From NCBI RefSeq assembly GCF_030551255.1, contig NZ_CP130630.1, positions 1,364,001 through 1,428,000 of the forward strand: a stretch of DNA of 64,000 nucleotides, given 5' to 3'. The notes beneath the pieces are model-generated. The model was not told where the DNA came from, did not search any database, and saw only the letters and a list, made by a program, of their open reading frames with translations. A program made the translations under genes and the position numbers. Positions 1 through 64,000 of the stretch are shown piece by piece. Each line of letters begins with the position of its first letter. The stretch's first letter is position 1. The stretch comes from Streptomyces sp. NL15-2K. Its GTDB lineage: Bacteria; Actinomycetota; Actinomycetes; Streptomycetales; Streptomycetaceae.

Positions 1-440
1 GCCCGCAGCCCGTCGGCCAGGGCATGGTGGAACTTGAACAGCACGGCGAACGAGACGCCGTCCTCCCCGGGCAGCACGTGGGCCTCCCACGGCGGCCGGC
101 CGCGGTCCAGCGGGCGCTGCATGAGCCGGCCCGCCTCGCCGTGGAAGTCCGCGGTCGGGGCGTGCAGCAGGACGTGGTTCAGGGGATCGAAACCGGGGTC
201 GGGCTCCCGAGCCGCGCCGCCGAGGACCGGCGGCAGGCCGAGCGGCTGCCACACACTCCGGATCCGCATCCGCAGACCGGGCACCGCGGCGGCCCGTGCG
301 GCGAGCAGGTCGGCCGCGTGGGCGCCCGCGGTGGGCGAGCGTGCCGCGAAGACGCCGAGCGCGCCCAGGTGCATGGGATGCTCGGCGGATTCCATGTTCC
401 AGAACGCCAAGTCGAGAGGTGCCAGCAGGTCAGCAGTCAA
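1..440 (-). CDS. Wax ester synthase/diacylglycerol acyltransferase (WS/DGAT), 3' part outside window
   Basis: The N-terminal ~146 residues of a WS/DGAT-type O-acyltransferase; the rest runs off the left edge. The enzyme family joins acyl-CoA to a fatty alcohol or diacylglycerol to make wax esters or triacylglycerol at the membrane or lipid-droplet surface. Visible landmarks are the N-terminal LLAPLDLAFWNMES segment followed by HPMHLGALGVF, and near the edge the active-site motif HHALADG, a variant of HHxxxDG. I chose a TTG start at 440 because it gives the family N-terminus MTADLLAPLDLAF and has GAGG about nine bases upstream; no ATG or GTG lies upstream before an in-frame stop. The same 13-base start-region sequence recurs 40 bases upstream. 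Family call is firm, substrate unknown. Confidence 0.8.
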   Translation of the reverse strand, partial: MTADLLAPLDLAFWNMESAEHPMHLGALGVFAARSPTAGAHAADLLAARAAAVPGLRMRIRSVWQPLGLPPVLGGAAREPDPGFDPLNHVLLHAPTADFHGEAGRLMQRPLDRGRPPWEAHVLPGEDGVSFAVLFKFHHALADGLR

Positions 441-480
441 GGGCTTGCCTCGCGTCGACGACGGGTGGGTCAGCAGTCAA
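428..480. repeat. 13-bp direct repeat over the WS/DGAT start
   Basis: GGTCAGCAGTCAA occurs at 428-440 and again at 468-480. On the minus strand each copy reads TTGACTGCTGACC, the start codon and first codons of the acyltransferase. The upstream copy opens a frame that stops after about 16 codons. It may be a small local duplication of the translation start. Confidence 0.6.
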
Positions 481-540
481 TCGCCCGCAAGCGATTACGG
501 TCAAGTACGATCAAGCTACGCACAGTTAACACCAGATTAA

Positions 541-568
541 GTCCCGCCCCCAGCGAAAGGGGCGGGAC
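541..568 (-). terminator. Terminator of the GH2 gene
   Basis: GTCCCGCCCC (541-550) and GGGGCGGGAC (559-568) form a perfect 10-bp stem with an 8-base loop, 22 bases after the GH2 stop codon. There is no clear T run, as is usual for Streptomyces terminators. Confidence 0.7.
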
Positions 569-590
569 ACATGGGGCAACAGAGGCGAAA

Positions 591-3218
591 TCAGCGATCG
601 CGCAGGCCCACCGGGCAGCCCGCCGGCACCACCTGGGAGGCATCCCGGATCAACGACTCGTGTGCGGCCTTCAGCCGCCGCACGTCCGGCTTGAGGATCT
701 TGCGGTCGTAGGTCAGCAACCCGTTCAGCTCACCCTCGACGTCCGAGATCTGGGTGTAGACGGCACCGTTGCTGCCCCGGCAGACCAGGGCCCGCACCTC
801 GTCGAGCTTCGCCAGGTAGTCGTCGGTGTAGGTCGCCGGGTCGACGTCGACGTACGACTGCTGCACGGACCAGGCGTGTCCCGGGACGGCCAGGCCGAGG
901 CCGCCGTACTCGCCGCTGACCAGGGCGCGCCGGCCGTCGGGCCGGGGCGGCAGGGCGGGGCTGGGGTAGCCGTGCTCGTCCATGAGGTCGCCGGCGTTGC
1001 CGTCGGCGCCGAGGTTGAGGCCCGACTGGTTGTTGACCAGGCGGGTCGGGTCCCAGGCCTTGGCCTGCTCGGCGACGCGGCCCACGTCGTACTGGCCCCA
1101 GCCCTCGTTGAAGGTGACCCACATGACCACCGACGGGCTGCTGATGTGCTCGTCGATCATCTCCTTCATCTCTCGCTCGTACTCCGTACGGGCGGCGGCG
1201 CTCGGGTTCACCCCCGCGGTCATCGCGGGCATGTCCTGCCACACCAGCAGGCCCAGCCGGTCGGCCCAGTGGAACCAGCGGTCCGGCTCGACCTTGATGT
1301 GCTTGCGGACGGAGTTGAAGCCCAGCTTCTTGTGCGCCTTCAGGTCGTACGCGAGGGCCTCGTCGGTGGGCGCGGTGTGCAGGCCGTCGGGCCAGAAACC
1401 CTGGTCGAGGGTGGCCATCAGGAAGATGGGCTCGCCGTTGAGGACCGTGCGCGGGACTCCGTTCACTTGTTCGACGGCGATGGAGCGCATGCCGAAGTAG
1501 CTGCCGACGCGGTCGGCGCCGACGGTCACTTTCAGGCCGTAGAGGAAGGGGTCGTCGGGCGACCACAGGCGCGGGTCGTCGATGGTCAGTGTCAGCGGGC
1601 CGCCGGTGCGGCCGCGCGCCGTGGCGACCTTCCGCTTCCCGTCGTACGCCGTCGCCGTGATCGGTACGCCGTCACGGACTCCCCTTGCCTCGACGCGCAG
1701 TTGGTTCTTCGACAGGTCCGGGGTCAGCTTGAGCGAGTCGACGTGGTCGCGGGCGACCGGTTCCATCCAGACCGTCTGCCAGATCCCGGAGGAGGGCGTG
1801 TACCAGATGCCGCTCGGGTCCAGGCGCTGCTTGCCCAGCGGCGGGTTCTCGCCGTTCGCCGCGTCCGTCGGGTCGTGGACGCCGACGATCAGTTCCTGGG
1901 CGCGGCCGGGCTTGAGCGCGTCGGTGATGTCGGCGCTGAACTTGTCGTAGCCGCCCTTGTGCTCGGCCACCTTGGTGCCGTTGACGTACACCTCGCTCTG
2001 CCAGTCGACGGCGCCGAAGTTGAGCCGCAGCCGCCGGCCGGCGCCGATGCCCCAGTCGGCGGGGACGGTGAAGGCGCGGCGGTACCACATGCGGTCCTCG
2101 TGCCGCTCGATGCCGGAGAGCTGGGACTCGACCGGGTACGGGACGAGGACGCGTTCGGCCAGGGTCTTCCCCACGGGCGGCTGCTCGCCCGCCTCGGCCG
2201 CGGCGAACTGCCAGCGGCCGTTGAGGTTGCGCCAGGCGTCGCGGGTCAACTGCGGGCGCGGGTATTCGGGGTGGGCGTTGTCCGGGCCCACCTCGTCGGC
2301 CCACGGTGTGCGCAGCTGGTACGTGGAGCGGTTGGGGCCGCTGCTCCAGAACGCCTGGACAACGTTGCCGTCGGCGCCGGTGAGTCCGCCGTCGCCGTCG
2401 TAGCGGATGTCGGCCGTGCCGCGTGCGGTGCCCGTCTTGTTTCCTACGACGGGTTCGTCGAGGGCGACGAGGAGGGCGCTCGGGTCGGCGGGGTCCGGCC
2501 TGGCCGTGCCCAGGGGCCACTTGGCGCCGCCGATCACCGCTTCGAGGTGGTCGGTGAGGCCGGCCGGGGGCGGAGCGAGGCGCTGGGCGAAGTCGAGTTT
2601 CAGGGTGCGGCCGTCACCGAGGACCGTGGTCGCGATCGGTCCGTCGTAGTCGAATCCCTCAGGGAGGCGGAACGCCGCCTGCGGGACGGGTTCCTTGCTG
2701 CCGCCCGGCTCGGTCCAGCGCAGGTGGAGGTTGGAGCCGCCGTAGTGCTCGAAGTACTCGAGCTTGATGTCGTAGGCCGTACCCGCGGTCAGGTCGATGG
2801 GCTGGGCGGTCTGTTCGCGGTCCCAGTCGTCGACCCAGTGGTCGATGGCGAGCTGTCCGCCGATCCAGAGGCGGAAGCCGTTGTCGCCGATGATCGAGAA
2901 GGTGTGGGGGCCGGTCCGCTCCGGCACGATCCTGCCGGTCCAGCGGACGCTGACGTCGTCCGGGCGGCCGGTGGCCGCGGCCAGACGCGGCTCCAGGGTG
3001 TCGAAGTCGACCGTGGGGTCGAAGGTGGTGGCCTTGAGCTCGTGGAAGTCGAAGGCGCCGGGGGCGGACTGGGTGTAGTACTCGCCCTTCAGGCCGCGGG
3101 CCTCGACGGGGTCGTCGGCCAGTGCGGGTGCCGCGGTCAGCCCGGTGAGGCCGAGCAGCGCGGCGAAGAGTAACGCGAGCCGGTCTCTGAGCCGGTTTCT
3201 GAGTCGTCCGAAGCGCAC
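591..3218 (-). CDS. Secreted PA14-domain glycoside hydrolase family 2 protein
   Basis: An 875-residue exported glycosidase. A basic N-terminus and hydrophobic stretch ending ALA form a Sec signal peptide. A PA14 carbohydrate-binding domain follows (roughly residues 40-170, with GDNGFRLWIGG and LKLEYFEHYG-like strands), then the GH2 jelly-roll (NLNGRWQFA, MWYRRAFTVP), immunoglobulin-like and TIM-barrel domains. The acid/base is E705 in FNEGWG and the nucleophile E770 in SGEYGG, so it should be active. GH2 covers beta-galactosidase, mannosidase and glucuronidase activities; the exact substrate cannot be read. I chose GTG at 3218 because GGAGG sits five bases upstream; an ATG four codons earlier overlaps that site. 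A palindrome over the start suggests LacI-family control. Monocistronic, with its own terminator. Confidence 0.85.
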   Translation of the reverse strand: MRFGRLRNRLRDRLALLFAALLGLTGLTAAPALADDPVEARGLKGEYYTQSAPGAFDFHELKATTFDPTVDFDTLEPRLAAATGRPDDVSVRWTGRIVPERTGPHTFSIIGDNGFRLWIGGQLAIDHWVDDWDREQTAQPIDLTAGTAYDIKLEYFEHYGGSNLHLRWTEPGGSKEPVPQAAFRLPEGFDYDGPIATTVLGDGRTLKLDFAQRLAPPPAGLTDHLEAVIGGAKWPLGTARPDPADPSALLVALDEPVVGNKTGTARGTADIRYDGDGGLTGADGNVVQAFWSSGPNRSTYQLRTPWADEVGPDNAHPEYPRPQLTRDAWRNLNGRWQFAAAEAGEQPPVGKTLAERVLVPYPVESQLSGIERHEDRMWYRRAFTVPADWGIGAGRRLRLNFGAVDWQSEVYVNGTKVAEHKGGYDKFSADITDALKPGRAQELIVGVHDPTDAANGENPPLGKQRLDPSGIWYTPSSGIWQTVWMEPVARDHVDSLKLTPDLSKNQLRVEARGVRDGVPITATAYDGKRKVATARGRTGGPLTLTIDDPRLWSPDDPFLYGLKVTVGADRVGSYFGMRSIAVEQVNGVPRTVLNGEPIFLMATLDQGFWPDGLHTAPTDEALAYDLKAHKKLGFNSVRKHIKVEPDRWFHWADRLGLLVWQDMPAMTAGVNPSAAARTEYEREMKEMIDEHISSPSVVMWVTFNEGWGQYDVGRVAEQAKAWDPTRLVNNQSGLNLGADGNAGDLMDEHGYPSPALPPRPDGRRALVSGEYGGLGLAVPGHAWSVQQSYVDVDPATYTDDYLAKLDEVRALVCRGSNGAVYTQISDVEGELNGLLTYDRKILKPDVRRLKAAHESLIRDASQVVPAGCPVGLRDR

Positions 3219-3226
3219 GGAATCCT

Positions 3227-3246
3227 CCATAACAACGTTGTCATGG
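3227..3246 (-). promoter_or_regulatory. LacI-type operator at the GH2 start
   Basis: CCATAACAACGTTGTCATGG is a 20-bp palindrome with one mismatched pair. Its core ACAACGTTGT has the central CG typical of LacI/GalR-family operators. It overlaps the Shine-Dalgarno region of the GH2 gene, so a bound repressor would block transcription or its early elongation. The cognate regulator is not next to it. Confidence 0.65.
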
Positions 3247-3303
3247 ACAGCAGTTGGCATGACAACACGGATTCCACTGCGCGTCCAGGTCTGGACCGAG
3301 GCG

Positions 3304-3343
3304 TACGGCGGTACCGAGGCGAAGGCGCCTCGGTACCGCCGTA
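3304..3343 (-). terminator. 18-bp perfect hairpin downstream of SPW gene
   Basis: Arms 3304-3321 and 3326-3343 are perfect complements over 18 bp with a 4-base loop (AAGG). It lies 17 bases past the stop codon of the SPW-repeat gene and is most simply its terminator. The arms carry the KpnI-type GGTACC core. Confidence 0.75.
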
Positions 3344-3360
3344 TGAACGGTTGCCGGGTC

Positions 3361-3885
3361 TCAGGAACCGGTGGTTCCTTCGTACGGCGCGGCCCGCTGC
3401 TCACCCTCGTACGGCGCGGCGCGCTGACCGCGTTGGCCGCGCTGCCCGCGCGCGCCGACGGCCGCGACGACGCTGGCGGCGATGCCCAGCACAAGGGCGA
3501 TCACGCCCACGAGGACGTTGGTGACCACGGTCCTCGTGGTGTCGACGTCCCCCGAGATCGCCCACGTCGAAATGATCGTCCATACGCCCAGTGCGCAGCC
3601 GGCCCACGCCATGCTGTGCGTGCGTTCGTAAGCCCGGCCGAAGCCGCCGCTCATGAGCAGCGCGTAGGCGATACCTACGATCAGGTTGTTGACGGTCAGG
3701 GTCTGAAGGTCGTTGAACCCGACGACCCAGGGAGAGATGGCGAGGAACGTACCCGTGAGCACGGCCAGCGTTTCGATGGCTTGCACAGCCGCAGTGGTCG
3801 TGGCGCGCTCCGCCATCTCATGACGATTTCGCATTTCGACGATGTCGGGATGGGTTTCCATCGTCGACCGGGGAGTGGTTGTCAC
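3361..3885 (-). CDS. SPW-repeat membrane protein with repetitive C-terminal tail
   Basis: A 174-residue membrane protein with about four predicted transmembrane segments containing the ISPWVVGF-type SPW motif near residue 50 and a second, degenerate one. SPW-repeat proteins are common in Streptomyces but their function is unknown; many are thought to be stress-related. The tail is not hydrophobic and is made of short repeats: GQR three times, then AAPYEG twice, copied at DNA level as a ~27-base unit. GTG at 3885 is the preferred start: AGGAGG lies eight bases upstream, while ATG 3891 and GTG 3894 are too close to it. It stands alone between glgC and the GH2 gene. Confidence 0.75.
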   Translation of the reverse strand: MTTTPRSTMETHPDIVEMRNRHEMAERATTTAAVQAIETLAVLTGTFLAISPWVVGFNDLQTLTVNNLIVGIAYALLMSGGFGRAYERTHSMAWAGCALGVWTIISTWAISGDVDTTRTVVTNVLVGVIALVLGIAASVVAAVGARGQRGQRGQRAAPYEGEQRAAPYEGTTGS

Positions 3886-3961
3886 TCCCATCACCTCCTG
3901 GGGCTATCGGCGCTCTGTGAACTCCCGGGTACCCATAAGACGAAAATACCAGCATTCTGAC

Positions 3962-3983
3962 ATGTCCGGCTAAGTTCGGACAT
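3962..3983. promoter_or_regulatory. Inverted repeat upstream of SPW gene
   Basis: ATGTCCG (3962-3968) and CGGACAT (3977-3983) form a 7-bp inverted repeat between the glgC stop and the SPW gene. It could be an operator for the SPW gene or a weak glgC terminator; nothing in the sequence decides. Confidence 0.35.
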
Positions 3984-4011
3984 ATCTGAGCCATCCCGAC
4001 TCGCGCCGCCC

Positions 4012-5232
4012 CTACGAGACCACCTGCCCCTTCCCCAGGGCGATCACCCCGCCCTTGGAGACCGTGTACAGCTCCGAGTCCCGCTCCGGGTTGACGCCGA
4101 TCGTCGCGCCCGGCGGCACCTCGACGTTCTTGTCGAGGACGGCACCGCGCACCACCGCGCCCCGCCCGATGTGGACGTTGTCGTGCAGCACCGAGCCCTG
4201 TACGACGGCTCCCGGGTCGACCAGGACACCCGGCGAGAGCACCGACCGCGTGACCTGGCCCCGGATCAGGCAGCCCGCGCTGATGATGGACTCGCTCGCC
4301 ATGCCGCCGGCGTTGAAGCGGGCCGGCGAGAGCTGGCCCGAGTGCGTGTAGATGGGCCAGCTGCGGTTGTAGAGGTTGAAGGCGGGGCGTTCGGCGATCA
4401 GGTCCATGTGGGCGTCGTAGTACGCGTCGAGCGTGCCGACGTCACGCCAGTAGCCCCGGTCACGGGTGGTCTCTCCGGGGACGTGGTTGGCGCTGAAGTC
4501 GTACAGCTGGGCCTCGCCGCGGTCGGTGAGCTGGGGCAGGATCGAACCGCCCATGTCGTGCACGGAGTTCTCGTCCTCGGCATCCCGTTGCAAAGCCTCG
4601 ATGAGGGCCTTGGTGGTGAAGATGTAGTTGCCCATCGAGGCGAAGACGGACTCGGGGTCGTCGGGCAGACCGGGCGGGTCGGCGGGCTTCTCCAGGAAGG
4701 TGTCGACGGTCAGGCCGTCGGAGCCGGGGCTGATCACGCCGAACGACGAGGATTCGGAGCGTGGGACGCGGATTCCCGCCACCGTCACGCCCGCGCCGCT
4801 CTCCATGTGCTGGGCGAGCATCTGGCGCGGGTCCATACGGTAGACGTGGTCCGCGCCGAAAACGGCGACGTACTCGGGCCGTTCGTCGTAGATGAGGTTC
4901 AGCGACTGCAGGATCGCGTCCGCGCTGCCCAGGTACCAGCGCGGGCCGAGCCGCTGCTGGGCCGGGACCGGGGTCACGTAGTTGCCGAGCAGACTGGACA
5001 TCCGCCAGGTGGTGGTGATGTGCCGGTCCAGCGAATGCGACTTGTACTGCGTGAGGACGCAGATGCGCAGGACGTCGGCGTTGACGAGGTTGGAAAGTAC
5101 GAAGTCGACCAGGCGATACGTTCCTCCGAAAGTGACCGCGGGTTTCGCGCGGTCTGTGGTCAGGGGCATCAGGCGCTTGCCTTCCCCGCCCGCCAGTACG
5201 ATTCCGAGCACCGAAGGTCCGCCACGACGCAT
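4012..5232 (-). CDS. glgC: Glucose-1-phosphate adenylyltransferase
   Basis: A 406-residue ADP-glucose pyrophosphorylase, making ADP-glucose from glucose-1-phosphate and ATP for glycogen or maltose-1-phosphate synthesis. The N-terminal nucleotidyltransferase domain has the [11 protein letters not shown] signature with AKPAV, then [18 protein letters not shown] and an EKP motif. The C-terminal left-handed beta-helix (repeated I/V-G-x-x-A-x-V hexads) carries the subunit and allosteric surface. ATG at 5232 has GGAG five bases away in the spacer and starts at the usual family N-terminus ([10 protein letters not shown]). Length is normal. It is the last gene of a leftward run after glgA, with a 101-bp gap that could hold its own promoter. 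Confidence 0.95.
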
Positions 5233-5333
5233 GGCCGCTCCTATCAACCAGGTTGATCCATGCCTGCCCTCTGCCCCTGAGCAGGTCGTACTAAGCCTCT
5301 CCGAGGATCTCCCTTGCCGTATCCGTTCTGTTT

Positions 5334-6494
5334 CTACGCCTGCTTGAGGATCTCCTCGTAAAGCCGGACCGTGCGCCGGGCGACCGCGTCCCACCCGAAC
5401 TCGCCCACGGCGCGCTCCCGTCCGGCCTCGCCCATCCGTCGGGCGGTCTCCGGATCACCGATGACCGCGTCGAGCGCCCGCGCGAGGCTCGTCTCGAAAA
5501 CCTCGTCGTCCCGGTCCACGGCGACGAGCAGCCCCGTCCTGCCGTCCTCCACGACCTCGGGGATGCCGCCGACCCGGGAGGCCACGACGGGAGTTCCGCA
5601 GGCCATCGCCTCCAGATTGACGATGCCGAGGGGTTCGTACACCGACGGGCAGACGAACACGGCCGCATGCGTGAGGAGTTGGATCACCTCGGGACGCGGC
5701 AGCATCTGCGGGATCCAGTGCACGCCCTCGCGGACACTGCTGAGTTCCTGGAAGAGGTCGCGGAACTCCTGGTCGATCTCGGGAGTGTCGGGGGCGCCCG
5801 CGCACAGCACGACCTGCGCCGCGGGATCGATGTCCCGGACCGCGCGCAGCAGATGGGGCACGCCCTTCTGGCGGGTGATACGGCCGACGAACAGCACGTA
5901 CGGGCGGGCCCGGTCGAGGCCGATCCGGTCCAGGACGTCGGTGCCGTGGTCGGGCCGGTACAGGCTGGTGTCGATGCCGTTGTGCACGACGTGGACCCTG
6001 GCCGGATCCAGCGCCGGATAGCAGGTGAGGATGTCCTCGCGCATGGCCCCGGAGACGGCGATCACCCCGTCGGCGGCCTCGATCGCGGTGCGCTCCGCCC
6101 AGCTCGACAGCGCGTATCCGCCGCCGAGTTGCTCGGCCTTCCAGGGGCGCAGAGGCTCCAGGGAGTGAGCGGTCATCACGTGCGGGATGCCGTACAGGAG
6201 CTTGCCGAGGTGGCCGGCGAGGTTGGCGTACCAGGTGTGGGAGTGGACCAGTTCGCGGCCTTCGAGACCGGCGGTCATGGCGAGGTCCACGGAGAAGGTG
6301 CGCAGCGCGTCGTTGGCGGTGTCCAGCGCCGACCAGGGGCGATGCCGGATCACGCCCTCCGCGCGCCCCTCGCCCCAACAGTGCACGTCCAGGTCGACGA
6401 GCGCCCTCAACTCCCGGGCGAGGAACTCGACATGGACGCCCGCGCCGCCGTACACGTCCGGCGGGTACTCCCGGGTCAGCAGTCCCACACGCAC
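5334..6494 (-). CDS. glgA: Actinobacterial glycogen synthase / maltose-1-phosphate synthase
   Basis: A 386-residue GT4-fold glycosyltransferase of the Corynebacterium-type GlgA family. Its mycobacterial relative (GlgM) uses ADP-glucose and glucose-1-phosphate to make maltose-1-phosphate. Landmarks are the N-terminal [18 protein letters not shown] loop that binds the donor glucose-phosphate, the [10 protein letters not shown] motif at the start of the C-terminal Rossmann domain, and the [20 protein letters not shown] donor-binding signature. Start is GTG at 6494, with a G-rich but weak ribosome site. It lies upstream of glgC in the same direction, so donor sugar and transferase are made together. 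The glgA symbol is conventional; glgM may describe the true reaction better. Confidence 0.88.
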
Positions 6495-6532
6495 CCGGAA
6501 CCCCCTGTCTCAGCGGCTGCTTGCCTTCATGG

Positions 6533-7312
6533 TCACCCAGATGTGCCGCGCGGGGAAGAGCGCGGGGGGCGTGTGAAGCAACAGTCACCACAGACGCCCC
6601 CGCCGGGCACACGGTAGTAGAGGCAGCAGCTGCGCCGCCGGAAGGCGGTGCCGGTGAGGGTTCCGGCGCCGGCGAGGAGAGGGTGGGCGAGGAGTTCCGT
6701 CGCGAGGTCGCGGGCCCGTGCGGCGGCGTCCGTACGGCCGTTCGCCCGCGCCCAGACGTCCACCTGCCGGGCGGCTCCGGCCAGCGCGGAGGCCGCGTTG
6801 CCCCACAGCAGGCCCGGCGCGATGCGGTACGCGCCGCACAGCGCCTGCGTCAGTGGCTGAAGGTGACCTTGCAGCACGACGTCCGCGAGGGTCGTGGCGT
6901 CGGCGGGCAGCGGTCGTACGGCGGACAGCCACAGGTCGTCGGGGGCGCTGCCGTCGGGGTCCCAGTGCAGCAGCCTCGGGTCGAGGTCGGGCAGCGACTC
7001 GTAGAGGACGGCACAGCCGAGCGACACCGACCACAGGCGGGCCGCGAGCCCCTGCTGGGCCACCGAGGCCGCGACCCGCGTCTCGGGGGCGTGGAGGGCG
7101 CCCGCGACCTTGTGGACGCGGAACGTCAGGGCGTTTCCGTAAGGATCCGATGCTCCTCCCTCGTAGCCCTCGTAGCCCTCGTGCTTACGTCCCGCGTGGC
7201 CCTCATAGACGTGCGCGAGCGTCGGCGGCGATGAGCGCGGTGCTCCTCCCGTACGTAGTACGAAGAAGCCGCCGAGCGGCCGGAGTGCGGCGAGTTCGGA
7301 GTCGAGGTCCAC
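6533..7312 (-). CDS. FhuF-like (2Fe-2S)-binding protein
   Basis: A ~259-residue protein with the C-terminal Fe-S domain of ferric iron reductases such as FhuF: RRRSCCLYYRVP followed by GVCGDCCF, supplying the four cysteines of a [2Fe-2S] centre. Relatives reduce ferric siderophores in the cytoplasm. The N-terminal third contains an odd insert with HEGYEGYEGG, encoded by a triplet-like tandem repeat near 7157-7185, which suggests local slippage. The start is uncertain: GTG 7312 fits the family N-terminus, TTG 7330 is possible, and neither has a good ribosome site. Only 38 bp separate it from glgA, so it may share that transcript. I see no iron box upstream. Confidence 0.7.
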   Translation of the reverse strand: MDLDSELAALRPLGGFFVLRTGGAPRSSPPTLAHVYEGHAGRKHEGYEGYEGGASDPYGNALTFRVHKVAGALHAPETRVAASVAQQGLAARLWSVSLGCAVLYESLPDLDPRLLHWDPDGSAPDDLWLSAVRPLPADATTLADVVLQGHLQPLTQALCGAYRIAPGLLWGNAASALAGAARQVDVWARANGRTDAAARARDLATELLAHPLLAGAGTLTGTAFRRRSCCLYYRVPGGGVCGDCCFTRPPRSSPRGTSG

Positions 7313-7360
7313 GAAGAGCAGTAGTACCAAGGTCAGGAGGGCTGTCCCTCAGGGGATCCA

Positions 7361-7395
7361 CCCCGCCGTCACCCACCCTGGGTAGGACGGCGGGG
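7361..7395. repeat. 10-bp hairpin between divergent genes
   Basis: CCCCGCCGTC (7361-7370) and GACGGCGGGG (7386-7395) pair perfectly around an inner ACCC/GGGT stem. It lies between the divergent FhuF-like and EamA genes, so it is not an obvious terminator; it may be a 5'-UTR structure or operator. Confidence 0.4.
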
Positions 7396-7539
7396 CGGTC
7401 GTACTCCATCGGCAGTAGGACTCATTGCCTGCTCAGGTACGACGACGGGAAGAACTTTTCACGGCATCGTGTTGGCTATGGAAGCCGACCGTTCGTCGCA
7501 CCGGGGTCACCGCCCCCGCCTCACGCAGAGGAGCAGTAG

Positions 7540-10018
<2,479 letters not shown>

Positions 10019-10042
10019 TCACGCCAAGTGGCGCGTATGGAA

Positions 10043-10110
10043 CGCTCCTTGGCCTGATCGGGCGGCGCTCCTCGGCTTGATCGGGGGCGCTCCTCGGCCT
10101 GTTCGGGGCG
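10043..10110. repeat. Three imperfect 22-23 bp tandem repeats upstream of Rpf/M23 gene
   Basis: Units starting at 10043, 10066 and 10088 follow CGCTCCTYGGCYTGWTCGGG. The gene-free stretch 9935-10313 (379 bp) holds these repeats, the gnd promoter-side repeat and otherwise nothing I recognise. On the minus strand every unit presents GAGGAGCG or AAGGAGCG, resembling a ribosome-binding site. Confidence 0.6.
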
Positions 10111-10232
10111 GCTCGCGCTGAGGCGCACGGCCCCTTCCGTGCGTACTCACCCCCGTCGGGTCCGGGTGCGCGACGGGCGTACCGGCACGTCAGGATGGTC
10201 CAGGGAGTCCGGGGAGCAATACTGGCGGGCAG

Positions 10233-10269
10233 CACGACGTTATGCAGGACTCACGACGTTATGCAGGAC
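10233..10269. repeat. 18-bp tandem duplication upstream of gnd
   Basis: CACGACGTTATGCAGGAC occurs at 10233-10250 and, after one base, at 10252-10269. The copies are identical and lie 45-81 bases before the gnd start, where promoter or operator elements would be. Confidence 0.75.
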
Positions 10270-10313
10270 CTACGCGATCTACCGGATCTTCTGGATCTTT
10301 AGGAGCAGGCGGT

Positions 10314-11753
10314 ATGAGCACAACAGCCCAGATCGGCGTCACGGGGCTCGCGGTCATGGGCCGCAACCTCGCCCGCAACTTCGCGCGCAACGGCTACACC
10401 GTCGCGGTGCACAACCGGACGGCGTCGCGGACGCACGCCCTGGTGGAGGAGTTCGGGAGCGAGGGCGACTTCATCGCGGCCGAGACCGCAAAGGATTTCG
10501 TGGCGGCGCTGGAGCGGCCGCGCCGCCTGGTCGTCATGGTGAAGGCCGGTGAACCGACCGACGCGGTGATCGAGGAGTTCGCGCCGCTGCTGGAGCCCGG
10601 CGACATGATCATCGACGGGGGCAACGCGCACTTCGCGGACACCCGGCGCCGCGAGCGCGAACTGCGCGAACGGGGCATCCACTTCGTCGGCATGGGCGTC
10701 TCGGGCGGCGAGGAGGGCGCGCTGCACGGGCCGAGCATCATGCCGGGCGGTCCCGTCGAGTCGTACGACTCGCTCGGGCCGATGCTGGAGAAGATCTCCG
10801 CCAAGGCGGCGGACGGGACGCCGTGTGTGACGCACGTCGGTCCGGACGGTGCCGGGCACTTCGTGAAGATGGTGCACAACGGCATCGAGTACGCCGACAT
10901 GCAGCTGATCGGTGAGGCGTACCAGCTGCTGCGGGACGTCGCCGGGTACACGCCCGCCCAGATCGCGGACATCTTCCGCACCTGGAACACGGGCCGGCTC
11001 GACTCGTACCTGATCGAGATCACGGCAGAGGTGCTGTCGCACGTGGACGCGGCGACCGGCAAGCCGTTCGTGGACGTGGTGGTGGACCAGGCGGAGCAGA
11101 AGGGCACGGGCCGCTGGACCGTCCAGATCGCCCTCGACCTGGGCGTGCCGGTGTCCGGGATCGCGGAGGCGGTCTTCGCCCGCTCCCTGTCCGGGCACGC
11201 GGCCCTGCGGGAGGCCTCGCGCGGGCTGGCCGGGCCGAAGGCCCTGCCGCTGACCGAGACCGAGGCCGGTGCCTTCGCCGACCGGGTGGAGCAGGCGCTG
11301 TACGCCTCGAAGATCGTGTCGTACACGCAGGGCTTCCACGAGATCGCCGCGGGCAGCGAGGAGTACGGCTGGGACATCGACCTGGGCGCCGTCTCCGCGA
11401 TCTGGCGCGGCGGCTGCATCATCCGCGCGGCCTTCCTGGACCGCATCCGCGCCGCGTACGACACCCGGCCGGATCTGCCGAGCCTGCTGTCCGACGAGAC
11501 GTTCGCGCAGGAGATCGCGGCGGCGCAGGACGACTGGCGCGAGGTCCTGATCGCGGCCACCCGCCAGGGCGTCCCGACCCCGGGCTTCGCAGCGGCCCTC
11601 GCGTACTACGACGCCCTGCGCGCCGAGCGGCTGCCCGCCGCGCTGACGCAGGGACAGCGCGACTTCTTCGGCGCACACACCTATCGGCGGACCGACCGGG
11701 ACGGCTCGTTCCACACGCTGTGGGGTGGGGACCGGTCGGAGGTTTCCGCGTAG
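10314..11753 (+). CDS. gnd: 6-phosphogluconate dehydrogenase, decarboxylating
   Basis: A 479-residue, full-length 6PGDH converting 6-phosphogluconate to ribulose-5-phosphate with NADP reduction, the second oxidative step of the pentose phosphate pathway. The N-terminal Rossmann domain has GVTGLAVMGRNLARN and HNRTASRT, whose Arg/Thr residues favour NADP. The substrate pocket shows IDGGNAHFADT, MGVSGGEEGA, GPSIMPGG and HFVKMVHNGIEY (catalytic lysine and binding asparagine). The C-terminal helical domain ends with QRDFFGAHTYRRTD. ATG at 10314 follows AGGAG with an eight-base gap. It is monocistronic, with a hairpin terminator and a duplicated 18-bp element upstream. Confidence 0.96.
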   Translation: MSTTAQIGVTGLAVMGRNLARNFARNGYTVAVHNRTASRTHALVEEFGSEGDFIAAETAKDFVAALERPRRLVVMVKAGEPTDAVIEEFAPLLEPGDMIIDGGNAHFADTRRRERELRERGIHFVGMGVSGGEEGALHGPSIMPGGPVESYDSLGPMLEKISAKAADGTPCVTHVGPDGAGHFVKMVHNGIEYADMQLIGEAYQLLRDVAGYTPAQIADIFRTWNTGRLDSYLIEITAEVLSHVDAATGKPFVDVVVDQAEQKGTGRWTVQIALDLGVPVSGIAEAVFARSLSGHAALREASRGLAGPKALPLTETEAGAFADRVEQALYASKIVSYTQGFHEIAAGSEEYGWDIDLGAVSAIWRGGCIIRAAFLDRIRAAYDTRPDLPSLLSDETFAQEIAAAQDDWREVLIAATRQGVPTPGFAAALAYYDALRAERLPAALTQGQRDFFGAHTYRRTDRDGSFHTLWGGDRSEVSA

Positions 11754-11786
11754 GCGGGGACACGGCGCCGGCTCAGGAGCTTGACG

Positions 11787-11818
11787 CGGCGGTGGGCGAC
11801 CTTGGTCGTCCACCGCCG
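11787..11818 (+). terminator. gnd terminator
   Basis: A 14-bp stem (11787-11800 with 11805-11818) closed by CTTG, with one G-T pair, begins 33 bases past the gnd stop codon and is followed by TTGTGT. Confidence 0.7.
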
Positions 11819-11866
11819 TTGTGTCGCGGTGCAGCGGCACGGACCCGGCGAGCGGCCCGGCTCTCA

Positions 11867-11886
11867 GGCGGGCCCGGCTGCCCGCC
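11867..11886 (-). terminator. Hairpin abutting proline-rich gene
   Basis: GGCGGGC (11867-11873) and GCCCGCC (11880-11886) form a 7-bp stem directly against the stop codon of the proline-rich gene, consistent with its terminator. Confidence 0.45.
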
Positions 11887-12186
11887 TCAGGACAGCGGAG
11901 GTCCCGGTTCCGGGTTCGGGACCGGCTCCGGGCCCGGTGGGATCGGGGACGGGGAGGGCTCGGGGCCCGGTGGGATCGGGGACGGGGAGGGCTCGGGGGT
12001 CGGGCGCGGACCCGGAGGCGGGGACGGCGTCGGCTGTGGCGGCGGCGTCGGCTCCGGTGGGGGTTCCGGGGTCGGGACCGGGTCGGGGTGCGGCTGCGGA
12101 CGCTGGGGATCCGGGTCCGGTGCGGGCCCCGGCCCGGGTCCCGGCGTGGGTCCGGGCTGAACAGGGTCGGGGTAGGGGTTCGTCAT
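11887..12186 (-). CDS. Small proline-rich protein, function unknown
   Basis: A 99-residue protein starting MTNPYPDPVQP, almost entirely Pro with Gly, Glu, Asp, Ser and Gln spacers. It has no signal peptide and no predicted fold. Two copies of a 33-base unit encode SPSPIPPGPEP, so the gene has grown by slippage. What argues for a real gene is the GGAGG five bases before ATG 12186 and the terminator-like hairpin against the stop. Such low-complexity frames also arise by chance in GC-rich DNA; the glycine-rich frame on the other strand shows no ribosome site. The ~185 bp up to the GNAT gene hold no other feature I can see. Confidence 0.5.
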   Translation of the reverse strand: MTNPYPDPVQPGPTPGPGPGPAPDPDPQRPQPHPDPVPTPEPPPEPTPPPQPTPSPPPGPRPTPEPSPSPIPPGPEPSPSPIPPGPEPVPNPEPGPPLS

Positions 12187-12372
12187 GACGTCCTCCGGCC
12201 AGTCGGTCGACGTAGGCTCTGGACTACTCCCACGCGTACCCGACGGCGGCCCCAGCACTCACTCCCCCGCGTGAACCGCCTGGCCCGGGTGGGCTTGTCG
12301 GCGTGCCGCGTCCGCGGTACGGCGCCCGCCTCCTCGATCAGGGACACGGCCGGCTCAGCAGTCGTACGGCTG

Positions 12373-12723
12373 TCAGAACCGGTCAGGATGCTCCGCGAGC
12401 CAGTCCTTCGCCGCCCGCAGCAGCTCCGGGTCGGCCGCCGGGGCCTCGGCGGGGTGGCGCTCGGCCCACTTGACGACGTACGGGCACAGCGGCGCCACGG
12501 CGATGCCCTCGCGTTCGGCCGTTGCGTACAGCTCGCGCGCCAGCGAGCCCGCGATGCCCTTCCCCTCGTGGGCCGGTTCGACGATCGTGTGCACGGGGAC
12601 GAGCGCGCCCTCGGGTGATGCCAGGACGAAGTACTCGATGCGGCCGACGACTTCGCCGCCGCCGATCGCCTCCAGGCGGCCCGCCGCCCGGTCGTCGCGG
12701 ATCTCGATGTCGCTGTCACTCAT
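12373..12723 (-). CDS. GNAT-family N-acetyltransferase, short type
   Basis: A 116-residue protein matching the small stand-alone GCN5-related acetyltransferase type (YjdJ/Gtn10-like). After an acidic N-terminus come GEVVGRIEYFVL and VPVHTIVEPAHEGKGIAGSLARELY. The EGKGIAGSL loop is the acetyl-CoA pyrophosphate-binding motif (Q/RxxGxG/A), and CPYVVKWAERHPAE the conserved C-terminal segment. Acceptor unknown. ATG at 12723 has AGGAG about seven bases upstream; GTG 12729 is less well placed. It lies 57 bp downstream of panD in the same direction and may be co-transcribed with it. Confidence 0.85.
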   Translation of the reverse strand: MSDSDIEIRDDRAAGRLEAIGGGEVVGRIEYFVLASPEGALVPVHTIVEPAHEGKGIAGSLARELYATAEREGIAVAPLCPYVVKWAERHPAEAPAADPELLRAAKDWLAEHPDRF

Positions 12724-12780
12724 GGGCACGCTCCTGATCCGTACGCACGAGGTCGGTGGTCAGGTGTCAGGGCTCAGGGG

Positions 12781-13200
12781 TCAGGCCGGCACCGACTGCG
12801 GGCTGCGCTGCTGGTCCGAGCCCGGCACCGGCTCGGACGGGTCGGCGCCCAGGGCCACGATGCGGTTGCCGTGGTCGACGTGCACGACCCGCGGCTTCAG
12901 CGCCCGTGCCTCGGCGTCGGTCACCTGCGCGTAACTGACGATGATCACCAGATCGCCGGGGTGGACGAGGTGGGCCGCGGCGCCGTTGATCCCGACGACA
13001 CCCGAGCCCCGCTCGCCCTCGATGACGTACGTCTCCAGGCGGGCGCCGTTGGTGATGTCCACGATGTGCACGAGCTCGCCGGGCAGCAGGTCGGCGGCGT
13101 CGAGCAGGTCGGCGTCGATGGTCACCGATCCCACGTAGTGCAGGTCGGCCTGGGTGACGGTGGCGCGGTGGATCTTGGACTTGAACAGAGTACGCAGCAT
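12781..13200 (-). CDS. panD: Aspartate 1-decarboxylase proenzyme
   Basis: A 139-residue PanD, which makes beta-alanine from aspartate for pantothenate and coenzyme A. The proenzyme self-cleaves at Gly24-Ser25 in HYVGSVTID, leaving a pyruvoyl group on Ser25. The sequence starts with the family N-terminus [20 protein letters not shown] and keeps the [17 protein letters not shown] core. The C-terminal ~20 residues after the [12 protein letters not shown] strand are an unconserved extension. ATG at 13200 is preceded by GGGAG. No other pan gene is nearby. The 219 bp to the next gene hold no structure I can name. Confidence 0.96.
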
Positions 13201-13419
13201 TCAGCACTCCCTGAATTCGCTCCCTGCCTGCTTTTTGCAGGTCAAGGGCTGTTTGCTCACCCTACAACGGCTCGCTCTCCGGTCAATACCAACCACTCAT
13301 AGTCGGATTCGTGGGCTGCGCTCCCCGCGCCAAACACGGGTCCCGATCCATCCTCACCTGGCATTATGAGGGGCGAACGGAGATCCACCCGTTCTGTGTC
13401 GCAGTGGGGGCGAGAGGTA

Positions 13420-14010
13420 GTGCCACATCAGAATGACGATCTGCAGGCCCTTCACCAGCAGGGCTGGGAGGCCGCGTGTTCTCTCCACCGGCACCTGAGC
13501 AGCGGAGGACAGTTGGCCCCGATCGCCACTCCAGGCGTGCTGCTCGAAGCGGGTGAGATCGCATACGGTGACGTATCGGCGCACTACGCGCGCTTTTATG
13601 CCACGAACGTGACCTACAACCAGCGCTCGGGCTTCTACTTCGGGTCACCGATGTTCGTCGCCGCCGGGCTGGTCGGGGACGCGGTCGTCAACAACAGCGC
13701 CCGCAACCGGGCGCAGGCGATGGCTCAGGCGCAATGGCGCGACTTCTCCCCCTGCCGCGCGATCCTCACCGACCGTCGCATGCTGCTGCACGTCGCTGCC
13801 GAGAACCGTTGGGTGACGCTGCGGCACCACGAGATCATCAGCTTTCTCCCCGTGATCGACCAGTGGGCGCTGTTCACCGACTACCAGCAGTGGGAGCCGA
13901 TGCGGTTGGCCGGGCCGACCGTGCCATGGTTCACCGCCGCGACGATCTCCGTGCTCAACCGGGGCCGGTCCGAGTACCAGCAGCTTCCTCCACTGCCTCT
14001 GCCGGACTGA
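13420..14010 (+). CDS. Conserved hypothetical protein
   Basis: I do not recognise the family. The predicted 196-residue soluble protein has a helical N-terminus (DDLQALHQQGWEAACSLHRHL) and a central alternating segment. A C-terminal half (CRAILTDRRMLLHV, WVTLRHHEIISFLP, WALFTDYQQWEPMRLAGP) reads like the beta-strands of a bacterial PH/GRAM-type domain; this is only a resemblance. There is no signal peptide or convincing membrane segment. GTG at 13420 has GAGAGG just upstream; an ATG at 13366 is possible but lacks a ribosome site. It converges on the Ser/Thr kinase gene with a short hairpin between. Confidence 0.6.
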   Translation: MPHQNDDLQALHQQGWEAACSLHRHLSSGGQLAPIATPGVLLEAGEIAYGDVSAHYARFYATNVTYNQRSGFYFGSPMFVAAGLVGDAVVNNSARNRAQAMAQAQWRDFSPCRAILTDRRMLLHVAAENRWVTLRHHEIISFLPVIDQWALFTDYQQWEPMRLAGPTVPWFTAATISVLNRGRSEYQQLPPLPLPD

Positions 14011-14019
14011 TCCCCGCAT

Positions 14020-14036
14020 TGTCCAGAACCTGGACA
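14020..14036. terminator. Short hairpin between convergent genes
   Basis: TGTCCAG (14020-14026) and CTGGACA (14030-14036) pair perfectly around AAC in the 41-bp gap between two convergent genes. It would act for both directions. Confidence 0.5.
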
Positions 14037-14051
14037 CTTACGCTCTGTTGG

Positions 14052-15665
14052 TCACTTGCTGCGCTGCAGCGTTCCGGTGTCCTCCGCGCTCTTCACCTTG
14101 TAGCGCAGACTGCCGTCGTCCAAGGGGGTCAGGACGACGTCGACCTCGTCGACGCAGTTCCACGGACTGCTCTCCTTGGTGATTTCCTCTCGGACCTGTA
14201 CCGAATGTCCGGTGTCCATGGTGAGGATCCATCGGCCACTGCACTCCAGCGACGGGTACTCGACGGTGGCCACCTGGTCGCCGATCTTCCCGCCCGTGTA
14301 GTTCGCCTTGATCGAGTAGAGATCGCCGTCCGACTCGCGCACGTTACCGGTCCACTTGCCCTTGTAGTCGGCAGGGGACGCCTTCGGGGACTTCGTAGCC
14401 GAAGCCGCCCCGGAAGCCCCCTGGTTCTCGTTCCCTTTGAGGCCGGGAAGTGCCACGGCCAGGACGATGGCGAGTACGGCGATGGCGGCCACGGTGAGCA
14501 GCACGGCGCCGACCCGGCTCTTGCGGCGGCCGCCCGGCTGGAAGCCGCCCGGTACGGGCGGCATCGGCGGTGTGGTCACCGTTATCCGTGGTGTCGGCAT
14601 CTGCGGCATGGGTGTCGGCGTCGGCGTGGGTACCGGGGGCATCGGTGCCGGCGTCGGAGTGCCCGGCGGCGGAGACGGGACATTCCCGCCCAGCACGGTC
14701 GGCAGGGCGTGCACGTCGTCCCCGCCCCTGCCCGCGGCCGGATTGTCAACCTGGGTCGGCGGCGGCGGCCCCTCGAGGTCGAGGAGACTGGAGGCGTGCC
14801 GGCCGAGCTCCGCTACCAGGGCGCCCGGAAGCCACGCGTCCGAGGTGGCGTCCGCCGTGACCGCCTCTGCCGTCGCCACGATCTCGGCCAGCGGAATCCG
14901 GTCCTCGGGCCGCTTGGCGAGGCACCGCCCCACGAACTCGGCCAGCGGCTCGGGCATCCCCTCCAGGTCCGGGTCGTCCTCGGTCACCCGCAGCATGATC
15001 GCGTGGACGCCGCTGTCCGGGCCACCGAATGCCTGTCGGCCCGTAGCGGCGAACACCAGCACCAGGCCGAGGCTGAACACGTCGCTCAGCCCGGTGATCT
15101 CGCTGCCCAGGATCTGCTCGGGCGACATGTACCCCGGAGAGCCGACCATCGCACCCGTGCGGGTCAGCACGCTGGAGTCCGCCGCGCGGGCGACACCGAA
15201 GTCGATCACCCGGGGACCATTGATCGTCAGCATGACGTTCGACGGCTTCAGGTCCCGGTGCACCAGCCCGCAGCCGTGGATGCTCTGCAGCGCACGCGCC
15301 AGACCGGCGGCCAGGTGCCACACCGACCGCTCCGGCAGCGGCCCGCAGATCTCGGTCACCGCCTGGTGGAGTGTGGGGCCGGCGACGTACCCGGTGGCGA
15401 CCCAGGGCGTGTCCGCCTCGGTGTCGGCGTCCAGGACCGGAGCCGTCCACTCCCCGCCCACCCGCCGCGCCGCGGCCACCTCCGCGCGGAACCGGCGGCG
15501 GAACTCCGCGTCGTACGCCAACTGCGGATGGACCAGCTTCACGGCGACCGTGCGCCCCCGCTGCGACCGCCCGAGGAACACCTGCCCCATGCCCCCGGCC
15601 CCGAGCCGTCGGAGCAATCGGTAGTCCCCGACCTGCGTGGGATCGCCGGGCCGCAAGTTCTCCAT
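14052..15665 (-). CDS. Transmembrane Ser/Thr protein kinase (PASTA-less)
   Basis: A 537-residue Hanks-type kinase. The kinase domain spans residues ~15-275 with P-loop LGAGGMGQVFLG, lysine K43 (AVKLV), catalytic loop HRDLKPSN (D138) and DFG at 155-157, so it should be active. A Pro/Thr-rich juxtamembrane linker with repeated PTPTP and MPPVP units leads to one transmembrane helix near 385-407. An extracellular ~130-residue domain follows (YKGKWTGNVRESDGDLYS to LRYKVKSAEDTGTLQR). It lacks PASTA repeats and may sense a ligand or cell-wall state. ATG at 15665 has only a weak GGGG upstream. No substrate gene is evident beside it. Confidence 0.93.
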   Translation of the reverse strand: MENLRPGDPTQVGDYRLLRRLGAGGMGQVFLGRSQRGRTVAVKLVHPQLAYDAEFRRRFRAEVAAARRVGGEWTAPVLDADTEADTPWVATGYVAGPTLHQAVTEICGPLPERSVWHLAAGLARALQSIHGCGLVHRDLKPSNVMLTINGPRVIDFGVARAADSSVLTRTGAMVGSPGYMSPEQILGSEITGLSDVFSLGLVLVFAATGRQAFGGPDSGVHAIMLRVTEDDPDLEGMPEPLAEFVGRCLAKRPEDRIPLAEIVATAEAVTADATSDAWLPGALVAELGRHASSLLDLEGPPPPTQVDNPAAGRGGDDVHALPTVLGGNVPSPPPGTPTPAPMPPVPTPTPTPMPQMPTPRITVTTPPMPPVPGGFQPGGRRKSRVGAVLLTVAAIAVLAIVLAVALPGLKGNENQGASGAASATKSPKASPADYKGKWTGNVRESDGDLYSIKANYTGGKIGDQVATVEYPSLECSGRWILTMDTGHSVQVREEITKESSPWNCVDEVDVVLTPLDDGSLRYKVKSAEDTGTLQRSK

Positions 15666-15691
15666 GATCGTTTCGTCCCCCTGTTTCCCTC

Positions 15692-15707
15692 GTTCGAGGG
15701 CTCGAAC
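15692..15707. promoter_or_regulatory. Palindrome in kinase leader
   Basis: GTTCGAGGGCTCGAAC is a perfect 7+7-bp inverted repeat 27 bases upstream of the kinase start. It has the reverse half-site order of the actinobacterial SOS box, so I do not call it LexA. A regulator site or small hairpin is possible. Confidence 0.4.
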
Positions 15708-15821
15708 TGTCCCGCGCTGAGTGATATGGACCGTTGTGCACCCGGCATCGCCTCAGCGTGGCACTACAGCCCGACGCTCATTACAACATCACCGGTTGCG
15801 TCTGCGGGCGTCACAGGTGGA

Positions 15822-17774
15822 TCACGCCGCGATCGAGCGACCGTCGGCGGGCGGAGGAACCGTCTCACCCGTCGCCTCACCCGTCGCCTTCTCCTGCCCC
15901 GTCGTCTCCCCGGCCCGCTGCGCGAACTGCGTCCGGTACAGCTGCGCGTACCGTCCGCCGAGGGCCAGCAGGTCCTCGTGCGTGCCGCGTTCCACGATCC
16001 GGCCGGACTCGACGACCAGGATCAGGTCCGCCGCACGCACCGTGGACAGCCGGTGCGCGATCACGATCGCCGTCCGGCCCTGAAGTGCCTCGGTGAGCGC
16101 CTCCTGGACGGCGGCCTCCGAGGTGTTGTCCAGGTGGGCGGTGGCCTCGTCGAGGATGACGACGCGCTGGCGGGCCAGCAGCAGGCGGGCGATGGTCATG
16201 CGCTGGCGTTCCCCGCCGGAGAGCCGGTAGCCGCGCTCGCCGACCACCGTGTCGAGGCCGTCGGGCAGGGAGCGTACGAGATCGTCCAGGCGGGAGCGGC
16301 GCAGGGCGTCCCACAGGTCGTCCTCGCTCGCGCCGGGGCGGGCCAGGAGGAGGTTCGCGCGGACGGTGTCGTGGAAGAGGTGGCCGTCCTGGGTGACCAT
16401 GCCGAGGGTGCCGCGCAGTGAGGCGGCGCTCAGGTCGCGGACGTCGACGCCGCCGACGCGGACGGCGCCCTCGTCGACGTCGTACAGCCGCGGCAGCAGC
16501 TGCGCGACCGTCGACTTGCCGGCGCCGGAGGAGCCGACGAGCGCGACCGTCTGCCCGGGTTCGGCACGGAAGGAGACGCCGTGCAGGACCTCGGCGCCGC
16601 CCCGCGTGTCGAGCGACGCCACCTCCTCAAGGGAGGCCAGGGAGACCTTGTCGGCGGACGGGTAGCCGAAGCGGACGTGGTCGAACTCGACGGAGACCGG
16701 GCCGTCGGGGACCTCGCGGGCGTCCGGTTTCTCCTCGATGAGCGGCTCGAGGTCCAGTACTTCGAAGACCCGCTCGAAGCTGACGAGGGCGCTCATCACC
16801 TCGACGCGGGCGCCCGCGAGAGCGGTCAGCGGGGCGTACAGGCGGGTCAGGAGCAGCGCCAGGGCCACGACGGCGCCCGCGTCCAGAGTGCCGCGCAGGG
16901 CGAACCAGCCGCCAAGGCCGTAGACCAGGGCCAGCGCGAGGGCCGACACGAGGGTGAGCGCGGTGATGAAGACGGACTGGGCCACGGCGGTGCGTACGCC
17001 GATGTCCCGCACGCGGCGGGCGCGGGCCGCGAACTCCTCGGACTCCTCCTCCGGGCGGCCGAAGAGCTTGACCAGGGTGGCGCCGGGTGCGGAGAAACGC
17101 TCGGTCATCCGGGTGCCCATCGCCGCGTTCAGCGTCGCCGCCTCCCGCTGCATGCGGGCCATCCGCCTGCCCATGCGCCGGGCCGGGATCACGAACACCG
17201 GCAGCAGCACCAGTGCGAGCAGCGTGATCTGCCAGGAGAGGGTGAGCATGACGGCGAGGGTGAGCAGCAGCGTGACCAGGTTGCTGACCACTCCGGACAG
17301 GGTGTTGCTGAAGGCCCGCTGGGCGCCGATGACGTCGTTGTTGAGACGGGAGACGAGCGCTCCCGTACGAGTGCGTGTGAAGAACGCGACCGGCATCCGC
17401 TGGACATGATCGAACACCGCCGTCCGCAGATCGAGGATGAGCTCCTCCCCCAGCGTCGCCGACAGCCGTCTGCCGAGGATGCCGAGGGCCGCCTCCGCGA
17501 CCGCGATGAGGGCGATGAGCAGGGCCAGCCGTACGACCCTGCCCTCGTCGTCGCCCGACACGATCGCGTCCACGACATTTCCGGCGAGGACGGGCGTGGC
17601 GACGGCGAGCATCGCGGTCAACACGCCGAGCACCACGAAGTACGCCATGCGGCGGCGGTGCGGGCGGGCGAACGTGCCGATGCGGCGCAGTGTGGCGCGG
17701 GCGAAGGGGCGGCGGTCCTGCTCGGCGTTCATGACACTGTGCAGCTGTGTCCAGGCTGTGGTCTCCATACTCAT
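15822..17774 (-). CDS. ABC exporter, fused permease/ATPase (SoxR-type promoter)
   Basis: A 650-residue half-transporter of the MsbA/MDR type. An N-terminal exporter domain has six transmembrane helices between about residues 45 and 320. The ATPase carries Walker A GSSGAGKST, Q-loop MVTQDG, signature LSGGERQ, Walker B RVVILDEATAHLD and the switch histidine in IAHRLS. An insert rich in Leu/Ser/Glu (SLASLEEVASLDTRG) precedes Walker A. It should work as a dimer exporting lipids, antibiotics or redox-active compounds. ATG at 17774 has no ribosome site but lies eight bases after a -10 hexamer, so the message is probably leaderless. A SoxR box in the promoter suggests induction by redox-cycling metabolites such as actinorhodin-like quinones. 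Confidence 0.92.
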   Translation of the reverse strand: MSMETTAWTQLHSVMNAEQDRRPFARATLRRIGTFARPHRRRMAYFVVLGVLTAMLAVATPVLAGNVVDAIVSGDDEGRVVRLALLIALIAVAEAALGILGRRLSATLGEELILDLRTAVFDHVQRMPVAFFTRTRTGALVSRLNNDVIGAQRAFSNTLSGVVSNLVTLLLTLAVMLTLSWQITLLALVLLPVFVIPARRMGRRMARMQREAATLNAAMGTRMTERFSAPGATLVKLFGRPEEESEEFAARARRVRDIGVRTAVAQSVFITALTLVSALALALVYGLGGWFALRGTLDAGAVVALALLLTRLYAPLTALAGARVEVMSALVSFERVFEVLDLEPLIEEKPDAREVPDGPVSVEFDHVRFGYPSADKVSLASLEEVASLDTRGGAEVLHGVSFRAEPGQTVALVGSSGAGKSTVAQLLPRLYDVDEGAVRVGGVDVRDLSAASLRGTLGMVTQDGHLFHDTVRANLLLARPGASEDDLWDALRRSRLDDLVRSLPDGLDTVVGERGYRLSGGERQRMTIARLLLARQRVVILDEATAHLDNTSEAAVQEALTEALQGRTAIVIAHRLSTVRAADLILVVESGRIVERGTHEDLLALGGRYAQLYRTQFAQRAGETTGQEKATGEATGETVPPPADGRSIAA

Positions 17775-17781
17775 GAGAGAG

Positions 17782-17812
17782 ACCGTAGAACCTCAAGCAA
17801 GATTGAGGTCAA
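17782..17812 (-). promoter_or_regulatory. MerR/SoxR-type promoter of ABC exporter
   Basis: On the minus strand TTGACC (17812-17807) and TACGGT (17787-17782) are separated by 19 bases. The spacer region holds the perfect palindrome CCTCAA-N6-TTGAGG (17791-17808). An 18-bp dyad in an over-long 19-bp spacer is the hallmark of MerR-family activation, and the half-sites match the SoxR box known from Streptomyces and E. coli. Transcription would begin at or next to the ATG. Confidence 0.85.
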
Positions 17813-17837
17813 CTGGCAGGTCAACCTTGAGGTCGAC
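17806..17837. repeat. Three AGGTCRAC direct repeats at 12-bp spacing
   Basis: AGGTCAAC at 17806 and 17818 and AGGTCGAC at 17830 recur every 12 bases between the divergent ABC exporter and the membrane protein, next to the SoxR-type box. The regular spacing suggests a second regulator binding on one face, possibly acting on the rightward gene. Confidence 0.45.
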
Positions 17838-17852
17838 TCCGAAAAGGACCCG

Positions 17853-18899
17853 ATGACCGTACGTAAGCCCCTGGCCCCGCTTCCGCAACCCGCAGTTGGC
17901 ACGGGGTGGGAACCCTCTTCCGGTGTGACAGCGGTACAACTCCCCGAGCGACGAGTCCCCCGTCGCGTCCCGATCCACCGGATACGCCAGGTTCTGTGTC
18001 TGCTTCCGCTCGTGCTCGTCGCCGTGGTCGCGGTACGGCACCGGTCCGTGCTCGCCGAGGGCTTCCGGCACCTCGCGCACGCCCAATGGCCATGGCTGCT
18101 GGCCGCGGTCGGCGCCACCTGTCTGACCTGGGTGGCCGCCGCCGTCACCCGGCAGGGTGCCGTCGTCGAGCCGCTGCCCAAACGGCGGCTGCTGGCCACG
18201 CAGTTCGCGGCGGGCGCGGCCAACCACCTGCTGCCGACGGGTCTGGGCGCGGGCGCGGTCAACCTGCGGTTCATGACGGTGTGCGGGCTTCCGCTCGCCC
18301 GATCCTCGGCCGCGCTCGCGCTGTACCTGCTGGCGGAGTCGATCGGCCGGCTGGGCCTGCTGGCCGTGCTGCTGGTCGCCTTCCCGCACGCGCTGCGGAT
18401 CGGCACGCTCCTCCCGGACGGGGCGGTCGGCCCTCTGCTGTGGGGCCTCGGAGTGGCGCTGGTCGTGGCCGCGGGGGCGCTCGCGTTGGTGCGCCGACTG
18501 CGGACGGCTGTGTTCTCCTTCCTGCGGACCGCGCTGAGCGAGGCACGTTCGGTGCACACCCGGCCGTCCCGGGCGCTCGCCCTGTGGGGCGGTTCCCTCG
18601 CCTTCCCCGCGTTGCAGGCCGCCGGGTTGGTCCTGGTCGGTCGGGCGCTGGGGCTGTCCGTGCCGCCGGCGCACATGGCGCTCGCCTATCTGGCGGCGAC
18701 GGTCGCCGTCGCGCTCGTGCCCACCCCGGGCGGGCTCGGTTCGGTCGAGACGGCGCTGGTCGTGGCGCTGGTGGCGGCGGGCGGCCCGGTGGCCGTGGCC
18801 ACGGCCGTGGTCCTCGCCTACCGGATCATCACCGTGTGGGTCCCGCTGGTGCCGGGGGCGTTGACGCTCGGTGCGCTGGTACGGCTGAAGGTGATCTGA
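17853..18899 (+). CDS. UPF0104 / lysylphosphatidylglycerol synthase TM-region family protein
   Basis: A 348-residue integral membrane protein of the AglD/MprF flippase-like (UPF0104) family with about eight to nine hydrophobic helices after a ~45-residue polar N-terminus. The family signatures are ANHLLPTGLGAGAVNLRF and VPTPGGLGSVETALV, both in helix-loop positions. The soluble aminoacyl-transferase half of MprF is absent, so lysyl-lipid synthesis is not expected. Lipid transport or flipping is the usual suggestion for such stand-alone halves. ATG at 17853 follows GGA weakly. It is divergent from the SoxR-type ABC exporter over 78 bp and may respond to the same signals. Confidence 0.82.
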   Translation: MTVRKPLAPLPQPAVGTGWEPSSGVTAVQLPERRVPRRVPIHRIRQVLCLLPLVLVAVVAVRHRSVLAEGFRHLAHAQWPWLLAAVGATCLTWVAAAVTRQGAVVEPLPKRRLLATQFAAGAANHLLPTGLGAGAVNLRFMTVCGLPLARSSAALALYLLAESIGRLGLLAVLLVAFPHALRIGTLLPDGAVGPLLWGLGVALVVAAGALALVRRLRTAVFSFLRTALSEARSVHTRPSRALALWGGSLAFPALQAAGLVLVGRALGLSVPPAHMALAYLAATVAVALVPTPGGLGSVETALVVALVAAGGPVAVATAVVLAYRIITVWVPLVPGALTLGALVRLKVI

Positions 18900-18936
18900 G
18901 CCGCCAACAGGCCGCCGACAGGCCGCCGACCGGTAC

Positions 18937-20160
18937 TCAGCTGATCGTCACCCGCACCGGTCCGCCCTTCGGATCCACCCTCCCGGTCCAGCCTGCCGTC
19001 AGGGTCAGGGTGCGGTTCGGCAGGGCCGTGGGCGTCCACCGGCGCTCCCGGTGCAGGAGGCGGCCGTTCTGGGTGACCCGTAGGACCGGGCGGGTCAGCG
19101 GGGTGGCCGTGCGCAGGACGTACGGCAGGCGGTCGCCCGGCGTGACGCGGTTCGGGACGATTCGGCACAGGGGCGGCTCCGCGATCAGGGGGACGCCCTC
19201 GTGCCGCTCGGCTCCGGCGAGCCTCTCCAGGACGGCGCCTGCCGCGTGGGCGCCCTCGCGGGCCGCCGTCGCCGCGCTCTCCACGGCGTGCAGCACGCTG
19301 CCGACCGCGAACACACCGGGACGCGAGGTGTGCAGCGAGCCGTCGACGGCAGGTCCGCGGGTGCCGGCGTCGAGGGTGAGTCCGCCGCGCCGGGCGAGCT
19401 CGTGGTCGGGCACGAAGTCACCGGTGAATACGACGGTGTCGCAGGGCAGCGTGGCCGTCCGGCCGTCGTGATGCCGTACGCGCACGCCCGACAGCCGTCC
19501 GTGGCCGACGAGTTCGGTGACCGTGGTGCCGGTGAGGAGCGGGATGCCCCGGCGGAGGCGGGTGTCGAGGGCGCGCGCGGGTGCGGTCCGGGCGCGGGGC
19601 AGGTCGGTGGTCATGGCGACGACCGCGGCTCCGGCGGTCCGGACCGTGTCGGCGGCCGCGTAGGAGACGTCCTCCGCGCCGACCACCACCGCCCGGGAGC
19701 CGATGCGCTGTCCGTACAGGTGCACGGCCTGTTGCAGTTCGCCCGTGGTGTACACCCCCGCCGGGCGGGTGCCGGGCACCAGCCGTGCGGCGCGGGGGCG
19801 TTCGCGCGCTCCGGTGGCCAGGACGACGGCCCGTGCGCCGATCGTCTCCGGTCCGCGCGGGCCGACCGTGTGCAGCGCGAGAGGGCCGGCCCAGTCGAGG
19901 GCGGTCACCCCGGTGCGTACGACCGCTCCGGCGCGCTCGGCGGCGGTGATGAGCAAGCGGGCGTACGCGGGGCCGGTCAGCGGGTGGAGCAAGGTGCCGT
20001 AGCCGCCGTGCGCGCAGTGCCGTGGTACTCCCCCGGCCTCCTGTTCCCGGTCCAGCACCTCGACCCGGCCCACGCCGGCGGCGGCCAGGCGCGCGGCGGC
20101 CGCGAGCCCTGCGGGGCCCGCGCCGACCACGAGGACGTCGACCTCGCGTGTCGCGCTCAT
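18937..20160 (-). CDS. FAD/NAD(P)-binding oxidoreductase, glycerol-3-phosphate/opine oxidase type
   Basis: A 407-residue flavoprotein with an N-terminal FAD motif VVGAGPAGLAAAARLAAAG, the GTRPAGVYTTGELQQ segment, a second nucleotide-binding stretch (RAVVVGAEDVSYAAAD) and the terminal FAD contact PGVFAVGSV. The C-terminal ~90 residues are a small beta domain. It lies last in an operon after a GlpA-like oxidase and a glycerol-kinase-like gene. In similar clusters this protein supplies NADH- or quinone-linked electron transfer to the GlpA-like partner. ATG at 20160 gives the canonical flavoprotein N-terminus. The exact substrate is inferred from neighbours only. Confidence 0.75.
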   Translation of the reverse strand: MSATREVDVLVVGAGPAGLAAAARLAAAGVGRVEVLDREQEAGGVPRHCAHGGYGTLLHPLTGPAYARLLITAAERAGAVVRTGVTALDWAGPLALHTVGPRGPETIGARAVVLATGARERPRAARLVPGTRPAGVYTTGELQQAVHLYGQRIGSRAVVVGAEDVSYAAADTVRTAGAAVVAMTTDLPRARTAPARALDTRLRRGIPLLTGTTVTELVGHGRLSGVRVRHHDGRTATLPCDTVVFTGDFVPDHELARRGGLTLDAGTRGPAVDGSLHTSRPGVFAVGSVLHAVESAATAAREGAHAAGAVLERLAGAERHEGVPLIAEPPLCRIVPNRVTPGDRLPYVLRTATPLTRPVLRVTQNGRLLHRERRWTPTALPNRTLTLTAGWTGRVDPKGGPVRVTIS

Positions 20161-20275
20161 GCCCGGCGCCTCTCGACCGGGTCCGACACGGCCGCACCAC
20201 ACACGCCGACCGCCCTCACGCCCCCGCCAGGCACCGCCGCGCCACGAACAGACCCGCCGACCTCACGCTCCGCCG

Positions 20276-21646
20276 TCATTCCCCCACCCCCTCGAACAGC
20301 GCCCGCACCGCCGCCCCGCAGTAGAACCCCTGGCAGCGCCCCGCCCGGGCACGGGTCCGGCGGCGCAGGCCGTCGAGGCCGGCCGGCGGGATCGTGCTGG
20401 TGAGGGCGTCGCGGATCTCCCCGCGGGACACGCGCTCGCAGTGACAGACGAGGGTGCCGTACTCCGGGTCGGCGGCGATGAGTTCGGGCCGCTGGTACGG
20501 GCGCGGGAAGGCCTCGCCGAGGTTGGGCATGCGGGCCGGCTCCAGGTCCCGGGCCGAACCCGCGTCCAGCCCTGCTTCGGTGAGCAGCCCCGTCACGTGC
20601 TCGGCGATGGCCAGGGACGCCGTCAGGCCGGTGGAGCGGATGCCGCCGACGGTGACGTACGCCTGCTCGGGGTGGGCCGAGATGCGGTAGTCGTCCTGCT
20701 CGGTGGCGGCACGCAGGCCCGCGTAGACGGCGGTGACCTCCTCGTCGAGCAGACCGGGGAGGATGCGGCGGCCCTTCTCGCGCAGCAGGGCCAGGCCGTC
20801 GGCGGTGGAGCCGGTGGCCCGTTTGTCGTCCAGGTCCTCGGCGGTCGGGCCGAGCAGGACGTTGCCGTGGACGGTGGGGGCGACCAGGACGCCCTTGCCG
20901 AGGGCCGTGGGGACGGGCAGCAGGATGTGGCGGACGAGGTCGCGGGCGAGTTTGTCGAAGACGAGGAGCTGGCCCCGGCGCGGGGTGACGGAGAAGTCGT
21001 GGTGGCCGAGGTGCCGGTCGAGCGTGTCGGCGTACAGGCCGGCCGCGTTCACCAGCCAGCGGGCGCGCAGGGTGCCCCGGCCGGTGGTGAGGACGTGTGT
21101 GTCGTCCTGCCGGCTCGCCCGCTCCACGCGGGAGTTGAGGTGGAGGTCGACTCCGTGGCGCACGGCCTGGGTGGCGTACGCCAGAGTCGTCGTCCAGGGG
21201 CAGATGACGCTCTCGCCCGGTACGTGCAGGGCGGCGAGCGCGCCCGGGCCGAGGTGGGGCTCGCGCTCGTACAGGTCGGCGGGCCCGATCAGGCCTGTGG
21301 CGTGGTGGTCGTTGCGCTCGGCCTTCTCCGCGAGGCGGGGCAGCGCGGCGAATTGCTCCTCGTCCCAGGCGACGAGGAGCGCGCCGACCTCCTCGACGGG
21401 GATGCCGGACTCGGCGGCGTACGCGGCCAGCAGCCGCCCGCCCTCGCGGACCAGCCGGGCCTCCAGGGAGCCGGGGACCGCGTCGAAGCCGGTGTGCAGG
21501 ATCGCGGTGTTGGCCTTCGACGTGCCCTGTCCGACGTCGTCCTGCGCCTCGACGAGGGCGACGCGCAGCCGGGGGTGGCGGGCCAGGGCCCGGGCGATCG
21601 CACAGCCGACGACTCCGGCGCCGACCACCGCCACGTCGTACGTCAT
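20276..21646 (-). CDS. GlpA-like FAD-dependent oxidoreductase with BFD-type [2Fe-2S] domain
   Basis: A 456-residue protein of the DAO/GlpA family, starting MTYDVAVVGAGVVGCAIARAL (FAD motif), with PRRGQLLVFDK and a GGIRSTGLT C-terminal flavin loop. The last ~70 residues are a BFD-like [2Fe-2S] domain with cysteines in LVCHCERVSRGEI and CQGFYCGAAV. This layout matches glycerol-3-phosphate dehydrogenases that pass electrons to a second flavoprotein, here the downstream gene. The start is ambiguous. ATG 21646 gives the family N-terminus but a poor ribosome site. Three in-frame ATGs in an 18-base repeat (21709, 21727, 21745) lie upstream, the last overlapping the kinase stop as ATGA. Confidence 0.85.
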   Translation of the reverse strand: MTYDVAVVGAGVVGCAIARALARHPRLRVALVEAQDDVGQGTSKANTAILHTGFDAVPGSLEARLVREGGRLLAAYAAESGIPVEEVGALLVAWDEEQFAALPRLAEKAERNDHHATGLIGPADLYEREPHLGPGALAALHVPGESVICPWTTTLAYATQAVRHGVDLHLNSRVERASRQDDTHVLTTGRGTLRARWLVNAAGLYADTLDRHLGHHDFSVTPRRGQLLVFDKLARDLVRHILLPVPTALGKGVLVAPTVHGNVLLGPTAEDLDDKRATGSTADGLALLREKGRRILPGLLDEEVTAVYAGLRAATEQDDYRISAHPEQAYVTVGGIRSTGLTASLAIAEHVTGLLTEAGLDAGSARDLEPARMPNLGEAFPRPYQRPELIAADPEYGTLVCHCERVSRGEIRDALTSTIPPAGLDGLRRRTRARAGRCQGFYCGAAVRALFEGVGE

Positions 21647-21697
21647 GGACGGCAGCGCCCCTCGACGGGTGACCGCCGTCCGAGCAAGTGGCGCCGC

Positions 21698-21741
21698 GTC
21701 GTCCGTCATCCGGGCGTCGTCCGTCATCCGGGCGTCGTCCG

Positions 21742-21751
<10 letters not shown>
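21698..21751 (-). repeat. Triple 18-bp repeat carrying three start codons
   Basis: Three tandem copies (last one varied) read on the minus strand ATGACGGACGACGCCCGG, that is M-T-D-D-A-R per copy, in frame with the GlpA-like gene. The first copy's ATG overlaps the TGA of the upstream kinase. Confidence 0.8.
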
Positions 21752-23181
<1,430 letters not shown>

Positions 23182-23197
23182 CACGCCACTCCCTCGA

Positions 23198-23361
23198 TGA
23201 TCAGTCCCCTCCCTCGGTGATCATTCCCTTTCCTCGGTGATCACAGCCCGACAGCCTGCCGTCGCTGCCCGATCGCGTCAAGCAGCCCCGACCAGGCTCG
23301 ACGCCAATTTCGGTCACTGGTCGATCACCAGTCAACTCGTCTCGAACACAAAGAAGTTCGA
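23198..23361 (-). promoter_or_regulatory. Regulatory region of kinase/oxidase operon
   Basis: The gene-free stretch 23182-23508 contains three TGATCA palindromes exactly 20 bases apart (23198, 23218, 23238), each preceded by CTCGRTGATCA. It also has a dyad ACTGGT-N5-ACCAGT (23316-23332) and a dyad TCGAAC-N8-GTTCGA (23342-23361). These look like binding sites for one or more repressors between divergent genes; no regulator gene is adjacent. Confidence 0.5.
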
Positions 23362-23508
23362 AATGATCCAGGAATCGGAGGTGAAGCGGAATCCGCGCCT
23401 CTATAGTGACCGCCAGCCCACGCGATCTCCTCAACCGCCGCCCGGAGGAGGGCTGTTGTTACTCCACCTCGCCGTCCCGCACGACCCGCACCCCGAGGCG
23501 GGCCGCTG

Positions 23509-24507
23509 ATGGCCAGAGCAGGAGCACGCCCCGTCTACGACCCCGCCGGCCACGACGCCGAACTGCGCGCGGCGCTCCAGGAGGTGCGCGCCGGTCGCTG
23601 GATGTCGATGCGCAGCCTGCTGGAGCGGACCACGGCCTGGTGGCAGTGGACGCAGCGCACCCAGGTACTGGCCGCGGCGGCCGCCGGCACCGACGTCGTA
23701 CGGACCTGGCTCGCCGAGGAGCCGCACAGCGTTCCGGCCGCGGTGATGCGCGCCCGGGTCGCCGTGGAACGCGCGCTGCGGGCACGCCGCGAGGGGCACC
23801 GCCGTACGCACGAACTGTGGATCGAGGCCTGGGACGTGAGCGACGCGGCCACCCGCGCCGCGCCGGAGGACCCGGTGCCCTGGGTGTGCCTGCTGGCGCT
23901 CGCCCAGCTGGACCACGGGCAGCGCTGGGACGAGCACCGGGCGCCGCCGCCGGAGCCGATGCTGTCGCCCGGCCCGTGGGGGCTTCTGGCCGAGGCCGAG
24001 AAGCGCGACCCGTACAACCGCGAGGCCCACCACCGCATGCTGCAGTTCCTGTACGCGCAGGCGCCCTCGGGGCGGCCGGCGGAGGCGGTCGGCTACGCGT
24101 ACTGGGTGTCGGACTCGGCCCCGCCGGGCTCACCGCTGCACACCCTGCCGCTCTACGTGCGGGTCGAGCGATACCGGCGCGGCGACGGACACTCCGCCGC
24201 CCTCGATCTGCACTGGGTGGCCGAGGACGCCACCCGTGAGGCGCGACGGGCGCACGACACCTGGTTCGAGCCCTCCCGCCCCGCCGAACGCTCCCCGCTC
24301 GACCTGAACCACCTGGCCCACGCCCTGTGGGGAGCGCTGCGGTTCGAGGAGGCGGCCCGGGTGTTCGAGGCGATCGGCCCGTACTACACGCCCCTGCCCT
24401 GGGCCTACCGCAGCGCCGACCCGGGCGACCGCTCCCGGGCCGTACGGATCTTCCGCCAGGCCCGTGCGCGCAGCCGGTCGGCGGCACGTGGCGGTCCCGC
24501 CGCCTGA
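23509..24507 (+). CDS. Conserved hypothetical protein, TPR-like helical
   Basis: A 332-residue soluble protein whose family I do not recognise. It is Ala/Arg/Glu-rich and almost wholly helical, with Trp-rich motifs (TAWWQWTQRTQVLAA, PWVCLLALAQLDHG, PYYTPLPWAYRS). The spacing of helices (APEDPVPWVCL, HHRMLQFLYAQ, HALWGALRFEEAARVFEAIG) resembles tetratricopeptide or Sel1-like repeats. No signal peptide. ATG at 23509 has GAGG upstream. Only 44 bp separate it from the following permease, which has its own strong ribosome site, so the two are probably co-transcribed; a regulatory or scaffolding role for transport would be speculation. Confidence 0.65.
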   Translation: MARAGARPVYDPAGHDAELRAALQEVRAGRWMSMRSLLERTTAWWQWTQRTQVLAAAAAGTDVVRTWLAEEPHSVPAAVMRARVAVERALRARREGHRRTHELWIEAWDVSDAATRAAPEDPVPWVCLLALAQLDHGQRWDEHRAPPPEPMLSPGPWGLLAEAEKRDPYNREAHHRMLQFLYAQAPSGRPAEAVGYAYWVSDSAPPGSPLHTLPLYVRVERYRRGDGHSAALDLHWVAEDATREARRAHDTWFEPSRPAERSPLDLNHLAHALWGALRFEEAARVFEAIGPYYTPLPWAYRSADPGDRSRAVRIFRQARARSRSAARGGPAA

Positions 24508-24551
24508 CCCTGCCCTGTTCCGTCCGTCCCGTCCTTTTCGGAGGTTTCCGC

Positions 24552-26081
24552 ATGTCCCCCAGCCCCGATCCCGTGACATCCCCGGGAGTGCCGCAGCACG
24601 ACGAGGAGAAGCGCCTGCGCGAACTCGGTTACCGGCCGGTGCTGGCCCGCCGTATGGGCGGCTTCGGCAACTTCGCGATCAGCTTCTCGGTGATCTCGAT
24701 CCTGTCCGGCTGCATGACCCTGTACGGCTTCGGCATGGGCGCGGGCGGACCCGCCGTGATGCTGTGGGGCTGGGCGGGCGTCGGCCTGTTCGTGCTGTGC
24801 GTGGGACTCGCGCTGGCGGAGGTCACCAGCGCGTATCCGACGTCCGGCGCCCTGTACTACATGGCCGACCGGTTAGGGGGCCGCCGCTGGGGCTGGTACA
24901 CGGGCTGGCTGAACCTGCTCGGTCTGCTCGGCGCGATCGCCGGCATCGACTACGGGGCCGCCCTGTTCACCGGCGCGTTCATGAACCTCCAGTGGGGCTT
25001 CGAGCCGACACCCGGCAAGACGATGATCATCTTCTGTGTGATCCTGCTGCTGCACGCCGTGCTGAACCTGTTCGGCGTCCGGCTGGTCAGCGTGCTCAAC
25101 TCGATCAGCGTGTGGTGGCACCTGGCCGGTGTCGCGCTGATCGTCGGGACGCTGGCGATCGTCCCCGACCACCACCAGTCCCCGTCCTTCGTCTTCACCG
25201 AGTTCGTCAACGACACCGGCTGGGACAACCCCCTCTACGTGGCCGCGATCGGCCTGCTGCTCGCGCAGTACACGTTCTCCGGCTACGACGCCTCGGCGCA
25301 CCTGTCGGAGGAGACCTCCAACGCCTCGGTGTCGGCGGCACGGGGCATCGTCCGCTCCATCTGGGTGTCGTGGATCGCGGGCTTCGTGCTGCTCGCGGGT
25401 CTCACCTTCGCCATCCAGGACTACGACGCCACGCGGGCCAGCGAGACGGGGGTGCCACCGGCGCAGATCCTGCTCGACGGGCTGGGCACCGACGGCGCGA
25501 GCGCGCTGATGCTCGTCGTGATCGTGGCCCAGCTGTTCTGCGGCAACGCCGAGGTGGCCGCGGCCAGCCGGATGGTGTTCGCGTTCAGCCGGGACAAGGC
25601 CCTGCCGGGCTCCGCGCTGTGGCGCAAGGTCAGCGACCGCACCCAGACCCCCGTCGCCGCCGTCTGGCTGTCCGTGGCGGTCGCCTGCGTGCTCGCCCTG
25701 CCGTCCCTGTACTCGGCGACGGCGTACGGGGCGGTCACCGCCATCAATGTCATCGGCATCACACCCGCGTACGCCATCCCCGTGCTGTTGCGACTGCGCG
25801 CGGGGGACCGTTTCCAGCCAGGTCCGTGGAACCTGGGCAAGTGGAGCAAGCCGATCGGCTGGACAGCAGTGGTGTGGGTGGCGTGTGTGACGGTCCTGTT
25901 CTGCCTGCCCCAGTCGTCGCCTGTGACGGTGGACACGATGAACTACGCGTCCGTCGCCCTCGCTGTCGTACTGGTCCTGGCCACGGTGTGGTGGTTCGTC
26001 GCCCGCCGTTCGTACGGAACGCCCACGACGGCCGCGTACTCCGACCGGGAGCAGGCCGAACTGGCCGAGGGCATCGTCTGA
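24552..26081 (+). CDS. APC-family amino acid permease
   Basis: A 509-residue permease with about twelve transmembrane helices in the amino acid/polyamine/organocation superfamily, GABA/choline-permease-like. The N-terminus has FGNFAISFSVISILSGCMTLYGFGMGAGGP, split by the helix-1 break, then SAYPTSGALYYMADRLGG in helix 2-3, FSGYDASAHLSEET in helix 6 and SRMVFAFSRDKALPGS in helix 8, all conserved in this group. It imports an amino acid or amine by proton symport. ATG at 24552 follows GGAGG with a seven-base spacer. It sits directly after the helical hypothetical gene. Specificity cannot be read from sequence. Confidence 0.9.
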   Translation: MSPSPDPVTSPGVPQHDEEKRLRELGYRPVLARRMGGFGNFAISFSVISILSGCMTLYGFGMGAGGPAVMLWGWAGVGLFVLCVGLALAEVTSAYPTSGALYYMADRLGGRRWGWYTGWLNLLGLLGAIAGIDYGAALFTGAFMNLQWGFEPTPGKTMIIFCVILLLHAVLNLFGVRLVSVLNSISVWWHLAGVALIVGTLAIVPDHHQSPSFVFTEFVNDTGWDNPLYVAAIGLLLAQYTFSGYDASAHLSEETSNASVSAARGIVRSIWVSWIAGFVLLAGLTFAIQDYDATRASETGVPPAQILLDGLGTDGASALMLVVIVAQLFCGNAEVAAASRMVFAFSRDKALPGSALWRKVSDRTQTPVAAVWLSVAVACVLALPSLYSATAYGAVTAINVIGITPAYAIPVLLRLRAGDRFQPGPWNLGKWSKPIGWTAVVWVACVTVLFCLPQSSPVTVDTMNYASVALAVVLVLATVWWFVARRSYGTPTTAAYSDREQAELAEGIV

Positions 26082-26213
26082 AACACCGCGATCCGGCACG
26101 GGTGCCGGTACGAACTGCTGTACCGGATGCGGCAGGATGAGCGGTCGCGTCGGCCAAGGGGGGGGCTTCCTGGCCCGCGCGACCTCCCATCTCGGAATCG
26201 AACAGGTGACAAC

Positions 26214-26281
26214 GTGACGCAACTTCACATCGGGCAGTCGGCGAGTGACTTCGCCGCGGTCGTGCTTCCCGGAGGTGACCG

Positions 26282-26285
<4 letters not shown>
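26214..26285 (+). CDS. Possible 23-residue upstream ORF of MscS gene
   Basis: GTG at 26214 opens a 23-codon frame (starting VTQLHIGQSASDF) whose TGA overlaps the GTG start of the MscS gene in GTGA. It has a modest GGTG upstream and encloses the SD GGAGG of the next gene. It may be a coupling leader or chance; no homology is recognised. Confidence 0.3.
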
Positions 26286-29685
<3,400 letters not shown>

Positions 29686-29721
29686 CGCGGTAGGCCTCGC
29701 GGCCGTACCTGATTTTCGTGA

Positions 29722-29764
29722 CTCCGCCCCGGTCGGCATGTGCCCGGCCGGGGCGGAGCGGTTT
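29722..29764 (+). terminator. icd terminator
   Basis: CTCCGCCCCGG (29722-29732) and CCGGGGCGGAG (29748-29758) pair over 11 bp and are followed within three bases by TTTT, a classical Rho-independent terminator. Confidence 0.85.
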
Positions 29765-29792
29765 TCCATGACCAAGCCCCGGGAGCAGCCTC

Positions 29793-30590
29793 ATGACCCC
29801 AGCCGCACCGTCCTTCGCATTCCTCCCCGGTACCGATCGCTCCCCCGTGATCCTCCATGTACCGCACTCCGCGCGGGAGATACCGACGTCGGTGCGCGCC
29901 GGCATCGTGCTGGACGACGAAGGGCTGGAGCGGGAGCTGGACCACATCACCGACGCGCACACCGCCGAGCTCGCCGCCGAAGCCGCCGGGCTGTCGGCGG
30001 CCGCCCCCTGGCGGTTCGTCAACCGGCTGTCCCGGCTGGTCGTCGATCCGGAGCGGTTTCCGGACGAGCGGGAGGAGATGCTCGCGGTGGGGATGGGCGC
30101 CGTGTACACGCGGACCACTCACCGCGCGGTTCTGCGGCCCGCTGACGCCGATCCCGAGCCGCTGATCGAGAGGTACTTCCGGCCGTACGCGCAGGCCATG
30201 ACGGACGCCGTGGCCGAACGGCTCGCCGTCGCGGGGCGGGCCGTGGTCGTCGACGTGCATTCCTACCCCACCGCCGCGCTGCCCTACGAACTGCACGGCG
30301 AGGGGCCGCGGCCGCCCGTCTGTCTGGGCACCGACTCCTTCCACACCCCGCCGGAGCTGCTCGCCGCGGCGCGGGCGGCGTTCGCCGGGTGCGGGGACAT
30401 CGGGCTCGACAGCCCGTTCAGCGGGGCCTACGTACCGCTCGACTTCTACGGCAAGGAGCCCCGCGTATCCGCCCTGATGGTGGAGATCCGCCGGGACCTG
30501 TACATGAGCGAGCCGGGCGGTCCCGCCGGGCCGGGCCTCGGGCAGCTCGCGGCGGCGCTCGCCACCCTCGTCGACGCCGTGAGCCGCTGA
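29793..30590 (+). CDS. N-formylglutamate amidohydrolase family protein
   Basis: A 265-residue zinc hydrolase of the N-formylglutamate amidohydrolase (HutG-type/FGase) family. It has ILHVPHSAREIP (metal histidine near residue 26), AHTAELA, FVNRLSRLVVDPERF, the AVVVDVHSYP metal site and the C-terminal VSALMVEIRRDLYM stretch. Family members release formate from N-formylglutamate in histidine breakdown or hydrolyse related amides. No other hut gene is adjacent, so the role here is open. ATG at 29793 follows GGGAG. It is separated from icd by a terminator and from the next convergent gene by a hairpin. Confidence 0.85.
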   Translation: MTPAAPSFAFLPGTDRSPVILHVPHSAREIPTSVRAGIVLDDEGLERELDHITDAHTAELAAEAAGLSAAAPWRFVNRLSRLVVDPERFPDEREEMLAVGMGAVYTRTTHRAVLRPADADPEPLIERYFRPYAQAMTDAVAERLAVAGRAVVVDVHSYPTAALPYELHGEGPRPPVCLGTDSFHTPPELLAAARAAFAGCGDIGLDSPFSGAYVPLDFYGKEPRVSALMVEIRRDLYMSEPGGPAGPGLGQLAAALATLVDAVSR

Positions 30591-30605
30591 CCGCTCTGGT
30601 CCTGG

Positions 30606-30640
30606 CGGGGACCGCCCCGGGCTGCGGTTCGCGGTCCCCG
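30606..30640. terminator. Bidirectional terminator hairpin
   Basis: CGGGGACCGC (30606-30615) and GCGGTCCCCG (30631-30640) form a perfect 10-bp stem with a 15-base loop between the convergent amidohydrolase and the sigma-linked gene. Confidence 0.7.
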
Positions 30641-30650
30641 TCGGCCCGGC

Positions 30651-31184
30651 TCAGGCCCGCAGCCACTCCGTGACCACGACCTCGTCGCCCGCCCGCAGGC
30701 GCAGGGCGAAGGGCCCCGTGGGGGCTTCCTCGGAGGTGAAGCGGCCCATGTCGTCGGCCACGAGCGGCAGGCTCGTCTGCGGGCCGCCGAGCACCTCGAT
30801 GCGGGCCGGCTGCGGGGGCAGCAGCTGTCCCATCAGGCCCTGTGCGGTCACCTCGACGTCGACGGTCACGTCCCCGGAGTGGAACGTCAGCATCCGGGGC
30901 GGTTCCGTCGCTCCTCTCACCGGGGTCGCGTCGACCAGCGAGTCGAAGGTCAGCTCGGCGAGCCGGGCGTCGAGGTCGTGCAGGGCGTAGGCGTCCACGG
31001 CGATCTGGCGCAGTGCCGGCGGCACCGGGTCGAGGATGCAGGCCGCCTGGGTCAGCTCCCCCAGGAGACCGTCGTCGTGTTCCGCGCCGGGTCCGTCGTC
31101 GAACTCCTCGTCGCCGATGCCTTCTTCGGCGACGGGATCGTCGTTCAGGTCGAACATGTCGCTCATGCCGCTCATGTCGTTCAC
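30651..31184 (-). CDS. Sigma-factor-coupled hypothetical protein
   Basis: A 177-residue cytosolic protein read from GTG 31184, which overlaps the TGA of the sigma factor as GTGA, so the two are translationally coupled. The first ~45 residues are acidic and disordered (many Asp/Glu). Next is a helical stretch (PPALRQIAVDAYALHDLDARLAELTFDS), then a beta-rich C-terminal half (PRMLTFHSGDVTVDVEVTAQG to FALRLRAGDEVVVTEWLRA) like an immunoglobulin or carboxypeptidase-regulatory sandwich. There is no zinc anti-sigma motif and no membrane helix. Its position suggests control of the sigma factor or targeting of the protease; that is inference. I cannot name the family. Confidence 0.7.
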   Translation of the reverse strand: MNDMSGMSDMFDLNDDPVAEEGIGDEEFDDGPGAEHDDGLLGELTQAACILDPVPPALRQIAVDAYALHDLDARLAELTFDSLVDATPVRGATEPPRMLTFHSGDVTVDVEVTAQGLMGQLLPPQPARIEVLGGPQTSLPLVADDMGRFTSEEAPTGPFALRLRAGDEVVVTEWLRA

Positions 31185-31756
31185 AGCGCTCCCCGTGCGT
31201 CGAGTCGGGCCCTGAGGCGGCGCAGACAGCGCTGGCGCAGCGGTCCGATGCTGCCCACCGCGATGCCCAGCGCGGCGGACACCTCCTGGTAGCTGGGCGG
31301 CGGCGAGGCCATCAGCACACGCAGCAACTGCCTGCACCGGTCGCCGAGTTCCTCGAACTCCTGCCACACGCGGCGGATCCGCTCGGTCTCGGCGGCCGCA
31401 TCCTCCGAGTCGAGGAACGACTGCTCGGGCGTACGGTCCTCGCTGACCCGGTCCAGGACCTGCGGATCGTCCGTCGGCGTCGTCCGCCTCAGGCTCTTGA
31501 GCACCTTCAGGCACTCGTGCCGTGCGGTGCTCGCCAGCCACGATCCGGCCTTCTCCGGTTCGCGGATCCGCCCCAGGTGCTGGGCGAAGCGGAACCACAC
31601 CGTCTGGTACACCTCGTGCGCGTCGGCGTCGGAGAGCCGGTGCGCGCGCACGACCGACCACACCAGCGGACTCAGCCCTTCCACCAGCGCTTTCCAGGCC
31701 GCGGCGTCACCGTCGACGGCGGACTGGACGAGCGCGCCGACATCTGTACGGTCCAC
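31181..31756 (-). CDS. RNA polymerase sigma factor, sigma-70/ECF type
   Basis: A 191-residue sigma factor with region 2 (ALVEGLSPLVWSVVRAHRLSDADAHEVYQTVWFRFAQHLGRIREPEKAGSWL, covering the core-binding and -10 helices, ~residues 20-75). A variable linker (TPTDDPQVLDRVSEDRTPEQSF) precedes region 4 (RCRQLLRVLMASPPPSYQEVSAALGIAVGSIGPLRQRCLRRLRARL), the -35-reading helix-turn-helix. GTG at 31756 with a GAGGGG ribosome site gives the usual short N-terminus. It lies 59 bp after the S8 protease gene and overlaps the next small gene. Together they look like one leftward operon facing a CHAT protein gene. No classical anti-sigma factor is seen. Confidence 0.9.
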   Translation of the reverse strand: MDRTDVGALVQSAVDGDAAAWKALVEGLSPLVWSVVRAHRLSDADAHEVYQTVWFRFAQHLGRIREPEKAGSWLASTARHECLKVLKSLRRTTPTDDPQVLDRVSEDRTPEQSFLDSEDAAAETERIRRVWQEFEELGDRCRQLLRVLMASPPPSYQEVSAALGIAVGSIGPLRQRCLRRLRARLDARGAL

Positions 31757-31815
31757 GGCCCCACCCCTCGTGTACGACCAGTCATCGTACGCCGTGGAGG
31801 GGACGGTTCCGGCCC

Positions 31816-33234
31816 TCATGCGCCGACGGAGCGCTGCCCGACCGGGGCCGGGCGCCAGGTGGGCGGGCGCAGCGCCGGTACGTGCGCCCCGCGCACCTCC
31901 GCGAGTTCGGTGTTCGCGGCGAGCAGCTGCTGCCGGGCGGCGCGGGGGTCGGTCTCCTTGTGCGCGGCCATGTGGGCGGCGATCATCCCGGCGACCACGG
32001 GGGTGGCGAAGGAGGTGCCGCTCCAGTGCGCGAACCCCTCGAACATCACCTGGTCGGGCTTGGTGGCGGCGTTCGCCTCGCTCAGCACGCCGGTGTGCCG
32101 GGGCGACTGGCAGGTGCATTGGTAGGTGAAGCCGTAGCGGCAGGCGTCGTACGTGGAGTGCTGGTACACGTACGGCACCGGCGCGTCGAAGCCGGTGAGG
32201 GCGCTGGTGAGGCGCTCGCCGGGGGCGTAGGCGTTCACCCAGGGGCCGTGGTTGCTGAAGCAGGCGCCGTGCTCGCCGTCGCCGCGCAGCGCGCCGACCG
32301 ACAGCACGACGTTCTCGTAGTCGGGCAGCGAGGCGTAGGCGGCGGGCCAGAAGGGGGTGGCGCTGGCGTTGTTGCCGGCCGCGGCGACCAACAGGGTGCG
32401 CTGGGTGCGCAGTTCCCGCATGAAGGCGTCCACGCCGAGCAGGCCGTCGGTGCGGCCGTTGGAGGTGCCGGCGGAGAGGCTGATGACGTCGGGCCAGCCG
32501 TTGTGGTCGACGGCCTCGAAGAGCTTCTCCCCGAACTCGGACTCCAGGATGGCGCCCGCGTCGGTCAGGGTATTGCGGACCGTGACGTTCGTGTTGGGCG
32601 CGACGGCGGCGACGAGCCCGGCGATGAACGTGCCGTGGCCGATGTACTGCTGGAGGTTGCCCTGGCTGTCGGTCTCGGTGCCGTGGAGGTCGCCCTGGAC
32701 GTGGGCGAGCAGCGCGGCGGACGCGTAGTCGTGCGTGAGGCCGTTGTCGATGACGAGGACACCGACGGCGGTGTCCCGGTCGTAGCCGGCCTCGGCCGGG
32801 GCCGGGTTGGTGCCCTGGGTGAGCGGGGCGGGCACGGGCTCGTCGCCGGGGCAGGAGTTGACCGCGATCGACACCACGTGATTGCGGCTGACCAGGCGGC
32901 GTCCGGCCCGTGCCTCGGGCTCGCGCAGGGCCCGCAGGGCGTGCACGACAGCCGGGTCGGCCTGGCCGGGGTCTCCGACCTGGATACGGGTGATGCCCGA
33001 GCGGTTGGTCTGAGGGCTCGCCCGGCGCACGTGGTCGGGCGTCAGATCCGGCGCCTCTGTGAAGTGGGAGCGGATGGTGTCCTCGACGAGCCGTGCCTCC
33101 TCGCCGTCGCGGGCGAGGACCACGCCCTTCTCGTAGAGGAACTCCGCCGCGTCGTCGGGTCCCATGGCCAGGGGGACGTCGGGCATCGAACGCTGGATCT
33201 GGTCGAACTGCTCGTGGAATCGCTGAGGTGCCAT
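31816..33234 (-). CDS. Intracellular S8 (subtilisin-like) serine protease
   Basis: A 472-residue subtilase without signal peptide or transmembrane helix, so it should act in the cytoplasm. The first ~150 residues are an N-terminal region not part of the catalytic fold (FHEQFDQIQRSMPDVPLAM, RLVEDTIRSHF, a strand HVVSIAVNSCPGDEP). The catalytic triad is D163 (GVLVIDNG), H200 (IGHGTFIAG) and S408 (GTSFATPVVAG), with oxyanion asparagine 288 in AAAGNNA, so it should be active. An insert at about residues 355-385 carries three cysteines (CRYGFTYQCTC). ATG at 33234 follows GGGAGG. It heads an operon with the sigma factor and is divergent from the CHAT gene over 109 bp. Confidence 0.9.
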   Translation of the reverse strand: MAPQRFHEQFDQIQRSMPDVPLAMGPDDAAEFLYEKGVVLARDGEEARLVEDTIRSHFTEAPDLTPDHVRRASPQTNRSGITRIQVGDPGQADPAVVHALRALREPEARAGRRLVSRNHVVSIAVNSCPGDEPVPAPLTQGTNPAPAEAGYDRDTAVGVLVIDNGLTHDYASAALLAHVQGDLHGTETDSQGNLQQYIGHGTFIAGLVAAVAPNTNVTVRNTLTDAGAILESEFGEKLFEAVDHNGWPDVISLSAGTSNGRTDGLLGVDAFMRELRTQRTLLVAAAGNNASATPFWPAAYASLPDYENVVLSVGALRGDGEHGACFSNHGPWVNAYAPGERLTSALTGFDAPVPYVYQHSTYDACRYGFTYQCTCQSPRHTGVLSEANAATKPDQVMFEGFAHWSGTSFATPVVAGMIAAHMAAHKETDPRAARQQLLAANTELAEVRGAHVPALRPPTWRPAPVGQRSVGA

Positions 33235-33330
33235 GGCGTGTCCTCCCGTTGAGGCGATGGTCGTCAGTCAGAGCGGCGTGACCGGCGATTGATACAGCGC
33301 CAAACCTGTTTCGGGTGCATCCGGGGCCAC

Positions 33331-33346
33331 TACCATCCATGAGGTG
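33331..33346 (+). promoter_or_regulatory. -10 element and leaderless start of CHAT gene
   Basis: TACCAT (33331-33336) lies seven bases before GTG 33344. There is no Shine-Dalgarno sequence, so transcription and translation probably start together. The -35 region (TGTTTC) is weak. The 109-bp gap also has to hold the leftward S8 protease promoter. Confidence 0.5.
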
Positions 33347-35950
33347 ACAGCGGGAAGCGACTCGGTTCTCGAATTGCTGCCGATGGTGTTCGCCGCACCG
33401 AACGAGGCGCTGGCGAAGGCGGAAGGGGTGCTCGACGCCGATCCCACACTGCTGGATGCCTCCGTCGCCCACCAGGTGATCGGGATCTGGCAGCGGGACT
33501 GGGGCGACCTCCGGCTCGCGCTGCACCATCTGCGCCGCGCCCGCGATCTGGCCGCGCGCGCGGAGTCGGCGGACCGGGAGGCGGACGTCCTGGCCGCGCT
33601 CGGTGTGGCGCTGGTGCACGCGGGACGCACCCGGCAGGGCCTGGAGGCGCTGGAGCGGGGTGTCGCGGTGAGCAGCGGCCACACGCGCGCGCGGGTGCTG
33701 TTCCGGCGGGCCTACGCCTCGTGGGTGCTGGGCCGTCACCGGGAGGCGCTGGAGGACGTGCGCCGGTCGGTCCCCGTGCTGCGGCAGGCGGACGACGTCA
33801 TCTGGACGGCGCGCGCGCTGACCCTGCGCGCCACCGTGCATCTCGCGCTCGGCGCGGTGGACCGCGCGGACGCCGACTTCACCGCGGCCGAGGCGCTGTG
33901 GGACACCACGGGCCAGGAGCACGACAAGGCCGACGCGGTGGAGAGCCGGGGCCTTGCCGCGTTCCGGTCCGGGGACATCCCGGCGGCGCTGCGGCTCCTT
34001 GACGAGGCCGAGGAGCGGTACGCCAAGCTGGGCACGCCGACGTTCATGCTGAACATCCGGCGCTGCGAGGTCCTGATGGCCGCCGGGCTCGCCCCGGAGG
34101 CGCTGGCCGAGGCGGACGCGGCGATCGCCGTCCTCGACGGCATCGGCGGGCAGTCCACCCGCAAGGCGGAACTGCTGCTGGCCGCCGCGCGGGCGGCCCG
34201 GCTGGTGGGCGATCCGCACACGGCGATCGCGCGCGCGGACATGGCCGTACGGCTGTTCGCCGGGCAGCGGCGCACCTGGTGGGAGACGCACGCCCGGCTG
34301 GTGCTGATCGAGGCCCGGGTCGCCGCCGGGCGCGGCTCCGGGCGACTGGTCGCGGACGCCGCCGCGGTCGCCGACCGGCTGGCCGCCTTCGGCGCGCCGG
34401 CCGCGCCGGAGGCCTCGCTGCTCGCCGGTCGGATGGCGCTCGACCTGGGCTGGACGGCGGACGCGGAACGGCACCTGGCCGTCGCCGCCCGCAGCAGGCA
34501 CAGCGGGCCGCCGCTGGCCCGGATGACCGGCTGGGCGGCCCAGGCGCTGCGGGCCCGGGCGGCCGGCTCCGGCCGCGGTGTCCTGGAGGCCTGCCGGCGC
34601 GGCCTGGACGTGCTCGACGACCACCGGATGACGCTCGGCGCCTCGGAGTTGCGGGCCCGGGCCACCGCGCAGGGCGCGGAGCTCGCCGCGCTGGCCCAGC
34701 GGGCCAGTCTCGACTCGGGCGGGCCTCGGCGGCTGCTGAGGTGGAGCGAGCGCTGGCGGGCGACCGTCCTGTCCGCGCCGCCGACCCGGCCGCCCGCCGA
34801 CCCGGCGCTGCTCGGCGACCTCACCGCGTTCCGCGAGATCGCGGCCCGCGCGGAGGAGGCCCGCAGGGACGGCCGCTCGGTTCCGGCCCTGGAGCGCGAA
34901 CAGCGGCGGCTCGAGCGGGAGATCCGCTCCCGGACCCTGCACATGCGCGGCGACGCGCCCGGCGACGGAGACCGGTTCGCCCCCGCCCGGTTGCTGGAAC
35001 GGCTCGGTGACGACGTACGGCTGGTGGAGCTGGCCGTGCTCGACGGGCGCGTCCATGTGCTGCTGTGCGGGCAGGGGCGGGTGCGGCGGTTCGAGGCGGG
35101 GCTGCTCGCCGAGGCGGAGACCGAGGCCGAGCATGTGCAGGCCGGGCTGCGGCGGCTGGCCCATCCGGGGGCGGAGGCACGGCTTCCGGTGGTGGCGGCG
35201 GCGGGCCGCCGGCTGGAGGAGCTGCTGCTCGGGCGGGCGGCGGCGCAGCTGGGCCCCGGTCCGGTCGTGGTGGTGCCGCCTGGGCGGCTGCACCGGGTGC
35301 CGTGGGCGCTGCTGCCCTCGCTGCGGGACCGGGTGTTCAGCGTGTCGCCGTCGGCGAGCAGCTGGTTGCGGGCCCGGGAGACGGCGCCGCCGCCCGGCGG
35401 ACGGCAGGTGCTGGTGCGCGGCCCGGGGCTGGCGACCGGCGGCGCGGAGGTGCCCGAACTGGCCGACCGGTACGGCGGATCGACCGTGCTGGAGTACGAA
35501 GAGGCGCGTGTGCCACGGGTGTTGGAGGAGCTCGACGGCTCGGCGCTGGCCCACATCGCCGCGCACGGCACGTTCCGCGCGGACAGCCCCCTGTTCTCGT
35601 CCCTGCGGATGGCGGACGGCCCGCTCATCGTCCACGACTTCGAACGCCTGGACCGCAGCCCGTACCGGATCATCCTGTCCTGCTGCGACACCGCCCGGTT
35701 CGCGTCCGTCGGCGCCGACGAGCTGCTCGGCCTGGTCACCGCGCTGCTGCCGCTGGGTACGGCCGGCGTGGTGGCGTGCAGCGCGCCCGTCAACGACGCG
35801 GCGGTGGTGCCGCTGATGCTCGCGCTGCACAAGGGGCTGAGCGCCGGTCTGTCGCTGGCGGAGGCGCTGCGCGACGCGCGGGCCGCGCTGCCGGGCGACG
35901 CGACGCACCAGGCGACGGGGTGGGCGTTCTCGGCGTTCGGGGCGGCCTGA
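33344..35950 (+). CDS. TPR-CHAT caspase-like protein
   Basis: An 868-residue protein. Residues ~1-480 are helical tetratricopeptide-type repeats (for example RVLFRRAYASWVLGRHREALEDV and ALTLRATVHLALGAVDRADADF). The C-terminal ~330 residues are a CHAT (caspase HetF associated with TPR) protease domain with strands VRLVELAVLDGRVHVLL and PGPVVVVPPGRLHRVPWALLP. The catalytic pair is H741 in HIAAHGTF and C781 in ILSCCDTA (the family's SACxT position). CHAT domains are cysteine proteases related to caspases and separase; several act in bacterial conflict or death systems after sensing a partner. Start GTG 33344 is probably leaderless. It faces an S8 protease/sigma operon, which may hold its substrates or activators. 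Confidence 0.9.
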   Translation: MTAGSDSVLELLPMVFAAPNEALAKAEGVLDADPTLLDASVAHQVIGIWQRDWGDLRLALHHLRRARDLAARAESADREADVLAALGVALVHAGRTRQGLEALERGVAVSSGHTRARVLFRRAYASWVLGRHREALEDVRRSVPVLRQADDVIWTARALTLRATVHLALGAVDRADADFTAAEALWDTTGQEHDKADAVESRGLAAFRSGDIPAALRLLDEAEERYAKLGTPTFMLNIRRCEVLMAAGLAPEALAEADAAIAVLDGIGGQSTRKAELLLAAARAARLVGDPHTAIARADMAVRLFAGQRRTWWETHARLVLIEARVAAGRGSGRLVADAAAVADRLAAFGAPAAPEASLLAGRMALDLGWTADAERHLAVAARSRHSGPPLARMTGWAAQALRARAAGSGRGVLEACRRGLDVLDDHRMTLGASELRARATAQGAELAALAQRASLDSGGPRRLLRWSERWRATVLSAPPTRPPADPALLGDLTAFREIAARAEEARRDGRSVPALEREQRRLEREIRSRTLHMRGDAPGDGDRFAPARLLERLGDDVRLVELAVLDGRVHVLLCGQGRVRRFEAGLLAEAETEAEHVQAGLRRLAHPGAEARLPVVAAAGRRLEELLLGRAAAQLGPGPVVVVPPGRLHRVPWALLPSLRDRVFSVSPSASSWLRARETAPPPGGRQVLVRGPGLATGGAEVPELADRYGGSTVLEYEEARVPRVLEELDGSALAHIAAHGTFRADSPLFSSLRMADGPLIVHDFERLDRSPYRIILSCCDTARFASVGADELLGLVTALLPLGTAGVVACSAPVNDAAVVPLMLALHKGLSAGLSLAEALRDARAALPGDATHQATGWAFSAFGAA

Positions 35951-35969
35951 CCCGCACGTGCGGGCATGA

Positions 35970-36190
35970 GGGCCTGTCCGGCGGATCAGGTCGCAGGAAA
36001 TCGGCGGCGCCAAATCAGCGCAGGTGAGCGGGGTCTGGTGCGTCCAGCTGCAAGGCGGAGGAGGGCGTCGACGCGATGGGGGTCCCCCCGCGCGAGGTTG
36101 TTCGAGCGTGGGGGAGTCGGCAACCGACGACAACGCCGCAGATGGGCGTGCCAGACCCCGCGTCTGCGGCATGATCCGCCGGACAGGCCC
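35970..36190. mobile_element. 221-bp MITE-like repeat with 19-bp terminal inverted repeats
   Basis: The ends GGGCCTGTCCGGCGGATCA (35970-35988) and its exact complement (36172-36190) bound a 221-bp non-coding element. Inner sequence is also partly symmetrical: GTCTGGTGCGTCCAGCTGC matches the complement of the right inner arm at 15 of 19 positions. From memory, similar intergenic blocks recur in many Streptomyces genomes. It has no transposase and fits a miniature inverted-repeat element. I cannot see a clear target-site duplication. It fills most of the 303-bp gap between the CHAT and LuxR genes. Confidence 0.75.
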
Positions 36191-36196
36191 CAAGAG

Positions 36197-36235
36197 GCGG
36201 CCTGACCCCTCCCCCGATCACGGGGGTCAGACCGC
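36197..36235 (-). terminator. Terminator of LuxR gene
   Basis: A 13-bp stem with one mismatch (36197-36209 with about 36223-36235) lies 19 bases past the LuxR-family stop codon. Confidence 0.65.
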
Positions 36236-36253
36236 CGGTCTCATGGGCGCAGT

Positions 36254-38065
36254 TCAGGCCGACTGCGCTTGCGGCAGTGCCACCAGCCACGGCAGGGCGC
36301 CGCGGTCACTCGCGCCGAGCCGGACGTAGGCGCTGTAGAGGTGGTTGCCGACGGTACGGACCGACAGGGTGAGCTTCTCCGCGATCTGCCGGTTGCTGAG
36401 GCCGGCCGCCGCGAGGGTGACGATCTGCCGCTGCCGGGCGGTCAGTTCGCCCAGGACCAGCCCGGACAGCGCCGGAGTGCGGGCGCCCTGGCAGCGCCGG
36501 GCGAGCGCGACGGCGCGGGTGCGCGAGGTGCGGGCGGCGCGCGGGTCGCGGTGCGCCCGTACGGCCTGGGCGTGCGCCTCGGCCGCGAAGAGCAGGAAGC
36601 CGCGCTGCTCCAGCCGTACGGCCGCCCGGTCCAGGTCGGGTCCGTCGCCGCGGGCGAGGGCGTCGGCGTGGGCGGCGAAGACGCCGGTCAGACGGCCGAG
36701 GGCCTGCTCGGGTGCGCCGAGGCGGACGGCATCGTAGGGATCGATCGTCTCCACGGCTCCGTCGAGGTCACCGCGGGCGGCCGCCTGCCAGGCCGCCGTC
36801 GCATCCCCTAGGCCCTCCTGGGAGAGTTCGCCCGACTGGGCGGCCGCCTGGGCGAGTTCGGCGCGGCAGGACCGGTCGCCGGGCGCGCTCCGCAGCCCCT
36901 CCCTCGCCCAGGCGGCCGCCTCCCGCAGCTCCCCCCGCAGCCGCGAGAACCGCGCTCGTACGGCCGCGTAGCCGGCCGGCACCGGTGCGCCCTCCGCCAC
37001 CAGCCACTCCCCCACGGGCGCGGGAATCGTCCGTACGTCGGCACTGTCGATCCCTCGTGTGAGCGCGGCCGCCTCCGCCTCCAGGGCGGCTGTGCAGCTG
37101 TCCGGTGTGCGGGCCAGTCGTTTGGCCCGCAGCCGTCCGGCGGCGGCCCGCAGCACCGGGCCGTGCAGCGGGTGGGCGAGGCGGACGGTGCCGTGGTCGT
37201 CGACGTGGACCAGGCCGTCGGCCTCCAGGCGTTCGAGGCTCCGCAGGTCGAGGTCGTCCAGGTGCGGCGGCAGGGGTTCGCCGAAGGCCAGCCGTTCGAG
37301 GGTCTCGCGCTCCTTTGGGCAGCCGCGGTCGAGGACGGGCGCGCTCCGCTCGCGTACGGTCGCGGTCATCGGCACCGGGCCGCGCCACGCCCACTCGTCC
37401 GTCTCCGGAACCCGGGTGAGCAGCCCGCCCTCGCGCACCGCGCCCACCAGATCGCGCAACAGCCGCAGGTCCCCCTGGCACAGGCGGTACAGCCGGTCGA
37501 CGGTGAGCGGCTCCAGGCCGCCACCGGCACCCGCCGTCAGCAGCTGGGCCGTCTCCTCCCGGGGCAGCGGCTCCAGGGAGAGGCGCGGCAGCAGCTCCCC
37601 GGTCCACAGCCGGGAGATGGCGCCGGGCACGGGGGCGCCGTCCGTGGCCACGACCAGCAGGCGGGTGCGTCCGTGCACGGCGAGCTGGTGGACCAGGCCG
37701 GCCGAGGCGTCGTCGAGCAGGTCGGCGTCGTCGACCAGCAACAGCCGGGTGCCGGACAGCAGCTGGACCGCGCGGTGCAGCGAGACGTTCTCGGGAAGGA
37801 GGTGGGCGAACGCGGCGAAGGGGATCCGGCGGGTCTCGGGCGTCCCGGCCACCTTGGCGCAGTCGGACCCGCGGACGGCCTCCGTCACGAGGCGGGTCTT
37901 GCCGCTGCCGGCCGGGCCCGTCACCACGATGCCGTGGCGTGCGGAGGTCACGGACCGGCGGACCAGTTCCAGTTCGTCGTCCCGGCCGGTGAAGGGCCAG
38001 GGCAGCTCCAGGGTCTTCGCGCCCCGTTCCAAAGTCGTCACGAAAGCTAGAGCCGCCGTACTCAA
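36254..38065 (-). CDS. STAND ATPase / LuxR-family transcriptional regulator (LAL-like)
   Basis: A ~603-residue large regulator. An N-terminal AAA/STAND ATPase has Walker A GPAGSGKT (residues 50-57) and Walker B RLLLVDDAD (107-115). A winged-helix and helical-repeat middle follows, and the C-terminal LuxR helix-turn-helix LTARQRQIVTLAAAGLSNRQIAEKLTLSVRTVGNHL covers about residues 542-585. It would integrate ATP and a signal to activate transcription. The start is uncertain: TTG 38065 lies inside an inverted repeat and GTG 38041 is an alternative; neither has a ribosome site. It is divergent from the astacin-like protease across 60-85 bp containing a perfect 8+8-bp dyad, which suggests it controls that gene. 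Confidence 0.88.
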   Translation of the reverse strand: MSTAALAFVTTLERGAKTLELPWPFTGRDDELELVRRSVTSARHGIVVTGPAGSGKTRLVTEAVRGSDCAKVAGTPETRRIPFAAFAHLLPENVSLHRAVQLLSGTRLLLVDDADLLDDASAGLVHQLAVHGRTRLLVVATDGAPVPGAISRLWTGELLPRLSLEPLPREETAQLLTAGAGGGLEPLTVDRLYRLCQGDLRLLRDLVGAVREGGLLTRVPETDEWAWRGPVPMTATVRERSAPVLDRGCPKERETLERLAFGEPLPPHLDDLDLRSLERLEADGLVHVDDHGTVRLAHPLHGPVLRAAAGRLRAKRLARTPDSCTAALEAEAAALTRGIDSADVRTIPAPVGEWLVAEGAPVPAGYAAVRARFSRLRGELREAAAWAREGLRSAPGDRSCRAELAQAAAQSGELSQEGLGDATAAWQAAARGDLDGAVETIDPYDAVRLGAPEQALGRLTGVFAAHADALARGDGPDLDRAAVRLEQRGFLLFAAEAHAQAVRAHRDPRAARTSRTRAVALARRCQGARTPALSGLVLGELTARQRQIVTLAAAGLSNRQIAEKLTLSVRTVGNHLYSAYVRLGASDRGALPWLVALPQAQSA

Positions 38066-38089
38066 GCCTGATACAGGGTGACTTGAGTA
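38059..38089. promoter_or_regulatory. Dyad between LuxR regulator and astacin gene
   Basis: TACTCAAG (38059-38066) and CTTGAGTA (38082-38089) are perfect complements separated by 15 bases, placed in the shared control region of the divergent genes. A regulator dimer site is likely. Confidence 0.55.
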
Positions 38090-38125
38090 GGCCCCGACTC
38101 AGGCGCTGCCTGGACGGTCGACGGC

Positions 38126-39223
38126 ATGCTCATCGTCATGACCGCACGCTACTGCTCCCTCGCGCAGCAGCCCGCCCCCGCTTTCGCGGCCGGGCTGGCC
38201 GCCGAGCGGCTCAGTGCGCTCATCGGCGGAAGCCGTATGTGGGTCAACAGCACCGTGCTGCACTACTACTTCTTCGACGACGACACCGACGGCTCGGTCA
38301 TCGCCGTCCCCGGCACCGGGGCGACCCGGCGGGTGTCGTGGGCCGGGGCCAAGGAACAGCAGGACGTCGTACGCGAGTGCTTCCAGGAGTGGCAGGACCT
38401 CGGCATCGGGGTGTCGTTCGCCGAGGTCGGCGACCGTTCGGAGGCCGAACTGCGTATCGGGTTCCAGCTCGGCGACGGCTCCTGGTCGACCGTGGGCAAG
38501 GACGCGCTGCGGGTCGGCCTGCACGAGCGCACCATGAACTTCGGCTGGGACCTGACCGCGCCCGGTGAGCGTGGGACGGCACTGCACGAGATCGGGCACG
38601 CGCTCGGCATGCTGCACGAGCATCAGAGCCCGTTCGCCGGCATCCACTGGGACGACGAGGCCGTCTACGCCGATCTGGCGGGCCCGCCGAACTTCTGGAA
38701 CCGGGACCGGACGTTCTTCAACATCCTGCGCAAGCTCGACCGCGACGAGGTCAACGGTTCCGTCTGGGATCCGCACTCGATCATGCAGTACCCCTTCTCG
38801 TCGGGGCTGATCCTGGAGCCGGAACAGTACCGCGCGGGTCTGCACCCGCCGGGCACGCTCTCGGCCGCCGACAAGGAGTTCGTCCTGCGCTGGTACCCGC
38901 CGGCCGTTCCGCCGCGGCCGCCGGCGCTGGTGCCCTTCCGGTCGGCACCGCTCGGCCTCGGCCCGGGCGAACAGGCCGACTTCGTCGTCGAGCCGCCGGA
39001 GACCCGCGAGTACACCGTGGGCACGTTCGGCGACAGCGACACGGTCGTCGTGGTCTTCGAGGAACGAGACGGCGAGCCCCGCTACCTCACCGGCCAGGAC
39101 GACGGGGGAACACCGCGCAACGCCACGATCAAGGCCCATCTCGTCAAGGGCCGCCGCTACTTCGTCCGTGTGCGCCTGTACTCCGGCTGGGGTTCGGGGG
39201 AAACAGCCGTCATGTGCTGGTGA
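38126..39223 (+). CDS. Astacin-like (M12A) zinc metalloprotease, no signal peptide
   Basis: A 365-residue protease with the astacin zinc signature HEIGHALGMLHEHQSP (H154, E155, H158, H164) and the Met-turn SIMQYPF (M220, Y222), as in family M12A. The N-terminal part (MWVNSTVLHYYFFDD, ECFQEWQDLGIGVSFAEV) matches the substrate-cleft strands of this fold. A C-terminal ~110-residue beta domain (YTVGTFGDSDTVVVVFEE to RYFVRVRLYSGWG) resembles a pre-peptidase or binding sandwich. No signal peptide is evident, so an intracellular role is likely, unusual for astacins. ATG 38126 or 38138 may be the start; no clear ribosome site. Divergent from a STAND/LuxR regulator. Confidence 0.87.
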   Translation: MLIVMTARYCSLAQQPAPAFAAGLAAERLSALIGGSRMWVNSTVLHYYFFDDDTDGSVIAVPGTGATRRVSWAGAKEQQDVVRECFQEWQDLGIGVSFAEVGDRSEAELRIGFQLGDGSWSTVGKDALRVGLHERTMNFGWDLTAPGERGTALHEIGHALGMLHEHQSPFAGIHWDDEAVYADLAGPPNFWNRDRTFFNILRKLDRDEVNGSVWDPHSIMQYPFSSGLILEPEQYRAGLHPPGTLSAADKEFVLRWYPPAVPPRPPALVPFRSAPLGLGPGEQADFVVEPPETREYTVGTFGDSDTVVVVFEERDGEPRYLTGQDDGGTPRNATIKAHLVKGRRYFVRVRLYSGWGSGETAVMCW

Positions 39224-39284
39224 CAGCACGAGCAGGCCGCACACGGACGATGCTCGACCACTGTCCGGCGCCGGGGGAAGCGGT

Positions 39285-39320
39285 CGCGGACGTCACCTTC
39301 GGGGGAGGGTGACGTCCGCG
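39285..39320 (+). terminator. Terminator of astacin-like gene
   Basis: CGCGGACGTCACC (39285-39297) and GGTGACGTCCGCG (39308-39320) form a perfect 13-bp stem with a 10-base loop, 61 bases past the stop codon. Confidence 0.7.
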
Positions 39321-39403
39321 GCCACGCCATGCCGTGCCGGGCCGTCGTACGGCAGGTAGTCTCACCGCCCGTGGGTCGTCGGCGAGTTGGCGGGAGACAG
39401 CGC

Positions 39404-39775
39404 GTGATCACGGGATATGTCATCGGCGAGAGCCTCCGGGTCGGAGCGGAGTTCCAGCCGCGTGGGCTGCGGCTGCGCAAGGTCGGCCGGGTCGATGTCT
39501 CGGCGAGCGCGGCCGACGGGCAGCCCCGGGCGTGGACGTTCGTCGAGTGGGAGACCGACGGCGACGACGTCGACGGACTCGCCCGGGCGTTCGCCGACGC
39601 GCTGGAGCCCGAGAACGGCTGGTATGCCGACTTCACCGCCGGGGACGAGTGCGTGGTCGTCTTCGCCGGCAAAGTCTTCCGTTATCGGCGCGGCGACGCG
39701 GCCGGCCGTGCCGAGGCGATCGCGTACGGGCGGTCGGTGGGGACGCCCGAGGGTCAGCTCGACTGGGCGGAGTGA
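39404..39775 (+). CDS. Conserved hypothetical protein
   Basis: A 123-residue soluble protein of unknown function, read from GTG 39404 with GGGAG seven bases upstream. Strand-rich N-terminus (ITGYVIGESLRVGAEFQPRGLRLRKVGRVDVS) is followed by a tryptophan-containing strand (PRAWTFVEWETDGDDVDGLARAFADAL). It ends in a second alpha/beta unit (WYADFTAGDECVVVFAGKVFRYRRGD, AEAIAYGRSVG). There is no signal peptide or membrane segment. Similar small proteins are common in Streptomyces as hypothetical genes. Its stop is only three bases from the stop of the convergent monooxygenase. Confidence 0.7.
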   Translation: MITGYVIGESLRVGAEFQPRGLRLRKVGRVDVSASAADGQPRAWTFVEWETDGDDVDGLARAFADALEPENGWYADFTAGDECVVVFAGKVFRYRRGDAAGRAEAIAYGRSVGTPEGQLDWAE

Positions 39776-39778
39776 CGG

Positions 39779-41152
39779 TCACGACGCCACGCGTGCGCTC
39801 CCTGAGTCGTCCGGGTGGGCGAGGCCGAGGTGGTCGCGCAGGGTCGGGCCCTCGTACTCCGTGCGGAACACGCCCTGTTCCTGGAGCAGCGGGACGACCG
39901 TGTCGGCGAAGGCGTCGAGGCCGCCGGGGGTGATGTGCGGGACGAGGATGAAGCCGTCGCTGGCGTCGGCCTGGACGAAGTCGTTGAGGGTCCGGGCGAT
40001 CGTCTCCGGCGAGCCGACGAAGTTCTGCCGGTTGCCGGTGTTGATGACCAGGTCGCGGATCGACCAGTTGTTGGCGGCCGCGAGTTCGCGCCATGCGCGG
40101 GCGGTGGCCAGCGGATCGCGGTACATGCGGACCTGGGCGCGGCCGCGGGCGATGTGGTGCTCGCCGACGTCGGGGTCGATGTCGGGAAGCGGGCCGTCGG
40201 GGTCGTACGCCGACAGGTCCCGGTTCCAGACGAATTCGAGGTGCTTGATGGCGGTGGCCCCGCTGACCTGCTGCCGGCGCACCTGCTTGGCCAGTTCCTC
40301 CGCCTCGGCGTCGGTGTCGCCGAGCACGAAGGTCGCGGCGGGCAGGATCTTGAGCTGGTCGTGGCCGCGGCCGTACTTGGCCAGGCGGTTCTTGACGTCG
40401 GTGTAGAAGGCCTGTCCCTCTTGAAGGGTGGCGTACCGGCTGAAGATCGCGTCGGCGTCGGAGGCGGCGAACTCGCGGCCCTCCTCGGAGTCGCCGGCCT
40501 GGAAGATCACCGGTCGGCCCTGCGGGGAGCGCGGCACGTTGAACTGGCCGTGGATGTCGAAGTGCTGCCCGGTGTGCACGAAGGCGCCGGCCTTCGCCTC
40601 GCGCAGGAAGGTGCCACTCGCCGGGTCGGCGACGATCTCGTCAACCTGCCAGGAGTCGAAGAGTTCGTTCGCGGTGGCCAGGAACTCCTTGGCGCGGGAG
40701 TAGCGCTCCTGCTGCGGCAGGAAGCCGCCGCGGCGGAAGTTCTCGCCGGTGAAGGCGTCCCAGGAGGTGACGACGTTCCAGGCGGAGCGGCCGCCGGAGA
40801 GGTGGTCCAGGCTCGCGAACTGGCGGGCGACCTCGTAGGGCTCGTTGAACGTGGAGTTGATGGTGCCGGTCAGGCCGAGGTGCTCGGTGACGGCGGCGAG
40901 CGCGGCCAGGACGGTGAAGGTGTCGGGGCGGCCGACGACGTCCAGGTCGTAGATCGTCCCGCCCTGTTCGCGCAGCCTGAGTCCCTCGGCCAGGAACAGG
41001 AAGTCGAACTTGGCGCGTTCGGCGGTGCGCGCGAAGTGGGCGAAGGAGCTGAACTCGATGTGGCTGCCCGCCTTGGGGTCGCTCCAGACGGTGGTGTTGT
41101 TGACGCCGGGGAAGTGGGCGGCCAGGTGGATCTGCTTCAGGGGCTTGGACAT
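39779..41152 (-). CDS. LLM-class flavin-dependent monooxygenase (NtaA/SnaA/DszA type)
   Basis: A 457-residue luciferase-like monooxygenase of the NtaA/SnaA/DszA/SoxA branch, which uses FMNH2 from a separate reductase to oxidise nitrilotriacetate, pristinamycin precursors, sulfones or sulfonates. Family features are MSKPLKQIHLAAHFPGVNNTTVWSDP, the ARTAERAKFDFLFLAEGL strand-helix, SSxNEPYEVARQFASLDHLSGGR-like STFNEPYEVARQF, VVTSWDAFTGENFRRGG and PVIFQAGDSEEGREFA. Full length. ATG at 41152 has GAAGGA upstream. It follows a second LLM gene by 21 bp and both lie behind a cysteine leader peptide, so organosulfur oxidation is the likely job. Confidence 0.9.
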   Translation of the reverse strand: MSKPLKQIHLAAHFPGVNNTTVWSDPKAGSHIEFSSFAHFARTAERAKFDFLFLAEGLRLREQGGTIYDLDVVGRPDTFTVLAALAAVTEHLGLTGTINSTFNEPYEVARQFASLDHLSGGRSAWNVVTSWDAFTGENFRRGGFLPQQERYSRAKEFLATANELFDSWQVDEIVADPASGTFLREAKAGAFVHTGQHFDIHGQFNVPRSPQGRPVIFQAGDSEEGREFAASDADAIFSRYATLQEGQAFYTDVKNRLAKYGRGHDQLKILPAATFVLGDTDAEAEELAKQVRRQQVSGATAIKHLEFVWNRDLSAYDPDGPLPDIDPDVGEHHIARGRAQVRMYRDPLATARAWRELAAANNWSIRDLVINTGNRQNFVGSPETIARTLNDFVQADASDGFILVPHITPGGLDAFADTVVPLLQEQGVFRTEYEGPTLRDHLGLAHPDDSGSARVAS

Positions 41153-41173
41153 CGGTCGGGGGATCCTTCCGGC

Positions 41174-42367
41174 TCAGGCAGTGGCAGCGGCGTAGCGGTT
41201 GGCGGGGCGGGCCAGGCCCAGCAGACCGCGCAGGGTGCCGGCCTCGTAGGCGCGGCGGAAGACGCCACGGCGCTGGAGTTCGGGGACCAGCCCCCGGGTG
41301 ATCGCCGGCAAGTCGTGGCCCAGGACGGCCGGGCGGAGCCGGAAGCCGGTGAGTCCGGCCGCCCGCAACTCTTCCAGCAGGTCGGCCAGTTGGGCGGGCG
41401 TGCCGGTGAAGACGCGGGCATCGCTGGTGTACGGCTCTCCCGCGAGGGTGTCGAGACGCTCCCGGCGGGCTGCCGCCGCGGCGGGGTCGTCGTCGAGGAA
41501 GACCACCAGGTCACCGAAGATGTGCAGGGACTCGCCGGCCCGGCCGGCCGCTTCCTGTTCGGCGCGGATCTCCGCGACGGTCGCGCGGGCCTGGCCGGCG
41601 TCGTGCGGGGTGACGTACCCGATGTCGGCCTGACGGGCCACCAGCCGGTACGGGACGCTCTGGTGGGCGAGGGCGGTGACGACCGGCTGGCCCTGCGGCG
41701 GGCGAGGGGTGATGGAGGGGCCCTTGACGCTGAAGTGCCTGCCCTGGAAGTCGATGTAGTGCAGCTTGTCGCGGTCGATGAAACGGCCGGTGGCCACGTC
41801 CCGGATCTCCGCGTCGTCCTCCCAGCTGTCCCACAGCCGGCGCACGACCTCCACGTAGTCGGCGGCCTCCTCGAAGAGGTCGGTCACCACGGGGCTCTCG
41901 TACCTGTCGATGCGCGCGATCGCGCGGCGGCCGAAGTGCGCGGCCTCGTTCGGGCGCGCGGTGATCTGCACTCGCAGGCCCGCCCGGCCGGTGCTGACGT
42001 AGTCCAGGGTGGCAATGGCCTTGGAGATATGGAACGGCTCCGTGTGAGTGACCACCGTGGTCGGGACCAGGCCTATATGCCGGGTCAGCGGGGCGATGCG
42101 GGCGGCGACGAGGACGGCGTCGAGGCGGCCGCGGACCTGGTCGGTGCGGCCGTCGAGGTCGAGGAAGTGGGAGGACTGCAGGCCGAGGCCGTCCTCGAAG
42201 GTCACGAAATCGAGCAGGCCGCGCTCGGCCTCGGCGACCAGATCGGCCCAGTAGCCGGCGGTGAACACCTCCCGGGGACGGGCAACCGCCTCGCGCCAGG
42301 AGGCCGGATGCCAGCCGGTGCCGTCCAGGGCGACGGCGAGGTGCAGCGCAGGGGATGAAGGGGACAC
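41174..42367 (-). CDS. LLM-class flavin-dependent monooxygenase, second gene
   Basis: A ~397-residue luciferase-like protein, distinct from its neighbour. ALHLAVALDGTGWHPASWR at the start, ERGLLDFVTFEDGLGLQ, the ARIAPLTRHIGLVPTTVVTHTEPFHISKAIATLDYVSTGRAGLRVQ core that binds FMN, and a TGTPAQLADLLEELRAAGLTGF C-terminus place it in the same broad family. GTG at 42367 follows AGGAAGG with nine bases between. It is the first structural gene after the CCCS leader peptide and attenuator hairpin, so expression should rise when cysteine is short. It probably acts with the next gene on an organosulfur compound; a flavin reductase is not in the window. Confidence 0.87.
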   Translation of the reverse strand: MSPSSPALHLAVALDGTGWHPASWREAVARPREVFTAGYWADLVAEAERGLLDFVTFEDGLGLQSSHFLDLDGRTDQVRGRLDAVLVAARIAPLTRHIGLVPTTVVTHTEPFHISKAIATLDYVSTGRAGLRVQITARPNEAAHFGRRAIARIDRYESPVVTDLFEEAADYVEVVRRLWDSWEDDAEIRDVATGRFIDRDKLHYIDFQGRHFSVKGPSITPRPPQGQPVVTALAHQSVPYRLVARQADIGYVTPHDAGQARATVAEIRAEQEAAGRAGESLHIFGDLVVFLDDDPAAAAARRERLDTLAGEPYTSDARVFTGTPAQLADLLEELRAAGLTGFRLRPAVLGHDLPAITRGLVPELQRRGVFRRAYEAGTLRGLLGLARPANRYAAATA

Positions 42368-42400
42368 GAAGGGATGCCTTCCTGAAAGTCCGTACGAGAA

Positions 42401-42418
42401 GCCCTCACACGGGAGGGC
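42401..42418 (-). promoter_or_regulatory. Attenuator hairpin before LLM genes
   Basis: GCCCTC (42401-42406) and GAGGGC (42413-42418) form a 6-bp stem between the leader peptide stop and the monooxygenase start. Its position suits a stem that alternates with ribosome stalling at the cysteine codons. Confidence 0.5.
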
Positions 42419-42437
42419 ACGGCGGCGGGCGAGGGGA

Positions 42438-42551
42438 TCAGGAACAGCAACAGAGCGCGCCGGCCACGCGCTGGAGGTCGATGTGCGGCCGGGAGTGCAG
42501 GCGGACGCGGCGGCGCGGGTTGAGGACACGGGGGTGTGACGTGCGGGGCAT
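42438..42551 (-). CDS. Cysteine-responsive leader peptide
   Basis: A 37-residue leader starting MPRTSHPRVLNPRRR, with the actinobacterial leader-peptide core SRPHIDLQRVAGALCCCS and then TGA. Three consecutive Cys codons directly before the stop are the attenuation signal: low charged tRNA-Cys stalls the ribosome and exposes downstream genes. Such peptides precede sulfur assimilation genes in Streptomyces and mycobacteria. ATG at 42551 has GGAGGTGGAGG just upstream. The peptide lies 70 bases before the first monooxygenase gene with a hairpin between, and after the GST-like gene, which is therefore upstream of the control point. Confidence 0.85.
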   Translation of the reverse strand: MPRTSHPRVLNPRRRVRLHSRPHIDLQRVAGALCCCS

Positions 42552-42671
42552 GTCCTCCACCTCCGTCCGGGGCACCGGGGTCGTCGTGCACATCTCGTGT
42601 CTCGTCGTCAGTCACAACGGCCCGGCCGTGCGGGATGTTCCAGGCCGTGTGATCTGTTCCGACGGAACCGA

Positions 42672-43541
42672 CTAGGCCCTCCGGCCGACGTGGCCCGCCC
42701 AGTCGAGGATCTGCACGGCGGCTCCGGCGGCCTCCAGCCCCTGGCAGTGGGCGTGATGCCGTCGGGCGATGCCGTCGAGGTCGAGGTGGGTGCCGAAGGC
42801 GGGGTGGGCGGCCAGGCGGCGGGCGTACGCCCACAGGACGGGGTGGCCGGCGATGCGGTGCACCGCTGCGGCGTCCAGGTGGTGGCGGTGCACCGTGTCG
42901 AGCCGCACCAGAGCGACCCACAACTCGATGTCGGCGGCGGTGGGTTGATCGCCGAGTACGTAGGCGTGGGGGGCCAGCCGGCGCTCCAGTCGGCCCAGCG
43001 CGTCGAACAGCGAACCGAGCGCCGCCGCCCGCTCCCCCGCGTCGCCGTCGGCCCGTCCGGCGTGCTGCGCGGCCGCCTCGATGCCCTGGGCACACAACCG
43101 CTCGACGGCTTCGATCTCGCCCTCCATGCCGCACGGGTGGAGCGCCGGCCGCCCGCCGCCGAAGTGCCGGGCCAGGTCGCGGATGATGTCCGGGGCGTGG
43201 GTGCTGACGATCCGCCCCGACCAGTCGTCGCTGAGCACCGGCGCCGCGGCCGCGCCGGTGTACCGGTGCGCGCTCGCGTCGTACAGCGGACGCAGCGCGG
43301 AATGACCGCCGTCCGGACAGTCGGGCACGGCGTCCAGGAACGTCACCGGACAGATGTCGTCGAGGCCGAGCAGGCCGTGGGCGACGGCGATACGGAGGCC
43401 GTCGGGACACGCGGTCGACAGATGGAGACGGTAGCGGCGCGGCACGGCGTAGTGCCCGCTGCGCGCGTCCCGGCCGAGGCGGCCCCGGAACGTGGGGGCG
43501 GGCTGCGCGGACGGGACGACGGCGAAGCGTGTGACGGACAT
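42672..43541 (-). CDS. GST-family protein, ECM4/YqjG (glutathionyl-hydroquinone reductase)-like
   Basis: A 289-residue protein with thioredoxin-fold N-terminus and all-helical GST C-terminus. It follows the ECM4/YqjG layout: RYRLHLSTACPDGLRIAVAHGLLGLDD, YDASAHRYTGAAAAPVLSDDWSGRIVSTHAPDIIRDLARHF, and YVLGDQPTAADIELWVALVRLDTVHRHH. The catalytic cysteine sits in CPDG instead of the CPWA typical of glutathionyl-hydroquinone reductases. As Streptomyces uses mycothiol rather than glutathione, the thiol cofactor may differ. ATG at 43541 follows CGGGGAG. It is upstream of the cysteine leader and monooxygenase pair in the same direction, so a role in sulfur or quinone detoxification is plausible. Confidence 0.8.
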   Translation of the reverse strand: MSVTRFAVVPSAQPAPTFRGRLGRDARSGHYAVPRRYRLHLSTACPDGLRIAVAHGLLGLDDICPVTFLDAVPDCPDGGHSALRPLYDASAHRYTGAAAAPVLSDDWSGRIVSTHAPDIIRDLARHFGGGRPALHPCGMEGEIEAVERLCAQGIEAAAQHAGRADGDAGERAAALGSLFDALGRLERRLAPHAYVLGDQPTAADIELWVALVRLDTVHRHHLDAAAVHRIAGHPVLWAYARRLAAHPAFGTHLDLDGIARRHHAHCQGLEAAGAAVQILDWAGHVGRRA

Positions 43542-43706
43542 AGGTCTCCCCGGGAGTAGGCGCGGGTTTTCCTATCGGATCACTAGGATTCCCCTCCGGA
43601 GTCTCGATCCACCTCTGAGTGACGTCAAGAGGGTGTCCACACCACGGAATCGCACCGGCACGCGACCGGCCCGCCATCACGTGGTCCGGCGGCAGCGCGG
43701 CAGCCG

Positions 43707-43722
43707 TAGTCTGACCGCCATG
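43707..43722 (+). promoter_or_regulatory. -10 element and leaderless start of pentapeptide/DinB gene
   Basis: TAGTCT (43707-43712) is seven bases before ATG 43720, with no Shine-Dalgarno sequence between, so the message is probably leaderless. No good -35 is visible. Confidence 0.5.
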
Positions 43723-44496
43723 AGCGACGGTGACTTTGCCGACCTGCGCGGCAGGGAGTTCGAGCGCGCGGACATGACGGGGGCGCGGTTCACCACGGTG
43801 AGCCTCAACGGGGCGACGCTGCGGGCATGTGAGCTCAACCAGGTCGTCATGCGCGGCGTCGAGATGGTCGACACCCGCATCGACGGCGAGATCCAGGGCC
43901 TCGTCGTCAACGGGGTCGACATCGCCCCGCTGGTGGAGGCCGAGCTGGATCGCCGGCACCCTGACCGTCCCAAGTTCCGGCCGACCACGCCGGAGGGGTT
44001 CCGGGAGGCCTGGGACCTCAACGAGCGGCTGTGGGCGGCGACCCTCGCACGGGCGCGCCGGCTGCCCCCGCAGACGCTGCACGAATCGGTCGACGGCGAG
44101 TGGTCGTTCATCCAGACCCTGCGCCACCTCGCGTTCGCCACCGAGTCGTGGGTCGGCCGCTGCGTCCTGGGCGATCCCCGCCCGTGGCACCCGTTGTCCC
44201 TGCCCTGGGACCAGATGAGCCCTCGGCCGGGAGTGCCGCACGACCGGAACGCGCGCCCGTCGCTCGACGAGGCGCTCGCCCTGCGGCGGGAGGCGATGGC
44301 GATGATGCGGCGGGTGGTCGACGACCTGACCGAAGAGCAGCTCGACAGCCGGACCGAGCCGCTCGTGGGTCCCGGCTGGCCGGACGAGGGCGACACCTTC
44401 CCCGTCCACAAATGCCTGCTGATCGTCCTCAACGAGGAGTGGTGGCACCGCATGTACGCCGAACGTGATCTGGCCGCCCTCGAGGAACGGGACTGA
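43720..44496 (+). CDS. Pentapeptide-repeat / DinB-like fusion protein
   Basis: A 258-residue cytosolic protein. The first ~70 residues show about ten pentapeptide-type steps (DFADLRGREFERADMTGARF, LNGATLRACELNQVVMRGVEM) that form a right-handed beta-helix. The rest (WDLNERLWAATLARARRLP to FPVHKCLLIVLNEEWWHRMYAERDL) is a four-helix DinB_2/YfiT-like domain, with histidines in LRHLAF and EEWWHR placed as in metal-dependent members. DinB-like enzymes handle thiols such as mycothiol or bacillithiol; the repeat domain may mediate binding. ATG 43720, probably leaderless. Five bases separate it from the DUF1905 gene. Confidence 0.8.
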   Translation: MSDGDFADLRGREFERADMTGARFTTVSLNGATLRACELNQVVMRGVEMVDTRIDGEIQGLVVNGVDIAPLVEAELDRRHPDRPKFRPTTPEGFREAWDLNERLWAATLARARRLPPQTLHESVDGEWSFIQTLRHLAFATESWVGRCVLGDPRPWHPLSLPWDQMSPRPGVPHDRNARPSLDEALALRREAMAMMRRVVDDLTEEQLDSRTEPLVGPGWPDEGDTFPVHKCLLIVLNEEWWHRMYAERDLAALEERD

Positions 44497-44500
44497 CCCC

Positions 44501-44788
44501 ATGCGACTCGCCTTCAGCGGCCGGGTGATCGAATGGCGTGGGCCGGCGCCGTACTACTTCGTCCCCGTGCCGGAGCAGGAGTCCGCCGACATCCACGAGG
44601 TGGCGGCGATGGCCACGTACGGCTGGGGCGTGATCCCGGTCGAGGTCCGGATAGGCGAGGTCGCCTTCGAGACGTCGCTCTTCCCCAAGGACGGCGGCTA
44701 CCTGCTGCCGCTCAAGAACGCTGTGCGCAAGCCGCAGGGTCTCTCGGAAGGTGACGACGTGACCGTGGAGATGACCATCCGCCTCTAG
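44501..44788 (+). CDS. DUF1905 domain protein
   Basis: A 95-residue protein of the DUF1905 family: AFSGRVIEWRGPAPYYFVPVPEQES, then YGWGVIPVEVRIGEVAFETSLFPKDGGYLLPLKNAVRK and a final VTVEMTIRL strand. It forms a small beta-barrel of unknown function. In Streptomyces such proteins are often next to DinB-like or YdeI-like genes, as here. ATG at 44501, four bases after the stop of the pentapeptide/DinB gene, with GGAACGGGA upstream; the two are co-transcribed. The following 143 bp to the membrane protein hold nothing I can name. Confidence 0.88.
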   Translation: MRLAFSGRVIEWRGPAPYYFVPVPEQESADIHEVAAMATYGWGVIPVEVRIGEVAFETSLFPKDGGYLLPLKNAVRKPQGLSEGDDVTVEMTIRL

Positions 44789-44931
44789 TGACGGGGCACT
44801 GGCTCCTGCGCGGGCAGGACCAGCCGTGGGAGGGCTCGGCCGTCGTGTCACCCGGATCGTCGGCGGAGCCGGACGTAGCTTGGTCTGCGGCGTAGGCGGA
44901 TACACACGACGGCGAACCCCATGGTGGCGTG

Positions 44932-45306
44932 ATGTGTTGGAGTGCGACGGCCGACCTGGTGGCGGGCACCGCTGTCGCGGGCGTGGGGGTGGCGTGCGTG
45001 GCGCGGGTGCGCTGGAGCCGGGATCTGCCGCTCGCCGCGCTGCCGCTGCTGCTCGGTGCCCATCAGATCGTCGAGTCGGCCGTCTGGGAATCGGGTGGGG
45101 GCAGAGGACCTGCCACCACCCTCTGGGCCGTCATCGCACTGCCACTACTCGCCGTGGGGGCGTTGATCTGCTGGGCTCTGTGGCGGCTGGAGTTCGTCTC
45201 GACCTGGTGCGCGTTCGCGGCCATCTGCTCGGTGGTGCTGTTCCGGTGGGTCCGCGCGCGGCCGCCCTCCGAGACGACGGTGCGCGACCCGGCCGCGCGG
45301 CACTGA
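44932..45306 (+). CDS. Small membrane protein of unknown function
   Basis: A 124-residue protein starting MCWSATADLVAGTAVAGVGVACVARV. It has about three to four hydrophobic helices (residues 5-25, 33-50, 65-85 and 87-103) and a short charged tail. The Met-Cys-Trp-Ser-Ala-Thr-Ala-Asp start recurs in a family of Streptomyces integral membrane proteins without known role (possibly DUF6629; from memory). ATG at 44932 follows GGTGG; a GTG directly in front is the alternative start. It stands alone before the TetR gene. Confidence 0.72.
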   Translation: MCWSATADLVAGTAVAGVGVACVARVRWSRDLPLAALPLLLGAHQIVESAVWESGGGRGPATTLWAVIALPLLAVGALICWALWRLEFVSTWCAFAAICSVVLFRWVRARPPSETTVRDPAARH

Positions 45307-45343
45307 GCGCTTCACGAGGGCTTCACGAGCGCTGTCGAATCAT

Positions 45344-45398
45344 CGATAACAGATTTCCGTTGGCATCGATACGCTCTCGTGTTATCGTCGGTTACATG
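45344..45398 (+). promoter_or_regulatory. Promoter/operator of TetR gene, leaderless
   Basis: TTGGCA (45360-45365), a 17-base spacer and TATCGT (45383-45388) form a good promoter. ATG 45396 is seven bases after the -10, so the message is probably leaderless. CGATAACA (45344-45351) and TGTTATCG (45380-45387) are a perfect dyad framing the promoter, and CATCGATA occurs twice; this suits autorepression by the TetR protein. Confidence 0.7.
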
Positions 45399-46094
45399 GA
45401 AACCAGATCACTGATAATCGAAGCGACGGCCGGGCTGCTGGCCCAGTCACCGAGCGGCGACGTGTCCACGCGCGCCGTGTGCGAGGCGGCCGGCGTACAG
45501 CAGCCCGTGCTGTATCGGTTGTTCGGCGACAAGGACGGCCTGCTCGCGGCGACGGTCGACCACGTCTGGGACCAGTACTTGGCAGGCAAGCGGGCCGCCG
45601 AAAAGTCCGAGGATCCGCTACAGGACCTGCGGGCGGGCTGGGACAGCCACACGGCGTTCGCGCTGGCTCACCCCAACGCCTACAAGTTGATGTTCGCCCC
45701 GGCGCTGCGCTCCGTGCCCGAGGCGGCGGAGGAAGCGCTGCGCATCCTCCGCGAGGTCCTCGAGCGTCTCGCCGCGCAGGGTCGTCTCCGGGTGACGCCG
45801 GAGGTGGCCGCGAACATGGTCATGACGGCGAACACCGGCGTCGCGCTCGCGCTGGTCACCCGTCCGACGCTGTATCCGGACCCGGGCCTGTCCGTCCTGG
45901 TGCGCGACGCGATCCACCAGGCCATCCTGCTCGAGCCCCGTGCGGGCACGACAGCGGGCGACGTGCGGGCGGCTGCCGCCGCCACCTTGCTCTCTTCCCT
46001 GGACGAGCTCACCCCGCAGCCCTTCACATCCGCCGAGTCGGCTCTGCTCGGGCAGTGGCTGGCGCAGATCCCGGCGTCCGGATCGTCCGCCTGA
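45396..46094 (+). CDS. TetR/AcrR-family transcriptional regulator
   Basis: A 232-residue regulator with an N-terminal TetR helix-turn-helix (RSLIIEATAGLLAQSPSGDVSTRAVCEAAGVQQPVLYRLFGDKDGLLAATV, residues ~4-55) and a helical ligand-binding domain. The ligand is unknown. The gene is preceded by a well-formed promoter framed by an 8-bp dyad, probably its own operator. The SDR oxidoreductase gene follows 88 bp downstream in the same direction and is the probable target or partner. ATG at 45396 has no ribosome site and is placed for leaderless translation. Confidence 0.9.
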   Translation: METRSLIIEATAGLLAQSPSGDVSTRAVCEAAGVQQPVLYRLFGDKDGLLAATVDHVWDQYLAGKRAAEKSEDPLQDLRAGWDSHTAFALAHPNAYKLMFAPALRSVPEAAEEALRILREVLERLAAQGRLRVTPEVAANMVMTANTGVALALVTRPTLYPDPGLSVLVRDAIHQAILLEPRAGTTAGDVRAAAAATLLSSLDELTPQPFTSAESALLGQWLAQIPASGSSA

Positions 46095-46182
46095 AGATCT
46101 CTCACTTCAACGGGCCCGGCAACCGGCCCCCCTCATCCGACTCACCATCTCGCCCACCATCTGACTGACCGAAGGAATCATC

Positions 46183-46920
46183 ATGACGAACAACACCACG
46201 CGCGTCGCCCTGGTCACCGGCGGCTCCGGCGGCATAGGCCGGGCGGTTGTCGAGCGGCTGGCGAAGGACGGCATCGCCGTCGGCGTGCACTACGCCGGCA
46301 ACAAGGCCAGGGCCGAGGAGACGGTCGCCGCGGTCACCGCGGCCGGCGGCAGGGCCATCGCGGTGGGCGGCGACATCGCCGACGAGAGCGCGATGTCGGC
46401 CGCGTTCGACGCGGTGGAGCGTGAGTTCGGCGGCATCGATGTGGTCGTCAACACGGCGGGCATCATGCTCCTGTCCCCCATCGCGACGTTGAACCTGGAC
46501 GACCTGGACCGGATGTACCGCACCAATGTCCGCGGCGCCTTCGTGGTCTCCCAGCAGGCGGCGCGGCGGGTGCGCGGCGGCGGCGCGATCATCCACTTCT
46601 CGACCTCGGTCACCCGCCTGCAGTTCCCGACCTACGGCGGTTACACGGCCGGCAAGGCCGCGGTCGAGGTGATGACGCCGGTGCTCGCCCGTGAACTGCG
46701 CGGCAAGGACATCACCGTCAACGCCGTGGCCCCCGGCCCCACCGCCACGCCCCTGTTCCTGGAGGGCAAGGACCAGGCCACGATCGACCACTTGTCCCAG
46801 GCCGCACCGCTCGAGCGCCTCGGCACCCCCGAGGACATCGCCGAGGCGGTCGCCTTCCTCGCCGGCCCGGCCCGCTGGATCAACGGCCAGATCCTCTTCG
46901 CCAACGGCGGCCTTGCCTGA
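46183..46920 (+). CDS. SDR-family NAD(P)-dependent oxidoreductase
   Basis: A 245-residue classical short-chain dehydrogenase: VTGGSGGIGRAVVERLA cofactor loop, NTAGIM, catalytic Ser in HFSTSVT, YGGYTAGKAA with the Tyr-x3-Lys pair (YTAGK), and VAPGPTATPLF. The HYAGNKARA region lacks an Asp at the end of beta-2, favouring NADP. Family members reduce ketones or oxidise alcohols; substrate unknown. ATG at 46183 follows GAAGGA. It lies behind the TetR gene and is convergent with a wHTH regulator. Confidence 0.92.
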   Translation: MTNNTTRVALVTGGSGGIGRAVVERLAKDGIAVGVHYAGNKARAEETVAAVTAAGGRAIAVGGDIADESAMSAAFDAVEREFGGIDVVVNTAGIMLLSPIATLNLDDLDRMYRTNVRGAFVVSQQAARRVRGGGAIIHFSTSVTRLQFPTYGGYTAGKAAVEVMTPVLARELRGKDITVNAVAPGPTATPLFLEGKDQATIDHLSQAAPLERLGTPEDIAEAVAFLAGPARWINGQILFANGGLA

Positions 46921-46975
46921 CGCTCTCACCGGCCCGCGCCGCGCTTCGGGACGCCCTCGATGATCGGGAAGCGCC

Positions 46976-47326
46976 CTAGCCGGGCCGGTTCCCGTCGGCA
47001 CCGACGCGACTGTGAGCCGTGCGATCCGCCTCGTCCTGCACCAGCAGGGAGAGCAGGGAGGCCACGCTGAGGCCGGCTTCGGCGGGGTGGCGCAGGACCT
47101 TGCCGGGCTCGATCCGGTAGGTGTTGCCGCGGCCCTCCCTGGTGTGTGACAGGTAGCCGGCCTGCTCCAGGTCGGAAATGATCTTCTGGACGGCACGCTC
47201 CGTGAGCCGGCAATGCGCGGCGATGTCCCGGATGCGCGCGTTCGGATCGTCGGCGATGACGGCCAGCACGCGCGCGTGGTTGGTAATGAACGTCCAGCCA
47301 GTGTGCGGCTCAGGCACTACACCCAT
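46976..47326 (-). CDS. Winged-helix (MarR/ArsR-like) transcriptional regulator
   Basis: A 116-residue DNA-binding protein: ITNHARVLAVIADDPNARIRDIAAHCRLTERAVQKIISDLEQAGYLSHTREGRGNTYRI is a complete winged helix, residues ~14-72. A short C-terminal helix (LSVASLLSLLVQDEAD) probably dimerises. No metal site or effector domain is evident. The promoter has TATGAT (47338-47333) six bases before ATG 47326 and TTGGTC 18 bases upstream, so the gene is leaderless. It faces away from the STAS-ANTAR gene over ~130 bp, which may be a target. Confidence 0.85.
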   Translation of the reverse strand: MGVVPEPHTGWTFITNHARVLAVIADDPNARIRDIAAHCRLTERAVQKIISDLEQAGYLSHTREGRGNTYRIEPGKVLRHPAEAGLSVASLLSLLVQDEADRTAHSRVGADGNRPG

Positions 47327-47456
47327 GCGCGCATCATACGCTTAGGATTTCACGCAGACCAATACCGGAAATTCTTTTCGTGTATCTGTTGACGTGTCGC
47401 TTGTGTTGGCGTGAGTTTGGGAGAGGCAAGTGGACGAGATGTCGTGGGAGGGCGTC

Positions 47457-48161
47457 ATGCCGCAGTCGGCGTACTCTGCGCACTCCGGGTCTGGGGGTGG
47501 CGACGCCTGTGCGGGATCGGTCGACCGTACCGGAGCACCTCGAGCCTCCGAGGTGACGGCCCTCGTCGACCAGGAGGGCGACCGTATGGTCGTGACCGTA
47601 TGGGGCGAACTCGGTCTTCAAGCGGAGCCTTGGTTGCGGCACGCCTTGCGCTCGGCACTCGCCGACTCGGCCCGGGGCATCGACCTGGACCTCAGCGGGG
47701 TCGAGTTCTGCGACTGCTCCACCCTCAACGTCCTGCTGGGCATTCGGCAGCAGGCCCTGGAAGAGTCCAAGACCGTCATCCTCCGTGCCGCCGGGCCCGT
47801 TGTCGAGCGGGTACTCGAACTCGCCGACGCCCGTTCCCTGTTCACCGCTTCCGACGCGGACGATCAGGGGCACGGGAGCGACCCGCGCATAGAGCTGGTG
47901 CAGTTGCGACGAGCGATGCAGACCCGGCCGACGATCGACCTGGCCCGCGGCATCCTGATGGCGAGCTTCGGCCTCAGCCCGGAGGACGCCTGGACCACCC
48001 TGGTCAGGACCTCCCAGAACACCAATATCAAGGTGCACCACCTGGCCCGGGATCTGGTGGGCACGGTCAGGGGGGACTCACTGCCGGAGCCGGTGCAGAA
48101 GCAACTGGCCGCCGCGGTCGCGACACTCACACACCCGACGGCCGCCCCGGACGACGAGTGA
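47457..48161 (+). CDS. STAS-ANTAR fusion protein
   Basis: A ~234-residue regulator. After a ~30-residue Ser/Gly-rich start there is a STAS (anti-sigma-factor antagonist) domain with the phosphorylation loop FCDCSTLNVLL (Ser88). A short linker follows, then a C-terminal ANTAR RNA-binding domain (LRRAMQTRPTIDLARGILMASFGLSPEDAWTTLVRTSQNTN, residues ~150-205). STAS proteins release sigma factors by partner switching; ANTAR domains prevent transcription termination at paired hexaloops. The fusion could link an anti-sigma kinase to RNA antitermination. ATG 47457 has GGGAGGG five bases upstream; GTG 47430 is an alternative start. Upstream TTGACG at 47389 may be a -35. Confidence 0.85.
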   Translation: MPQSAYSAHSGSGGGDACAGSVDRTGAPRASEVTALVDQEGDRMVVTVWGELGLQAEPWLRHALRSALADSARGIDLDLSGVEFCDCSTLNVLLGIRQQALEESKTVILRAAGPVVERVLELADARSLFTASDADDQGHGSDPRIELVQLRRAMQTRPTIDLARGILMASFGLSPEDAWTTLVRTSQNTNIKVHHLARDLVGTVRGDSLPEPVQKQLAAAVATLTHPTAAPDDE

Positions 48162-48266
48162 CACCGCCGGCCGGAGAGCCACGGCAACCCGAGCGAGTCA
48201 GTGCGTCATCCGCGTCGACTTCCGCCGACACGGCGTCAACGTACTCTTCGACCGTATTCTTCAACC

Positions 48267-49286
48267 GTGGCTGAGACCGAACCGATGCGGCTTCCCGACA
48301 TGCCGCTCCACGATCCGTTCATCGTCGCCGACAAGAAGACCCGCGCCTACCACCTCTACACGTCCAACGACCCTTCCGTGTCGGGGGTGGACGGCACCGG
48401 CACGATGGTCTACCGCAGCCACGACCTGCGCGACTGGACGCGCCCCGTCGTGGTCTTCCTGGCCGCCGAGCAGAAGGAAATCTGGGCGACCGACGGCGGA
48501 TGGGCACCGGAGGTGCACGAATGGGGCGGCAAGTACTACCTGTTCACCACGCTGCACCACCAGGACAAGCCGCTTCCGGTAGCCCCACCCGACCAATGGG
48601 GCACGCCGTTCCAGATCCCGAACCACATGCGCGGCACCGTCACCGCCGTGTCCGACTCGCTGCTGGGTCCCTTCACCGTCCTCGACCCCTCACGCCCCGC
48701 CCCGCCCGAGCACCTCATGACCCTCGACGGCACGCTCTACGTCGACCCGTCCGGGCAGCCCTGGATGGTGTACGCGCACGAGTGGCTGCAGACCATCGAC
48801 GGAACCATGGAAGCGATCCGGCTGGCTCCGGACCTGTCCCGGGCGATCGGGGATCCGATCTTCCTGTTCAAGGCCTCGGACGCGTCCTGGATCAGCGAGC
48901 AGATCCCCAGCGGCGTACCGCACCAGCTCGCGCCCTGTGTCACCGACGGCCCGCAGCTGTACCGCACCCCGGACGGGTCCCTGCTCATGCTGTGGTCGAC
49001 CTACGAAAAGAACCGGGCCGGCCAGGACGGCACCATCGGCGGCGGCTATGTGCAGACCTATGCCGTCTCGAAGTCCGGCGACATCACAGGGCCGTGGCAG
49101 CAGCACCGGCCGCTGGTCCGGGACGACAGCGGTCACGGCATGCTGTTCCACACCTTCGAGGGGCAGCTGATGATGGTCCTCCACCGCCCCTTCAGCAACG
49201 CGCGGGGGAAGCTCTACGAGATGCAGCTCCTCGATCACGAGCTACGGGTGCTCCGCCGGCGCACCGACCTCGATGGGGGCGGATGA
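48267..49286 (+). CDS. GH43-like glycoside hydrolase
   Basis: A 339-residue five-bladed beta-propeller hydrolase resembling family 43 (arabinanase/xylosidase). MPLHDPFIVAD gives the catalytic-base Asp at blade 1, WAPEVHEWGGKYYLF the conserved Trp-Ala-Pro-Glu on blade 2, and RGTVTAVSDSLLGPF and TLDGTLYVDPSGQPWMVYAHEW further blades. No signal peptide, so it acts on imported oligosaccharides. GTG 48267 has TATTCT (48255-48260) six bases upstream and no ribosome site, suggesting a leaderless message. It is convergent with the GntR regulator gene. Confidence 0.85.
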   Translation: MAETEPMRLPDMPLHDPFIVADKKTRAYHLYTSNDPSVSGVDGTGTMVYRSHDLRDWTRPVVVFLAAEQKEIWATDGGWAPEVHEWGGKYYLFTTLHHQDKPLPVAPPDQWGTPFQIPNHMRGTVTAVSDSLLGPFTVLDPSRPAPPEHLMTLDGTLYVDPSGQPWMVYAHEWLQTIDGTMEAIRLAPDLSRAIGDPIFLFKASDASWISEQIPSGVPHQLAPCVTDGPQLYRTPDGSLLMLWSTYEKNRAGQDGTIGGGYVQTYAVSKSGDITGPWQQHRPLVRDDSGHGMLFHTFEGQLMMVLHRPFSNARGKLYEMQLLDHELRVLRRRTDLDGGG

Positions 49287-49355
49287 CGCCGCCCGTTCCG
49301 AACGGCACAGGCTCGTCCGCGCCCGGCCGCGGCGCGCGGTCACCATGGTGGAGGT

Positions 49356-50126
49356 TCAGGTCTCCTCGTCGTCCACGAGCGCGAGCAGTGGTCCCTGCTC
49401 GTTCTCGGGGACGTAGCCGACGTAGTAGTCGTAAAGGTCGCGCCGCGAGATGCGTGCTGCCGCCAGGCCGTCCTGTGCCCGGATCGCCTCAAGCACCTCC
49501 TTGTGGTGGTGAAGCGACTCCCGCATGAGCGCTGTGCTGTGGGGTGCGTGGGCGAGCTTGTCCGAGATCAGCGAGAGGACAGCACCCCGGACCACCAGGT
49601 TGCAGACCTCGATGAGGGAGTTGCGGCTGGCCTGGGCCACCACCTCATGGAATGCGACATCTGCCTTGCTGAACTCCTCGTACCCTGCCTCGATCGCGTC
49701 CGACATGACGGCAAGCGTCCGTTCCATGGCAGACAGCTCCTCCTCGGACCGCAGTCGAGCCGCCAGCAAGCTCGCCGACCCTTCGAGGATCATGCGGAAC
49801 GAGATCAACTCGGCCATCGACACGTTGTCGAACTGGACGAGCCGGGTCATCTCCTTGGTCAGGCCGGCCGACGAGAACGGCAGGATCTCCGGGCCGTTCG
49901 GGTCACCCTGGCGCGAGCGGACGAGGCCATTGCTCTCCAGCACGCGCAAGGCCTCCCGCACCGTGGGTCGGCTCGCCCCGAACTGCGCCACCAGCTCTCG
50001 CTCGCTCGGCAGCCGTTGCCCCGGCTTCAGGTCACCTCGCGCTATCGCCTGCTCGATCTGCTCGACGATGCGCTGATAGAGCCGTACCGGCGGCGATACC
50101 TGCCGGAACTGTGCCCCGTCACTCAC
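49356..50126 (-). CDS. GntR-family regulator, FadR subfamily
   Basis: A 256-residue regulator with the GntR winged helix (LYQRIVEQIEQAIARGDLKPGQRLPSERELVAQFGASRPTVREALRVLESNGLV, residues ~15-70). A FadR-type all-helical FCD effector domain follows, with metal-binding Asp/His candidates (FSKADVAFHEVVAQAS and LHHHKEVLEAI). GTG at 50126 has GGAG upstream and overlaps the amidase stop codon as GTGA, so it is translationally coupled to the amidase. The operator-like TACTGGTCAGGCCAGTT upstream of the divergent ABC operon is a probable target. Confidence 0.9.
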   Translation of the reverse strand: MSDGAQFRQVSPPVRLYQRIVEQIEQAIARGDLKPGQRLPSERELVAQFGASRPTVREALRVLESNGLVRSRQGDPNGPEILPFSSAGLTKEMTRLVQFDNVSMAELISFRMILEGSASLLAARLRSEEELSAMERTLAVMSDAIEAGYEEFSKADVAFHEVVAQASRNSLIEVCNLVVRGAVLSLISDKLAHAPHSTALMRESLHHHKEVLEAIRAQDGLAAARISRRDLYDYYVGYVPENEQGPLLALVDDEET

Positions 50127-51583
50127 GGCTTCTCCCCTTCGAGTGTGGTCCATGCCGTCTTCTCCCCGGTGGGCGCCCCGGGGGCGCTGTCCGGCCAGCG
50201 CGGGACCGCCTCGGCGGGCCGGTTCCGTTCGTACCACGCCGCCGCCCTCAGGACGCCGAGATCGTCGAAGCGGCGGCCCGCGATCTGCACCCCGATGGGC
50301 CGGCGGTCCGCCGTAAAGCCGCAGTTGACGGTCGCCGCGGGCTGCCCCGACATGTTGTACGGCGCGGTGAAGCCGATGTGGTACATCGTCTTCCCGTCCC
50401 CCATGAACGGCATCGGCTGCTCAGCGGGAAACGCCGCCACCGGAGCTACCGGCGAGAGCACCAGATCGTACGGGACCGTCGCCGCCACGGTCTGCGCCTG
50501 GATGCGCATGATCTGCTGATAGCACTGGAGTACTTTCGTGCCCGGCACGTCCGCGCCCCCCTGACACCATCGGATGATATGGGGGTGGACACGAAGCCCG
50601 GCCTCGGGCGCCAGTTCGCGGAAGTCGTTCCAGGACCGCACCCGCCAGAACAGATCCAGGTCGTCCAGGAGATCTTGGCTCATGAACGGCTCGACCGGTT
50701 CCACGACGGCTCCCGCCGCTTCGAAGAGCGCGGCGGCACGGTTCACCGCGGCGAGGATCTCGGCGTCGCACGGCTCCCCGCAGCCGGCGTCCAGGTGCAC
50801 CCCCACCCGCAGTCCGCGTACCTCGCCGTCCAGCGCCGACCAGTCGATGTCCTGCGGCGGCAGGCTTGACCAGTCCCGGGGATCCGGTCGGCTCAGGACA
50901 CGCATGAACAGGGCGGCGTCCGCCACGGTGCGCGTCATGGGGCCGGCGCTGCGCCCCAGGTAAGGGGCGTCCAGCGGGATCCTCCCGTAACTGGGCTTGA
51001 GCGTGGCGAGGCCCAGCCAGGTGCCCGGCAGCCGGATCGATCCCCCGATGTCCGTGCCGACGTGGAGCGGACCGTATCCCCCGGCGGCCGCGGCCCCCGC
51101 ACCTGAGCTGGAACCGCCCGTGGTCCAGGCGGTGTTCCAGGGACTGCGCGAAATGCCGTGCCGACTGGAGACCCCCGAGGAGAGCATGCCCCAGTCCGGC
51201 ATCACGGTGGACCCGAGAATCACCCCACCGGATTCGAGGACGCGCGCGGTGATGGGCGCGTCCTCCCCGGGGACGACCGGCTCGGTCCCCGCGTTGCCCG
51301 AGGGCATGGGGACGCCCCTGCGGGCGACGTTCTCCTTCAGCGTCACGGGCACGCCGTCGATGAGCCCGAGCGGTTCCCCCGCCGCCCATCGGGCCTCGCT
51401 GGCCAGGGCTGCCTTGCGGGACTGGTCCGGATCCCGCACCCAGAACGCGTTGAGCACGCTCTCGCGCGCTTCGATCACCGACTGGACGGCGTCGTGGACC
51501 TGGACCGGCGACAACGTTCGATCAGCGAATTCGGCCACCATCTCGACGGCCGGCATGGCGGCCAAGCCCTGTTCCGTGGGCAC
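50123..51583 (-). CDS. Amidase-signature amidohydrolase
   Basis: A 486-residue amidase with the Ser-cisSer-Lys triad. K lies in VPVTLKENVA, the glycine/serine loop is GGSSSGAGAAAAGG, and the nucleophile is in GTDIGGSIRLPG. MTRTVADAALFM and a C-terminal GVQIAGRRFDD segment complete the fold. It hydrolyses an amide to a carboxylate and ammonia; the substrate is unknown but it is divergent from an Opp/Dpp-type importer and an aldehyde dehydrogenase, so an imported amide or peptide is likely. GTG at 51583 is chosen because AGGAGG lies six bases upstream; GTG 51589 overlaps that site. First gene of an operon with the coupled GntR regulator. Confidence 0.92.
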   Translation of the reverse strand: MPTEQGLAAMPAVEMVAEFADRTLSPVQVHDAVQSVIEARESVLNAFWVRDPDQSRKAALASEARWAAGEPLGLIDGVPVTLKENVARRGVPMPSGNAGTEPVVPGEDAPITARVLESGGVILGSTVMPDWGMLSSGVSSRHGISRSPWNTAWTTGGSSSGAGAAAAGGYGPLHVGTDIGGSIRLPGTWLGLATLKPSYGRIPLDAPYLGRSAGPMTRTVADAALFMRVLSRPDPRDWSSLPPQDIDWSALDGEVRGLRVGVHLDAGCGEPCDAEILAAVNRAAALFEAAGAVVEPVEPFMSQDLLDDLDLFWRVRSWNDFRELAPEAGLRVHPHIIRWCQGGADVPGTKVLQCYQQIMRIQAQTVAATVPYDLVLSPVAPVAAFPAEQPMPFMGDGKTMYHIGFTAPYNMSGQPAATVNCGFTADRRPIGVQIAGRRFDDLGVLRAAAWYERNRPAEAVPRWPDSAPGAPTGEKTAWTTLEGEKP

Positions 51584-51624
51584 CCGCACCCTCCTTCGCT
51601 CGCGATGTCCGGGGCATGCGCACC

Positions 51625-51664
51625 CTTGACAAGAACAGCTTCAGTCGTCACGGTACCTGTCAAG
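51625..51664. promoter_or_regulatory. Facing -35 elements in divergent promoter
   Basis: CTTGACA (51625-51631) and TGTCAAG (51658-51664) supply a consensus -35 hexamer on each strand between the amidase and ABC operons. Matching -10 boxes are weak. The operator lies just right of them. Confidence 0.45.
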
Positions 51665-51670
51665 TCAGCT

Positions 51671-51687
51671 TACTGGTCAGGCCAGTT
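51671..51687. promoter_or_regulatory. FadR/GntR-type operator
   Basis: TACTGGTCAGGCCAGTT contains ACTGG-N5-CCAGT, a close match to FadR-subfamily sites (TGGTC...GACCA type). It lies 20 bases before the start of the ABC operon and near the amidase promoter. Confidence 0.6.
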
Positions 51688-51706
51688 AGAGCGAAAGGTG
51701 GCGCCC

Positions 51707-52270
51707 ATGACGCGGGACACCGACGGCCACCGGCTCGACGTGACCTCGCACGAACTCGTGTGGTTCCCGGTCATCGGCTTACGACGACAACTCGACCTCG
51801 CCGTGGACCTCCGCCCACTGCGCGCGTTCCCCGGAGTTCCCACCAAGGTGCGCGACACCGATGGCGTGGACCTGGTGATCGTCCGCGAGAACACCGAGGG
51901 CGAGTACGTCGGCGGCGGCGGGGTTTCGCGCGCCGACAGGGGGCACGATCTCGGCATCGAGATCGCCGTGTACTCCCGTCGCGTCATCGAGCGGGCGGCG
52001 CACCACGCCTTCGCCCTGGCCGGCCGTCGGTCGGGGTATCTGTGCCTGGTGACCAAGTCCAACGCGATGCGATACGGCCATCCGCTGTGGGACCGGGTGG
52101 TGCGCGAGGTCGGCGAGCACCACCCGGAGGTCCGGCCGGAAACCGTGCTGGTCGACGCCATGGCTGCGGCACCCAGGCGCCACACGGCCGACCTCGGCGG
52201 CAACGCCACCACAGCGGAGGTGGCAACAGCCGTCCTGCAGACGATGGAAAGCCAGGGGTACAACACATGA
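51707..52270 (+). pseudogene. Remnant of tartrate/isopropylmalate dehydrogenase family gene
   Basis: A 187-codon open frame holding pieces of the tartrate/3-isopropylmalate dehydrogenase fold. ELVWFPVIGLRRQLDLAVDLRPLRAFPG and DGVDLVIVRENTEGEYVGGGG, then GYLCLVTKSNAMRYGHPLWDRVV and VLVDAMAA match the middle of such enzymes. HTADLGGNATTAEVATAVLQTM matches the extreme C-terminus. The N-terminal Rossmann part (~70 residues) and ~100 residues between VDAMAA and HTADLGG, including the metal aspartates and the GSAPDIAG loop, are missing. It cannot be an active dehydrogenase. It is still in frame, has AAAGGTGG upstream of ATG 51707, and its TGA overlaps the next ATG, so it may survive as a translation leader. 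Confidence 0.8.
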
Positions 52271-53787
52271 GACACAACAGGCGGCTGACGCGGCACACCA
52301 GGACGGTCGCAGCCACGCTCGCATGCCTGCTGCTGGCATCCTGCTCGGCCGGCTCCTTGGCAACCGGCAGTGCCGGGAATTCCAGGAACACCCTGACGAT
52401 CGGCCTCGCCGCCGAGCCGGCCAACCTCGACTTCACCAAGACCGAAGGCGCCGCCATTCCGCAGGCACTGCTCTACAACGTCTACGAGAACCTGGTGAAG
52501 CTGGACCAGTCCGCGAGGATACGGCCCGGTCTGGCCAGGTCGTGGAGCCTGTCCAAGGACCGCAAGACGTACACGTTCCAGCTGGTGAAGGACGCCAGGT
52601 TCAGCAATGGCGCACCGTTCACGGCCGAGGACGCCAAGTTCTCCATCGAACGCGTCACGTCCGACTGGACGCTGGTGCAGAAGTCGCAGATGGACGTCGT
52701 CGACACAGTGCGGGCGGTGTCGCCGGCCGAGCTGAAGGTCACCCTGAAAAGGCCGAGCAACGACTGGCTGTACCGGATGACCACCCGCGTCGGCGCGATG
52801 TTCAGCCGGACCGGCGTGAGCAAGCTGGCCACCGAGCCGGTGGGCACCGGCCCGTATGTGGTGAAGAGGTGGAACCGCGGCGACTCCATCACGCTGTCCC
52901 GTCGTGATGGCTACTGGGGACGCGAACCGCACTTCGCGTCGGTCGTCCTCAAGTACTTCAAGGATCCGACGGCCATGAACAACGCGCTGCTCACGGGCAC
53001 CATCGACGTGATCGGCGCGATGCAGACCCCGGATTCTCTGTACCGGTTCGAGAACAACCCGAAGTACAAGGTCATCGAGGGCACGACCAACGGCGAGGTG
53101 GTCCTCTCCCTCAACAACGGCTCGGGGCCGCTGCGAAATCCGAAGGCCCGCCAGGCAGTTCGCTACGCCATCGACCACAAAGCCCTTGTGGACACCTGCT
53201 GGGGAGGCCGCGGCAAGCTCATCGGCAGCATGGTCCCTCCGACCGACCCGTGGTACCAGAACCTCACGAACATGTATCCATATGACCGCGGCAAAGCCAG
53301 AAAGCTCCTCGAGGAGTCCGGCCAGGCCGGCCGTACGCTGCGGCTGCGGCTCCCGACGCTGCCTTATGCCACCGCGTGCGGCACCGTGGTCAAGAGCCAG
53401 CTGGAACAGGCCGGGTTCAAGGTGAAGCTCGATCAGTTGGAGTTCCCCGCCGCCTGGCTGACCACCGTGTTCAAGAACGCCGACTACGACATGTCCATCA
53501 TCGGCCATGTGGAGCCCCGCGACATGCAGGCGGTGTTCGGGAACAAGACCTCCTACACCCGCTACGACAACCCCGAATTCCGCGCGTTGCTGAAGAAGGC
53601 GGACCAGGGCACGCAGGAGGAGCAGATCATCTCCTTGCGGGCGGCTGCCCGGCTTCTGTCCAAGGACGCCGCGGCCGACTGGCTGTTCCTCCTGCCGAAC
53701 CTGATGGTGGCGGACAAGGACGTCACCGGCCTGCCCGTGAACAACGTCTCCGAGTCACTGGATCTCACCGGCCTGGGCCGGTCATGA
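52267..53787 (+). CDS. Lipoprotein substrate-binding protein of Opp/Dpp-type ABC transporter
   Basis: A 506-residue extracellular solute-binding protein (SBP family 5). The signal peptide ends with lipobox LLASC (Cys26), giving a membrane-anchored lipoprotein. Family features are LTIGLAAEPANLDFTKTEG, ARSWSLSKDRKTYTFQLVKDARFSNGAPFTAEDAKFSIERV and PVGTGPYVVKRWNRGDSITLSRRDGYWG. It delivers peptides, nickel chelates or similar compounds to the two permeases that follow. ATG 52267 overlaps the preceding remnant's stop as ATGA, with AGGGG upstream. The cluster with amidase and aldehyde dehydrogenase suggests an amide- or amine-type nutrient. Confidence 0.92.
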   Translation: MRHNRRLTRHTRTVAATLACLLLASCSAGSLATGSAGNSRNTLTIGLAAEPANLDFTKTEGAAIPQALLYNVYENLVKLDQSARIRPGLARSWSLSKDRKTYTFQLVKDARFSNGAPFTAEDAKFSIERVTSDWTLVQKSQMDVVDTVRAVSPAELKVTLKRPSNDWLYRMTTRVGAMFSRTGVSKLATEPVGTGPYVVKRWNRGDSITLSRRDGYWGREPHFASVVLKYFKDPTAMNNALLTGTIDVIGAMQTPDSLYRFENNPKYKVIEGTTNGEVVLSLNNGSGPLRNPKARQAVRYAIDHKALVDTCWGGRGKLIGSMVPPTDPWYQNLTNMYPYDRGKARKLLEESGQAGRTLRLRLPTLPYATACGTVVKSQLEQAGFKVKLDQLEFPAAWLTTVFKNADYDMSIIGHVEPRDMQAVFGNKTSYTRYDNPEFRALLKKADQGTQEEQIISLRAAARLLSKDAAADWLFLLPNLMVADKDVTGLPVNNVSESLDLTGLGRS

Positions 53788-53803
53788 AAGGCGGCGTCAA
53801 CCC

Positions 53804-54754
53804 ATGATCGTCCGTCTGGTACAGCGGATCGCGATCCTCCTGGCCAGCCTTGTCGTGAGCTCCGTGCTGGTGTTCGCCTTCATGGCGGTGCTGCCAGGGG
53901 ATCCGGCCCGCGTCGTCCTCGGCACCAGCGCGTCGGACGCGGCGGTGGCGCAACTGCGCGGGGAATTCGGGCTCGACCGGCCGCTCGTGGACCAGTACCT
54001 CAGCTGGGTTCACGGACTGGTGACCTTCGACCCGGGGAACTCCTACATCTCGCACACGCCGATCGGCCCGCAGATCGCCGACCGTCTCCAGGTCACCCTG
54101 TGGCTCGTCGGCACGGGGATGGTGGTCGCCTGCATTCTGGCGTTCCCCCTGGGCATCCTCATGGCTGTGCGGCACCGCAGGCCGTCCGGGCTCATTCTGT
54201 CGGCCCTGTCCCAAGTCGGCGTAGCGGTCCCGGCTTTTCTCGCGGGCATCCTCATGATCACCGTGTTCGCGGTGGAGTTCGGGTGGCTGCCGGCGAACGG
54301 CTGGACACCCCCGGTGGAGGATCCGGTCCTGTTCCTCAAACAGCTGCTGCTGCCCGCGCTGTCCCTCGGAGTGGTGCAGGGCGCCGTGCTCACCCGCTAT
54401 GTCCGCAGCGCCGTGCTCGACGTCCTCCGGGAGGACTACCTGCGCACAGCTCGCGCCAAAGGCCTTCGCCCGACGCGGGCGCTGTTGCGGCACGGCCTGC
54501 GGAACGCGGCGGTGCCCGTGGTCACCGTCCTGGCGTTGCAGCTCGCCACGCTGCTGGTGGGCTCCGTCGTCATCGAACGGGTCTTCGTCATCCCCGGGCT
54601 CGGAAGCCTGCTGCTGGACAGCGTCTCCAACCGGGACCTCGTCGTGGTGCAGGACGTGGTCGTGATCATCGCAATGGCGGTGCTGCTCGTGAACTTCCTG
54701 GTGGACATGGTCTATCTGCTGATCGACCCGCGGCTGAGGGTGGGTGCGTCATGA
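53804..54754 (+). CDS. Opp/Dpp-type ABC transporter permease 1 (DppB-like)
   Basis: A 316-residue inner-membrane permease of the OppB/DppB group, with six helices, the N-terminal IAILLASLVVSSVLVFAFMAVLPGDPA segment and QLRGEFGLDRPLVDQYLSWV. The EAA coupling loop is YLRTARAKGLRPTRALLRHGLRNAAVPV, which docks on the ATPases. It pairs with the next permease. ATG 53804 has GGCGG upstream and a 16-bp gap from the binding-protein gene; the stop overlaps the next start. Confidence 0.93.
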   Translation: MIVRLVQRIAILLASLVVSSVLVFAFMAVLPGDPARVVLGTSASDAAVAQLRGEFGLDRPLVDQYLSWVHGLVTFDPGNSYISHTPIGPQIADRLQVTLWLVGTGMVVACILAFPLGILMAVRHRRPSGLILSALSQVGVAVPAFLAGILMITVFAVEFGWLPANGWTPPVEDPVLFLKQLLLPALSLGVVQGAVLTRYVRSAVLDVLREDYLRTARAKGLRPTRALLRHGLRNAAVPVVTVLALQLATLLVGSVVIERVFVIPGLGSLLLDSVSNRDLVVVQDVVVIIAMAVLLVNFLVDMVYLLIDPRLRVGAS

Positions 54755-55629
54755 GTGTTCTGGACACGGAAACCGCTGTCGCGTCGGCGGTGCCTGAGGA
54801 CCGTCGGCGGCGCCGCCCGATGCCGGGCAGCCTCCTGGTGGGCGGCCTCATCGTCTCGCTCGTGTTCGGCATGGCGCTGCTGTCCTTCGTGTGGACCCCG
54901 CACGACCCGACCCTGGTGGACGCCTCGGTACGGCTGGAGAAGCCGTCGCTGGAGTACTGGTTCGGCACGGACAAGTTCGGCCGCGACGTGTTCAGCCAGA
55001 TCCTGATGGGCTCCCGCACCACGCTGTTCGTCGGCTTCGTGGCGGTGGGGGTCGCCGCCCTGGTCGGAGTGCCCCTCGGCATCGTCGCCGGGATGGCGCC
55101 CCGCTGGTTCGGGGAGCTGCTGATGCGCGGCAACGACCTCGTTCTCGCCTTTCCGGCGCTCCTGTTGACCATCATGTTCTCCGCCGTGTACGGCGCCGGC
55201 ACGCTGGTCGCGATGGTCGCCATCGGCATCGCGTCCATCCCTCATTTCGCCCGGCTGATCCGCGGCGGCACGCTGCAGGTCATGGAGACCGAGTACGTCC
55301 TCGCCGCGCGCGCGGCGGGCCGCGGGCCGTTCTCGATCGCTCTGCGGCACGTCCTGCCCAACGTCAGCAGTCTCGTCATCGTGCAGGCGTCGGTCGGTTT
55401 CGCCATCGCCGTACTCGCCGAAGCCGCGCTGTCCTTCCTGGGCTTCGGGACCCCGCCCCCCACACCGTCCTGGGGCCGGATGCTGCAGGAGAGCCAGGAA
55501 ATGCTGTCCATCGCCCCCCGGCTCGCCGTGTTTCCGGGCATCGCGATCGCGGTGGTGGTGCTCGGATTCAATCTGCTCGGTGACGGCCTACGCGACCGTT
55601 TCGACCCAAAGTTGGAGGACCGCCGATGA
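54751..55629 (+). CDS. Opp/Dpp-type ABC transporter permease 2 (DppC-like)
   Basis: A 292-residue permease of the OppC/DppC group: cytosolic N-terminus with RRRRRP, then LEYWFGTDKFGRDVFSQILMGSRTTLFVG, the conserved start of the channel domain. The EAA loop is YVLAARAAGRGPFSIALRHVLPNVSSLVI and the final segment is FNLLGDGLRDRFDPKL. It forms the translocation pore with the upstream permease. ATG 54751 overlaps the TGA of that gene (ATGA). Confidence 0.94.
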   Translation: MSVLDTETAVASAVPEDRRRRRPMPGSLLVGGLIVSLVFGMALLSFVWTPHDPTLVDASVRLEKPSLEYWFGTDKFGRDVFSQILMGSRTTLFVGFVAVGVAALVGVPLGIVAGMAPRWFGELLMRGNDLVLAFPALLLTIMFSAVYGAGTLVAMVAIGIASIPHFARLIRGGTLQVMETEYVLAARAAGRGPFSIALRHVLPNVSSLVIVQASVGFAIAVLAEAALSFLGFGTPPPTPSWGRMLQESQEMLSIAPRLAVFPGIAIAVVVLGFNLLGDGLRDRFDPKLEDRR

Positions 55630-56693
55630 CCCAGGCACCTGAGAGGGCACCGGCCTCCAGGCCGGGCTCCCCCGGCTCCCCCGACGACGTGTTGGCCGTG
55701 CGGAATCTGGACGTCGCGGTGGGCGGCCGCAAGCTGGTCGAAGACATCGACTTCACCATCCGGGCCGGCGAGCGGGTCGGCCTCATCGGTGAATCGGGGT
55801 CGGGCAAGTCGCTGACCGCGCTGAGCGTCATGGGCCTGCTTCCCGAGGATCTCCGGGCCACGGGGTCGGTACGGCTCGCCGGAGTCGAACACGACCTGGT
55901 GGGTGCCGACGAGGCGCGGATGTCCCGGGTGCGGGGCAAGGAGATCGCCATGGTCTTCCAGGAGCCCATGACCGCTCTGAACCCCACGATGAAGGTCGGG
56001 CGGCAGATCGCCGAGGTGCTGCTGATCCACCGGAGCAGACCCGACCGCGCGTCCGCCCGAGCCGCCGCCGTGGAACTCCTCGCCCAGGTGGGGCTTCCCG
56101 ATCCCGCGGCCGCGGCCGACGCCTATCCGCACCAGTTCTCCGGAGGCCAGCGGCAGCGGGTCGTGCTGGCCATCGCCCTCGCGAACGACCCCGCGCTCCT
56201 GGTGTGCGACGAACCCACCACCGCGCTCGACGTCACGGTGCAGGCACGGGTGCTCGACCTGATCGTGCGGGGTGTTCAGGACCGCAGGTCGGCCATGCTC
56301 TTCATCACCCACGACCTGGCCGTGGTGGCCACCGTCTGCGAGCGGGTCATGGTCATGTACGGCGGGCGGGTGGTCGAGTCCGGCCCGGTACGGGAGGTGT
56401 TCACGCGCCCTCGGCACCGCTACACCCAGGGCCTGATCGGCGCGTCGGATCTGACCGTGGTCGACGAACGCGGTCGGCTGGTCACGATCGGCGGGTCGGT
56501 TCCGCCGGCGGGCCGGTTCCCCGCCGGATGCGTCTTCAGAAACAGGTGCGCTCAGGCGACCGAGATGTGCGCCACCAGGCCGGAATGGGTCCCGACCGGG
56601 CCGGACTCCGGCCATGCCTGCTTCCACCCCGTGTCCGAGACCGGCGCACAGGAAACCGGCGTACCCACGAACCAGGAGGCCGGCCTTGGCTGA
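55626..56693 (+). CDS. Opp/Dpp-type ABC ATPase 1 (DppD-like)
   Basis: A 355-residue ATPase with Walker [10 protein letters not shown]-loop [12 protein letters not shown], signature FSGGQRQR, Walker [13 protein letters not shown], switch histidine in FITHD, and the C-terminal oligopeptide-transporter domain with CVFRNRC and a further cysteine in GHACF, which may bind an iron-sulfur centre as in some DppD proteins. It drives import with its DppF-like partner. ATG 55626 overlaps the upstream stop (ATGA). Confidence 0.94.
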
Positions 56694-57567
56694 GCAGCCG
56701 ACCAGCGCGCCCCTGGCACCCGGGTCGCAGACCGCCCCCGTGGACGCCATCAGCGTCCGCGACGTCACGCGCGACTACCGGCGGCCTCGTACCTCGCTGC
56801 GCCACCCCAGCCCGCCGGTGCACGCCCTGCGCGGTGTCAGTTTCGCCATCCCCCAGGGGCAACGGTTCGGCATCGTGGGCGAGTCGGGGTGCGGGAAGTC
56901 GACCCTGCTGCGGATTCTGGCCGGGCTCGACCGCCCCACCAGCGGCAGCGTCGCGATCGACGGCCGGGACATCACCGGTCTCAGGGAGAGACAGCTCCGG
57001 TTCGTCCGCGAGCGGCTCCAACTCGTGTTCCAGGACCCGATGAGTGCCCTGGACCCGCGCATGCGCGTCGGCGACATCGTGGCCGAGCCGCTCGTCGCGC
57101 AGGGGCACCGGAACCGCAAGGAGCGGGTGGCCGAATTGCTCGAGGCCGTCGGCCTGCGCGCCGACGCGGTGGACCGGTATCCGCACCAGTTCTCCGGCGG
57201 CCAGCGGCAGCGCATCTCCATCGCCCGCGCTCTCGCCCCCCGCCCGAAGATCATCGTGGCCGACGAGCCGGTGAGCGCCCTGGACGTGTCCGTACGGGCC
57301 CAAGTGCTCAACCTCATCGCCGACGTCGTAGACGAGTTGTCCCTCACCCTGGTCTTCGTCTCCCACGACCTGTCCGTGGTCCGTCATGTATGCGGCCGGG
57401 TCGCGGTCATGCATGACGGGCAGATCGTGGAGACCGGGCCCACGGAGCAGGTGTACGAGGAACCGCAACATCCCTACACGCGCAGGCTGATCGCCGCCGT
57501 TCCGACTCTGAGCAAGGCACTGTCCGGAGTGTCGGCGGCCGACCTCAACCGGGAGTACCAACCTTGA
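56686..57567 (+). CDS. Opp/Dpp-type ABC ATPase 2 (DppF-like)
   Basis: A 293-residue ATPase with a ~20-residue lead, then ISVRDVTRDYRR, Walker A GESGCGKST, Q-loop LVFQDPMSALDPRMRV, signature FSGGQRQR, Walker B IIVADEPVSALD and switch histidine VSHDLS. It lacks the long C-terminal Cys domain of its partner. The start is TTG 56686: AGGAGG lies six bases upstream, and it overlaps the previous gene by eight bases, which no ATG would do as well. It completes the importer. Confidence 0.94.
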   Translation: MAEQPTSAPLAPGSQTAPVDAISVRDVTRDYRRPRTSLRHPSPPVHALRGVSFAIPQGQRFGIVGESGCGKSTLLRILAGLDRPTSGSVAIDGRDITGLRERQLRFVRERLQLVFQDPMSALDPRMRVGDIVAEPLVAQGHRNRKERVAELLEAVGLRADAVDRYPHQFSGGQRQRISIARALAPRPKIIVADEPVSALDVSVRAQVLNLIADVVDELSLTLVFVSHDLSVVRHVCGRVAVMHDGQIVETGPTEQVYEEPQHPYTRRLIAAVPTLSKALSGVSAADLNREYQP

Positions 57568-59054
57568 CCATGCATGAACACGCCAGCGGTGACAGCCCCG
57601 TGAGGAGGGAGTTTCCCGAGGGTCTTCCCATCGGCGACACCTGGGTGGAGGCACCCGCCGCCGAGGACGTCCGCTTCCCCTACGACGGGACGCTCGTCGC
57701 GCGGGCGCCGGTCGGGGACGCCGACCTCGCACGCCAGGCGGTGGACGCGGCCGTCGCGGTCCGCGAGCGGGTCGGCCGACTTCCGTCGCACACGCGCAGG
57801 GCGGCGCTGCTCGCCACGCACGAGGCGATCGCCTCCCGACGCGCGGACTTCGAACGGCTCCTGGTCCTGGAGACCGGCAAGCCGCTGGTCGACTGCCGTG
57901 TCGAGGTGGATCGCACCCTGCTGACGCTGCTGACGGCGGCCGAGGAAGTGGCCCGGCTGCACGGGGAGACGGTGCCGCTGGACCTGCTGCCGTCGGGTGA
58001 GGGGCTGCTCGGCTTCTGGACCCGCAAGCCGATCGGCGTGGTGGTGGGCATCGCGGGCTTCAACTACCCGCTGCTGCTCGCCGCGCACAAGCTCGCGCCG
58101 TCGCTGGCCGCCGGCTGCCCGGTCATCGCCAAGCCCGCCCCGCAAACGCCGCTGGCCACCCTGTGGCTGGTGCACCTCCTCCGCGAGGCGCTTCGCGTCG
58201 GCGGCGCGCCGGAGGCCGCGGTGCAACTGGTGACCGGAGGCCCCGAGGTGGGCGTGGCGCTGACCACCGACCGCCGGATCGGGGCGGTGTCCTTCACCGG
58301 TTCCGCCGCCGTGGGACACCAGATCGCCCGGGACGCGGCACCCACCAAAGTGCTGCTCGAACTCGGCTCCAACGCCGCCTTGGTGGTGGCCGCCGACGCC
58401 GACCTCGACGCCGCCGCCGACGCGGTGGTGCGCGGCGGGTACTACGCGTCGGGCCAGGCATGCATCAGTGTGCAGCGGGTCATCGTGGTGGACGCCGTGC
58501 GCAAGGAGTTCGTGGCCCGCTTGACGGAGCGAGTGTCCCAAGTGGTCGTGGGCGATCCCCGCGATCCGGCGACGAGAGTCTCGGCACTCATCGACAAGCG
58601 GTCGACCGAGCGGGTGTGCGCGTGGCTGGAAGAGGCGGTGGAGGCGGGGGCGTCACTGGCGGCCGGAGGCAGGGTCACCGACGGGGTGATGGAGCCCGCT
58701 GTGCTGCTCGACGTGGACCGCGGCCTGCCCCTCTGGGACGAGGAAGTCTTCGGCCCCGTGGTCGCGGTACGGTCCGTCCCCGATCTGGAGACGGCCTTCG
58801 ACCTGGTCAACGAATCGCGCTACGGACTGCACGCGAGCGTCTACACCAGCGCCCTCGACACGGCGTTCGCCGCTCTCGACCGCCTGGAGGTGGGCGGAGT
58901 GGTCGTCAATGAGGTTCCCGGCTTCCGTTCCGACGTCATGCCGTACGGCGGCGTGAAGGACTCCGGGGCAGGAAGGGAGGGCCCGAGGTTCGCCATCGAA
59001 GAACTCACCGTGACCCGTATGGCAGTGATCCGTCCGACGACAACGAAGCCGTGA
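57564..59054 (+). CDS. NAD(P)-dependent aldehyde dehydrogenase
   Basis: A 496-residue aldehyde dehydrogenase with cofactor motifs GVVVGIAGFNYPL and AVSFTGSAAVG, catalytic glutamate E266 in LLELGSN, nucleophile C300 in SGQACISVQR and a C-terminal FRSDVMPYGGVKDSG substrate loop. It oxidises an aldehyde to an acid. In this operon the aldehyde probably comes from the imported compound. TTG 57564 overlaps the ATPase stop as TTGA and has GGGAG eight bases upstream; ATG 57570 is the alternative. The SDR gene follows after five bases. Confidence 0.93.
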   Translation: MTMHEHASGDSPVRREFPEGLPIGDTWVEAPAAEDVRFPYDGTLVARAPVGDADLARQAVDAAVAVRERVGRLPSHTRRAALLATHEAIASRRADFERLLVLETGKPLVDCRVEVDRTLLTLLTAAEEVARLHGETVPLDLLPSGEGLLGFWTRKPIGVVVGIAGFNYPLLLAAHKLAPSLAAGCPVIAKPAPQTPLATLWLVHLLREALRVGGAPEAAVQLVTGGPEVGVALTTDRRIGAVSFTGSAAVGHQIARDAAPTKVLLELGSNAALVVAADADLDAAADAVVRGGYYASGQACISVQRVIVVDAVRKEFVARLTERVSQVVVGDPRDPATRVSALIDKRSTERVCAWLEEAVEAGASLAAGGRVTDGVMEPAVLLDVDRGLPLWDEEVFGPVVAVRSVPDLETAFDLVNESRYGLHASVYTSALDTAFAALDRLEVGGVVVNEVPGFRSDVMPYGGVKDSGAGREGPRFAIEELTVTRMAVIRPTTTKP

Positions 59055-59059
59055 GGACC

Positions 59060-59857
59060 ATGCAAGCAGAGAACCGCACCTATGCAGTGGACACGTACTC
59101 ACGCCTGTTCAGGCTCGACGGCCGCAGGGCTGTCGTGGTGGGCGCGGGCAGCGGCATCGGCCGCGAGAGCGCGCTGGCCCTCGCCGCGCACGGCGCCACG
59201 GTGGTGTGCGCCGACCGTGACCTGACGGCGGCCACGGCCACGGCGTCGATGGGGCCGGGCCTTTCGGCGTACGCCCTCGACGTGCTCGACGGCGAGGCGG
59301 TCGCGCGTGCCGCCGAGGAACTCGGACCCGTCGACGTGCTCGTCTTCACCGCCGCGACGAACGTACGCAAGTCCTTGCTCGACTACACGACGGAGGAATT
59401 CGAGCGGGTCGTGGCACTCAATCTGCGCGCCTCCTTCGACCTGGTGCGAGCGTTCGGCCGTGGCATGGCCGAACGCGGCAGCGGAAGCATCATCGGCTTC
59501 AGTTCGATTCGCGCGGTGGCCGTCGAGCCGGGACAGGGGGTGTACGCGGCCACGAAGGCCGGCCTCGTCCAGCTGCTGCGGACCGCGGCGGCCGAGCTGG
59601 GCCCGTCGGGTGTGCGGGTGAACACCGTCGCCCCGGGCGTCGTGGAGACACCGCTCACCGCGCAGATCAGGGCCGTGCCGGAATGGTCGGAGGCCTATGC
59701 GGCCAAGAGCGCCCTTGGCCGCTGGTCCCGGCCCGACGAGCTGGCCGGCGCCGTCGTCTACCTCGCCTCGGACGCGTCGTCCTTCGTCACGGGGAGCCAG
59801 CTTTTCGTGGACGGAGGCTGGACGGCGATCGACGGACGCTATACGCCGCCCAACTGA
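59060..59857 (+). CDS. SDR-family oxidoreductase
   Basis: A 265-residue short-chain dehydrogenase: VVGAGSGIGRESALALA, an acidic cofactor residue at CADRD (favouring NAD), GFSSIRAV with the catalytic serine, YAATKAGLVQ with Tyr-x3-Lys, and VAPGVVETPLT. NTAG is replaced by FTAATN. It is the last gene of the importer operon and may reduce or oxidise the alcohol counterpart of the aldehyde dehydrogenase product. ATG 59060 has GAGG three bases upstream; GTG 59051, overlapping the ALDH stop, is less likely. Confidence 0.9.
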   Translation: MQAENRTYAVDTYSRLFRLDGRRAVVVGAGSGIGRESALALAAHGATVVCADRDLTAATATASMGPGLSAYALDVLDGEAVARAAEELGPVDVLVFTAATNVRKSLLDYTTEEFERVVALNLRASFDLVRAFGRGMAERGSGSIIGFSSIRAVAVEPGQGVYAATKAGLVQLLRTAAAELGPSGVRVNTVAPGVVETPLTAQIRAVPEWSEAYAAKSALGRWSRPDELAGAVVYLASDASSFVTGSQLFVDGGWTAIDGRYTPPN

Positions 59858-59915
59858 CCGGAGGTCGGGCGGTCCGGAGCAGCCCTCCCCGGCCCCATCT
59901 CCGTCACACGCGAGC

Positions 59916-61375
59916 TCACCGGTTCTCGCCGTCCCGGTCCGGCAACGTGCCGGTGCGGGCCACGTCGGCGTACCACCGCGCGCTGGCCTTGGGGATGCGC
60001 TTGCCGGTCGGATAGTCGACGTAGACGGCACCAAAGCGCTTGCTGTAGCCGTAGCCCCACTCGAAGTTGTCCAGCAGGGACCACAGGAAGTAGCCCCGCA
60101 CGTCGACACCGGCCACGATCGCCCGCTGCACGGCCGACAGGTGGCCGTGCAGGTAGGCGATGCGGTCAGGGTCGGCCACCTCGCCCTCCGGGTTGACGTA
60201 GTCGTCGAACGCGGCCCCGTTCTCGGTGATCATCAGAGGCATCGCGGGGAAGTCCGCCTTGAGTCGCACCAGCAGGTCGTACAGACCGCTGGGGTCGACC
60301 GCCCAGCCCATCGCGGTGGTACTGCCCGGAGGACGGTGGAAGGCGACGCTGTCGGCGCCGGGCCAGGGACTGTGCTCGCTCATCCCGTGGCCGTCGGCGC
60401 CGTGGCCGGCCTCGCCGGTGGCGGCGGAAACGAGTGTGGGTGTGTAGTAGTTGACGCCCAGGAAGTCCAGCGGCTGGTGGATCGTGGCGGTGTCGCCGTC
60501 CCGTACGAAGGACCAGTCGGTCAGGCTCGTCGTGTCCTGGAGGAGATCCTGGGGGTACTGGCCCTCCAGCACAGGGCCGGTGAAGATCCGGTTGGCCAGT
60601 GCGTCGATCCGCCGGGCCGCGTCGAGGTCCTCGGCCGCCTCGGTCAGCGCGCGGACGTGGTGGATGTTGAGCGTGATGGACGCCTGCGCCCGGGCGGGCA
60701 GTTCGGCGCGCAGCGCCTGAACGGCCTTGCCGTGGGCGAGGTTGAGGTGGTGCGCCGCGCGCAGGGCCGCGACCGGGTCGGTGCGCCCGGGCGCGTGGAC
60801 ACCCGAGCCGTATCCGAGGAAGGCGCTGCACCAGGGCTCGTTGAGGGTGATCCAGGTCTTCACCCGGTCCCCCAGCGCACGGGCCGCCAGCGTCGCGTAG
60901 TCGGCGAACCGGTCGGCGGTGGCGCGCTCCGGCCAGCCTCCGGCGTCCTCCAGCTCCTGGGGCAGGTCCCAGTGGTAGAGGGTGACCACCGGTTCGATGC
61001 CCTTCTCCAGCAGTGCGTCGGTCAGGGCGCGGTAGAAGTCGAGCCCCTTCTCGACGGCCGGGCCGCGGCCGGTCGGCTGCACACGCGGCCACGACAGGGA
61101 GAACCGGTAGGCGCTGACGCCCAGGTCGGCCATGATCGCGACGTCCTCGCGCCAGCGATGGTAGTGGTCGGTGGCGACGTCACCGGTGTCGCCGTTGCGC
61201 ACCCTGCCGGGCGTGTGCGAGAGGTGTCCCAGATCGAAGGCGTGCGTCCGTCCACGGAGGCGGCACCCTCGATCTGGTACGCGGCGGTCGCCGTGCCCCA
61301 GGTGAATCCCTGCGGGAACGTGATGCCGGTGGTGTTCTCCGGGGCGGGCGCGACACGTCGGGCAGCGGTGGTCAC
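59916..61375 (-). pseudogene. GH1 beta-glucosidase with single-base frameshift (BglC-like)
   Basis: A near full-length family 1 beta-glucosidase, 486 codons if one base is restored. From GTG 61375 (AAGGA upstream) the frame reads [20 protein letters not shown] and RTPSIWDT. The expected [15 protein letters not shown] then continues in the next frame. One A:T pair seems missing in plus-strand GAGAGGTG at about 61220-61226. Downstream the enzyme is intact: acid/base in TLNEPW, nucleophile in ITENGAA, and [21 protein letters not shown]. It hydrolyses cellobiose-type sugars in the cytosol. A real mutation or sequencing error are both possible. GGGAGCG at 61405 resembles half a CebR site. It sits after one permease gene of a decayed sugar-uptake operon. 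Confidence 0.85.
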
Positions 61376-61470
61376 GTGGGTCCTTCCAGATGCAACTGCG
61401 GGGCGGGAGCGGCGAAGTGTGGTGGCGGACAGCGTCGAAGGGCCGCGGCACCGGGGGGACGGCGGGGCGC

Positions 61471-62412
61471 TCATCCCTTGACCGCTCCCTGCATGATTCC
61501 GCCGACGATCTGGCGGCCGAAGACGATGAACATGGCGAGCAGGGGCAGCGTGCCGAGCAGGGCGCCGGCCATGATCAGCGACTGGTCGCGCACGTATCCC
61601 GCGCTCAGCTGGGTGAGCGCGACGGGGACCGTCGGATTGGTCATGTCGAGCACGATGAACGGCCAGAAGAAGTCGTTCCAGGCGTGCACGAACGTGATCA
61701 TGAACAGCACGGCCATGGGAGGCCGGGCGATCGGCAGCACGATGCTCCAGAAGATGCGCAGGGAGTGCGCACCGTCCACCCGCCCGGCCTCGACGAGTTC
61801 GTCGGGCAGGGCCTCGGCCAGGTACTGCCGCATGAAGAACACCCCGACGGCGCTGACGAGCGTGGGGAAGATGACGGCGGGCAGCTTCTGGCCCCAGCCC
61901 AGCTCGGTCATCATCATGAACAGCGGTACGAGGCCGAGTTGGGGCGGCACCATCATCGTGCCGATGACGAGCATGAGCAGGATGTTGCGGCCCTTGAAGC
62001 GGAGTTTGGCGAACGCGAAGCCGGCGAGGGTGGCGAACAGCACCGTGGACAGGGCGATCACGCCGGCCACGATCAGGCTGTTGAGCATGGCTTTGCCCAG
62101 AGCGGCGTCCTGCCATGCCTTGCCGAGGTTCTCCAGAAGGTGGGGTCCGGGCAGGAACGGCGGAGGCGTCTGGGTGACGCGCGTGTTGTCGGTCGACGCC
62201 GCGACCATCGTCCAGTAGAGCGGGAAGAGAGAGAACACCGCCGCGAGTCCCAGCAGGATGTAGGCGACGGGACCCGCGTGGTGCTGACGTCCGGCACGCG
62301 GATGCGGGAACAGTCGTCGGCGCCGTCCGGCGGACGGGTTGCCCTTGCCGGTTTTCCGCGCGGTTTCGGGGCGTGCGTCCGCTGCCTGGACCGGGATGCT
62401 GTCTGTGGTCAT
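61471..62412 (-). CDS. MalG-type sugar ABC transporter permease (CebG-like)
   Basis: A 313-residue permease of the carbohydrate uptake CUT1 group. A ~45-residue polar N-terminus is followed by six helices. The EAA coupling loop is [32 protein letters not shown], and [14 protein letters not shown] lies in helix 5. It needs a MalF-type partner and a binding protein, but neither is present: only a short open tail remains directly upstream. It is therefore probably non-functional alone, though the reading frame is intact. ATG 62412 follows CGGAGA. With the beta-glucosidase downstream the layout matches Streptomyces cebG-bglC. Confidence 0.87.
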
Positions 62413-62424
62413 GGAAATCTCCGG

Positions 62425-62481
62425 TCAGGCCTTGCGCGCTACGACGCGCTTGACGACTCGTTGGACGACGAACTCAGCCAC
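62425..62481 (-). pseudogene. Probable 3' tail of a lost upstream permease gene
   Basis: The last ~18 codons before TGA 62425, ending [15 protein letters not shown], stop 12 bases before the CebG-like start. This is ordinary operon spacing for a CebF-like partner, but nothing recognisable as permease lies further upstream. There the sequence becomes the opposite-strand LacI fragment. The basic, amphipathic end suits a permease C-terminus; identity is inferred. Confidence 0.4.
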
Positions 62482-63006
62482 GTACACTCCGACAACGCGG
62501 GCGGAGCCGCGATGGCCGTCAGCCACCTGCTCGCACGAGGGCGGCGGACCGTCACCACGATCAGCGGTCCCCTCGACATGGACGTAGCGCGCAGCCGGCT
62601 CCAGGGCTGGCGGGAGGCCCTCGAAAAGGCAGGCCACGAGGTCACCGATCGACTCGTGGCCTCGGCCGACTTCACCGAGGAGGGCGGCGAGGCCGCCATG
62701 CGTTCACTCCTTGAACGAGTTCCCGAGCTCGACGCCGTGTTCGTCGCCTCGGACGTCATGGCGGTGGGGGCGTTGGCGGAGTTGCGCAGGCAGAAGCGGA
62801 GCGTCCCCGACGACGTGGCGGTGGTCGGATTCGACGACTCCATCATCGCCCGGCACAGCAACCCGCCCCTCACCAGCGTGCGTCAGCCCGTCGAGGAGAT
62901 CGGCAGCATGATCGCCCACTTCCTCCTCAAGGAGATCGACAATCCCGAGGAGCCGCGTCAGCGCGTCGTTCTTCCCACCGAACTCGTGGTACGCGAATCG
63001 TCATGA
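62482..63006 (+). pseudogene. Truncated LacI-family regulator (CebR-like), DNA-binding half lost
   Basis: About 174 codons of the LacI ligand-binding domain: VHSDNAGGAAMAVSHLLARGRR, TISGPLDMDVARSRLQGWREAL, LDAVFVASDVMAVGAL, PDDVAVVGFDDSIIARHSNPPLTSVRQPVEEIG and VVLPTELVVRESS. The N-terminal helix-turn-helix, hinge and first ~110 residues of the core are missing, and no start or ribosome site is present. The closest match I recall is CebR, the cellobiose repressor that is divergent from cebEFG-bglC. It abuts the permease remnant at 62425-62481, so one deletion probably removed cebE, most of cebF and half of cebR. Confidence 0.82.
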
Positions 63007-63040
63007 GTTCATGAGGGTGGCCGCTCACCTCATCCAGCCG

Positions 63041-64000
63041 TCAGTCGATTCGCTCGAAGGGTTCCTCCCCATCCTCGTCCGGCGCGACCGTGAAGACCAC
63101 CTTCTCGAACTTTCCGGTGAACGGGAATTCGCCGTCATAGCTGGGTGAGGAGGGCGACAGGGTGTCCCGGCCGACGTCGAGGCCCTGCCATCCCAGGAAG
63201 TGCGGGAGCACTCGCGGAATGGCCCCGTTGCCGACCGGCTTTCCTGACACGTACAGGTGTCCAACGCCCCGCATGTCGCCGGTCTTGATGAATTCGAAGG
63301 TCAACTCCGCCGGGCCGGTGGGGAGTTCTTCCGCCGAGGTCACCGTGTAACGGGTGCCGAGGAAGTTGTACTCGTAGACCAGCCGGTTGTCCTTGACGTA
63401 CAGGACGTATCCGCTGCTGATGTTGCCCAGGGACACCAGGACACCCTCGTCCGACGTGGCGGCCCGGTCGACGAACGCGGTGATGCGGTGCCCGCGGTTC
63501 ATCACCGGTGGCACCGCGGCGCCGGGCAGATGGGCCATGCCGGGGTAGTAGGTGAAGGTGGTGCGCTTGCGTGGAGAGCCGGGACGCGGAATTTTCGCCC
63601 GGTAGGCGAATCCCTGGTCGTCCAGCGGCAGCACATCGTATTTTCCTGCTTCCACCCAGAAGCGGGAGATCATCTTCTGCAGTTGCTCGGGCCGCGCCTT
63701 CGCCAGGTCGTTGCATTCCGAGAAGTCGGTGTCGTGGTGATAGAGCTCCCACTGGTCCGCGTCGAAGGACGTTCCGCGTTGGTGGTAGGTGACGGCCTTC
63801 CAGCCGTCGTGCCAGATCGCGCGGTGCCCGAACATCTCGAAGTACTGGGCTTCCTTGCGCGTCGGCGCGGTCGGCGAGTCGAAGGTGTAGGCCATGCTGA
63901 CACCGTGGATCGGCAGTTGCGGAATGCCGTTGTAGACCTCGGGAGCCCGCAGACCGAGCAGTTCGAAAAGGGTCGGGACTATGTCGGTGACATGGTGGAA
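63041..64000 (-). CDS. Arylsulfatase, 5' part outside window
   Basis: The C-terminal ~319 residues of a sulfatase; the catalytic N-terminus with its formylglycine site is beyond the right edge. Readable parts are HHVTDIVPTLFELLGLRAPEVYNGIPQLPIHGVSMAYTF, the typical end of the sulfatase fold, then FEMFGHRAIWHDGWKAVTYH and WELYHHDTDFSECNDLAKARPEQLQKM. A C-terminal concanavalin-like beta domain (HRITAFVDRAATSDEGVLVSLGN, LVYEYNFLGTRYTVTSAEEL, EFPFTGKFEKVVFTV) follows. Such long arylsulfatases (~770 residues) release sulfate from esters. It ends 34 bp after the convergent LacI remnant. Sulfate scavenging would fit the cysteine-controlled monooxygenases elsewhere in the window, but the link is speculative. 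Confidence 0.88.
   Translation of the reverse strand, partial: FHHVTDIVPTLFELLGLRAPEVYNGIPQLPIHGVSMAYTFDSPTAPTRKEAQYFEMFGHRAIWHDGWKAVTYHQRGTSFDADQWELYHHDTDFSECNDLAKARPEQLQKMISRFWVEAGKYDVLPLDDQGFAYRAKIPRPGSPRKRTTFTYYPGMAHLPGAAVPPVMNRGHRITAFVDRAATSDEGVLVSLGNISSGYVLYVKDNRLVYEYNFLGTRYTVTSAEELPTGPAELTFEFIKTGDMRGVGHLYVSGKPVGNGAIPRVLPHFLGWQGLDVGRDTLSPSSPSYDGEFPFTGKFEKVVFTVAPDEDGEEPFERID

Follow-up and report, generated by a model that had tools for sequence, protein, structure and literature searches.

The window analysed here is a 64-kb stretch of Streptomyces DNA, one part of which carries genes for a sigma factor, a coupled protein of 177 residues, an S8 subtilase, a TPR-CHAT protein, a LuxR-type ATPase and an astacin-fold protein. 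The initial annotation, made from the sequence alone, had assigned these six genes to this place, and matches to Pfam and NCBIfam families bear the assignment out. When read from the astacin end, which is the reverse of the window's orientation, the gene order is AbsR1 (-), AbsR2 (+), CHAT (-), S8 (+), sigma (+) and small protein (+), where AbsR1 and AbsR2 are the astacin-fold and the LuxR-type protein, respectively. Published work is cited below from excerpts of the papers concerned.

Genes and proteins of the locus

On the minus strand of the window lie the S8 gene (31816-33234; 472 residues), the sigma factor gene (31181-31819; 212 residues), whose ATG start overlaps the S8 stop by 4 nt (ATGA), and the small-protein gene (30651-31184), whose GTG start in turn overlaps the sigma stop by 4 nt (GTGA), as had been noted at the outset. 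Because of these two overlaps the three genes are taken to form a coupled operon, which is divergent from the CHAT gene (33344-35950, plus strand; 868 residues). Next come absR2 (36254-38041, minus strand) and, adjacent to and divergent from it, absR1 (38126-39223, plus strand; 365 residues). Between the ends of the CHAT and absR2 genes is a MITE-like repeat (35966-36192) with perfect 18-bp terminal inverted repeats and with 84 matching pieces in the genome, about 20 of them long; it is an insertion in this genome and lies outside the system.

The S8 protein matches PF00082 with 75 bits, and the catalytic residues first proposed for it (D163, H200 and S408) are identical in 27 of 27 Streptomyces rows and 18 of 18 other rows of the alignment. 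The CHAT protein matches PF12770 with 92 bits in addition to TPR repeats. Its proposed dyad, H741 and C781, is invariant in a 40-sequence alignment and is kept in 28 of 29 Streptomyces rows (the remaining row has E and Y); outside Streptomyces, H741 occurs in 21 of 21 rows and C781 in 20 of 21 (with one gap). The protein combines a TPR superhelix with a CHAT domain having conserved His and Cys, and so is classed as TPR-CHAT; in a fold search, its predicted fold is nearest to Csx29 and separase. Both proteins are predicted from sequence to be intracellular proteases. Gene order and description suggest that the S8 protein is the orthologue of SCO6995, overexpression of which inhibited antibiotic production ('data not shown' in PMC2936110) and the transcript of which is AdpA-dependent (PMC2936110).

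The LuxR-type protein is AbsR2 (NF050132, 1058 bits against a cut-off of 850) and the astacin-fold protein is AbsR1 (NF050131, 743 bits against a cut-off of 650). By these NCBIfam equivalog models they belong to the same families as the products of absR1/absR2 (SCO6992/SCO6993) of Streptomyces coelicolor, which are likewise divergent; hence the pair, which had been thought undescribed, is a published one. Within AbsR2 the GerE model scores above its cut-off and ATPase models (AAA_16 and others) score below theirs; a visible Walker A motif (GPAGSGKT) and a C-terminal LuxR helix-turn-helix (HTH) together place it among the LAL regulators. In S. coelicolor, SCO6993 represses actII-ORF4 and redD and is required for aerial mycelium, and its deletion raises actinorhodin 9-fold (PMC9628970); SCO6992 raises actinorhodin and undecylprodigiosin, an effect that is suppressed with SCO6993 present (PMC9705864); and absR1 is up 56-fold in secondary mycelium (PMC3897704).

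AbsR1 matches the astacin family (PF01400, 31 bits) and myroilysin (E = 9.6e-32), and in the window both the HExxHxxGxxH motif (H154-H164), as originally described, and the Met-turn (SIMQY) are complete. The three zinc-ligand histidines are present in 22 of 22 aligned sequences; the catalytic Glu155 is kept in 17 and replaced by Q or T in 5, and the Met-turn Tyr is replaced in 5 of the 22. Because the catalytic Glu is replaced in these 5 sequences, it is improbable that AbsR1 acts as a third protease; moreover, SCO6992 had no detected protease activity (PMC9705864). The latter protein binds zinc and showed beta-glucuronidase activity in that work. Among the three proteases of the initial annotation, then, S8 and CHAT keep their catalytic residues and AbsR1 is the doubtful member.

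The sigma factor matches Sigma70_r2 (PF04542) with 41 bits and, over its full length, TIGR02937 with 68.7 bits, and its profile matches solved ECF sigma factors (including the SigH, SigE and SigW chains) with a best E of 4e-16. Having regions 2 and 4 and no other domains, it is of the ECF type, region 4 being without a Pfam match of its own; a sigma factor, SCO6996, which is presumably its S. coelicolor counterpart, is among the proteins detected in PMC9739823. At E <= 0.1 the small protein has no family match in Pfam, NCBIfam or PADLOC, and at E <= 1 its profile matches the sequence of no solved structure (PDB). It has 823 homologues at E <= 1e-3, of which the best 120 were listed. Its AlphaFold2 model (pLDDT 83) consists of an acidic, low-confidence N-terminus, a part of two helices at residues 38-84, a flexible linker at 85-95 and a beta-sandwich; the rows of the fold search covered residues 95-177, and thus barely tested the helical part. 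Translational coupling and co-occurrence make this protein a candidate cognate anti-sigma regulator and protease substrate.

Distribution of the module

Within Streptomyces, the sample comprised 101 genomes, namely the one that contains the window and 100 others taken evenly. CHAT occurs in 28, S8 in 27, AbsR2 in 25 and AbsR1 in 25; close orthologues of the sigma factor occur in 27 of the 101 and distant matches in three further genomes. S8 and CHAT are neighbours in 27 of 27 genomes, and in the one CHAT genome without S8 (G001) the contig begins inside CHAT. All carriers of AbsR2 or AbsR1 are CHAT carriers, and AbsR2 is found in none of the 73 CHAT-negative genomes. Both AbsR proteins are missing from three of the 28 CHAT-positive genomes (G013, G027 and G077), and in another (G033) AbsR2 is kept and the sole AbsR1, of 53% identity, is encoded elsewhere.

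The Streptomyces locus has a fixed chromosomal place near the IDH gene. A tree of IDH was built from 20 negative genomes and from 20 positive ones, which are those of the 27 loci where IDH is complete; on it, presence of the block needs two changes. In the negatives, IDH is present with no block gene beside it within the sequence fetched (about 16 kb in 19 genomes and 2.3 kb in one). One negative genome (G026) lies inside the positive clade, and there the formylglutamate hydrolase gene is kept and all six genes are absent. The locus therefore marks essentially one clade within Streptomyces, and since presence is clade-like the counts above are not independent and reflect few events.

CHAT and S8 proteins are known from defence loci, and the TPR-CHAT protein resembles Csx29; hence the locus might serve phage defence or programmed death, with cell killing by CHAT and S8 and with the sigma factor only boosting expression. 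Against this, PADLOC yields a generic subtilase model and, weakly, IetS for S8, and CARF models for AbsR2 whose best stretch is the C-terminal HTH part, with CHAT, sigma, small protein and AbsR1 going without a match--though the family could be absent from PADLOC. The fixed place near IDH and the published phenotypes, which concern antibiotic production, development and metabolism, also speak against a defence role, and it is considered quite improbable.

Among 396 actinomycetotal genomes, S8 at E <= 1e-45 was found in 7, all Streptomyces, and CHAT at E <= 1e-12 in 48, of which 41 are outside Streptomyces. The former cut-off is too strict, because S8 homologues beside CHAT outside the genus are 26-36% identical in the matched part. 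Iterated profiles, applied to 20 high-scoring outside CHAT loci (from 19 genomes), detected CHAT in all 20, S8 in 17, sigma in 14 (one of them, L101, weak and doubtful) and the small protein in 13; AbsR1 was found in none and AbsR2 in two, as partial matches to the LuxR end. No other gene cluster was common to more than two of these 20 loci.

A search with the sigma profile confirmed 468 stretches, the best 80 of which were used as named loci and range from Solirubrobacter to Lentzea, Catellatospora and Acidimicrobiia. In these best 80 of 468, the small protein is present in 68, CHAT in 56 and S8 in 49; the corresponding absences (12, 24 and 31) include loci on short contigs. In all 68 small-bearing loci the small protein lies within 400 nt after sigma. 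Among the 56 loci of at least 15 kb, the small protein, S8, CHAT and the promoter-like element described below occur together in only 18, a count that tells against the single circuit proposed below. Directly after sigma and under the element, loci of Herbidospora and Acrocarpospora have a large gene of the ATPase type, with no proteases nearby.

AbsR2 at E < 1e-50 occurs in seven of the best 80 of 468 sigma loci--two from Streptomyces (in one of which, L186, the AbsR2 frame is split), three from Planotetraspora, one from Thermomonospora echinospora and one from an Actinomadura--and in all seven the element is directly upstream of it. In the Thermomonospora and Actinomadura loci (L182 and L185), AbsR2, CHAT, S8, sigma and small protein are arranged and oriented just as in the window, and both sites are present; in the Planotetraspora loci, the stretch covered contains sigma and small protein and neither S8 nor CHAT. 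AbsR1 occurs in one of the 80, a Streptomyces. The main evidence that the two halves of the locus belong together is this conservation across orders, not the counts within the genus.

A promoter-like element common to both halves

The element was defined by aligning the gap between S8 and CHAT in 27 Streptomyces loci, in which TGTATCA is present in 27 of 27 and CTC follows 16 nt on in 27 of 27, and in which the flanking sequence varies in length and composition. One copy in the window (33271-33296, minus strand) lies upstream of the S8-sigma-small operon and a second (38050-38075, minus strand) upstream of absR2. The exact element precedes absR2 in 24 of 25 Streptomyces loci, the 25th (L051) having a single mismatch, GTC for CTC. 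In 555 kb from 29 fetched Streptomyces loci there are 49 sites: 26 before S8, 23 before absR2 and none elsewhere; the window adds one of each kind. The element is absent from 307 kb of 20 loci from block-negative genomes, where the looser GTATCA form occurs once. Genome-wide, a stricter form, TGTATCAN{15,17}CTCT, was sought as exact matches in 46 genomes: the source genome (G000) has two matches, both at this locus, and off-locus matches number 7 in 23 block-positive as against 8 in 23 block-negative genomes and are thus background.

The open reading frame of absR2 reaches back to a TTG at 38065, which was set aside as the start; the likely start is the GTG at 38041, as a GTG lies 8 or 9 nt past CTC in the loci listed, a spacing that suggests a leaderless transcript.

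These observations bear on whether the locus is one unit or two. A stress module of proteases and sigma factor might have a function separate from that of the absR pair, the two being only co-inherited in one Streptomyces clade, as the clade-like distribution, the three genomes that retain the core without AbsR2 and AbsR1, and the lack of AbsR2 from most core loci outside Streptomyces would allow; but the element common to 24 of 25 absR2 promoters, the AbsR2 genes of Thermomonospora and Actinomadura with their element in the same gene order, and the absence of AbsR2 from all 73 CHAT-negative genomes make such separate modules distinctly unlikely. The initial annotation had offered never co-occurring elsewhere as the mark of unrelated neighbours. 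What is found is the opposite: AbsR2 and AbsR1 occur in 25 genomes each, all among the 28 with CHAT, two other genera have the five-gene order, and both halves have the element in common.

For other Actinomycetota the form was relaxed to NGTATCA-N16/17-CTC after inspection of the 20 outside loci. In the 13 sigma-bearing ones, 25 sites are found (in 12 of 13 loci) as against a mean of 0.46 and a maximum of 8 for 179 permuted hexamers, a test that is partly circular because the looser form was chosen on those loci. A better test is provided by the best 80 of 468 sigma loci, which were fetched after the form had been relaxed, though some of their genomes may overlap with the 20: here there are 81 GTATCA-N16/17-CTC sites in 52 of the 80 loci (28 being without one), and permuted hexamers give a mean of 3.5 and a maximum of 30. 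Spacers of 16-17 nt are also preferred in these 80 loci, with 81 sites as against 10 at 14-15 nt and 14 at 18-19 nt. For the 109 sites in the 20 and the best 80 of 468 loci combined, the next gene is S8 in 19 cases, small protein in 13, sigma in 12, CHAT in 1 and a gene outside the module in 20; the remaining 44 are without a clear downstream gene, which means either that the assignment rule is a coarse one or that many of the sites have another role.

Promoters of ECF sigma factors typically have two parts with a spacer of 16-17 nt, and the element is like them in both respects. It might instead be the operator of a repressor or activator (AbsR2 or another), through which these genes are co-regulated while the sigma factor has its targets elsewhere: SCO6993 binds its own promoter and two others (PMC9628970), and half-sites (ACTCA...TGAGT) flank the absR2 copy. 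However, the published SCO6993 footprint, GGTCCCGGCGCCTGAGTC (PMC9628970, in the excerpts available), has GGCGCCTGAGTC-type sequence in common with GCGCCTGAGTC, which is conserved upstream of the element; this putative AbsR2 operator (GCGCCTGAGTC ... CTACTCA; 38076-38106, minus strand) directly adjoins the element and recurs in conserved form ahead of absR2 in the Streptomyces loci listed. Moreover, three loci lacking AbsR2 (L049, L056 and L059) retain the element upstream of S8, and many AbsR2-less loci from other genera contain it as well. Its presence also follows sigma and the small protein: the seven outside loci without linked sigma and small protein have 3 sites in 112 kb, two of them (L106 and L108) at or near S8, versus 25 in 246 kb with them. 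An operator role for the element is accordingly rated unlikely.

A proposed protease-controlled sigma switch and its relatives

The reading preferred here, and considered probable, is that the locus is one regulatory circuit, namely a sigma switch that is controlled by proteases, operates without CRISPR and in Streptomyces has AbsR2 as its output. The small protein would be the cognate inhibitor of the ECF sigma factor with which it is co-translated. A signal would be read by the TPR-CHAT protein, the S8 protease or both, and the TPR superhelix would be a natural place for its input; the small protein would then be cleaved or unloaded, and the sigma factor thereby released. Free sigma would recognise TGTATCA-N16-CTC and transcribe both the S8-sigma-small operon and absR2; its action on its own operon would amount to positive feedback with built-in re-inhibition. 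AbsR2 would then repress pathway-specific antibiotic activators, affect aerial growth and bind its own promoter, and the divergently transcribed AbsR1 would oppose it. Removal of the small protein by S8 (or by CHAT) should thus turn on sigma and absR2 and lower antibiotic production, which fits both the effect of S8 overexpression and the role of AbsR2 as a repressor. A sensing and proteolytic cascade, as envisaged in the initial annotation, is in this form plausible, given the conserved S8 and CHAT residues and the Csx29/separase-like fold; its three-protease version is unsupported, so that the earlier interpretation as a whole is partly supported.

If this circuit exists, three separate observations in S. 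coelicolor--that AbsR1 activates, that AbsR2 represses and that SCO6995 lowers antibiotic production--would become parts of a single circuit whose order and promoter are predicted. The input to AbsR2 is left open in the published work as excerpted, and the model names a testable candidate for it. The circuit would also provide a defined handle on silent antibiotic clusters, and would point to the control of sigma factors by TPR-CHAT proteins as a general mode of signalling in bacteria and not a peculiarity of CRISPR systems. A broader proposal is entertained tentatively, with doubt slightly outweighing belief: that the module, widespread in Actinomycetota, is related to the output arm of Craspase but works without CRISPR, TPR-CHAT and S8 acting on an ECF sigma factor by way of a small coupled inhibitor; its GTATCA-N16-CTC promoters would be self-driven and its target genes exchangeable. 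AbsR2 would be the target in antibiotic producers, in which case intracellular proteolysis would gate the decision to make antibiotics.

Several known systems invite comparison. RseA, which is subject to regulated proteolysis in the sigma-E pathway, is membrane-bound, whereas the proteins here have no evident signal peptides when judged by eye and look cytoplasmic. DdvA, known here from a structure listing, is a transmembrane protein and is itself the anti-sigma factor. In CalpL-CalpT-CalpS, a type III CRISPR system, the protease is a cA4-activated Lon-SAVED protein and not a TPR-CHAT protein. The accounts of absR1/absR2, in their excerpts, are confined to that pair, and the S8, sigma and CHAT genes do not come up in them. 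A further parallel is the type III-E CRISPR system CASP/Craspase (Csx29-Csx30-CASP-sigma), in which Csx29 cleaves Csx30, an inhibitor of CASP-sigma, and in which sigma motifs are present in its own locus (PMC10028731, from excerpts). The best fold matches of the TPR-CHAT protein include Csx29 chains. The counterpart of Csx30 would be the small protein, which at 177 residues has no PDB sequence match (E <= 1) and whose fold rows span residues 95-177. Unlike CASP/Craspase, the system has no CRISPR array in the 64-kb window, as searched for by direct repeats of at least 20 nt no more than 150 nt apart; and here an S8 protease is added and the arrangement recurs across Actinomycetota.

Cysteines of the S8 protease

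Five cysteines of the S8 protease (window 31816-33234), namely C128, C325, C365, C373 and C375, are invariant across all 27 Streptomyces rows of the alignment and almost missing from the 18 rows from outside the genus. From sequence, they could possibly constitute a metal or redox site within a cytoplasmic protease.

Variant layouts in other Actinomycetota

Within locus L098, a Calx-beta domain protein (11638-13293) is encoded after the TPR-CHAT gene (CHAT), with the promoter-like element (TGTATCA-N16-CTC, or its looser form outside Streptomyces) 50 nt upstream; this protein, which by eye appears to carry a signal peptide, is a possible alternative output. At another locus (L112), profile matches suggest that the CHAT, S8 and small (177-residue protein) genes are doubled as two tandem copies. 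In Herbidospora and Acrocarpospora (L205, L192 and L224), the start of a large ATPase-type gene lies immediately after the sigma factor gene and under the same element; no small, S8 or CHAT gene was found near sigma at these three loci.

A repeat beside absR2, and the AbsR proteins

CHAT and absR2 run towards each other, and their ends are separated by a 227-bp MITE-like repeat (window 35966-36192). Close to both of its ends this repeat carries inverted repeats of 18 bp that match perfectly; 84 pieces of the Streptomyces sp. NL15-2K genome match it, about 20 of which are long. The homologue of AbsR2, the LuxR-type protein, at a Streptomyces sp. locus (L186, 3591-5609) is divided between two neighbouring reading frames, which may reflect a broken gene or a sequencing error. 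AbsR1 (window 38126-39223) belongs to NCBIfam family NF050131, whose name, 'beta-glucuronidase', has support from one paper, PMC9705864, although the protein has the sequence of an astacin/myroilysin-type metzincin.
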